Source: Nostoc sp. T09 (GTDB lineage: Bacteria > Cyanobacteriota > Cyanobacteriia > Cyanobacteriales > Nostocaceae). From it: a stretch of 35,928 nucleotides of DNA. Shown in pieces: positions 1 through 35,928 of this stretch. Under the pieces are notes generated by a model. The model was not told the DNA's origin. It was given only the letters and a program-made list of their open reading frames with translations, and did not search any database. The stretch is taken from positions 1 to 35,928 of the forward strand of contig NZ_MTAV01000073.1 of assembly GCF_002154695.1 (NCBI RefSeq), given 5' to 3'. Position 1 is the first letter of the stretch. Each line of letters begins with the position of its first letter. The position numbers and the translations under genes are program-made.

Positions 1-1
1 C

Positions 2-733
2 GGTCAACCTTGGCGCGGGCATGAAAAAGAAATCAATTCTGTCGCCTTTAGCCCTGATGGTAAGTGGATTGTCAGTGCCAGCAATGATTCGACAGTCCGC
101 TTGTGGGATACCAACGGCAACCCCATCGGTCAACCTTGGCGCGGGCATGAATATTGGGTAAATGCCGTAGCCTTTAGCGCCGATGGTAAATTGATTGCCA
201 GCGGTAGTCTTGATGGAACAGTGCGTTTGTGGCGCTGTGGGTGGCAAGAATGGTTGCAAGTATGCTGCAACAGGTTACTTTACCATCCCGTCTTTCAAAA
301 TCCTAAAAATGGCAGTGATGTAGAAGTTGCCTACCAAACTTGTCAAAAATATGTATGGAATCCAGAATGCCCTAAACAGTTGAACAACCAAGGTGCAGCA
401 AAGCTAAAAGGGAAAGCTTATTCAGCAGCTTTGGAAGACTTCAACCAAGCAATTCAACTTAATTCGGAATATACTGCTGCCTATTATAACCGGGGGCTTA
501 CCTACACCTACTTAAAAATTTATCAGGCAGCAATAGAGGATTTTGACAAAGTAGTTGCCACAGTTCCAGCCTACGCTGATGCGTATTACACTAAAGGGAT
601 TTGCTACGCCCAGCTAGGTAAAAACCAGGCAGCAGTTGAGAACGTTCATCAAGCTGCTGATTTATACCAGCAACAAGGAAAAGAAGAAATGTATCAGAAG
701 ATGCTGCAATATTTATCTGAATTGAAAGTATAG
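2..733 (+). CDS. WD40-TPR repeat protein, 3' part (5' end outside window)
   Basis: The frame is open from base 2, so only the last 243 residues are present and the start lies upstream. Two WD40 blades of 42 residues are visible, with GHE...VAFSPDGK...STVRLW and GHEYWVNAVAFSADGK...GTVRLW signatures. They are also near-identical as DNA: the 24 bases at 1-24 recur at 127-150, a 126-bp period. After a short Cys-containing linker come about three TPR units (AYSAALEDFNQAIQLN, YQAAIEDFDKVVATVP, KNQAAVENVHQAADLY). WD40 propellers and TPRs are protein-interaction scaffolds. In filamentous cyanobacteria such proteins often carry an N-terminal kinase or NTPase domain, but none can be seen here. The family call is firm; the biological role is unknown. 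Confidence 0.9.
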   Translation, partial: GQPWRGHEKEINSVAFSPDGKWIVSASNDSTVRLWDTNGNPIGQPWRGHEYWVNAVAFSADGKLIASGSLDGTVRLWRCGWQEWLQVCCNRLLYHPVFQNPKNGSDVEVAYQTCQKYVWNPECPKQLNNQGAAKLKGKAYSAALEDFNQAIQLNSEYTAAYYNRGLTYTYLKIYQAAIEDFDKVVATVPAYADAYYTKGICYAQLGKNQAAVENVHQAADLYQQQGKEEMYQKMLQYLSELKV

Positions 734-838
734 GTATAAAGGATAAGTTTACTTCAGGAGCCTCTACTTCTCTTGTAGCCCGAGAGGATGTTAGAGCCAG
801 ATTAAACTAGGGGTATAAGAATTGGTACTTTCGAGCCG

Positions 839-1351
839 ATGACAGTTAATAATGGATTGATTCTGACGCTGTTTATTCTGATTACAACAAGTCTAGCTCT
901 TGGCTATGGTTTTGGCGTGAAAGCTCGACGTTTACCCTTTACGGCAGAAATTGGGTTTAGTCAGAAACAATGGCAATTTCTGCGATGGTGGGTCAAGTTA
1001 GCCTTGATTGCTGGAGTTTTGTTACCGATGTGCTTGTTAGCTCTGGATTGGAGACAAACATCTTCATGGGTATTCTGGGGGAGTTACCTGTTGATAGTCG
1101 TAGTGCAACTCATTAGCGAACGCGCCTTTAGTAGGTGGTTAGTGCCAAGCGTTGTTGTACCCATTGGTTTTTTCTACACAGCTTTTCGGTTATGGCAACT
1201 GCTAGACGGATTCACACAGTTAACATTTTCCTATTTGACATTAATGGGGTTTGGCATTGTTGTGTTGTTTTGGGCTGCTAACTTAGTAATGTTAATGGTG
1301 ATGGCTATTCCAACAGTCTTTGTTAGTTCAAAGTCAATTTCACAATCTTGA
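839..1351 (+). CDS. Hypothetical integral membrane protein, 170 aa
   Basis: This is a complete ATG-to-stop frame with strongly hydrophobic stretches near residues 5-25, 50-70, 78-95, 104-122 and 130-155, so four or five membrane helices are likely. A basic loop (VKARRLPF) follows the first helix. I recognise no catalytic motif and cannot name the family. It lies about 100 bases after the WD40-TPR gene on the same strand, but there is no sign of translational coupling. No clear ribosome-binding site precedes the ATG, although the next in-frame Met is too far inside to be a better start. The call rests on length, hydrophobic periodicity and normal codon use. Confidence 0.65.
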   Translation: MTVNNGLILTLFILITTSLALGYGFGVKARRLPFTAEIGFSQKQWQFLRWWVKLALIAGVLLPMCLLALDWRQTSSWVFWGSYLLIVVVQLISERAFSRWLVPSVVVPIGFFYTAFRLWQLLDGFTQLTFSYLTLMGFGIVVLFWAANLVMLMVMAIPTVFVSSKSISQS

Positions 1352-1397
1352 TTTATGTGAAAAATTGTAACTGCCTAACCGAATGCCGTGTTTTAGC

Positions 1398-1550
1398 CTA
1401 GTTATCGCCCAGAACCCACACCACCCCATCTCTATCAAACCAGTGTAGGTCTGGTAGAATAACTCTAAATCTGCGGTAAGGAATATCAGGGCAATTTAAA
1501 TCTGCCGAAGAGATACTACAAAATAGAATCAGCGATCGCGTTCCTACTGG
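1398..1550 (-). pseudogene. Possible remnant of a small unknown coding region
   Basis: In the 337-base gap 1352-1688 one minus-strand frame stays open from a stop at 1551-1553 to a stop at 1398-1400. It translates to protein-like sequence (CPDIPYRRFRVILPDLHWF, then DRDGVVWVLGDN) but has no ATG, GTG or TTG in its first half. Just upstream, in another frame, a second protein-like piece (ARYKAEEARFGGIVIERM...) ends at about 1544. Together they look like a decayed or frameshifted small gene. I do not recognise the family. The rest of the gap holds one HIP1 site and nothing else obvious. Confidence 0.25.
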
Positions 1551-1688
1551 TTAGGCAATTCACCATCTGTCATCCTTTCAATCACAATACCGCCAAACCG
1601 AGCTTCCTCAGCCTTGTATCGCGCACTCTACTAAAGTGATGCAACAAATTTTGTCAATCAAATCAACAGCCTGGATCGTTAATACTGT

Positions 1689-2909
1689 TTACTTTAAACC
1701 AGCGATCGCACTTCCATAGAGGGTCAAAAAACGAGATTCTTCTAAAGGTGCATCATTATTCCAGGTAGCAGCAACACAATATTGCTTACCGTTCTTAGCT
1801 TTTAGCCAAGTTGTAAGATTCAAAACTCCGGATTCCGATCCACCTTTAAATGCTACTCTTTCCCAATCTTCGGCATTGGCAATGCCAGGATTGATACTCA
1901 TGAGCGGTAGATCGGCAACTTGTTCCATCAAAGTGCAAAGTTCTTGAGCAGTAAAAAACCACTCAATATCTACAGCCACTGGGTTGCCTTCAAATTCACT
2001 TACATCAGGCAGAGGTTGTTGAGCTAGTGATTGTAAAATTGCTCTTTTTTGCTCTAGATTACTATTGCGATAGCGTTGAAGTAATTCTAGGTTCTTGGCA
2101 CTTTTGAGAATAAAGAATTCATGGGTAGTTAGTAAAGGACGGTTGCGGAGTGTAATAGATTCAATTGCCTGCCTTCCAATAATATTTATCAAGCTATCGG
2201 TAGCGGTATTATCACTTTGGGAAATCATCAAAGCAGATAATGTCTGCAAAGTTAAAAGTGAGCGATCGGGCCAGGTTTGTAAAATCCCAGATGGTAAACT
2301 TTTCCAGCCTGGTTGCAACTCAACCACATCCCGCCACGATCGCTTACCTGTAGCAATTTGAGATTTGAGAGTTTGGAGAACTGCCAATTTAAAAGCAGAA
2401 CCAACTGCTAGAGGTGTATTAGCATTTAACGCAGCTCGTTCTGATTTTCCTTCGAGAACCAGAAAGCTCACCTTACCTGGTAAAGTTTTGAATTCTGCGA
2501 TCGCTTCCTCTAAACTCTTGCCCTGAGCCACAGGCGGACGAAAGAATAGCATAGCAATTTTACCATTAGCATCAAGAGCAATTTGCGTTGGCACATAACC
2601 ACGAGCAAACACAACTATGTAATTTTTGCCTTGTTCTTGAACTTTTTGATAATCTCCCAGCCCTTGTTTCAAGCTGGAGATAATTTGTTGGATCTGTGAA
2701 ATTGGCACATGAGCTAAAAACTCAGAACTAAACCAGTCAGCTTGTACTGGTTCGGTAGTTAATAGTCTTTCTAAAGCAGCTTTAGGCATAACATATTGAT
2801 TGGGTAACTTTACCTGTACAACTGGTAATAACTGTTGCTGAGTTGGTTCTGCCAACACCTGATTGGGGAAGAGTAAACTTGCTGTTAATAATACAGTTGC
2901 TAACAACAT
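1689..2909 (-). CDS. Exported class A beta-lactamase-fold serine hydrolase (ORF12-like)
   Basis: The 406-residue protein begins with a signal peptide (about residues 1-20, ending VLA-EP). Residues 30-125 form a small alpha/beta region like the accessory domain before the beta-lactamase fold in ORF12-type proteins. The penicillin-recognising domain follows, with SxxK at S171-A-F-K174, SDN at S232-D-N234 and a KTG-box equivalent K355-G-G. All three catalytic boxes are intact, so it is probably an active serine hydrolase. I could not identify the class A Glu166 box with confidence, so true beta-lactam hydrolysis is uncertain; a cell-wall or esterase role is equally possible. It is monocistronic, and its neighbours give no clue about the substrate. 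The family assignment is firm, the substrate unknown. Confidence 0.85.
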   Translation of the reverse strand: MLLATVLLTASLLFPNQVLAEPTQQQLLPVVQVKLPNQYVMPKAALERLLTTEPVQADWFSSEFLAHVPISQIQQIISSLKQGLGDYQKVQEQGKNYIVVFARGYVPTQIALDANGKIAMLFFRPPVAQGKSLEEAIAEFKTLPGKVSFLVLEGKSERAALNANTPLAVGSAFKLAVLQTLKSQIATGKRSWRDVVELQPGWKSLPSGILQTWPDRSLLTLQTLSALMISQSDNTATDSLINIIGRQAIESITLRNRPLLTTHEFFILKSAKNLELLQRYRNSNLEQKRAILQSLAQQPLPDVSEFEGNPVAVDIEWFFTAQELCTLMEQVADLPLMSINPGIANAEDWERVAFKGGSESGVLNLTTWLKAKNGKQYCVAATWNNDAPLEESRFLTLYGSAIAGLK

Positions 2910-3188
2910 ATGTATTAAACTTTAGTGACTAGTTTAAATGCACTTCATAGGCCGGATTGGGCATTACACTTATATTGGTGGATATTAAAAAGCGATTTGC
3001 TCCAAGAGAATGAGCTATACTTCTCACTCAGCTATTCGTCATTTTAACGGATTTGCTATAGATACAGATTGCAATCAGCTTGTTATATTTTGAAATAGAT
3101 ACCATTGAGCTAATACTAAGTTTGCAGCATCAATAGAAACTAGTTTATGAAGATAATTTCTGTTTGGTTAAGTTTGACAGCTGTGCAG

Positions 3189-3230
3189 GGTATTACTTAT
3201 TGGTTGATACCTTTGTAAACAAGTAATACC
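3189..3230 (-). terminator. Inverted repeat downstream of the kinase operon
   Basis: A perfect 10-bp inverted repeat (GGTATTACTT / AAGTAATACC) with a 22-nt loop lies about 30 bases after the stop of the REC-kinase gene. It could end or stabilise that transcript, though no long U-tract follows. The remainder of the gap 2910-3258 is AT-rich and I see no gene in it; it must also hold the promoter of the beta-lactamase-fold gene near its left end. Confidence 0.4.
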
Positions 3231-3258
3231 ATGTCAGGTCAAATAGAAAATTAATTTA

Positions 3259-4551
3259 TCAGATGGGTAATTCAATAACGAACTCTAGACCTTCACCAAG
3301 CGATGAATGGTGATATAGTTTGCCATGATGATTGTTGACCACAATTTGATAAGCAATCGATAAACCTAGCCCTGTGCCTTTACCTATGGGTTTTGTTGTA
3401 TAGAAAGCATCGAATATTTTTGTTTGCTCTGCTTCAGTAATTCCTGAGCCATTGTCGGCAATTCTAAGAATAACTTTCTCTTCAATTGTCTCTGTTTTAA
3501 TGCGAATCACACCTGGGTTATTGGTAATATCCTGGAAATTTTTATTTTTTTGTGTTTCTTCAATGGCATCGAGAGCATTACAGATCAAATTCATAAAAAC
3601 CTGATTGAGTTCGCCTGGGTAGCACTCAACAAGCGGCAAATCTCCATATTCTTTGATTAGTTGAATGGCAGGACGATGAGCATTTGGCTTGAGCCGATGA
3701 CCAAGAATTAATAGCGTGCTTTCTATTCCTTCATGCAGGTTAGCTAGTTTCTTACCTACCTCTCTGTGTCGAGAAAACTTATTCAATGATGATACAATTT
3801 CTGTAACACGATCTGTACCAAGTTGCATAGATTGAAGAATTTTAGATAAATCATTTAACAAATAAGTCAGATTAGTATCTTGAATCGCAGTTTGAATTTC
3901 AGTAGGTGGATTGGGCAGATGCTTTTGATAGAGATTGAGTAAATCAACTATCTCCTGAACATACTGTTTCACAAAATTTAAATTACCAGCTATAAAATTG
4001 ATAGGATTGTTTACTTCATGGGCAATTCCTGCTGCCAATTGACCTAAGGTTGCTACCTTCTCTGCTTGGATGAGTTGGGTTTGAGTTTTTTGTAGTTCGG
4101 CGTTTTTGGCAATCAAAGTTTTCGTCAAATTTCTCAGCTTCAAGTGATGTTCAATCCGAACTAATACTTCTTCATGCTGAAAAGGTTTAGTAATGTAGTC
4201 TACAGCTCCTAATCGCAATCCTTTAACTTTATCGGCAGTTTCGGAAAGGGCAGTCATAAAAATGACGGGGATATCCTCAGATCGAGGATCGCTTTTGAGA
4301 TGTTGACACGTTTCAAACCCATCCATACCCGGCATCATGACATCAAGTAAGATTAAGTCGGGTAAATGCTCGTTATTTAATTTCTGAAGGGCTTTCTCAC
4401 CACTGCGAACTGCCCAAACTTCAAAGCTAGACTCATCCAAAAAGCTGGATAAAACTTGTAAGTTGGCAGGGTTATCATCAACGACTAAAATAATTCCTCT
4501 AGCAGGGTGGCGATCGCAAAAATGTTTTTCGTCTGGGATTCTGACTGTCAT
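3259..4551 (-). CDS. Response-regulator/histidine-kinase protein (REC-HisKA-HATPase)
   Basis: This is a 430-residue soluble protein. Residues 20-140 are a receiver domain with acidic pair D25-D26, phospho-acceptor D70 (LILLDVMMPGMDGFE) and the conserved KPF lysine. A short coiled coil leads to an H-box (GQLAAGIAHEVNNPIN, H178), and the ATPase domain shows N (NLICNALDAI), G1 (DNGSGI) and G2 (GKGTGLGLS) boxes. The input receiver suggests it is phosphorylated by a partner and then signals through its own kinase domain. Its ATG overlaps the stop of the upstream hybrid kinase gene (ATGA, 4548-4551), so the two are translationally coupled and the hybrid kinase is the obvious partner. No DNA-binding output domain is present. 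The target of the relay is not visible in the window. Confidence 0.92.
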   Translation of the reverse strand: MTVRIPDEKHFCDRHPARGIILVVDDNPANLQVLSSFLDESSFEVWAVRSGEKALQKLNNEHLPDLILLDVMMPGMDGFETCQHLKSDPRSEDIPVIFMTALSETADKVKGLRLGAVDYITKPFQHEEVLVRIEHHLKLRNLTKTLIAKNAELQKTQTQLIQAEKVATLGQLAAGIAHEVNNPINFIAGNLNFVKQYVQEIVDLLNLYQKHLPNPPTEIQTAIQDTNLTYLLNDLSKILQSMQLGTDRVTEIVSSLNKFSRHREVGKKLANLHEGIESTLLILGHRLKPNAHRPAIQLIKEYGDLPLVECYPGELNQVFMNLICNALDAIEETQKNKNFQDITNNPGVIRIKTETIEEKVILRIADNGSGITEAEQTKIFDAFYTTKPIGKGTGLGLSIAYQIVVNNHHGKLYHHSSLGEGLEFVIELPI

Positions 4552-6992
4552 ACTATTTCTAGCTCATATTGATTCAAAAAGCTGAGAATTACATCTTCGT
4601 CAAATTGCCTTGCTAGTTGTCGCAATTGGTGAGCAAAGGTTGCAAAAGTCGAATCTGTTGCCTCTAGTCGATCGGCCCACTTGAGAATGGCATTGAAATT
4701 ACCTTTATTTGCTAATGCGATCAGTTCTGCCAACACTTCGGCAGAAGGAGGAATTAATGAATCTGATTGACTATTAGCTATAGCTAAATTATTAGCTGTT
4801 TCTTCCTCAGACTGAGACTGCTTGTAAATCCATCTCAAACCTAAATGGCGTTCTAATTGTTGTAGTAATTCATCTACCTGTACAGGTTTGCTGAGAAAGT
4901 CGTTACCGCCTGCTTGCAGACTGCGATGTTGGTCGGTTTCAAAGACACTAGCGGAAGAGACGATAATTTTGACATCTTGGATATCTGGAGTGCGACGCAG
5001 GTATTGAATCAATTCAAACCCATCCATTTCCGGCATTAGTAGGTCTGTAATAATCAAATCTGGTTTAAGCGCAATTGCTTTTGCTAAACCTTCCTTACCG
5101 TTGGTAGCTTCAATTACATTAAAACCTAGTGGTTGCAGCAGGTTTGTAATTACTGTGCGATTCTCCCAGCGATCGTCCACCATCAAAATTGTGCGAGGAC
5201 TATCCTCAAAACCAATGATTTGTGATGCTGATGCCGCCATCGCTGATTGTACCCATTCGCTGGCTTCTGGTATTTCTAACTCAAACCAGAAAGTGCTGCC
5301 CCGCCCAACTTGACTTTTGACATGGATATCGCCACCCATCATTTGTACCAACTGGCGAGTAATAGCTAAACCAAGCCCTGTGCCTTCGGTCTGACGCTTT
5401 TTTTCACCTACTTGCTCAAATGGGAAGAAAATCTTGTTCAGTTCTGCTGGTGCTATACCAATTCCTGTATCTTCGATACAAAAGCGAATGCAGTATTTCT
5501 GCGTCTGCCCATTATAGAAAGGTTGAGCGATCGCTTCAATTTTGAAGGTGACTTGACCCTCATCCGTAAATTTAATGGCATTTCCTAGCAGGTTCAACAG
5601 TACTTGACGCAACCTTTTGACATCGACATTCACTCCTGTAGGCAAATTACTCGCGGGTTCATAGGCAAACAAAATACCCTTTTGTTCTGCCCGAATCTGA
5701 CAAATTTCTGCAATTCCCTGGAGAAAAGACGGGAAATGAATATCATCTGGATGCAGTTCGAGTTTTCTCGCTTCAATTTTTGAGAGATCCAATATGTCAT
5801 TAATTAAGGTCAGCAGATGAGAACCACATTGTTCAATGGTGTTGACGTGGTATTGCTCTTTTTCTAATAAAACTTTGGAACGCAGCAAAATTTGAGCGCA
5901 ACCCAAAATGCCATTCAAGGGTGTTCGCAGTTCATGACTCATGTTGGCTAAAAATTCGCTTTTGGCACGGTTTGCCGTATCAGCCGCTGCTTTGGATTTT
6001 TTCAGTTGCGCCTGTTCAAATGCTTGCACCTGCCACAAAACAGTAATCATGGTGACTGTCAGTCCTCCCATAATTAGAGCAATCACATCGAGGAATTGCA
6101 AGCGAGATTCAATATTTTGGCGCGGAATCACCAAAGCCAAAGACCAATTGGCTTCTTGCAATGGAACATAGACAACATATTTTTTAGTGCCGTCAATTTC
6201 CATCAACTGAATTCCCTGTTGTTTGTTTACCATCTGCTGGGCGATCGCACTCAAACTCCGATCTGCGATTTTTAGCAGGCTGGGTGCAGGTTTTTCTACC
6301 GTTGACATTAACGCTGCGTTAGGATGGACAATTGCTTGTCCTTGGGAATTGAGGGCGAAAGCATAGCTGTTATTGCCGTAGTGCAGCGAGTTGACAACCT
6401 TAGTAATGCGATCGACTTTCACATTGCCTTGAAAGACCCCAATTGGCGAACGATCAGTCCCAGGATTGGGCCATATTGGTGTGGCGATCGCAATTAAGGG
6501 AATTCCTGTGGAACGGCTGATAAAGGGATCGGAAATATTGCTTTGTCCTGCTAGTGCTTTTTGAAAGTAGTCTCTATCCTTAACATTTTTGGTTGACCGA
6601 CCAACTTTAGTATTAGAAAACGAACCATTCGGGATAACTATTTGGAAAAAGAAAAATTTATTGATTCGCTTGACTTCTGATTGTAAATATGGTTCTGCTA
6701 CAGACCAGTCTAGGGAGCGTACAGTTGAAGTATTAGCGAGGGTTTGTACCTCCACCTTGCGGACGTGTAACCACTCTTCAATTTCATCAACTCCTCTTTG
6801 TACCTGTTGAAAAGCGTTTTGTTTCAAATCTGCTAGCGCCATGTTGCGAGCAGCTAGATATGTGCAAAAAGCAGAAATACTTACAACAATAGTAGTGCCG
6901 CCGAGAACAAATCGAAGCAGTAAATTTCGTGACCAATTTTTTTCACTATCATATTCCAATGAACTTGAGTCAAGCCTTCTCAAAAGCTTCAT
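4548..6992 (-). CDS. Membrane hybrid sensor histidine kinase (dCache-like sensor, HisKA, HATPase, REC)
   Basis: This 814-residue protein has membrane helices at about residues 25-47 and 301-322 that bracket a roughly 250-residue extracytoplasmic region. Features such as KDRDYFQKALAGQ and IGVFQGNVKVD are typical of double-Cache ligand sensors. The cytoplasmic part carries H353 in FLANMSHELRTPLNG, an ATPase domain (N box NLLGNAIKFTDEG, EDTGIGI, GTGLGLAIT) and a receiver near 603-720 (ILMVDD...DLIITDLLMPEMDG). The last 80 residues form an unassigned helical tail, common in cyanobacterial hybrid kinases. The signal is likely a small molecule outside the membrane, by family analogy. It is the first gene of a two-gene operon with the REC-kinase. 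The ATG at 6992 has no good Shine-Dalgarno sequence, but the basic N-terminus just before helix 1 supports it. Confidence 0.93.
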   Translation of the reverse strand: MKLLRRLDSSSLEYDSEKNWSRNLLLRFVLGGTTIVVSISAFCTYLAARNMALADLKQNAFQQVQRGVDEIEEWLHVRKVEVQTLANTSTVRSLDWSVAEPYLQSEVKRINKFFFFQIVIPNGSFSNTKVGRSTKNVKDRDYFQKALAGQSNISDPFISRSTGIPLIAIATPIWPNPGTDRSPIGVFQGNVKVDRITKVVNSLHYGNNSYAFALNSQGQAIVHPNAALMSTVEKPAPSLLKIADRSLSAIAQQMVNKQQGIQLMEIDGTKKYVVYVPLQEANWSLALVIPRQNIESRLQFLDVIALIMGGLTVTMITVLWQVQAFEQAQLKKSKAAADTANRAKSEFLANMSHELRTPLNGILGCAQILLRSKVLLEKEQYHVNTIEQCGSHLLTLINDILDLSKIEARKLELHPDDIHFPSFLQGIAEICQIRAEQKGILFAYEPASNLPTGVNVDVKRLRQVLLNLLGNAIKFTDEGQVTFKIEAIAQPFYNGQTQKYCIRFCIEDTGIGIAPAELNKIFFPFEQVGEKKRQTEGTGLGLAITRQLVQMMGGDIHVKSQVGRGSTFWFELEIPEASEWVQSAMAASASQIIGFEDSPRTILMVDDRWENRTVITNLLQPLGFNVIEATNGKEGLAKAIALKPDLIITDLLMPEMDGFELIQYLRRTPDIQDVKIIVSSASVFETDQHRSLQAGGNDFLSKPVQVDELLQQLERHLGLRWIYKQSQSEEETANNLAIANSQSDSLIPPSAEVLAELIALANKGNFNAILKWADRLEATDSTFATFAHQLRQLARQFDEDVILSFLNQYELEIV

Positions 6993-7123
6993 ACATTAAA
7001 AAATTGTATTAGGAATAATTAATTAAAAAGCTATAGTTAGATTGCCCAAGAAACTATTGAGAATCACAGTTTTGCTTCATTGGCATAGGACTTAGGCACA
7101 CTCTACGAATTCTTGGCGTTCTA

Positions 7124-7257
7124 CCCTACGGGAAGTTACTGCGTGTCTAAGGCGTCTTGGCGGTAGCCTTCTCCTGCAAAGACGCTACGCGTAGCTTGCT
7201 TCCCCGTAGGGGTACGGCAAGCCGCTACTCTTCGAGAGGCTGCGCCAACGCGTCTAC
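7124..7257 (-). repeat. Nostoc-type palindromic interspersed repeat
   Basis: A run of short palindromic words (GACGCTACGCGTAGC, TTCCCCGTAGGGG, CGGCAAGCCG, TCTTCGAGAGG, ending CAACGCGTC) matches the style of multicopy repeats scattered through heterocystous cyanobacterial genomes. It sits in the 790-base gap 6993-7784, which is otherwise AT-rich. A 107-residue minus-strand frame runs through it, but the frame is made of repeat DNA and is not believable as a gene. Confidence 0.7.
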
Positions 7258-7430
7258 GATAAATTAAGGTTTTTGGTGATTTTTGCGTCAGTCCTGTTGC
7301 AATCACAGATTTGGCTAGGGCGATCGCATCTAAAATATTGATGGGCAAAATTAAGGAAGAGTCCTGGAGATATAACAGTAGTCTACTAGTAACAAAAATA
7401 ACAAAGTTATTGGTAATACAGGAGGAGTAT

Positions 7431-7469
7431 ATGAAGCTGAGATGCATTCTAATTATCAAACACAGCTAA
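7431..7469 (+). CDS. Micro-ORF (12 aa) behind a strong ribosome-binding site
   Basis: A near-consensus Shine-Dalgarno (CAGGAGGAG, 7419-7427) is spaced three bases from an ATG that opens only 12 codons (MKLRCILIIKHS). Strong SD sequences are uncommon in this genome, so the pairing stands out. It may be a leader peptide, the decapitated start of a lost gene, or chance; the bases after it hold no continuing frame. Nothing else gene-like is present in the gap 7470-7720. Confidence 0.2.
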   Translation: MKLRCILIIKHS

Positions 7470-7721
7470 TTTATTTGCTGATAATTCTGATTAACTCTTC
7501 ATCATTGCTTAAGTATATTAAATTAGCCATTAATTTTTTAATGCCCAATTTAAACAATTAATTTTTAGCTATCAAACCCTATCTAAAAAAGGATTTTAAC
7601 TAATGACACTAGTTCTTTAAATTGGACAACAATTTTTTAATGTACAACAAATGACAGCAAACAAAATATTAGCGATTTCTCCAAAAAGTCCTTATGAAAG
7701 GTTGTTATCCTTTGTCTTTGT

Positions 7722-7749
7722 GAAACCATACAGGTCGTTATACGGTTTC
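7722..7749 (-). terminator. Hairpin after the RTX/cupin gene
   Basis: GAAACCATA and TACGGTTTC form a 9-bp stem (one G-U pair on the minus strand) around a 10-nt loop, 36 bases beyond the stop of the gene starting at 10013. There is no U-tract, so this is only a candidate 3' end. Confidence 0.3.
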
Positions 7750-7784
7750 GCTTTAATATTGATACATTGAGTAAGTCCCCATCC

Positions 7785-10013
7785 TCAACAATAGGAACTG
7801 GATGGAAGAATCACAAAATCTTTTGCTGACAATTCGTTAGAAAGAATTCCTGAAACATTTGCCAGAGAATACTCTGTACCATCCAATGTAGCGAGAATGC
7901 TAGTGCTACGAAGATCGCCAAAAGCAGGTAGTAATTTCAAGTCATCAAAATCAGAAATCCGACTAATATTAGCTATGTAAATTTTATCAACACCTAATTC
8001 AAAGTCTGCAATTATGTTGCGAGTATCTTCCAAAGGCGGTAGTGCTGGAAAGGGTGGTGGTAGCTGGACTGATTGTCTGGGATCGCGAACAGTATCAGGT
8101 ATTCTACCGTTGGCAATCCAAAACTGGTCAGCCCCAGAACCACCATAGAGAACATTTTCACCGCCACGGACGATTTTGAGTATATCGTCTCCTTCACCAC
8201 CAACCAGTTGATCCTGCTTGCCAGCTATGAGTTTATCGTTACCCTCACCACCATCAAGAAGGTTGCGACCTTTGCCCTTAGAGGCATTGAGCAGATCATT
8301 TCCTTCTTCACCAAACAAGCGGTTGTCTTTAGTGGCGTAGAGTTTATCATTACCCTCACCACCATAAACCAGAAGTTTTTTGCGATGGGGCTTAGAGAAA
8401 ACATCATCTCCATCACCGAGGAAGACTCGTTGTTTAGGCGAAACATGTCCCAGAGGCTTTAAAGGAGAGGGAATAGGTGCTGGCTCAAGATTTGTGGGCG
8501 GTACTGTAACTGCTAACGACTCTACTTGTTCTGTGCCAAAGTTAGCGATGGAGTAGTCGTTTCCTGGAGCAATTTCGATAAAAGTGTCTGGCCCAGCAAG
8601 CCTGACTTCATCACCGATTTTTACAGAAAGTTGCCCTTGTTTGACATACAAAAGTTCATGGTTATGACTTTCAATTTGGTTAGGGAAATCATTACTGGTG
8701 CGGGCAATTTGACCTCGAATCTCGCCATCGGGATTACCCTTAGTATGGATATGGAAGTAGTAGTCAGATTCCTTCCCAGGTAAACCACTACCAGTCAGAA
8801 AATCACTTAAATCTGTGGGAATTTCTGCCTCTGTTGAATCCCAGACACCACTAATAGTAGTCGAGCCATTCGCATTCAATTTAATACTCAGGTTTGTTTC
8901 ATCCTGATTCTGCGGATCTACAATATCAAATACGTGTGGGCCATTGTTACCGCGATCGCCTGAGTGGATATGAATACCGGTAACATCATCTAGCGCATTA
9001 TCAGGGGTTTGGGGAGTCCCATTTGCCATCAGTTTTCCTAAGTCTAAGCCAGTGACGGTTAACTCATAGCTAATCCCATCAGTTGCCGAAAAAGGTTTAA
9101 GATTGGCAACACCAGTTGCTAACGATTCAGTATGCTTCACCACCTGGCTGGCATTTAAGTTAGCTTGGACAAAGCTATCAGTTTCTTGAGGCGCAAGGGA
9201 AAACTCGTTGTATGCAAATTCATCTCCCGTTTCTGCAAAGCTAGCTAGGGAAGTGTACTCGATTCCAAACGGCCCAGTAAATGTTGGTCGCTGCGGTAAG
9301 CCTGGTTGATCGCCAGTTGTCCAAACCTTAAAACCATCCATTTTGGAGAGAGCGATCGCTTTCTCTACTACCTCTGGCTTGGCATCATCTGGAAGCACCA
9401 GTAAATAATCGAGCGCATCTTCGGGTGGTTGAAAATCTGGCGCTGCAAATACTATGCCTGCACCAGTCCGCAAGCCAAATTCTGCCAGTTTTATAAAGGT
9501 TTCTTTATCAGGCAGAATCACAGGTACAGGATCGTTCCTGTCTATGACTCGCTCAGCTACAGTATTGAAGAAAAGGTCTAGCGCTCCTGGAGTAGTTAGC
9601 GACAGTGTCCTCGCTCCCGGAGTTTTCCCTGATATAGATACCTTTGAGTCAAGGTTACGATATCCGTGGACTCTATCTCTGGGGCCAAAGATTAAACTCC
9701 CCTGAGGCAACACCAAACTATCAGTTCCCTGGTTACCTAGATTGAATTGAATATCTCCAGCAGTTATGTACCAAGTCTCGTGTTCGTAAGGGTGGAAGTG
9801 AGGCAACGGCCCACCCCCTACTGGCAGGAAGAAATCAAAGAAATTGAACGAAAAGTCAGTCTCCCGCGAATTGGCTAAAAATGTATACAAGTCACCAGAA
9901 CCATAGACCGCCTGACGAGTGGGATCGTCCTGTGACACAAGTAAGTAATCATCAACCACTTTAGACGGTTTGGATGCGGGGATACTAACATAGGGGCCTG
10001 AACCATGCGTCAT
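7785..10013 (-). CDS. RTX protein with cupin and CHRD domains
   Basis: The start is placed at 10013 (MTHGSG), because GGAG lies 10 bases before it; an upstream in-frame start at 10091 lacks this. The 742-residue protein has a cupin core near residues 65-150 (PHFHPYEHETWY, a metal-binding His cluster). A CHRD-like domain follows at about 290-435, with HIHSGDRG, HIHTKGNPDGEIRGQI and SGVWDST. A second short cupin-like piece follows (HNHELLYVKQGQLSV). The C-terminal 200 residues carry RTX-type calcium-binding nonapeptides (YGGEGNDKL, FGEEGNDLL, DGGEGNDKL, VGGEGDDIL, YGGSGADQF). There is no N-terminal signal peptide, as expected for a type I secretion substrate. It is probably secreted or cell-surface bound; the substrate of the cupin is unknown. 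Single copies of these domains are common, but this order is unusual. Confidence 0.88.
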   Translation of the reverse strand: MTHGSGPYVSIPASKPSKVVDDYLLVSQDDPTRQAVYGSGDLYTFLANSRETDFSFNFFDFFLPVGGGPLPHFHPYEHETWYITAGDIQFNLGNQGTDSLVLPQGSLIFGPRDRVHGYRNLDSKVSISGKTPGARTLSLTTPGALDLFFNTVAERVIDRNDPVPVILPDKETFIKLAEFGLRTGAGIVFAAPDFQPPEDALDYLLVLPDDAKPEVVEKAIALSKMDGFKVWTTGDQPGLPQRPTFTGPFGIEYTSLASFAETGDEFAYNEFSLAPQETDSFVQANLNASQVVKHTESLATGVANLKPFSATDGISYELTVTGLDLGKLMANGTPQTPDNALDDVTGIHIHSGDRGNNGPHVFDIVDPQNQDETNLSIKLNANGSTTISGVWDSTEAEIPTDLSDFLTGSGLPGKESDYYFHIHTKGNPDGEIRGQIARTSNDFPNQIESHNHELLYVKQGQLSVKIGDEVRLAGPDTFIEIAPGNDYSIANFGTEQVESLAVTVPPTNLEPAPIPSPLKPLGHVSPKQRVFLGDGDDVFSKPHRKKLLVYGGEGNDKLYATKDNRLFGEEGNDLLNASKGKGRNLLDGGEGNDKLIAGKQDQLVGGEGDDILKIVRGGENVLYGGSGADQFWIANGRIPDTVRDPRQSVQLPPPFPALPPLEDTRNIIADFELGVDKIYIANISRISDFDDLKLLPAFGDLRSTSILATLDGTEYSLANVSGILSNELSAKDFVILPSSSYC

Positions 10014-10102
10014 GGAAGTCAATCTCCTACATTCATTGATTGCTTTCTCCATTAACAATAGGCTGATTTGTGCTAGATTCGTTTCCCACATTTCTCATAA
10101 CT

Positions 10103-10241
10103 TTACATAAAGTCGGCGGAAAAGCCCACTGTGGCTGCAATCGTTAATTTTGGTTTACGTCCTGCTCCAGTTGCGTTAGTTAACGATCGCCCTCGTTGCA
10201 CTGCAATGTTTTCCTTACTAGCGATCGCTTCTAACCATGAC
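10103..10241 (-). pseudogene. Possible coding remnant after the MAPEG gene
   Basis: One minus-strand frame reads protein-like sequence (SWLEAIASKENIAVQRGRS, then GAGRKPKLTIAATVGF) to a stop at 10103-10105. It overlaps the end of the MAPEG gene in another frame and has no convincing start. GAGRKPKL resembles the N-terminal helix-turn-helix lead of some IS-type transposases, but the match is too short to claim. Confidence 0.18.
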
Positions 10242-10634
10242 TTATGACTGCACCAAAGACAAGATGATACCAACGAGCGAACCCAAAAGTAGCACTATAC
10301 CGCTAAGAGCACTAATGCCAAAGCCAATTGCCCGCTTTTCGGCCGCCTGATAGTATCCCCAAGCGTAAGCAACTCGACCCACAAGCCAGATAGCACCGAT
10401 AACCGCCCCCCACAATGGGTTGATATACAAAGAAAATAACCATAAAGCAGGCAGGAAAAAAACCATTTGCTCTAAGGTATTTTGCTGAACACGTAGCACG
10501 CGTTCAAAGTCAACATCTCCTGTCATTTGGGGAGGTGGTACTTTATATTTAGCTCTGGCTCGACCAACATTAATGGTAATGACCAAGTACAGCAGCAATG
10601 TCAGAGCAGTTATCAGACTAGTCCAGGGCGACAT
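10242..10634 (-). CDS. MAPEG family membrane protein
   Basis: The start is set at 10634 (MSPWTSL), where GAGGA lies 7 bases upstream; a longer frame to 10724 adds a basic leader that is not typical of the family. The 130-residue protein has four hydrophobic helices and the MAPEG hallmark region after helix 1 (FERVLRVQQNTLEQMVFFLPALW), followed by the GRVAYAWGYY motif. MAPEG proteins include microsomal glutathione transferases and eicosanoid-synthesising enzymes; bacterial members are thought to be membrane-bound glutathione-dependent enzymes, mostly uncharacterised. The family call is firm from the ExxxxFxP-like helix, while the reaction is inferred only from the family. The gene is transcribed alone and is divergent from msrB. 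Confidence 0.9.
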   Translation of the reverse strand: MSPWTSLITALTLLLYLVITINVGRARAKYKVPPPQMTGDVDFERVLRVQQNTLEQMVFFLPALWLFSLYINPLWGAVIGAIWLVGRVAYAWGYYQAAEKRAIGFGISALSGIVLLLGSLVGIILSLVQS

Positions 10635-10767
10635 ATAAAAATCCTCGCGTACCAAAAAAGTATAATTCTTTGGTTTTATCAATTGAGCGATCGCTAGCAG
10701 ATTGAGTCGGGAATTACGACTCAATTACGACCTCACTTTCTCGATACAATATAGTTTTGCAATAGCT

Positions 10768-10899
10768 TAAAAAAGAGCGTTACAAAGAAATCAGGAGGAT
10801 TTGCCAGCAGAATTAATTATCCGCGACTACCACAGCATTTATTTTCCGGCTCAACGATTCCATTTTGCAGTTGATAGTCCCGATCTCAATGATTCTTAG
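10768..10899 (+). pseudogene. Possible short coding remnant in the MAPEG-msrB gap
   Basis: Between stops at 10768-10770 and 10897-10899 one plus frame reads protein-like sequence (LPAELIIRDYHSIYFPAQRF, then HFAVDSPDLNDS). It contains an AGGAGG at 10793-10798 but no ATG after it. I do not recognise it. The rest of the 347-base gap 10635-10981 must contain the divergent promoters of the MAPEG gene and msrB; one HIP1-like site lies near 10935. Confidence 0.18.
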
Positions 10900-10981
10900 A
10901 TGATTTTAATGTTTGTATCAGGGCTAATTCAGGGCGATCGCTCATACTGGGGATTCAGCAAGGTAAATCGGCAACTGGATA

Positions 10982-11476
10982 ATGAACAAGCGGTATTTTT
11001 TAGAAGCTAGTGCAGTCATCGTTGGCACAGCATTTTTATCACAATATTTCACAAGGAAATCAGAAGTTATGACAACTGCAAAGAATGAATTTGAAATCAC
11101 CAAAACTGAAGAAGAATGGCGCAAGACCCTGACACCAGAACAGTTTCATGTGCTGCGTAAACATGGCACCGAACGCGCTGGTACTAGCCCCCTCGATAAG
11201 CAATATGCTCAAGGAACTTACGTCTGTGCTGGGTGTGATTTACCCCTATTTTCCTCAGCCACTAAATTTAACAGTGGTACAGGCTGGCCCAGTTTTTACG
11301 CTCCCATCGAAGAAGCAACAGATACAACTGTAGACAAGTCGTTCTTTATGACTAGAGTTGAAGTCCATTGCCATCGATGTGGTGGACACTTGGGTCACGT
11401 ATTTAACGATGGTCCTGCACCTACTGGTAAGCGCTACTGCATGAATGGCGTGGCTTTAAAGTTTATTGCTAGCTGA
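10982..11476 (+). CDS. msrB: Peptide-methionine (R)-S-oxide reductase MsrB
   Basis: This enzyme reduces methionine-R-sulfoxide in proteins, repairing oxidative damage. Residues 36-163 form a full MsrB domain. Zinc is held by C82-x2-C85 (VCAGCD) and C130-x2-C133 (CHRCGGHLGHVF), and the catalytic cysteine is C153 in RYCMNG. Residues 1-25 (NKRYFLEASAVIVGTAFLS) form a hydrophobic leader, suggesting export or membrane anchoring. A second ATG at 11069, preceded by AAGGAAA, would give a cytosolic form of 135 residues. The longer form is preferred because the leader reads like a genuine export signal, though both could be used. It begins a run of three same-strand genes with egtC (27-base gap) and egtB, a coherent antioxidant group. 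Confidence 0.93.
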   Translation: MNKRYFLEASAVIVGTAFLSQYFTRKSEVMTTAKNEFEITKTEEEWRKTLTPEQFHVLRKHGTERAGTSPLDKQYAQGTYVCAGCDLPLFSSATKFNSGTGWPSFYAPIEEATDTTVDKSFFMTRVEVHCHRCGGHLGHVFNDGPAPTGKRYCMNGVALKFIAS

Positions 11477-11503
11477 GCAGCAATTCCAAATTCCAATTAA
11501 TTT

Positions 11504-12292
11504 ATGTGCCGTTTACTTGCTTACCTTGGTTCGCCTGTTTCTTTAGAAAAGCTACTGTATACGCCAGAACATTCGTTGATTGTGCAGAGTTATCAACCTC
11601 GCGAAATGCTTTCGGGAGTGGTGAACGCTGATGGTTTTGGTATGGGTTGGTATCATCAGCAAAAAGATACCGAACCCTTTATTTACAAAAATACTTTGCC
11701 GATTTGGAATGACCAAAATCTGCCAAGTCTGAGCCGCTATGTCGAATCGGGACGAATCTTAGCCTATGTTCGTAGTGCTACGCCAGGTCAAGCCTTAGAT
11801 TTTAGTAATTCTCAGCCATTTAAGTATCAGCGTCTATTATTTACTCACAATGGACGGATTGACAAGTTCCGGCAGACGCTATACAGACCGATTCGCGATC
11901 GGCTGAGCAATGAAATTTACCAATCAATCCAGGGAAGTACAGATTCGGAACATATCTTTGCTTTACTGCTCCATCATTTGCAAGCCAACCCTGGTAAGAG
12001 TATAGAGCAGGCTTTGCACATCACATTACTTCAGATGGGAGAATGGGCAAAGGAATATCAAACTTATGTTTATGCCAACGTAGTAATTAGTGATGGCGAT
12101 CGCCTGATTGCTTCACGTTTTAGTACAAAATCACCTGCTCCGTCTCTTTACTGGTTGCAGGACGATCCAACTTTCCCCGGAGCAGTAATTATTGCATCCG
12201 AACCACTGTTTACAGGTAATTGGACAGCTTGCCAAGAAAATAGCATCATCAGTGTGGGAGAAGACTGTGATATCCAATTTGAGCAAATCTAG
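11504..12292 (+). CDS. egtC: EgtC-like class II glutamine amidotransferase
   Basis: The protein starts MCRLLAYLG, so removal of Met exposes Cys2, the N-terminal nucleophile of class II (Ntn) amidohydrolases. Motifs further on include NADGFGMGWY, the substrate-loop region RSATPGQ and FTHNGRI, all as in EgtC. EgtC removes glutamate from the gamma-glutamyl intermediate made by EgtB in mycobacterial-type ergothioneine synthesis. Its direct overlap with the EgtB gene supports that role here. The length of 262 residues suits the family. No obvious SD precedes the ATG, but the Cys2 requirement fixes the start. A plain YafJ-type amidotransferase of other function is the main alternative; the context makes it unlikely. 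Confidence 0.88.
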   Translation: MCRLLAYLGSPVSLEKLLYTPEHSLIVQSYQPREMLSGVVNADGFGMGWYHQQKDTEPFIYKNTLPIWNDQNLPSLSRYVESGRILAYVRSATPGQALDFSNSQPFKYQRLLFTHNGRIDKFRQTLYRPIRDRLSNEIYQSIQGSTDSEHIFALLLHHLQANPGKSIEQALHITLLQMGEWAKEYQTYVYANVVISDGDRLIASRFSTKSPAPSLYWLQDDPTFPGAVIIASEPLFTGNWTACQENSIISVGEDCDIQFEQI

Positions 12293-13502
12293 TGTCAGAG
12301 AGGCTATAACTTTTGCGTTCCTTGAATGTCGGGCTAAAACTCTGGCACTGTTTGAGGGTATGGATCGGCAGACATTTTGTTGTCAACCCCATCCTGATTT
12401 TAGTCCTGTTGGCTGGCACTTAGGACATATTGCTTACACAGAATCTTTGTGGCTGCTAGAACGTAGTGCAGGCTTACCATGCTTGTTTCCCCAATACCGT
12501 CAGCTGTTTGCAGCTGATGGTTTACCCAAAGTAAAGCGTGTCCAATTACCTGAGTTAGAGGAAATCCGTTATTACTTGGATACGGTTAGAGTTAAGGTTT
12601 TGGATTCACTGAAAGTAGCTGATGTTGAACAAAACGAGCGTCTGTGGCGCTTTTTGATTCAGCACGAAAGCCAACACTGCGAAATTATTAGCATGGTGTT
12701 GGAATTACCAAAAGTTCCTAAATCTAACAACAAATTACTCCGCGCTGATAGAAAAAGCCAAGCTTCGCCTGATCACCTCGAAGAAATGATTCAAATTCCA
12801 GGCGGTGAATTTGAACAGGGTAATAACTCTATTGATGCTTTGGATAATGAATCTCCAGCCTATAAAGTATATTTAGACACTTATTGGATTGATCGCTACC
12901 CTGTAACTTGTCGGCAGTATCGAGCATTCATGGAGGCAGGGGGATATCAAGATTCTCGTTGGTGGTCAAAGGCTGGGTGGAATTGGCTGCAAACTGAACA
13001 GGTGACACAACCGCTGTATTGGCATGAGGAGCTTTCTGGGGATAATCACCCAGTTTATGGTGTCAGTTGGTACGAAGCAGAAGCATACTCACAGTTTGTC
13101 GGGAAGCGGCTACCAACAGAAGCCGAATGGGAAAAAGCTGCTAGTCAGGATTTAGAACCAGAAGCACTAACTCAAAATTGTAACTGCGATCGCCTAGTTG
13201 GTAAAACTACAGCAGTAGATGCTTATCCTGGGGGGCAAAGTGCCTATGGTTTATACGATACCTTGGGCAATGTCTGGGAGTGGACGAATTCCTGGTTTGC
13301 TGGCTATCAAGGTTTTCAAAGCTATCCTTATATAGGTTACTCACAAGTTTATTTTGACCAAAAGCATCGCGTTTTAAAAGGCGGCAGTTGGGCAACTCGT
13401 CCGTGGGTAATACGTCCGAGTTTTCGCAACTGGTATTATCCCAGCGTGCGTCAAGTTTTTACAGGATTTCGCTGCGCTGCTGATAACAAAGCAGATTCCT
13501 AA
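12267..13502 (+). CDS. egtB: EgtB-like ergothioneine sulfoxide synthase (DinB + FGE-sulfatase)
   Basis: The start is assigned to a GTG at 12267, preceded by GGGAG at optimal spacing and overlapping egtC by 26 bases; an in-frame ATG at 12192 lies deep inside egtC and is unlikely. The 411-residue protein has an N-terminal DinB-like domain with H51 (GWHLGHIAYTE) and H133-x3-H137 (HESQHCE), the facial iron triad of EgtB. It is followed by a formylglycine-generating-enzyme-like domain (IPGGEFEQGN, GNVWEWTNSWF, VLKGGSWATRP, FRNWYYPSVRQVFTGFRCA). EgtB joins a thiol to the histidine betaine ring using oxygen. Presence of EgtC suggests gamma-glutamylcysteine as the thiol donor, by inference. The methyltransferase EgtD and the lyase EgtE are not in the window. 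The gene ends convergently with the next gene, sharing the bases CTAA. Confidence 0.9.
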   Translation: MISNLSKSSVREAITFAFLECRAKTLALFEGMDRQTFCCQPHPDFSPVGWHLGHIAYTESLWLLERSAGLPCLFPQYRQLFAADGLPKVKRVQLPELEEIRYYLDTVRVKVLDSLKVADVEQNERLWRFLIQHESQHCEIISMVLELPKVPKSNNKLLRADRKSQASPDHLEEMIQIPGGEFEQGNNSIDALDNESPAYKVYLDTYWIDRYPVTCRQYRAFMEAGGYQDSRWWSKAGWNWLQTEQVTQPLYWHEELSGDNHPVYGVSWYEAEAYSQFVGKRLPTEAEWEKAASQDLEPEALTQNCNCDRLVGKTTAVDAYPGGQSAYGLYDTLGNVWEWTNSWFAGYQGFQSYPYIGYSQVYFDQKHRVLKGGSWATRPWVIRPSFRNWYYPSVRQVFTGFRCAADNKADS

Positions 13503-14158
13503 CTGTGACTGCTAACAGCTGAGTGCTGAGCTAGTAGATGACGCACTTCTTCATCGGTTGTTTGGGAGAAGTCTTCGTACCAGACTCCTACTGCATACAT
13601 CTGCTCTGGCATTTTTAGACACACTACTTCGTCTACTTGGTCACTTAGTTGGTCACAAGTTTCTGGTGGTGCAACTGGAACTGCTATAACGATACGCTTG
13701 GGCTGTTGCTGTTTCAATATAGTAATAGCAGCACGCATAGTTGAGCCAGTAGCAATACCATCATCAACTACAATAACAGTAATATTTTTGACATTTAAGG
13801 GAGGGCGATCGCCACGATAAGCGCGATCGCGACGCTGCAATTCCTGCAATTCATCAGCCGTTACTTGGTCAATAGTTTGACTGGTGATACCCAAGGAACT
13901 TACAACATCGTAATTTAATACCTGAATTCCACCCGCCGTAATTGCACCCATTGCTAATTCTTTATGACCAGGTACACCGAGTTTTCTGACTAAACAGATA
14001 TCTAATGGCGCACCTAGTATTTTTGCCACTTCATACGCCACTGGCACACCACCACGAGGTAAACCTAAAACCAACAGGTCTTTACAGTCGGCATAGGCTG
14101 TCAATTCTCTGGCTAACATCTTACCAGCTTCAGCACGGGTATGGAATTTTCTAGACAT
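13499..14158 (-). CDS. Phosphoribosyltransferase-domain protein
   Basis: The start is set at 14158 (MSRKFHTRAEAG), where GGAGGTGA lies five bases upstream, the best SD in the window; a longer frame to 14242 lacks one. The 219-residue protein has the type I PRTase fold: LVLGLPRGGVPVAYEVA near the N-terminus and the PRPP-binding signature VIVVDDGIATGSTM in the middle. This matches the stand-alone predicted PRTases found in many bacteria, sometimes fused to or next to dienelactone-hydrolase-like proteins. The acceptor base and reaction are not known, and I see no hood motif that identifies one. It is convergent with egtB, and the two stop codons overlap. Confidence 0.87.
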   Translation of the reverse strand: MSRKFHTRAEAGKMLARELTAYADCKDLLVLGLPRGGVPVAYEVAKILGAPLDICLVRKLGVPGHKELAMGAITAGGIQVLNYDVVSSLGITSQTIDQVTADELQELQRRDRAYRGDRPPLNVKNITVIVVDDGIATGSTMRAAITILKQQQPKRIVIAVPVAPPETCDQLSDQVDEVVCLKMPEQMYAVGVWYEDFSQTTDEEVRHLLAQHSAVSSHS

Positions 14159-14448
14159 AATTTCACCTCCATTAGGTGAGCGCAATGCATCGCTGATTCT
14201 GTGGAACATACAGAAGGCTGCCGGATTTACTTCCCTTGCCATATTCCTAGTTGCAATCGCTACGCAATAAAGCTTGTACTCAATTTTTCTGGTAATTACT
14301 TGACAGTAGTTGTAAATTTTCTCGGTACGTCTTAGAGTTTCTCTCCTGCTGTAGGCTGTTAAGTACTACCTGAATTACCAGTACGCTATTAATTCCGATT
14401 ACACACAGAGAAATTTGTGAGTAGTTACGACACCTTTGTGATTGCGTT

Positions 14449-14485
14449 GAAAAGAAAGTTAATTAATGCTCTCAACTTTCTTTTC
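14449..14485. other. Perfect 12-bp inverted repeat in a 778-base gap
   Basis: GAAAAGAAAGTT and AACTTTCTTTTC pair perfectly around a 13-nt loop. No flanking gene ends here: the PRTase gene starts 290 bases to the left and the beta-helix gene starts 450 bases to the right. It is therefore neither gene's terminator and may mark the 3' end of an unannotated RNA, or be an operator or repeat. The rest of 14159-14936 has HIP1 sites near 14835 and no credible frame. Confidence 0.4.
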
Positions 14486-14936
14486 TCTGTTTATTCTCAT
14501 CTTACATGAACTACTCCAACCTGCTTCGCGGATGTTGAGGTTGATGTATAGCCAAAATCTTTTGACTTTTTATTTATGTCACAGCTTTGGCTGTTGTATT
14601 CTAATCAGTTATACATTGTGACAGATTTAAAAGTGGCATAGGTGTACCATGTGCTACAAAAACGGATGGTAAGCTGAGTCAGGTTTAAGCAAAGCGATTT
14701 CACCCAAACAATCGCATGACAAACAAACGTAAGATCGTTTGTAAAATATTTACCAATTTAGCGTCATCAGTGAAGGCTTTAGTTAGCTCAAAATTTGGGC
14801 TGAGAGCCTTTACAGTTACTATCCAGGCATCTATAGCGATCGCGAATATTTTTTGAACGGTGATTTGCAGATTTCCGTTGCCTCAAACCAGGAGTGCGCT
14901 ACTAGAATTCTCAAACACCTTAGGAGTCGCATAATT

Positions 14937-16364
14937 ATGTTTTTAGATCAACCGGTTGCAATAACCCAACCTGTCAATCTTGGCAATGGTGCTGGGTCAA
15001 AAGCTGAATATTCTGATAATGCAGACTTGTCTGCACCAAAGTTGATACCTACAGATGCTAATGCAAGTACAAAAATAGCTCAGAGTAATACTCGTAAGAC
15101 TTACTATGTTTCTGGCTCTGGAAATGATAGAAATAATGGCTTGCAGGAAAGTACTGCATTTCGGTCGCTGCAAAAGGCAGCAGACTTAGTAAAAGCAGGC
15201 GATACAGTTCTAGTTATGAACGGGACTTATACGCAGGCTAATCCTTACCAGGAAATTATGCGGATTAATAAAAAGCAAGGTACGGCAAGTGCTCCAATTA
15301 CCTTCAAAGCTTATCCTGGACACAAACCCTTCATCAAATCGAAAAATTTCACTGGCATTAAACTTATTGGCTCCTCTTACATTACAATCGATGGTTTGAC
15401 GTTAGAGGGAAACAACGACAATATCACTTTGCAGTATGCACTACAGCAAAAAAACAACCTCAACAATCCCCAAACCTCAGGTAATGGAATTGAAATTCGT
15501 GACTTTTCTCACCACATAGTCATTCGTAACAACAAAGTCTCGAAGTTTGGTGGTACAGGAATTAGTTCTGTCAAAGCAGACTATCTCACATATGAGAACA
15601 ATGTTGTGTCTCAGAACTGTTTTTATACCCCTTGGGGAGCCAATGCTCTAGGCGTGATGTACAGCTGGAATTCCGACAACAATACCAGCCAATACAAAAT
15701 TATTATCCGGGGCAATACTGTTTACGAAAACAAAAGCTTAGTTCCCTGGAGAGACGCTGGGAAAGTGACAGAAGGTCATGGAATCATGATTGATGATAAT
15801 AAGAATACCCAGCAGAATTCACTTCATCAACTCTATAGAGGCAAAACTTTAGTTGCAAACAATATCTCCTTTAAAAATGGTGCTGCTGGCATTCATGTCT
15901 ATAGCAGTGCCTACGTTGATGTAGTTAACAACACGACCTATCAGAATTCACAGTATCCTGATACTAAACAATACGGAGAAATTTCAGCGATCGCTGCCGA
16001 TCAGGTAAAAGTGTTCAACAACATCATGTATGCCCGTAAGGACGGACCAGTAAACAATACATCGCAATCCAAGAACCTTCAATACGACTACAACCTAGTC
16101 TACAATTCCTCCAGATTAACCACTTCGCTAACTCACAATGTTCTTGGGAAAGACCCACTATTTAGCGATCCAGCAAGGGGCAATTTCACCCTCAGATCTG
16201 GTAGTTCCGCAATTGATACTGGAGCTAACAATTTCAGTGGTATCAACGCACCGAGCATCGATCTGCTAGGCTTAAACCGTCCACAAGATGGAAATGGCGA
16301 CGGGCGTCCAGTTGTGGATATAGGTGCATTGGAAGTTCTTTCAAAATCAGCATCAGCAAAGTAA
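14937..16364 (+). CDS. Right-handed parallel beta-helix protein (pectate-lyase-like)
   Basis: The start at 14937 (MFLDQPVAITQ) has AGGAG 10 bases upstream; a TTG start at 14853 would add 28 unremarkable residues. The 475-residue product opens with a low-complexity stretch of about 70 residues, then TYYVSGSGNDRNNGLQ, the typical entry to DUF1565/beta-helix proteins. Many Asn-rich turns follow (GIEIRDFSHHIVIRNNKV, TYENNVV, IIRGNTVYEN, VVNNTTYQNSQY), and the C-terminal strand is DPLFSDPARGNFTLRSGSSA...IDIGALE-like. Such proteins are polysaccharide lyases or surface polysaccharide-binding proteins. I cannot assign catalytic residues. There is no signal peptide, and no RTX repeats are present either, so its export route is unclear. 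A strong hairpin terminator follows. Confidence 0.8.
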   Translation: MFLDQPVAITQPVNLGNGAGSKAEYSDNADLSAPKLIPTDANASTKIAQSNTRKTYYVSGSGNDRNNGLQESTAFRSLQKAADLVKAGDTVLVMNGTYTQANPYQEIMRINKKQGTASAPITFKAYPGHKPFIKSKNFTGIKLIGSSYITIDGLTLEGNNDNITLQYALQQKNNLNNPQTSGNGIEIRDFSHHIVIRNNKVSKFGGTGISSVKADYLTYENNVVSQNCFYTPWGANALGVMYSWNSDNNTSQYKIIIRGNTVYENKSLVPWRDAGKVTEGHGIMIDDNKNTQQNSLHQLYRGKTLVANNISFKNGAAGIHVYSSAYVDVVNNTTYQNSQYPDTKQYGEISAIAADQVKVFNNIMYARKDGPVNNTSQSKNLQYDYNLVYNSSRLTTSLTHNVLGKDPLFSDPARGNFTLRSGSSAIDTGANNFSGINAPSIDLLGLNRPQDGNGDGRPVVDIGALEVLSKSASAK

Positions 16365-16455
16365 CGCGAGAGCAAAGCGATTCAATTTGGAGAGATTGAT
16401 GGGGTAATAGGGTAAATAGGACTGCTTGTAAAACTAAGTTTGCAAGCAGCCAAGC

Positions 16456-16492
16456 AAGGGTAAAGGGAAATTCAATTCCTTTTACCCTTTTT
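16456..16492 (+). terminator. Strong hairpin terminator of the beta-helix gene
   Basis: A 14-bp stem (AAGGGTAAAGGGAA / TTCCTTTTACCCTT, one G-U) closes a 6-nt loop and runs into TTTT, about 90 bases after the stop. The geometry is that of a rho-independent terminator. Confidence 0.7.
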
Positions 16493-16551
16493 CCCTTGAA
16501 AAGCCTGATGAGCGCAGTGTTAAATAGGGTAAAACATAGATGTTTATAGAG

Positions 16552-16680
16552 CAATACGGTTCAGATAAGCCTGCCTACGAAGGCTTTCCACAGGATAGCC
16601 TTCACCTTTAGGTGACACGGTCTTGTATTTGTTATTAGAAAATAATCGCGCGATGCCTACGGCGCGGCGAAGCCATCGCC
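16552..16680. repeat. Lone copy of the CAATACGGTTCAG terminal repeat plus palindromic repeat
   Basis: CAATACGGTTCAGATAAGCC at 16552-16571 matches the terminal inverted repeats of the small element at 31036-31137. No matching opposite end was found nearby, so it may be a decayed or truncated copy. It is followed by a palindrome (TCACCTTTAGGTGA, 16602-16615) and by GCGATGCCTACGGCG-type interspersed repeat DNA to about 16680. Confidence 0.5.
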
Positions 16681-16785
16681 TGCTATACAAAAGCTCTAGA
16701 ATTTAGAAATGGCAAAAGTTTCCGGAGAGTGACAGAACAGGGATATGTAACAATATCTACCTACTTCAACCTAAAATCCTTGTAA

Positions 16786-17010
16786 AGCCTTCATGCCATA
16801 TGAAGGCTAGTCCAGTTTATCTGGTCATCCTTTCAGGCTCAAAGGTTAGCTGTTGAGACTGGGTGTAAGAGTTTTGATCATCTACATCATTAAACCCTCA
16901 TACCCTTACACCCTTTGTCCAAACTCTTGATTTTTCGTATCACTGCGTAAGTCTTCTACTAAAAAAAATTCCCCACAGAAACAGATCTAAGGGGATAAGT
17001 AGGGAATTTT
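16786..17010. repeat. Series of perfect inverted repeats between convergent genes
   Basis: Three perfect 9-bp inverted repeats follow one another: AGCCTTCAT/ATGAAGGCT (16786-16808, 5-nt loop), GGGTGTAAG/CTTACACCC (16861-16913) and AAAATTCCC/GGGAATTTT (16965-17010). With the terminators at 16456 and 17036 they fill the 753-base gap 16365-17117. I find no credible coding frame in this gap. Confidence 0.5.
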
Positions 17011-17035
17011 AAAGGAATTGGTATTGCATATATAA

Positions 17036-17072
17036 TTTTTTGTAGCGTAGACAAAGTCCACACTACAAAAAA
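17036..17072 (-). terminator. Bidirectional hairpin after the RTX beta-helix gene
   Basis: TTTTTTGTAG and CTACAAAAAA pair perfectly, with further inner pairing (GAC/GTC around AAA), 46 bases beyond the stop of the minus-strand gene. The T and A tracts flank the stem, so it could end transcripts from either side. Confidence 0.6.
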
Positions 17073-17117
17073 AGGGTAATTTATCCAGCGCTACTTTTTA
17101 GAGATTGCAACCAGATT

Positions 17118-19073
17118 CTAACAAACGAAATCTCTGGCAGTTACATTACTGCTGTTGACGTTACCCAGCGTCAAAAATGCTTGAAATTGATTGGGGCTGG
17201 CGTCACCATTTGGGTTAATGCTCACAACGGTATTAGAACCAACCTGCGCTGTTTTTATATAATCCTTAAAAGGATTAGAGCTCAGAAACTTGCTACCATC
17301 GATAATTTTGCTGAGGTCAATCAAGTCTTTTCCGGGTTCAAAATATTGGATAGTATCGCCTTTGTCTAAAAAGCTTTGATAAACAAATCGGTCGTTACTC
17401 CCTCCGCCACTCAGGAAATCGCTACCCTTGCCACCCATCAAGACATCATTACCTTCACCACCTTGAATGATATCGTTGCTATCACCACCGTTGATAATGT
17501 CGTTACCATCACCGCCTTTAAGAATGTTGTTACTAGAAATCCCTTGGAGGGTATCGTTACCTTTAGTACCCCGCATGATATTCGGGCCTGGCATACTTGT
17601 ATTAATACCTGTTGTGCTCAACTGAGTGGATATCTCAAAGGCTCCAACATCTGGTTTGGTATCTCGTACCATTCCTCGTTCATCAATAGTGGGTATACCA
17701 CTACCTGTCTTACCAGTATTGATGGCGGGGCTACCTACTAAAAGAGAATGCACTAAAGAACCACCAATTGTTTGTAAAGGGCCAAGGAGAGGGTCAACAA
17801 TCCGACTACCTGATACCACTCGGCGACCTTGTGAAGGAGCTGGAAACTCAATGTTACCACCACCATCTTTTAGTTGATACCCAACCTGTTGTTGTGATAA
17901 ATCGCCTGCTTTATTCTTAGCAACAATTGAGTTAGTGAGGGTTACAGGCGCTGCCGGATCGCCAATCCAAACTGCCCCACAAGCTCGTCCGGCAGAGTTA
18001 TTGACGATAGTGGAATTGATAATATTGACGGGGGCGGATTTGTCAGTATTCACAAACATTGCCCCACCTGCGTCATTGGTCACCTTATTCCCTGAAAAGG
18101 TGCTATTGATGATATTCTTTGTTGAGCCACCATCTAACCACAAAGCCCCGCCTTGTTGGACAGATGTATTATTAGCAAAACTAACATTGCGAATTGTGAG
18201 AGCAGCATTACCTCGCAATGCGCCTCCTCGAGCAATACCTTTAGCACTCAAGTTAGCTGTATTACCAACGACAGTACTATTTTCAAGAAGGATCTGGTCT
18301 GAACCGTAACCATAAAGGAAGAGTGCGCCGCCTTCTCCTTTAGTTGTATTGCCTTCAAACCGACTGCCACGGATAGCAATTACACCTCCAACAGTGGAAC
18401 CAGGCCCTACTGGGTTAGCTCCATCAGTAAAGATTGCACCACCACCAACATCACCTTCTGAACTATTATTGCGGAAGACTGAATTTTCTACAGTCAACTT
18501 ACCTAGTAGGCTATAAATTGCACCGCCATTCACTCCTTTATTATTGGTGAATTGGCTATTTTTGACAGTCAGCTCACCAGAACCATAGGTGGCGATCGCT
18601 CCACTGCTAAAGCCAGACTTTGCTAAAGTACCATCGTTACTGTCAAAGCTGCTGTTTAGTACTGTACCTTTGCTACAGTAGCCGATGTGAATCGCTCCAC
18701 CCATACCACCGCGATTATTAGTGAATCGACAGTTTTCAACCGTTATACTGCCATAGTCAACGACTCTGATACCACCGCCTCTTTCAGTGGTGCGACCATC
18801 GGCAATGGTGAGGTTACGGACGGTTGCATCAACATGTCTCCCGACCTCAAATACTCGTCCAGTACTGTTGCCGCTAATCTTTAAATTTGCTGCCCCTGTG
18901 CCATCTATTGTCAGATTCTTCGTAAGATTAATTTGCCCACTGGTGAGTTTAATGACTTGATTGGCAAGGTTAGAGGCAAATTTGATGGTGTCTCCTGTTT
19001 GTGCAGAAGCGATCGCAGATCGTAAAGAACCTGCTCCACTATCAGCAGCAGTAGTCACGTTAATAATAGTCAT
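17118..19073 (-). CDS. RTX parallel beta-helix protein with CSLREA-like N-terminus
   Basis: This 651-residue protein begins TTAADSGAGSLRSAIASAQ, the common entry of bacterial beta-helix surface proteins. About 350 residues of polymorphic-membrane-protein-like coils follow (repeated FTNNRG..GGAI, FRNNSSEG..GGAIF, FANNTSVQQGGALW, VNNSAGRACGAVW) and an anchor-Q-like end (GSPAINTG...DVGAFE). The last 150 residues carry five RTX nonapeptides (LKGGDGNDI, INGGDSNDI, IQGGEGNDV, LMGGKGSDF, LSGGGSNDR) and an acidic C-terminal cap. It should be secreted unfolded by a type I system and fold in calcium outside, probably as a surface or matrix protein. No signal peptide and no dedicated exporter are visible. 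It faces the beta-helix gene at 14937 convergently. Confidence 0.88.
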   Translation of the reverse strand: MTIINVTTAADSGAGSLRSAIASAQTGDTIKFASNLANQVIKLTSGQINLTKNLTIDGTGAANLKISGNSTGRVFEVGRHVDATVRNLTIADGRTTERGGGIRVVDYGSITVENCRFTNNRGGMGGAIHIGYCSKGTVLNSSFDSNDGTLAKSGFSSGAIATYGSGELTVKNSQFTNNKGVNGGAIYSLLGKLTVENSVFRNNSSEGDVGGGAIFTDGANPVGPGSTVGGVIAIRGSRFEGNTTKGEGGALFLYGYGSDQILLENSTVVGNTANLSAKGIARGGALRGNAALTIRNVSFANNTSVQQGGALWLDGGSTKNIINSTFSGNKVTNDAGGAMFVNTDKSAPVNIINSTIVNNSAGRACGAVWIGDPAAPVTLTNSIVAKNKAGDLSQQQVGYQLKDGGGNIEFPAPSQGRRVVSGSRIVDPLLGPLQTIGGSLVHSLLVGSPAINTGKTGSGIPTIDERGMVRDTKPDVGAFEISTQLSTTGINTSMPGPNIMRGTKGNDTLQGISSNNILKGGDGNDIINGGDSNDIIQGGEGNDVLMGGKGSDFLSGGGSNDRFVYQSFLDKGDTIQYFEPGKDLIDLSKIIDGSKFLSSNPFKDYIKTAQVGSNTVVSINPNGDASPNQFQAFLTLGNVNSSNVTARDFVC

Positions 19074-19783
19074 GCTTTGAATTCCCTTGAATGAAGAACG
19101 TTTTCAGATCGACTTTTTGGATAGAATCACGCTTTGTTGTGATTCACAAACAGTCGAGATGATGGGATTCAGAGCACCCTGCTATGATGATTTTTTGATA
19201 ATGAGGAATAACTGGAAATATCAACCGAAATTTGCAGAAAATCCGCTAACATCGCCTATTATCCCCTGACTAGAGATGCAACAATTTATCCTTGTGTTGA
19301 TTTGGTTGAATCAGCACAATTAGGTTAATGCACACTTTATAACTTCACCCAAACTTTTCCGCTATGACAAATTTACCGAGATACAAGTTACAGATGTAAC
19401 TTGCTCTTATTTTTTTTGCCCAGACGAATTTACTTAGACGATGTTACACAATTTGCCATCTTTATGCAACCTTTATAAAAAAAATATCTCAATTTTATTT
19501 TTTTGATTCCATATTGATAAGCTATTGAGAGCAAACTCCAGCATAAGTTTGATAGAAGCTATAAATTTACTGCAACAGCGATAATGTAGAAATTGACAAT
19601 GTAAAGAATACGTGTTTTAAACAAAATAATAGATGCAATCGCTACCTTGTGCTTAAACGCATATTAACACAAGATAGTTACTTATTGAGATTGAGATGCA
19701 ATCAAAGATATTATTGAGCATCAGGAGCATAATCAAGCGAAATACCTCAGGAAGCCTTTCTTTTATGTAATTCTCAGATCTTA
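19074..19783. other. AT-rich non-coding gap with a hairpin
   Basis: There is no credible gene in these 710 bases. An imperfect stem (CTACCTTGTG / CACAAGATAG, one mismatch, 16-nt loop) spans 19642-19677 and could be a distal 3' end of the ABC ATPase transcript. The word GATGCAATC occurs twice nearby (19632 and 19695). The stretch 19380-19520 is very AT-rich and probably contains the promoter region of the RTX beta-helix gene. Confidence 0.4.
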
Positions 19784-20677
19784 CTAATTGTGTTGCATGA
19801 TTTCCACATAAATATGCTCTAAACGTACAGGTTGACGGGAGATTGAATTAATAGCTATGCCCTCAAACCGTGTAATAACTTCTTTTAATTCCAAAGGCTC
19901 TGGTAACCAAAAGGCCAAATCACTACCATAACGCCTATGCGTGAAACCATATTCTTTGGCTCTTGCGATCGCTTGTTCTTCAAACTCAGTCTGCACTAAT
20001 ATGATTTCTTGGGCTGGAATCAATGTGCGTAATTCTGCTAAACTACCCTCAGCCAAGATATGACCATTTTTTAGTATGCCAATTCTCTGACAAAGACGCT
20101 CTGCTTCCTCTAATAAATGAGTTGTTAACAAAACTGTAGTTCCTTTATTTTTCAGCTGGCGAATCAACTCCCAAATCTCATATCTTGCCTCAATATCTAA
20201 CCCGGTCGTCGGTTCATCAAGAATCACTAGCTGTGGCTGATGTATTAAAGCTACTGCAATATTTAACCGTCTTTGCATCCCACCACTGAGTTTCTCTACC
20301 GGATTTTTTGCTCTATCTAATAAGTTTACAGCTACTAGAGTTTCTGCTATTATTCTCTGGCGTTTCTTCCGGTCTACTCCATAAATATCAGCAAAAAACT
20401 TGAGATTCTCTTCACAAGATAGACTTTTATAAAGTAAATTTTCTTGAGGCGCAACCCCAATTAGCTTTTTTGTGGCTTCTGCAACTAGTTTATAATTAAT
20501 TTTAATATCACCACTATCAGCCTTGAGTAAATTACAAATAATATTAATTGTAGTTGTCTTACCTGACCCATTTGCACCAATTAAGCCATAAATTTCTCCT
20601 GAATCAATATGCAAGTTCAAATTTTGAATAACTTTTCTTGTACCATAAGATTTATTGAGATTTTTAATTGTCAGCAT
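19784..20677 (-). CDS. ABC transporter ATP-binding protein (ABC-2 type exporter)
   Basis: The start is placed at 20677 (MLTIKNLNKSYGTRKV), where the ABC fold begins; the frame extends to 20761 but adds 28 non-homologous residues. The 297-residue protein has Walker A (GLIGANGSGKTTTINI), Q-loop (APQENLLY), signature LSGGMQRRLNIA, Walker B (LVILDEPTTGLD) and the switch His in LLTTHLLEEAE. The extended C-terminal domain of about 85 residues is typical of DrrA/NodI-like drug or polysaccharide exporters. It lies directly downstream of the permease gene on the same strand, with a 191-base spacer holding repeat-like DNA, so the two form one transporter. The substrate is unknown. Confidence 0.92.
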   Translation of the reverse strand: MLTIKNLNKSYGTRKVIQNLNLHIDSGEIYGLIGANGSGKTTTINIICNLLKADSGDIKINYKLVAEATKKLIGVAPQENLLYKSLSCEENLKFFADIYGVDRKKRQRIIAETLVAVNLLDRAKNPVEKLSGGMQRRLNIAVALIHQPQLVILDEPTTGLDIEARYEIWELIRQLKNKGTTVLLTTHLLEEAERLCQRIGILKNGHILAEGSLAELRTLIPAQEIILVQTEFEEQAIARAKEYGFTHRRYGSDLAFWLPEPLELKEVITRFEGIAINSISRQPVRLEHIYVEIMQHN

Positions 20678-20868
20678 ATTTTTCAGTTTACTGAATAAAG
20701 GTAAAGAGCAGAGAAGTACAGTGGAAGCGTAGAACTGTCTTTTTTGAAAATCATAAACCAAGAATTTTAGAGAAATTTCCTTCTGCTACGCTAGTTAGTA
20801 CAACGAAGGGAAACCCTCGCACAGCATTAGCCTCACCACAACGTGCTGGCTTTTCTTCCTCCTAAATT

Positions 20869-21642
20869 TTATAATCTCCTTTCTACTATTAACATTCGCC
20901 GATAACATAGCCATCCACAAACAATCATCACCACAGCAAAGACTAATAAAAACCAAAAGTGTGATGCAATCTCACTAATTACCTCACCCTTAGCTGAAAC
21001 TCCTACAAGAGCTTCATTCATGTGATAAATTGGATTATATTTAGCGATATTAATTAGAGTTTTAGGGAAAAGGGCAGCAGGTAAAAAAGCTCCACCAAGA
21101 ATTAATAAAGGCACACCAAATGCTGCAACTAGAGCATTGACATCTTCAATCCGACGAGCTAATTGTGTTCCTAAAATAAAACCTAAACCGACATAGGAAA
21201 TGATAGTCATTAAAATAATTATCAATCCTAACAGAATAGAACCCTTAAAGGTAGCACCCCAAAAAGCGGCAATAGTATAAATTAACAATGTCTGACCTAG
21301 AGCAATGCAACTATGAGCTAGAAAAATACCTAAGAAGTAGGAAGTACCATTTAAGGGAGAAAGAAACAGACGTTTGAGAGTCTGCTGTTCTCTTTCTGCA
21401 ACTACAGTAGCGACACTCCCACCCAAACAACTAAAAAACATTGCCGCACCTACTAAAGTTGAGGGTGCAGCATATTCAAAAGCAGCATTTATAGGTAGTT
21501 TTGCCCGTTCTGCTAAGATAAATCCGCTGAGGATTAATACTGAAATGGGAAAAATACTCCAAAATATTAAGCTGCGTCTGCGGCGCAATAGTTCAATTAA
21601 AATACGCTGAGTTACAGCTATAATTTCACGCCAATATTTCAT
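20869..21642 (-). CDS. ABC-2 type transporter permease
   Basis: This is a 257-residue protein with six hydrophobic helices (near residues 25-43, 58-78, 106-127, 135-160, 168-188 and 230-248) and the ABC-2 permease pattern: a basic N-terminus (QRILIELLRRRRSLIFW), the EREQQTLKRLFLSPLN coupling-helix region after helix 2, and GVPLLILGGAFLPAALFP. It would form a homodimer with the downstream ATPase and export a drug, lipid or polymer. The gene comes first in transcription order. The SD before the ATG is weak. The 297-base stretch upstream (21643-21939) separates it from the divergent hydrolase gene and must hold both promoters. Confidence 0.92.
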   Translation of the reverse strand: MKYWREIIAVTQRILIELLRRRRSLIFWSIFPISVLILSGFILAERAKLPINAAFEYAAPSTLVGAAMFFSCLGGSVATVVAEREQQTLKRLFLSPLNGTSYFLGIFLAHSCIALGQTLLIYTIAAFWGATFKGSILLGLIIILMTIISYVGLGFILGTQLARRIEDVNALVAAFGVPLLILGGAFLPAALFPKTLINIAKYNPIYHMNEALVGVSAKGEVISEIASHFWFLLVFAVVMIVCGWLCYRRMLIVERRL

Positions 21643-21939
21643 TTGAGTTGATTTTAAATTTGCTAATTTGTTTAAAGACGATTTATCCAGTGTAATAAGG
21701 TTTAGTTAAGATTTTGAACAATAAATTAATCTGGTAGTGCCAAAAAAGATTCCTGATTCTTCTCATAGCTTGGAAATCTGAAGAGCTAAATTTATAAATT
21801 TGGATGCTAAACACAATATCATCATATTTTAAAACATTGCTGTAGATTTTAACAGTAGTATTGCAAGAACTATTTTTATTAGAGTTCATCAAGCTGCTGT
21901 AAAATTGACTGGTTAGGCTGTTTGGAAAATATATTTATT

Positions 21940-23142
21940 ATGTCTTATAGGTACAAAATAATTTTACCCTGGCTGGCGCTGTTACTGAGCTTCACTAGCT
22001 TATTTCTCAGTTCCTGGATTTTAATTTCGGCTCCTAATATGTTTTTACTTCCCCTAGGTGTGGGAGCGCCAGAAGTCAGCCCTTGGTTATTCATATCAAA
22101 TCTATTATCTTTGTTAGTGGCATTTTTATGTATATATAAGCATCAACTAAAACGTGTAGCCTGCATTTTTAGCTTAATAGGATTACTTATTTGTGGTTCT
22201 GTATTAATCAAGATTGCACCAACTCAAATGCAGATGGCGAAAGCAATGAAACAAGGGTTAGGTGAAAATTATTTAGCACAAATCCCACCTCAAGTAAGTG
22301 CTAAAATGCAAACCCATCCCTTTTTTTTAGTTAATAGCTTCCGAGGTATTCCACTGGGAAAAATACGCCACAAAACAGGAATTATATTTGCTACGCCTGC
22401 GGGAGTTCATTTAAACATGGAAGTTTACCAACCCCCAGAAGTAGGGAAATATCCAGCACTAGTAGTAATTTATGGTGGAGCTTGGCAAAGTGGCAATCCT
22501 GGCGCTAATCCTGAGTTTAATCAATATATGGCGGCTCGTGGATATACGGTATTTGCAATTGATTACCGACACGCACCCAAATATCGGTTTCCAGCGCAGT
22601 TGCATGATGTACTTACAGCCTTAAATTTTATTCGTCAACACGCAGCAGAATATGAAGCAGACCCAGAAAACATGGTAATTCTGGGACGTTCCTCTGGCGC
22701 ACACCTTGCAATGCTAGCGGCTTATCAACCAGATGCGCCACCGATTCGTGCTGTGGTGAGCTATTACGGGCCAGTGAACTTAACTGAAGGTTATAATACA
22801 CCGCCACGACCTGACCCAATTAATACCCGCGCTGTATTAAAAGCCTTGATCGGTGGTTCGCCGCAAGAATTAGCTCAAAAGTATGAAACTGCTTCACCAA
22901 TTAATTACGTAATCAGACCTTTACCACCAACATTATTAGTTTACGGTAGTCGCGACCATTTAGTAGAAGCGCGATATGGTAGGCAGATGTATGAACGTTT
23001 ACATAATTCAGGCGAAACTGCAATTTTGTTAGAAATACCTTGGGCTGAACACGCTTTTGATGCTGTTTTCAATGGTGTAAGCAATCAATTAGCTTTATAT
23101 TACACCGAGAGGTTTTTAGCTTGGGCGTTCTTCAATCGATAA
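21940..23142 (+). CDS. Membrane-anchored alpha/beta hydrolase (HSL/carboxylesterase-like)
   Basis: ATG at 21940 (MSYRYKIILPW) is chosen over a TTG 18 bases upstream. Residues 10-110 hold three membrane helices. The catalytic domain shows the oxyanion motif YGGAWQSG (replacing the usual HGGG/A), nucleophile elbow GRSSGAH, acid in YGSRDHLVEA and His in WAEHAFD. So the Ser-Asp-His triad is complete. It resembles the Aes/hormone-sensitive-lipase group of esterases and lipases. The long N-terminal membrane region is unusual for the soluble members and places the active site at the membrane. It is divergent from the ABC-2 exporter. The substrate is unknown. Confidence 0.85.
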   Translation: MSYRYKIILPWLALLLSFTSLFLSSWILISAPNMFLLPLGVGAPEVSPWLFISNLLSLLVAFLCIYKHQLKRVACIFSLIGLLICGSVLIKIAPTQMQMAKAMKQGLGENYLAQIPPQVSAKMQTHPFFLVNSFRGIPLGKIRHKTGIIFATPAGVHLNMEVYQPPEVGKYPALVVIYGGAWQSGNPGANPEFNQYMAARGYTVFAIDYRHAPKYRFPAQLHDVLTALNFIRQHAAEYEADPENMVILGRSSGAHLAMLAAYQPDAPPIRAVVSYYGPVNLTEGYNTPPRPDPINTRAVLKALIGGSPQELAQKYETASPINYVIRPLPPTLLVYGSRDHLVEARYGRQMYERLHNSGETAILLEIPWAEHAFDAVFNGVSNQLALYYTERFLAWAFFNR

Positions 23143-23486
23143 TTTAATTATCAAGCGAAATTTTACAACTATCAAATAACCTTCTTGATTTTATAGTTGA
23201 TATACAGTGTTGGAAAGGGAGTAAATGCGATCGCCACTTTGGTAAATTTCGCAATCTATCATTTAATCCTATTCCCAAACGACAACTTCCTCATTTGCTA
23301 CTCGTTGATATTTAATTATAATTAACTTTTCCTCACTCTGTATTCCCCTGCATTAATTGTTGGCTTATTTTGCTTTTACACAGAGCTTTTAGTCTCTCGT
23401 GAACTACGATAGTGGTGATGTCGGACACTGCCAACCGTATCCGGATATTGGTAGACAATGCCCACCCTACTATACTAGTTATTTAT
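23143..23486. repeat. Non-coding gap with part of the GTAGGGTGGGCATT repeat
   Basis: AATGCCCACCCTAC at 23457-23470 is the reverse complement of part of the palindromic repeat at 29252-29273 (TGTAGGGTGGGCATTGCCCACC). The frame of the next gene runs into this repeat, which argues for a start downstream of it. Apart from a HIP1 site near 23228 the gap shows nothing else. Confidence 0.5.
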
Positions 23487-23924
23487 ATGCTCGAAATTGT
23501 TTTATTAAGTTCTTTATTATTAGTTACTCAACCCTCAACTGCTGAACAACAATTTATAAATTTAAAAAATAAATTAGAAAAATATAGTTTTCAAGTACTA
23601 ATCGAGCTACCACCAAGGCGAGGAGCTTATGGTTTATTAGAAGAGCGTAGCAAAAAAATTTGGATTAATCCTGTAGTCTTTGATTTGCAAATCGCTACTC
23701 AAACTCTTATTCATGAATCTGTTCATGCAGCACAAGTATGTGCGGGCAAAGGTAAAATAAAAACTTTAGGGTTAGATATTCAACCCATCAATTATGCTCG
23801 ACCATTTTTTCTGCGCTACACTGATATCTACAGACAAGATTTAGAAAGAGAAGCTTACGCAGTACAAACTCAACCTAACAATTTTGAGATAGCTATAAAT
23901 CTTCTACAAAAACACTGTAAATAA
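23487..23924 (+). CDS. Small exported HExxH putative metallopeptidase, 145 aa
   Basis: The start is set at 23487 (MLEIVLLSSLLLV), because it gives a clean signal peptide (cleavage after PSTA) and excludes the repeat DNA upstream. The mature part has IHESVHAAQ (H76-E77-x2-H80), the zinc-binding motif of metallopeptidases. A downstream DLEREAYAVQ segment at about residues 121-130 offers a glutamate as third ligand, as in gluzincin-type folds. Two cysteines (about C84 and the C-terminal C144) may form a disulfide. The protein is short for an active peptidase, and I do not recognise a named family. The motif is clear; enzymatic activity is inference. Confidence 0.65.
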   Translation: MLEIVLLSSLLLVTQPSTAEQQFINLKNKLEKYSFQVLIELPPRRGAYGLLEERSKKIWINPVVFDLQIATQTLIHESVHAAQVCAGKGKIKTLGLDIQPINYARPFFLRYTDIYRQDLEREAYAVQTQPNNFEIAINLLQKHCK

Positions 23925-24324
23925 AGAAGCGCATCAAGAAAAACCTATCAGTATGGCAATTGCTTCAATGGGGGAACCGTGGAAAATACTGCCTCGTTTA
24001 TTAGTGGTTCATTTCGTCTAAATAAACCACATTTTTTATCTCACGCAGAGGAGGACAATTGTGCGGGGGTTTCCCGCAGGGTAGCAAATGACCCTGAAAG
24101 TATACGTCATGTACAAGCGCAAAGAACGCCCGCAGCTTGAAATGCACACTTATAGCTAGGATTTGAAATTATGGCGTAGGTATTGTTGGCACTAATCACT
24201 CACTAGCTGCGTCAATTATCTGACTCAGCTAAATCTGCATCAGTTTTTCTCATGCAGTAATTTAGTGCTTGTATTAAATGTTATAAATTAACGTCCTGTA
24301 TTAAGCATAATTATTTAGGCAGTA
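23925..24324. repeat. Non-coding gap with tandem short hairpins
   Basis: GCGGG/CCCGC (24063-24077) and AGGGT/ACCCT (24078-24095) are back-to-back hairpins, resembling cyanobacterial interspersed repeats. I see no coding frame in the 400 bases. The promoter of the next gene should be near 24250-24310, where the sequence is AT-rich. Confidence 0.4.
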
Positions 24325-26553
24325 ATGGCAACTCAGTTCCATCACAAAAGTATACAATTTAACGCTTGGTTAGCTAACTTATTATTCAGACCTATGCAAT
24401 TGCCTTTCATTCGTCAAGGTTGGCGATCAATTAAGCGCCTTTTACCAGTTATTTTTGCGATATCATTTGCTACAGTGTTGCTGCTGGAAAACCTCAACCC
24501 TGCAACTGCTCAACTATCGCAGTTACCTACTCAAGAAATTCGCGGGGTTTGGCTAACTAATAATGACTTTGATATTTTGAGCGATCGCGCTAAACTCCAA
24601 GATGCCATTGCTCAACTGCGCCGATTGAACTTTAACACCATTTATCCCGTAGTTTGGAATGATGGTTATCCAAAATATCCCAGTGCAGTAGCAAAACAAG
24701 CGGGTATCCCTTTCTTCTTCAAAGGTAGAGAGGGACAAGATATCATTGCAGACATCATTACTCAAGCCCGTCGCCAAGGAGTACTAGCCATACCTTGGTT
24801 TGAGTTTGGTTTCATGGCTCCTCTAACTTCAGAACTAGCATCAAACCATCCGGATTGGCTGACGCAAAAGCAGGATGGAACCCAAACTTCGATTACGGCT
24901 GCGGGTGAGGTGGCTTGGCTGAATCCCTTTCACCCAGAAGTACAGAAGTTTATTACCGATCTCGTCATGGAAATCATCACTCAATATGACGCTGATGGCA
25001 TTCAATTTGACGATCACATGAGTTTACCTGTTGATTTTGGCTACGACAAGTACACAATTAACCTATATACTCAGGAAACTGGCAGCCCTCCCCCACCCAA
25101 TCCTCAAGCCCAAGCATGGAAGCAATGGCGAGCAGATAAAATCACAGCGTTTATGCTTCAGCTAAACCAAACTGTGAAAGCCAGAAAACCCAATGCAATT
25201 TTCTCTGTTTCTCCCAATTACTACGACTTTGCTTACAAATATCAACTCCAAGACTGGCTCAACTGGGTGCGGTTGGGTATTGTAGACGAACTTGTTGTCC
25301 AGCTTTACCGTAATGATTTGGAAAGTTTTTACAGTAAACTGACAAGCCCAGAAATCATAGAAACACAACAATTAATACCAACTGGTATCGGTATTATGGC
25401 AGGGTTGAGAAATCGCCCAGTTTCCATGCAACACATTCAGTCTCAAGTCCGGGCGGCTAAACAACGCGGTTTAGGTGCCACCTTTTTTTACTATGAAAGC
25501 CTTTGGGACTATGCACCAGAATCAGTAGCACAGCGACAAGCTGGCTTTCAAGAACTTTTTGCTAATCCTGCTGTGCGCGATACGGCTCAAATTACAGCCC
25601 GCAAGCCCAGTTTTAATACAATATCAATTCCTTTGTATACAAAAGGTTCCATCGGTCAACGGGTGCGCGGCTATTTTATGGAGGTAGCAATAGCAGGTGG
25701 TCAGCCAAAACGTTTATTAATGGATACAGGTTCTGCTGGGCTGAGAGTTCCTAAAGAATTTTTAGGGAATGCTCCCATTAACAGAACAGGTCAAATTATC
25801 AAAGAAGTATTAAGCGATGGTACTGTCCTAGAAGGAGAGTTAGTTTACACAACTATGCGGATTGGTTTCATCTCCACAGAGGAACCTATTCCCGTGCAAA
25901 TCGTTACCAGTCGCCAATGTATCCCCCAAAAACCTAATTGCTCTGCGAAAAGTGGTACGCCATTCTCCGGTATTATCGGTGTCAACTATTCTGAAAAGGC
26001 ACTTCCCTATAATCCATTAAGAAAACTCCCAGGAAATCTCAGTAACGGATTTATCGTTAGTGGTAATGGCGGTAGCAGCAACAACGGTAGCTTGATTCTC
26101 GGTTTAACAGCAAATAATCGAGAAGCTTTCAAGATGGTTTCTTTAAGTCAACAACCTGCGATTAATGGTATACCCGGTAACAGGTGGGACGCTCGACTCA
26201 ACGGAGTTTGTTTAACTATCTCTGGGAGTTCAATGAAAAACACCTGTAACGGTAAAATGGTCGCTGATACTGGAATAAGTAGTGGTTTTGCGGAATTTAA
26301 GTCTGCTTCCCTAATGGGTAAACTCAAACCAGGAAAGTTACGCCCAGAAAATGCGCTCAAGGTGGGAATTCCTCGCGTTTTTGACTACAGCCTTGTACCC
26401 GGAAACCGTGACGGGTTTAATCTCTGGAATATCAATGTTTCTGCAAAGGCTGATAATCCTGTGGTTGTGAATAGTGGGATTGGATTTTTTGACAAATACG
26501 ATGTACTTTTTGATCCAGTTAATGGGCAACAAGGTTTTCGGAGTCGTAGTTAA
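24325..26553 (+). CDS. Fusion: GHL10-type glycosidase-like domain + pepsin-like aspartic protease domain
   Basis: This 742-residue protein starts with a basic tail and one hydrophobic segment (about 39-62, ending PATAQ) that acts as signal or anchor. Residues 68-420 match glycosidase-like family 10 (PF02638-type): EIRGVWLTNNDF, NTIYPVVWNDG, IPWFEFGFM, DGIQFDDH (likely acidic residues), FSVSPNYYDF and TFFYYESLWD. Residues 435-742 are a separate domain with two aspartic-protease motifs, D467-T-G-S (RLLMDTGSAGLRV) and D648-T-G (MVADTGISSGF), 181 residues apart, plus a GIIGVNY segment. That spacing fits a two-lobed pepsin fold (183 in pepsin). Cysteine pairs near 532/539 and 629/641 suit an extracytoplasmic location. 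The GHL10 assignment is strong; the protease assignment is motif-based inference. An AGG lies just before the ATG. Confidence 0.85.
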   Translation: MATQFHHKSIQFNAWLANLLFRPMQLPFIRQGWRSIKRLLPVIFAISFATVLLLENLNPATAQLSQLPTQEIRGVWLTNNDFDILSDRAKLQDAIAQLRRLNFNTIYPVVWNDGYPKYPSAVAKQAGIPFFFKGREGQDIIADIITQARRQGVLAIPWFEFGFMAPLTSELASNHPDWLTQKQDGTQTSITAAGEVAWLNPFHPEVQKFITDLVMEIITQYDADGIQFDDHMSLPVDFGYDKYTINLYTQETGSPPPPNPQAQAWKQWRADKITAFMLQLNQTVKARKPNAIFSVSPNYYDFAYKYQLQDWLNWVRLGIVDELVVQLYRNDLESFYSKLTSPEIIETQQLIPTGIGIMAGLRNRPVSMQHIQSQVRAAKQRGLGATFFYYESLWDYAPESVAQRQAGFQELFANPAVRDTAQITARKPSFNTISIPLYTKGSIGQRVRGYFMEVAIAGGQPKRLLMDTGSAGLRVPKEFLGNAPINRTGQIIKEVLSDGTVLEGELVYTTMRIGFISTEEPIPVQIVTSRQCIPQKPNCSAKSGTPFSGIIGVNYSEKALPYNPLRKLPGNLSNGFIVSGNGGSSNNGSLILGLTANNREAFKMVSLSQQPAINGIPGNRWDARLNGVCLTISGSSMKNTCNGKMVADTGISSGFAEFKSASLMGKLKPGKLRPENALKVGIPRVFDYSLVPGNRDGFNLWNINVSAKADNPVVVNSGIGFFDKYDVLFDPVNGQQGFRSRS

Positions 26554-26558
26554 GTTTG

Positions 26559-26624
26559 TATAGGATTCATACTTGATTTCTGAAATATACGCAGATTTTT
26601 CAATAATCAAATCGGATTCCTATA
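26559..26624. mobile_element. 66-bp MITE-like inverted-repeat element
   Basis: The 66 bases form one long imperfect hairpin. The left end TATAGGATTCATACTTGATT pairs with a right end whose reverse complement is TATAGGAATCCGATTTGATT, and the two arms match at most positions over about 30 bases. It starts five bases after the stop of the fusion gene. Structure and position are those of a small non-autonomous inverted-repeat element. No target duplication was clear. Confidence 0.5.
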
Positions 26625-26629
26625 GTTTT

Positions 26630-26660
26630 AAAGTACACCTTGTTAAGGGTGTACTTTTTT
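26630..26660 (+). terminator. Rho-independent terminator of the fusion gene
   Basis: AAAGTACACC and GGTGTACTTT form a perfect 10-bp stem (12 with wobble), the loop is 8 nt or less, and six Ts follow. This is the most canonical intrinsic terminator in the window. Confidence 0.85.
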
Positions 26661-26803
26661 ATATTTGTAGGCTATTTTAGTAATTTTTTATCAGCTTGCT
26701 ATCCATAGATATGTATGCAATAATCAAAAGTTGATTTTACTAAATACGGTTAACCTACCGATTTTAAGTAGTTTTTCTAAAAATCTGATATGGAAAGCAA
26801 ATC

Positions 26804-28000
26804 ATGTCTGCTTTCCATACTATCCAAGCATTGATATCACGCAGATTGAAGGCTGAGAAATTCAGTAAAATTATGACATTAGCAACTACTTTTGTTGAAC
26901 AAAATACTATTCGTCGTCGGGGTACTGGCTTAAAAGCATATAATCCTGAAAAAGTTTTCTCTGGGTACACACTTTTTACACCACTTACTGGTAAAGGTGA
27001 AGTCTACTTAATTAATTTGGAAGGTAAAGTCGTACATCAATGGCAACTACCATATCCTCCAGGTTTATATGGCTATCTTCTACCTAATGGCAACCTCTTC
27101 TATAACGGGAAAACAGCAGAGATTCCACCACGTTTCCCTGTCTGGTCTTTGTTTAAAGGTGGGGTAGTTTTAGAAGTAGATCCCCAAGGTAAAGTTGTGT
27201 GGCAATATCATCATCCAGACCATCATCATGATGGTCGCCGTCTGCGTAATGGCAACACAATTTTACTAGCTTTAGAAAAGATACCAAAATCTTTAGTTTC
27301 CCAAATCAAAGGTGGTGTAGCTGAGACAGAAGTAGATGGTGATATCTATGCTGATGTCATTCATGAAGTAACTCCAGAGGGTGAAATAGTTTGGAGTTGG
27401 CACGCTTACGAACATCTCGATCCAGAAAAATATGTAATTACAAAACAAGACCAACGCCATGAATGGACACATGGCAACACAGTTGGAGAACTTGCTGATG
27501 GCAATATTGTTTTGAGTTTCCGTAATATCTCAACAGTGGTAATTGTTGAGCGTCATACCGGAAAAATCATCTGGGAACTAGGAGATGATGTTCTTGCTCA
27601 ACAACATTTTCCTAATGAATTACCTAACGGCAACTTGCTAATTTTTGACAATGGTGCCCATCGGCAGAAGGTAGCTTTGAATTTCTCCCGTGTTATTGAA
27701 GTAAATAGACAAACCAAGGAGATAGTTTGGGAATATACTGATAACCCACCACATAACTTTTTCAGTTCTTATATTTCGGGTGCACAACGCTTACCTAATG
27801 GCAATACCTTAATTACCGAGGGTGCTTTTGGTCGGATTTTTGAAGTGACAGCAACAGGAGAACTTGTTTGGGAATATATTAATCCTTACTTTGCGCCTCA
27901 AAATGCTCCTGGCGAATCGGCATTAGTAGCTAAGGGAGAGCAAAATTCAGTTTTTCGTGCTTTTCGTTATGCTCCTGAAGAAATACCTTGGCTGAGTTAA
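26804..28000 (+). CDS. Arylsulfotransferase (ASST)-family protein
   Basis: The start at 26804 is supported by GGAAAG six bases upstream. The 398-residue protein is built of beta-propeller-like repeats of the form G(K/E)(V/I)VWxW/Y...LPNGN (GKVVHQWQLPYPPG, GKVVWQYHHPDHHH, GEIVWSWHAYEHLD, GKIIWELGDDVL, KEIVWEYTDNPPHN, GELVWEYINPYF), matching the Arylsulfotran_2 family. Conserved His residues sit at HHHDGRRLRNGNT, HEWTHGNTV and NGAHR. Family members transfer sulfate between phenolic compounds, or are of unknown function. No clear signal peptide is present, unlike the periplasmic E. coli-type enzymes, so location and substrate are open. A second Met at residue 24 is possible but has no better SD. 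Confidence 0.85.
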   Translation: MSAFHTIQALISRRLKAEKFSKIMTLATTFVEQNTIRRRGTGLKAYNPEKVFSGYTLFTPLTGKGEVYLINLEGKVVHQWQLPYPPGLYGYLLPNGNLFYNGKTAEIPPRFPVWSLFKGGVVLEVDPQGKVVWQYHHPDHHHDGRRLRNGNTILLALEKIPKSLVSQIKGGVAETEVDGDIYADVIHEVTPEGEIVWSWHAYEHLDPEKYVITKQDQRHEWTHGNTVGELADGNIVLSFRNISTVVIVERHTGKIIWELGDDVLAQQHFPNELPNGNLLIFDNGAHRQKVALNFSRVIEVNRQTKEIVWEYTDNPPHNFFSSYISGAQRLPNGNTLITEGAFGRIFEVTATGELVWEYINPYFAPQNAPGESALVAKGEQNSVFRAFRYAPEEIPWLS

Positions 28001-28088
28001 TTCTTAATAAGAGTCAAGGTTTAAGGATGAGAAGTGATAAATGCCTAATGCCCCGTTTCCTTATTTTGTTGAATTACAGAGGTAAAAT

Positions 28089-29159
28089 ATGGCAGAAATT
28101 ACAATTTACAGTGCAGTTGTTTGCCCCTATGCTCATAGGTCGCGTTTAGTACTTTTAGAAAAAGGTGTTGACTTTGACCTAATTGAGATTGATTTGCAGA
28201 ATAAGCCAGCAAATTTTACAGATATTTCACCTTATAGCAAAGTGCCAGTTATTAAACATGGCAATGAGCGAGTTTGGGAATCGGCAATTATTAATGAATA
28301 TTTGGATGAGGTTTTTCCTGAGCCTTCCTTATTACCAAAGGATGCTATTAGTAGGGCACAGGCAAGAATTTGGATCGATTTTGCAAATACTCGATTTGTT
28401 CCGGCTTTCTCTAGTTTGCTGCGTTCTCAAGACTCCCAAACGCAAAAACAAGCTACACAAGAACTAGAGCTTCATTTGCGATTTATTGAAAACGAAGGCT
28501 TGGGAAAATTATCGAGTAATGGTCCCTATTGGTTTGGCGAAGCTATCAGTTTAGTTGACTTGACATTCTATCCTTGGTTTGAACGTTGGTCAGCAATTGA
28601 GCATTATCGAGGTTTTAAATTACCAAAAGAATTCACTAGAATACAAAGATGGTGGGATGCGGTAAGTCAACGAGAAGCTGTGAAGGCGATCGCAAACTCA
28701 AAAGAATTTTATATAGAGCGCTATGCTAGATTTGCCGCACTCCCGACGAAAAAAGTTAGCGAGGAACTAAGTTCGGCCGGACAAGTCACTCCCGAACAAT
28801 TACAACAAGCAGCAAAGCAAGGATTTAAGTCAGTTCTAAATCTGCGTTCTCCTAACGAACAAGGTTTTTTACATGAAGAACAGCAGCACGCACAAGCCGC
28901 AGGCTTAAATTATGCTAACATCGCGATCAATCCCTCGGAAGCAAATCAAGAATTGGTAGAAAAAGCCATCTGGGAAATAGACAATTTACCTAAACCAGTA
29001 TTAGTTCATTGTGCTGCGGGTGCAAGAGCAACCGCTATAAGTTTAATTGCTATTGCTAGCCAACAAAAACTTACACCAGAAGAAATCAAACTTAAAGCAC
29101 AGGAACTTGGTTTAAATTTAGATCAACCCCATTTACAACAATTCTTGCAGCAAGAGTAA
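28089..29159 (+). CDS. Glutathione transferase fused to DUF442-type phosphatase domain
   Basis: GAGG lies seven bases before the ATG. Residues 1-78 are a thioredoxin-fold GST N-domain with a CPYA active site (C12) and the KVPVIKHG cis-Pro and ESAIINEYL glutathione-binding motifs. Residues 88-205 are the all-helical C-domain (WFGEAISLVDLTFYPWFERW). After a short linker, residues 225-356 resemble the DUF442/beta-lactamase-hydrolase-like phosphatase domain, with AGQVTPEQLQQAAKQGFKSV and the phosphate loop H307-C308-AAGAR. C308 is the predicted cysteine nucleophile. DUF442-type domains are often linked to sulfide and persulfide enzymes, so a role in glutathione persulfide or sulfur stress is a reasonable inference. 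It is the last gene of the plus-strand run. Confidence 0.88.
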   Translation: MAEITIYSAVVCPYAHRSRLVLLEKGVDFDLIEIDLQNKPANFTDISPYSKVPVIKHGNERVWESAIINEYLDEVFPEPSLLPKDAISRAQARIWIDFANTRFVPAFSSLLRSQDSQTQKQATQELELHLRFIENEGLGKLSSNGPYWFGEAISLVDLTFYPWFERWSAIEHYRGFKLPKEFTRIQRWWDAVSQREAVKAIANSKEFYIERYARFAALPTKKVSEELSSAGQVTPEQLQQAAKQGFKSVLNLRSPNEQGFLHEEQQHAQAAGLNYANIAINPSEANQELVEKAIWEIDNLPKPVLVHCAAGARATAISLIAIASQQKLTPEEIKLKAQELGLNLDQPHLQQFLQQE

Positions 29160-29162
29160 TCT

Positions 29163-29187
29163 AAGTGAGGATTTTAGTCCTCATTTT
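29163..29187 (+). terminator. Terminator of the GST-phosphatase gene
   Basis: AAGTGAGGA and TCCTCATTT pair over nine positions (one G-U) with a 6-nt loop, and Ts follow the core stem; it begins three bases after the stop codon. Confidence 0.55.
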
Positions 29188-29203
29188 GAAGACAAAAAAT
29201 AAG

Positions 29204-29273
29204 ATTCCCAACTTATTGAAGAAGCCGGGAATTTATCTCTTGTAATTAGACTGTAGGGTGGGCATTGCCCACC
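29204..29273. repeat. Two palindromic interspersed repeats
   Basis: ATTCCC/GGGAAT around CTT...GAAG (29204-29232) has the form of the common cyanobacterial 'gattcccggcttc' hairpin. GGTGGGCATTGCCCACC (29257-29273) is an almost perfect palindrome that recurs in part at 23457-23470. The remaining bases to 29411 show nothing else. Confidence 0.55.
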
Positions 29274-29411
29274 TGACAACGTTATTAATTGATAAAACGA
29301 TACTGATTATTAATAACCAGCATTTTTATCTACGACATTCCGTAAAGGTTGTCCGTTGTAATAGCGTCTGAAATTGATAAAAAGTGCGGTGACATGAGGA
29401 AGACAAATCTA

Positions 29412-30914
29412 TTAGTCATTGTGGGCGTGTTCAAACTCATAAACGTAAAATAATCGGCTCAATTTCTGCAACAAGTATCCTACCACTGCAAATAGCGTTG
29501 CGCCTGCAAGCGTCCACCAGAATCCGATAGGGGGAAAAACCGTTAAAAGCGGTATCGGTATGTGATTTACAGATGCTAGGGCAGCCTTTACCGCTATAGC
29601 CCTTGCATCAATAATTACACCTACAAACAAACAAATTACAGCCAACCCATAAGCTAATACATAAAGGCGTTTAATATTGTTAAGAGCATCTTGACAAACA
29701 GAGCAATGTTGAGTGTGAGTTGTCCAGACATCAAAAAGCTTTTGCTTATCTAGTTCTGCGGGGGAAAGATTAGAACTATGCCCACAAGCCCAAGGGATAC
29801 TACCGCCAGCTTTTTTTTCTAACCACTGGCGAAATGTAATAACCATTTTGTCTTGAGGATTGGGTGTATAGACTGCATCCAGCCATCGGCTATTTTGCCG
29901 TTTTGCTAGAATCTTCTGTTGGTAATGGAGAAATACCAAATCTTGATGTAAAAATAAGGATGATAAAACATGACCTAGCCAAGTTGGCAATGGTAGACCA
30001 AATATTCCTAATCCTTTGGGTGTTTTTCCGGACTCATTCTTAACCAATACTTGGCAGCCAATATGACGACACCATCCTGGACGAGTTGGGGTAGCATATA
30101 ATGCCAGAATGAGTTTGCCACCATCAACAGACGTTGAGACAATTCTCATATGGCAGGGTGGTTGAAAATCGTGTATCGCTTGCTTAATTGTGGGTGCTGT
30201 CGGTGTGATTTCAAAGGCAAACCCTTCTTGAGTAGACATCTGCTTGATGGAAAGCATGTCATAGTAATTAGCATCTTTATAGCGATCGCCTACAATACCG
30301 TGGTGGGAGACAGGCACATGGGCAGGGTCAGCAACATTCTCCATAAAAAAGTCCCATCCGTAAGCTAAATCACGGATATTCCAAAACAAATGTCTTACTT
30401 GAAGTGACTTATCCTCAAGTTCTGGAATAATTCTTGGTGTTCTCAATTGACTTTCAAGCTGTGCTTCTTGTCCTGACTCAGCCCAAACCCACAGTAGACC
30501 TTGAAGTTCTTGTGTTGGATAGCTAACAGCACATGACCTAGAGTTTGAGCAGTGCACAGAGGCTGTTTGCTTATCTTTTGACTGGGGAATACTCACACAG
30601 TTACCCTGCGAATCAAAACGCCAAGCGTGGTATGCACATAAAAGTGTGCCATCAGACTCAACACGCCCTTCAGAAAGAGGAGCTAGTCGATGCGGACAAC
30701 AATCTTCAAAACAAGACCATTTGTTAAAATTGTCTCGCCACAGAACAAGATCCTTTCCTAGTAACTGTATTGCGTGTGGGCGAGATGGATCTAAGAAATT
30801 TACAACTGCTACCGGATACCACTGCTTTGTCCATTGGAATATTTCTTCATCTTGTTGATGAAACTGTCCAATAGCGTTATTCATATCACCTTGCAAATTG
30901 CTTTTAGTAGTCAT
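29412..30914 (-). CDS. Pheophorbide a oxygenase-like Rieske non-heme oxygenase
   Basis: This 500-residue protein has a Rieske [2Fe-2S] centre C73-P-H75 ... C93-A-Y-H96 (CCPHRLAPLSEG, LLCAYHAWRF). The mononuclear iron motif is N193-x2-D196-x2-H199-x4-H204 (ENVADPAHVPVSHHG). A CxxC (C404-S-V-C407) lies before two C-terminal membrane helices (about 417-440 and 458-485). This layout matches the PaO/Tic55/PTC52/chlorophyllide-a-oxygenase group, in which the CxxC is linked to thioredoxin control. Plant PaO opens the ring of pheophorbide a; cyanobacterial members are poorly understood, so the substrate is inferred only as a possible tetrapyrrole. ATG at 30914 is used; a second ATG at 30884 with AAGGTG upstream is a plausible alternative. 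Confidence 0.9.
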   Translation of the reverse strand: MTTKSNLQGDMNNAIGQFHQQDEEIFQWTKQWYPVAVVNFLDPSRPHAIQLLGKDLVLWRDNFNKWSCFEDCCPHRLAPLSEGRVESDGTLLCAYHAWRFDSQGNCVSIPQSKDKQTASVHCSNSRSCAVSYPTQELQGLLWVWAESGQEAQLESQLRTPRIIPELEDKSLQVRHLFWNIRDLAYGWDFFMENVADPAHVPVSHHGIVGDRYKDANYYDMLSIKQMSTQEGFAFEITPTAPTIKQAIHDFQPPCHMRIVSTSVDGGKLILALYATPTRPGWCRHIGCQVLVKNESGKTPKGLGIFGLPLPTWLGHVLSSLFLHQDLVFLHYQQKILAKRQNSRWLDAVYTPNPQDKMVITFRQWLEKKAGGSIPWACGHSSNLSPAELDKQKLFDVWTTHTQHCSVCQDALNNIKRLYVLAYGLAVICLFVGVIIDARAIAVKAALASVNHIPIPLLTVFPPIGFWWTLAGATLFAVVGYLLQKLSRLFYVYEFEHAHND

Positions 30915-31035
30915 GAGTGTTTCTTCGACCTTGTTTTACTAATAAGTTTGCCTGAAATGGGGAGAGATTACATCAAGTTTTACGTCTTTCTTGCCAATCG
31001 ACATAGAAAAAGAGAATTGCCAGCAAAATATAGCC

Positions 31036-31137
31036 CAATACGGTTCAGTTAAGAAAATTCCTCTGTGGAGGCAAGGGAACAGGGAACAGGGAACAGGGAA
31101 CAGAGGCAGACAAAACAGGCTTATCTGAACTGTATTG
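31036..31137. mobile_element. 102-bp non-autonomous element (MITE) with 10-bp target duplication
   Basis: The ends are inverted repeats: CAATACGGTTCAGTTAAG on the left, and on the right the reverse complement CAATACAGTTCAGATAAG, matching at 16 of 18 positions. The element is flanked on both sides by AAATATAGCC (31026-31035 and 31138-31147), a perfect direct duplication of the target. It has no coding capacity and contains a heptamer tandem repeat. It lies in the 355-base gap between the Rieske gene and the HlyD gene; the rest of that gap has two HIP1 sites close together (31218-31262) and a short protein-like relic at about 31150-31255. Confidence 0.75.
31074..31101. repeat. Heptamer tandem repeat (AGGGAAC)x4
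   Basis: Four perfect copies of AGGGAAC sit inside the small element. Heptameric short tandem repeats are characteristic of heterocystous cyanobacterial genomes. Confidence 0.9.
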
Positions 31138-31269
31138 AAATATAGCCAATAGCCCAAGACGCACCAGTTCCAGTGGCAACTCACGCCGCATTTACCAATG
31201 GACAGCCGGAAGAATCGTTTATTTTATTTGGCAATGGCGATCGCGTAGCGTAGGGCGATCGCCTGATGG

Positions 31270-32751
31270 TCACAAGTTTGTAATTAACCTAGCTCTCCTA
31301 AGCATGTATTTCAAGACTGTCTCTCGTCGCGAAATAATATCAGCTCTGCCTTGCATTCCCGGCTGAATAGTACACTGATGGTTGCTTCTACCTAAGGACA
31401 AGGTATCGGGCAATATTGTCACCTCGTAGAAAGAAGAATTGGTAACGTTGGGCAAAGCCTCACCCTTTTGAGATTTAATGGTATCTTCAGAAATGTGACT
31501 AACCACACCTTTAAGAGTACCGTAGTCGGGATAGGGACAGGCAGAAACCTGCATCTGTACCTGTTGACCTTTTTCTAACTGGCTTACATCTTCAGGTGAA
31601 ACAGCAGCTTTGATGACTAAGGGAGCATTGCTAGGGACAATTTGAGCAATTTCCTCGCCTATACGCACCGATTGGCCTGGGTTTCGTAAATTTAGCCCAG
31701 AAATTATCCCATCTTCGGTAACTGTAATCTTGGTTTGGCTGAGGTCGTTTTCCACTTGTTGTAGTTCTTTAGTATCCTGTTGCAGCTGATTCCGCATTTG
31801 AATTCGCTGCTGAAACAGTGCTTCCCATTCTCGGTTGAGGGTGGCGAGAGTGGCTTGACCGCCAGCACTTTCTTGGGCAATACTCTGTTTAGCGATCGCA
31901 ACTTCTGCATTACTAGGGTTAAGAGCAGCTTGAGTGCGTTGCAGTTTGGCTCGCATTGCGGCTACGGCTTGTTGTTGCTGGGCAATAATTTGTTGTTGCG
32001 CCTCAATACTGGCTCGTCGCATCTCAACTGCTTGTTGTTGTTGCACTACCTCTAACTGCACTTCTTCTAATTGATTGAGAGATAACGCTCCTGCTTGCAC
32101 TACCTTTTGATAGCGATCGCGTTTAGTTTGGGCTGCTTTCAACGCCGCTTCTGTCGATTGCAGATTAGCACGAGATGAGCGTAGCTCGATTTGTGCTTGA
32201 TACCATTCTTTTTCTGCTTTGCTTAAGTTCGCCTGGGCTTCTTCAACATCCGCCTTAGCAGTAATTTGTTGATCTCGATAATTGCGTTGGGCGCGATTGA
32301 GTGCGGCTTGAGCCGAATTCACCGCACGATTTTTGCGTTCTGTTTCTGCTTTAATTTGACGATTTAGTGCCTTAATTTGAGCATCGATTTGCAGTAGTTG
32401 CAATTGCGTCTGCTGGATATTGCTTTGCAATTGGCTTTTTTTCGTTTGCAGGCGAGAGTCATCAATAGTGGCTAGTACATCTCCCTTTTTCACCGCCTGA
32501 TTTTCATTTACAAAAACGTTTGTAATTTGACCTTCTGTCGCTGCTTGCACTAGCCGTAATTCTCCCGTAGGCCGGACAGTTGCCTGTCCTTTAACGGTTA
32601 CCTTATATTCAATCGCAGAAGCAAGTGCGATCGCTCCCCCAACACCACCAACAAGTACCAAACTGCCTAGTGTTACCCAAGGACTAATCGGCGGGAGAAA
32701 ATCATTGCTTTGAACTTGGGGTAGAGAGTTTGGGTTTAAGTAGCTAACCAT
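31270..32751 (-). CDS. HlyD-family periplasmic adaptor of a peptide exporter
   Basis: This 493-residue protein has one membrane helix near residues 27-46 (PWVTLGSLVLVGGVGGAIAL). A lipoyl-like half follows (GQATVRPTGELRLVQAATEG...VKKGDVLATIDDS), then a long coiled coil at about 85-330 rich in Gln, Ala and Leu. The second lipoyl half (KITVTEDGIISGLNLRNPGQ) and a beta-barrel end (GMQGRADIISRRETVLKYML) complete the layout. This is the membrane-fusion protein of a type I secretion complex, linking the inner-membrane ABC exporter to an outer-membrane TolC-like channel. It begins 20 bases after the ABC exporter gene on the same strand, so the two are co-transcribed. The TolC partner is not in the window. 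Confidence 0.93.
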   Translation of the reverse strand: MVSYLNPNSLPQVQSNDFLPPISPWVTLGSLVLVGGVGGAIALASAIEYKVTVKGQATVRPTGELRLVQAATEGQITNVFVNENQAVKKGDVLATIDDSRLQTKKSQLQSNIQQTQLQLLQIDAQIKALNRQIKAETERKNRAVNSAQAALNRAQRNYRDQQITAKADVEEAQANLSKAEKEWYQAQIELRSSRANLQSTEAALKAAQTKRDRYQKVVQAGALSLNQLEEVQLEVVQQQQAVEMRRASIEAQQQIIAQQQQAVAAMRAKLQRTQAALNPSNAEVAIAKQSIAQESAGGQATLATLNREWEALFQQRIQMRNQLQQDTKELQQVENDLSQTKITVTEDGIISGLNLRNPGQSVRIGEEIAQIVPSNAPLVIKAAVSPEDVSQLEKGQQVQMQVSACPYPDYGTLKGVVSHISEDTIKSQKGEALPNVTNSSFYEVTILPDTLSLGRSNHQCTIQPGMQGRADIISRRETVLKYMLRRARLITNL

Positions 32752-32771
32752 GACAGTTTTTTTAGTAGAGA

Positions 32772-34997
32772 TTAGCGAATGCTGGTTGAAGAACTTCCAT
32801 TGAGATGAAAACTGGCAGGATTTTTGGCAAAACCATTTACTGATAAATCAACACCACCGAGAAAGTCTAAATGCTCACCAGGTTGATGAGATAGAGCTTC
32901 TGGAGAACCTTGAATTTTTAATTGTCCTTGCTCTAGCATGACAATCCAATCGGCTTGCTGGATGACTTTGGGGCGGTGGCTAATCAAAATTGTGGTTTGA
33001 CCTTGGCGGTGAGTAAGCAACTGGTTTAAAACTTGAGCTTCACTAACTGGATCGAGTGCGCCAGTAGATTCATCTAAAATCAACACTGGTGGGTTATTGA
33101 CAATGGCTCTCGCGATCGCTAATCTCTGCTTTTGACCACCAGAAAGATTAGCGCCAAATTCCCCTAAGACAGTTTGATATTTATCGGGGAGTTTGCTAAT
33201 AAACTCATCAGCCCCAGCAATCTCGCAAGCTTGCACAATCTGCTCAAAGCTAATATTCGGCGAACCTAAACGAAAGTTTTCCATAATCGACCGACTCCAA
33301 AAGTGTGCATCTTGGGGAACTAGCACCACTTGTTGTCGTAGACATTCTAAAGAAAGGTCTTCCAAGTTATAAATACTGAAGCGAATATTACCAGACTGAA
33401 GCTGATATAAACCTGCAATCAATTTAGCCAAAGTACTTTTACCGCAGCCAGATTTACCAATTAAGGCAATCACCTTACCGCCAGGGATAGTGATGGAGAA
33501 ATCTTGCAACAAGTCAACTCTGCCTGCATGATGAAAGTTGAGGTTGGTACAGGTGATGCCTGCGTTGCTTTTAATTGTCACCCAAGGCTTTTGACTGTTA
33601 TCTAAAGTTTCTGGAGTAGCTTCAATAACTTCCGTGAGGCGTTGAGTAGCGGTTTTGGCACGAGTGAATTCATCAACAAAGTCGATAGTAGTTTCAATAA
33701 AAGCGGTAAAGTTAGCATTCATACTATTAAATGCTAGTAACATCCCAATAGTTAATTCCTGATGAATCACCAGAGTACTGCCGAACCACAGCAAGGCAAT
33801 ACTACCGATGCTGGAAACTAAGTTTGAGAAGATACCGTTGATAATACTAATTTGAATAGTGCGGAAGGTAAAGTTAGCAAGGCGACTAAATCTAACTTGG
33901 AATTCTTCCCAGAATTGGGGAGCAGCCGCAGTAGTTTTTAGGGTAATCGCGCCTTTGAAAGTTTCGACCAAAACCCCTTGGTTTTCGGCTGATAAGACCA
34001 AAACACTGCGAATCTTTTGCTGTAGGGTGGGTAAGAAAGCCACTGTAGAGAGAGTCATTAAAAGAGCGATCGCACCAGCCAAAGCTGTGAGTTTTATACT
34101 GTAAAACAGCATGAAACCTAGGGAAACTAGGGCGATAAAAAGTTGGCTAGGTAAACTAACAACGGCTTGAGAAATTAACTGATTAATTTGTTGAATATCT
34201 TCTAGGCGACTAACAATTTCGCCACTGCGCCGAGATTCGTAATAACTTAAAGGTAAGCGTAAAATTTGCCGTCCAAATTCAAAAATTAGCCCTAGTTGCA
34301 GACGTTGAGCAAAGTGAGCGATCAGATTTGATTGCGCTAATCGCAGGCTACTGCTAACCAAGCGCATGATAATCACTGCAATAGCAACACTAGTTAGAAG
34401 TTGCATATCTCCGCGAACTAGCACATCATCAGTCAGGATTTGCAGCAAAAATGGAGAAGCGAGGGAGAGTAAACCTAGAACTGAGTTAAGCAACAAAGTT
34501 TGGACAACAATGGCGCGATATGGCCAGACACGCTTAAGGAAGCGCCCAAAACCGCCAATTTTATTTTTTTCATCTTCCTGAGAAAAAAAGCGGACTGGAT
34601 CTGGTTCGAGGAGAAGCATTACTCCATCTGTCCACGCTTCTAGGAGCCACTTTTTTTCTAGATAACGGATACCGACACCAGGGTCAGCAACAACGTATTT
34701 ATTGCCTCGCTTGCCATATAAAACCACCCAATGATAGCCTTTCCAGTGGATAATCGCTGGTAAAGGAATAGTTTTTTCGTTAAAAGCTTCCAGAGGTAGT
34801 TTAACTGCTCGTGCATTAAAACCAAGGCTCTCAGCGCCTCGCTTCAAGCCTAGTAATGTAGTTCCTTGTTGTCCAGTTCCTACACTTTCTCGAATGCGCT
34901 TAATAGTGAAATTTTTACCGTAATATTTGGCAATTGAAGCAAGACTTGCAGCACCACAGTCTTCTTCGCTGTGTTGTTTAACAATTTGGTATTTCAT
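32772..34997 (-). CDS. C39 peptidase-containing ABC exporter (PCAT) for double-glycine peptides
   Basis: This 741-residue protein has three modules. Residues 1-130 are a C39 cysteine peptidase with all catalytic residues: Q8, C14 (EEDCGAASLASI), H89 (GYHWVVLYG) and D105 (VVADPGVG). Residues 155-440 are the exporter membrane domain. Residues 475-710 are the ATPase with GKSGCGKSTLAKL, LSGGQKQRLAIARA, LILDESTGALDP and the ISHRPK switch. PCATs cut a leader after Gly-Gly and export the released peptide. Because the cysteine is intact this is not an RTX-type exporter, whose equivalent domain is inactive, so the two RTX proteins in the window are not its expected cargo. The adjacent precursor gene at 35182 is the natural substrate. 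Confidence 0.95.
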   Translation of the reverse strand: MKYQIVKQHSEEDCGAASLASIAKYYGKNFTIKRIRESVGTGQQGTTLLGLKRGAESLGFNARAVKLPLEAFNEKTIPLPAIIHWKGYHWVVLYGKRGNKYVVADPGVGIRYLEKKWLLEAWTDGVMLLLEPDPVRFFSQEDEKNKIGGFGRFLKRVWPYRAIVVQTLLLNSVLGLLSLASPFLLQILTDDVLVRGDMQLLTSVAIAVIIMRLVSSSLRLAQSNLIAHFAQRLQLGLIFEFGRQILRLPLSYYESRRSGEIVSRLEDIQQINQLISQAVVSLPSQLFIALVSLGFMLFYSIKLTALAGAIALLMTLSTVAFLPTLQQKIRSVLVLSAENQGVLVETFKGAITLKTTAAAPQFWEEFQVRFSRLANFTFRTIQISIINGIFSNLVSSIGSIALLWFGSTLVIHQELTIGMLLAFNSMNANFTAFIETTIDFVDEFTRAKTATQRLTEVIEATPETLDNSQKPWVTIKSNAGITCTNLNFHHAGRVDLLQDFSITIPGGKVIALIGKSGCGKSTLAKLIAGLYQLQSGNIRFSIYNLEDLSLECLRQQVVLVPQDAHFWSRSIMENFRLGSPNISFEQIVQACEIAGADEFISKLPDKYQTVLGEFGANLSGGQKQRLAIARAIVNNPPVLILDESTGALDPVSEAQVLNQLLTHRQGQTTILISHRPKVIQQADWIVMLEQGQLKIQGSPEALSHQPGEHLDFLGGVDLSVNGFAKNPASFHLNGSSSTSIR

Positions 34998-35134
34998 ATT
35001 GATTATCGATGCTTAATTTTATATTTAATTTTTATGATTAATATATCTTTTTTAATCAATATGCATTTAATAAAAGAGTAAAAGTTAAGGATTAAGAATT
35101 TTATATTTATCCTTACCTTTTACCCTGAATAGTC

Positions 35135-35153
35135 AAGTATTACGCTAATACTT
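35135..35153. other. Perfect hairpin between precursor and exporter genes
   Basis: AAGTATTA and TAATACTT form an 8-bp stem with a 3-nt loop, 29 bases after the precursor stop and 138 before the exporter start. It could partly end or protect the precursor transcript, so that precursor mRNA outnumbers exporter mRNA. There is no U-tract on the minus strand. Confidence 0.4.
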
Positions 35154-35181
35154 TTGTGGCTATGCCAATGAAAACATCTGA

Positions 35182-35370
35182 CTAGTTAGTAGTAGTAGTA
35201 GTGCAGGTTGTCATTTTGGGTTGGCCGTTGAGCCTATATGTAGTGGTACAAACCTGTGTTGAAGCACCGCCACTTATAGCTTCTAATTCAGACTCCTTTA
35301 GTTCATACGCTGAAATAACAGCCAATTCAGTATTGTTTTCTGCCAATTGTAAATGCTGTTCTTTAGACAT
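35182..35370 (-). CDS. Double-glycine leader peptide precursor with Thr/Cys-rich core
   Basis: The start is set at 35370 (MSKEQHLQLAEN), because GGAG lies eight bases upstream; a start at 35400 would add ten residues without an SD. The 62-residue peptide has a 35-residue leader with the classic ELxxxELxxIxGG pattern (ELKESELEAISGG), then a 27-residue core beginning ASTQVCTTTY. The core has two cysteines (core positions 6 and 21), nine or more threonines, and ends in five Thr and Asn. It lies just upstream of a C39 exporter and HlyD gene on the same strand, so it is very likely cleaved after G35 and exported. No lanthipeptide synthetase or other modifying enzyme is visible; the product may be a disulfide-bonded peptide, or be modified in trans. 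Its function (bacteriocin or signal) is unknown. Confidence 0.85.
   Translation of the reverse strand: MSKEQHLQLAENNTELAVISAYELKESELEAISGGASTQVCTTTYRLNGQPKMTTCTTTTTN
35188..35202 (-). repeat. (ACT)5 trinucleotide repeat at the end of the precursor gene
   Basis: Five perfect ACT codons encode the C-terminal Thr run. Strand slippage here would add or remove threonines without breaking the frame. Confidence 0.9.
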
Positions 35371-35928
35371 GATTTTTCTCCTTTGTTTACAGAAATTCAA
35401 AATATCTAGCAGTCATTTTTTTCAAAAGGGTAAGCCAATACGGCTAATTAACCCTAATTAATTGGGATAATGTAAGGTCTTTTAAAAGCCAGATTTTCAT
35501 CTGAACCACAGCTTGCTTATAGATTAGTCAGCGCTCAGTTTTAAGCCTGGATTAAGCCTTGGCAATGTGGTTAACAAAATTGAACTTAGCTCGCTTGCTT
35601 TACCTGTTTGGTTTTGAACCCTTTCATCAGAGTTAATGGGGTAGTGTTTTTTGATTTATGCACTTGTCTCCATGTACAAGCTGTTGTTTTAAAAAAAAAT
35701 AGCTACAACATTTGTCAGCGTTAGGTTATAGCTATTAATCTTTAATTCAAGAAAAGTTTACAAAGTGCGTTTGGATAGCAATCCTATCTGGATTGTGAAG
35801 GGATATTCACTCTTATACCAATTCACGAAAATCGTGATACATATAGATTTCGCGTAGGGGTTTAGCATTGCTCATACGTGTCAACTTAATGTGAAACCCT
35901 TTTGGTTGACAAGGTTTTGTCCTCATCC
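35371..35928. other. Promoter-side gap of the peptide cassette, with repeat at window edge
   Basis: No gene over 20 codons with a credible start was found. The sequence just upstream of the precursor is AT-rich and should hold its promoter, but I could not fix -10/-35 boxes. TCACGA/TCGTGA (35823-35837) is a small palindrome. The last 90 bases (from GTAGGGGTTTAGCATTGC at about 35854) look like multicopy Nostoc-type repeat or an insertion-element margin. Confidence 0.35.

Follow-up and report, generated by a model that had tools for sequence, protein, structure and literature searches.

An exchangeable cargo slot for a Thr/Cys-rich export module and a promoter-like element shared with a sigma-like gene in Nostoc sp. 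T09 and its relatives

A stretch of 35,928 nucleotides from Nostoc sp. T09 (here called the window) carries a gene for a 62-aa precursor together with a C39 exporter and an HlyD-type adaptor. The favoured reading, which is given a probability of about one half, is that these genes form a peptide-export module in an exchangeable cargo slot, that the slot would be driven by a sigma-like factor and that the secreted core would be a bacteriocin-like disulfide hairpin. The gene organisation itself (precursor, exporter and HlyD) is already known in kind as group III of Wang et al. 2011. What is new here is (i) the swapped cargo in front of closely similar exporters and (ii) a 53-bp element that stands before the cargo and also faces a sigma-like gene. 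No description of an exchangeable slot or of the shared element was found in the available portions of the open-licence literature searched. In the following, loci, genomes and contigs are designated by L, G and C, and G000 is the genome of the window.

Precursor, exporter and adaptor

The module is encoded on the minus strand and consists of the following features:

31270-32751, minus strand: HlyD-type adaptor, 493 aa (TIGR01843, Pfam)
32772-34997, minus strand: C39 peptidase-containing ABC exporter, 741 aa (Pfam, motifs)
35182-35370, minus strand: precursor gene, 62 aa, with GG leader and 27-aa Thr/Cys core (ORF; homologue comparison)
35185-35265, minus strand: core, 27 codons, C-X14-C, NG midway, Thr tail of five ACT codons (sequence)
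35266-35370, minus strand: predicted leader peptide, 35 codons, ISGG end (cleavage point expected from the C39 exporter family)
35378-35383, minus strand: AAGGAG ribosome-binding-like site, seven bases ahead of the precursor ATG

An earlier note had described precursor, C39 exporter and HlyD adaptor in order on one strand, and the three ORFs are located accordingly; in the ORF listing, the precursor starts with ATG at 35370 and its stop codon ends at 35182. The catalytic residues C14, H89 and D105 of the exporter are intact, as had been noted, and are accompanied by Q8 and the motifs of the nucleotide-binding domain (Walker A at 514, LSGGQ at 618 and Walker B at 638). Pfam matches to Peptidase_C39 (1.3e-37), ABC_membrane (2.4e-32) and ABC_tran (3.3e-32) complete the composition of a PCAT, in which a C39 domain with catalytic Cys/His/Asp is combined with TMD and NBD. 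The adaptor matched TIGR01843 at E 1.3e-51, but its 175.9 bits fall short of the curated cut-off (208.65); it exceeded the cut-off for Pfam HlyD_3. Eleven places with a C39 domain were counted in the genome. Between the HlyD gene and a Rieske gene, the heptamer AGGGAAC is present in 4.3 perfect tandem copies (31074-31103); the latter gene (29412-30914, minus strand) adjoins the module and encodes a Rieske / pheophorbide a oxygenase-like protein. Two-component genes for a dCache hybrid kinase and a response-regulator kinase occupy 3259-6992 (minus strand).

The part of the precursor after GG35 comprises 27 residues including 11 Thr and 2 Cys, which bears out the Thr-dominated core with two cysteines of the earlier note. 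Its computed monoisotopic mass is 2922.35 Da in the reduced, unmodified state, and the disulfide form would be 2 Da lighter. No curated family cut-off was passed by the precursor in Pfam or NCBIfam, where the best matches were sub-threshold, and the CTB family bacteriocin model NF038167 scored 13.5 bits against a cut-off of 32, which leaves the precursor outside that family. The earlier view is thus supported in part. It holds for a complete module with an unmatched precursor; a new kind of module is not supported, as group III of Wang et al. 2011, in its available text, covers the gene organisation and LanM and radical-SAM clusters have exporters of the same lineage. Neither the window nor any of four loci had an Rfam match at gathering thresholds. 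One ORF in the window and one across 100 resampled windows carry a leader pattern that was composed after the precursor ORF had been seen; a real precursor is better backed by a homologue beside an orthologous exporter in a second genome than by this chance estimate.

The earlier note had staked its reading on homologous precursors beside related exporters. One was found, in one other genome only: in Calothrix membranacea FACHB-236 (G016; L004/L026), a precursor 66-67% identical to that of the window is encoded just upstream of the orthologous exporter. Common to both precursors are C-X14-C, YRLNGQ, a Lys and a TCTTTTT Thr tail, and in both genes AAGGAG stands at seven-base spacing from the ATG. 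The frame is kept, and the core (dN 0.345, dS 0.488) changes more than the leader (dN 0.146, dS 0.418), with few sites underlying either pair of values. When 217 family genomes were scanned at E<=0.01, the precursor was detected in its own genome, in G016 (67%) and weakly in G194 (E 0.0018, 33% identity, query 3-53), where the match sits in a LanC-like cluster. This cluster (L005, 1456-3066) contains a LanC-like gene and four GG precursors, most of which have paired Cys at a distance of 12-13 residues and, near the end, a stretch rich in arginine (RRSRR). A two-precursor profile run against 388 order genomes, a sample from a larger group in which G016 was absent from the matches, recovered the own genome and weak partial matches in G444 (model positions 13-41) and G091 (23-50). 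With tblastn, L026 alone gave a match at E<=0.01 among the exporter loci (best 80 of 356), and across 176 sequences the best matches beyond the window and G016 locus copies were 2e-5 or weaker (L005, L002, L142, L036, L143, L013 and L007). There was no confirmed match in viral contigs and no match at E<=1 in plasmids.

The cargo slot in front of the exporter

Exporter residues 1-470 were used as query on genome contigs, which yielded 356 relatives, and the best 80 were taken on. ORF clustering of these 80 loci revealed a constant exporter, an HlyD gene in most loci and varying genes ahead of the exporter. Exporters that are 91-94% alike over residues 1-470 come with differing cargo in one slot, including LanM, radical SAM proteins and other bare precursors. 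LanM is the cargo in 16 of the best 80 of 356 relatives (the LanM of L025 scored 1091.9 bits with TIGR03897). Family search was applied to two candidate loci, L027 and L039, and confirmed a radical SAM protein in each; L028 has bare precursors of Cys-rich and Gly-rich composition. The listing of small GG ORFs covers L025-L061, a subset of which was listed a second time.

In close relatives, the slot occupies the interval from a sigma-like gene to the exporter start codon, and its borders can be placed by pairwise comparison. Between L027 and L026, the left flank, with the sigma-like gene and two more genes, shows identities of 96.6% and 98.8%, the cargo that follows is unrelated, and homology is back from the exporter start at 92%. 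The same succession was obtained for L025, which has a LanM, and L026, with 96.9% in the left flank, unrelated cargo and 91.1% once the exporter begins. Beyond HlyD on the right side, no similarity of at least 60 bases was found among L025, L026 and L027. DNA similarity to the window begins at most 8 bases from the exporter start codon for 17 of the 19 compared loci; the exceptions are L036, where it begins 12 bases before, and L026, which has the same cargo and extends upstream. These comparisons make a slot with exchangeable cargo and a fixed exporter boundary a well supported reading of the sequences.

An exporter tree was built from 32 rows, namely the window and 31 of the 80 loci (L040, with a partial exporter, and L057-L104 were left out). 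L026 groups with L025 (LanM) and L027 (radical SAM) at 100/100, and the window with L028 and L035 at 80/64, within a wider group of six at 94/94. As L026 and the window belong to different exporter groups, their common precursor family is represented on two branches of the exporter tree, and the starred branches of the tree force two changes for the precursor cargo of the window. For all cargo labels together, 8 changes are needed, compared with a mean of 14.3 after shuffling. The flanks of L026 and L027 (97-99%) are more alike than their exporters (92%), which suggests that exporter and cargo may be exchanged together.

The 53-bp element and the sigma-like gene

Upstream of the precursor, the window contains three further features:

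35613-35665, minus strand: shared promoter-like element, 53 bp (recurrence across loci)
35632-35661, minus strand: bipartite core of the element, GCATAAAT-N15-CATTAAC (sequence comparison)
35813-35889, no strand assigned: sequence close to the contig end, with similar copies (72-76%) in L054 and L067

The element recurs in L025-L028, L031, L032, L034 and L041, which supplied seeds for an element HMM, and no further locus was detected by this HMM at E<=1 among the exporter loci (best 80 of 356). The first seven of these loci are exactly those with sigma-like gene 9 (7/7). L041, which contributed one of the 13 HMM seed copies, has the element but no sigma-like gene in the fetched stretch, and its sole match to the shorter pattern falls inside the exporter.

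Searching the exact bipartite pattern gave 17 matches in 14 of 217 family genomes, and a reversed-pattern control gave 0. Fourteen of these matches belong to 11 genomes in which a close sigma orthologue is likewise present; these 14 precede lanthipeptide precursors (7), the window-type precursor (2) and signal-peptide-like protein genes (5), the last class being read from the sequence by eye. The remaining three, in G034, G068 and G069, differ in sequence, belong to genomes without a close sigma orthologue and are taken as unrelated, though they are counted in the 14/217 and in the Fisher table. Genomes with the exact pattern and genomes with the sigma gene overlap in 11 cases (table 11/3/3/200, Fisher p 1.3e-13), a p-value that serves only as a guide because of shared ancestry and the presence of HMM seed strains among the test loci. 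As element and sigma gene mostly lie in one locus, the co-occurrence partly reflects common descent. In G133, G193 and G160, among the 14 sigma genomes, variants only were found and the exact pattern is absent. At E<=3e-4, the element HMM matched all 14 close sigma loci and none of the 16 fetched loci with distant paralogues (28-35% identity). A second copy facing the sigma-like gene was detected at E<=3e-4 in 10 of the 14 loci and at E 0.011-0.019 in L147, L150, L152 and L154; in L156-L159, another gene lies between the second copy and the sigma-like gene.

Loci with another sigma paralogue (cluster 18) have a different element, GCATAAAC-N10-ATCGTAGA, which shares GCATAAA with the first one. 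It is present in three of five cluster-18 loci (L029:1515 and 2233, L033:2012 and L039:3390), absent from the other two and found in 0 of the other 75 loci. One copy of the window-type element (G016:C75:76437-76469, L141) is situated ahead of two signal-peptide-like protein genes, and genes similar to these two come after element copies in G014 (L139) and G060 (L132).

In the genome of the window, two further element copies were located on contig C118 between a GG-leader ORF and the sigma-like gene; after the latter come genes for DUF1822 (1e-82), CHAT-CHASE2 (3e-12 and 8e-67) and DUF928 proteins. The CHAT domain is presumably caspase-like. This gene order fits L025-L028, and C118 therefore most likely abuts the right end of the window, an adjacency drawn from synteny: the own sigma cassette is on a separate contig, and in L025-L027 a single stretch holds both cassette and slot. 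The stretch at 35813-35889 may be a dispersed repeat and may explain why the assembly breaks here. The GG-leader ORF (L125, G000:C118:24-251, minus strand) sits at the end of the contig, is preceded by an element copy and had no Pfam match at E<=0.1; the part after its GG we take to resemble the start of a PII (GlnB) protein.

Close orthologues of the sigma-like gene (at least 70% identity) are found in 14 of 217 family genomes. The own protein looks sigma-70-like. It matched TIGR02937 at 4.1e-9 with 36.3 bits, below the cut-off of 42.9, and Sigma70_r4 with 17.8 bits at a cut-off of 24.1, for which the L026 orthologue scored 25.6. A profile search of PDB sequences returned SigF (2.9e-6) and FliA (2.5e-5) in two separate stretches. 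The fold model of the protein has a mean pLDDT of 74.6 and a pTM of 0.48, and Foldseek gave no match to it at E<=0.001. The recurrence of the element with this gene makes a link between the two a good inference, in which the sigma-like gene product would drive the element.

Proposed mechanism, alternatives and known systems

In the proposed mechanism, the CHASE2-CHAT sensor would activate the sigma-like factor, which would transcribe its own gene and the slot from the 53-bp element. The exporter would then cut the precursor after GG35 and secrete the 27-aa core jointly with HlyD and a TolC-type channel whose gene lies elsewhere. Outside the cell, a Cys41-Cys56 bond would close a beta-hairpin with an NG turn and the Thr tail. 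AlphaFold2 on the two-row precursor alignment (mean pLDDT 55.8, pTM 0.23) paired strands 38-44 and 53-59, and the register can be read as setting Cys41 opposite Cys56. This register and the conserved mid-core NG favour a disulfide hairpin, which the core may form. The most likely role of the core would be that of a narrow-range, bacteriocin-like competition peptide; hairpin and competitive role are both plausible. A wider model is put forward tentatively: a CHASE2-CHAT sensor and its own sigma may control an autoregulated slot that retains its promoter and exporter but is loaded with different ammunition (lanthipeptide, radical-SAM peptide or bare disulfide hairpin) from strain to strain, with paralogous sigmas reading a common GCATAAA half-site and distinct second half-sites.

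The peptide might instead be a matrix, adhesion or signalling peptide, comparable to the GG-motif EbfG proteins of Synechococcus elongatus, and no bacteriocin. EbfG and its exporter PteB (PMC4997328) provide the precedent in the available text, and the element is also found ahead of signal-peptide-like protein genes. The replacement of cargo and the fast evolution of the core look more like conflict than structure, which is an indirect argument. This alternative is somewhat unlikely.

A second doubt concerns the element, which might be bound by a different regulator or serve as a homology tract for the recombination of cargo. Twelve of the 14 exact matches in sigma genomes lie within about 8.5 kb of the sigma gene, and the 353 aligned bases upstream of the precursor that are common with L025 (71.7%) fit recombination. 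On the other side, the bipartite spacing is fixed, copies face both ways, a different sigma paralogue is accompanied by a different element, and the L141 copy in G016 is on another contig. A role other than that of a sigma target is regarded as doubtful.

It is unlikely that the core is a class II lanthipeptide, in which a LanM from another place in the genome would dehydrate the Thr residues and link them to the two Cys. The Thr-rich core with two Cys would suit such a product, many exporter kin serve LanM clusters, and G016 has two LANC-like genes in LanM-sized frames (1095 and 1080 aa). The genome-wide search for LanM proposed by the earlier note did locate one in the genome of the window, on another contig (L107, G000:C108:5000-20500). 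This only LanM of the genome is placed with a separate exporter of its own and five tandem, similar long-leader precursors, which we take to be Nif11-like. The precursor of the window had no NHLP or Nif11 model among its four NCBIfam matches at E<=1. In both genomes with the window-type precursor, moreover, the slot is without the LanM of a class II lanthipeptide cluster (window ORFs; relative L026).

That the module is a decaying LanM cluster, with the enzyme lost and the precursor drifting, is very improbable even though LanM is common in the slot of relatives, because the precursor is unlike their lanthipeptide precursors, the exporter is intact, and frame, Cys spacing, YRLNGQ and Thr tail are kept at about 20% DNA divergence.

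The favoured reading of a sigma-driven, exchangeable export slot can be set beside five known systems. With EbfG/PteB, compared by description, the window shares GG-motif small proteins and a C39 exporter; the role reported in the available text for S. elongatus is in biofilm (PMC4997328). CTB family bacteriocins (NF038167) are likewise short cyanobacterial GG precursors, whereas the precursor of the window is under the cut-off. The own genome has 15 matches to this model, of which nine are over the cut-off, on G000:C54, C104 and C97 (L006-L013). In Nodularia, the available text (PMC9846622) reports induction of CTB-family bacteriocins under phosphate starvation.

Group III of Wang et al. 2011 (PMC3140520) combines a short exporter (C39-TMD-NBD) with HlyD. 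The window likewise has a short C39 exporter, HlyD and a GG precursor, with no LanM or extra ABC protein alongside, in a neighbourhood cut on the left by the contig end. In the available part of the Results of that study, group III is presented with no mention of a sigma cassette or a shared promoter element, and some cyanobacterial precursors are grouped as 'other' and unlisted. From group IV (LanM), the window differs by a slot without LanM on the same exporter lineage. Group IV exporters are scattered among clades III and V+VII in the available text (PMC3140520), which gives exporter sharing between cargo types a coarse precedent.

The sensing part resembles the EACC2-caspase systems described in eLife 2021 (PMC8195603), in which, as far as the available text extends, an ECF sigma and DUF1822 accompany a caspase-domain protein that has variable parts, CHASE2 among them, and which are proposed to sense stimuli and alter transcription. 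C118 likewise has CHAT, CHASE2, DUF1822 and a sigma-like gene; the neighbourhood of a caspase-like protein, variable sensor, putative sigma and DUF1822 is therefore present, the sigma part having the scores given above. The available text of that account names no sigma targets and no peptide-export slot. If the reading proposed here is true, the sigma factors in such proposed conflict systems would gain identified targets, which would become directly testable, and the proposed caspase-like sensing cassette would be tied to a concrete output, secreted peptides. It would further show how one exporter lineage takes chemically different peptides and would provide a DNA element for finding further small secreted peptides.
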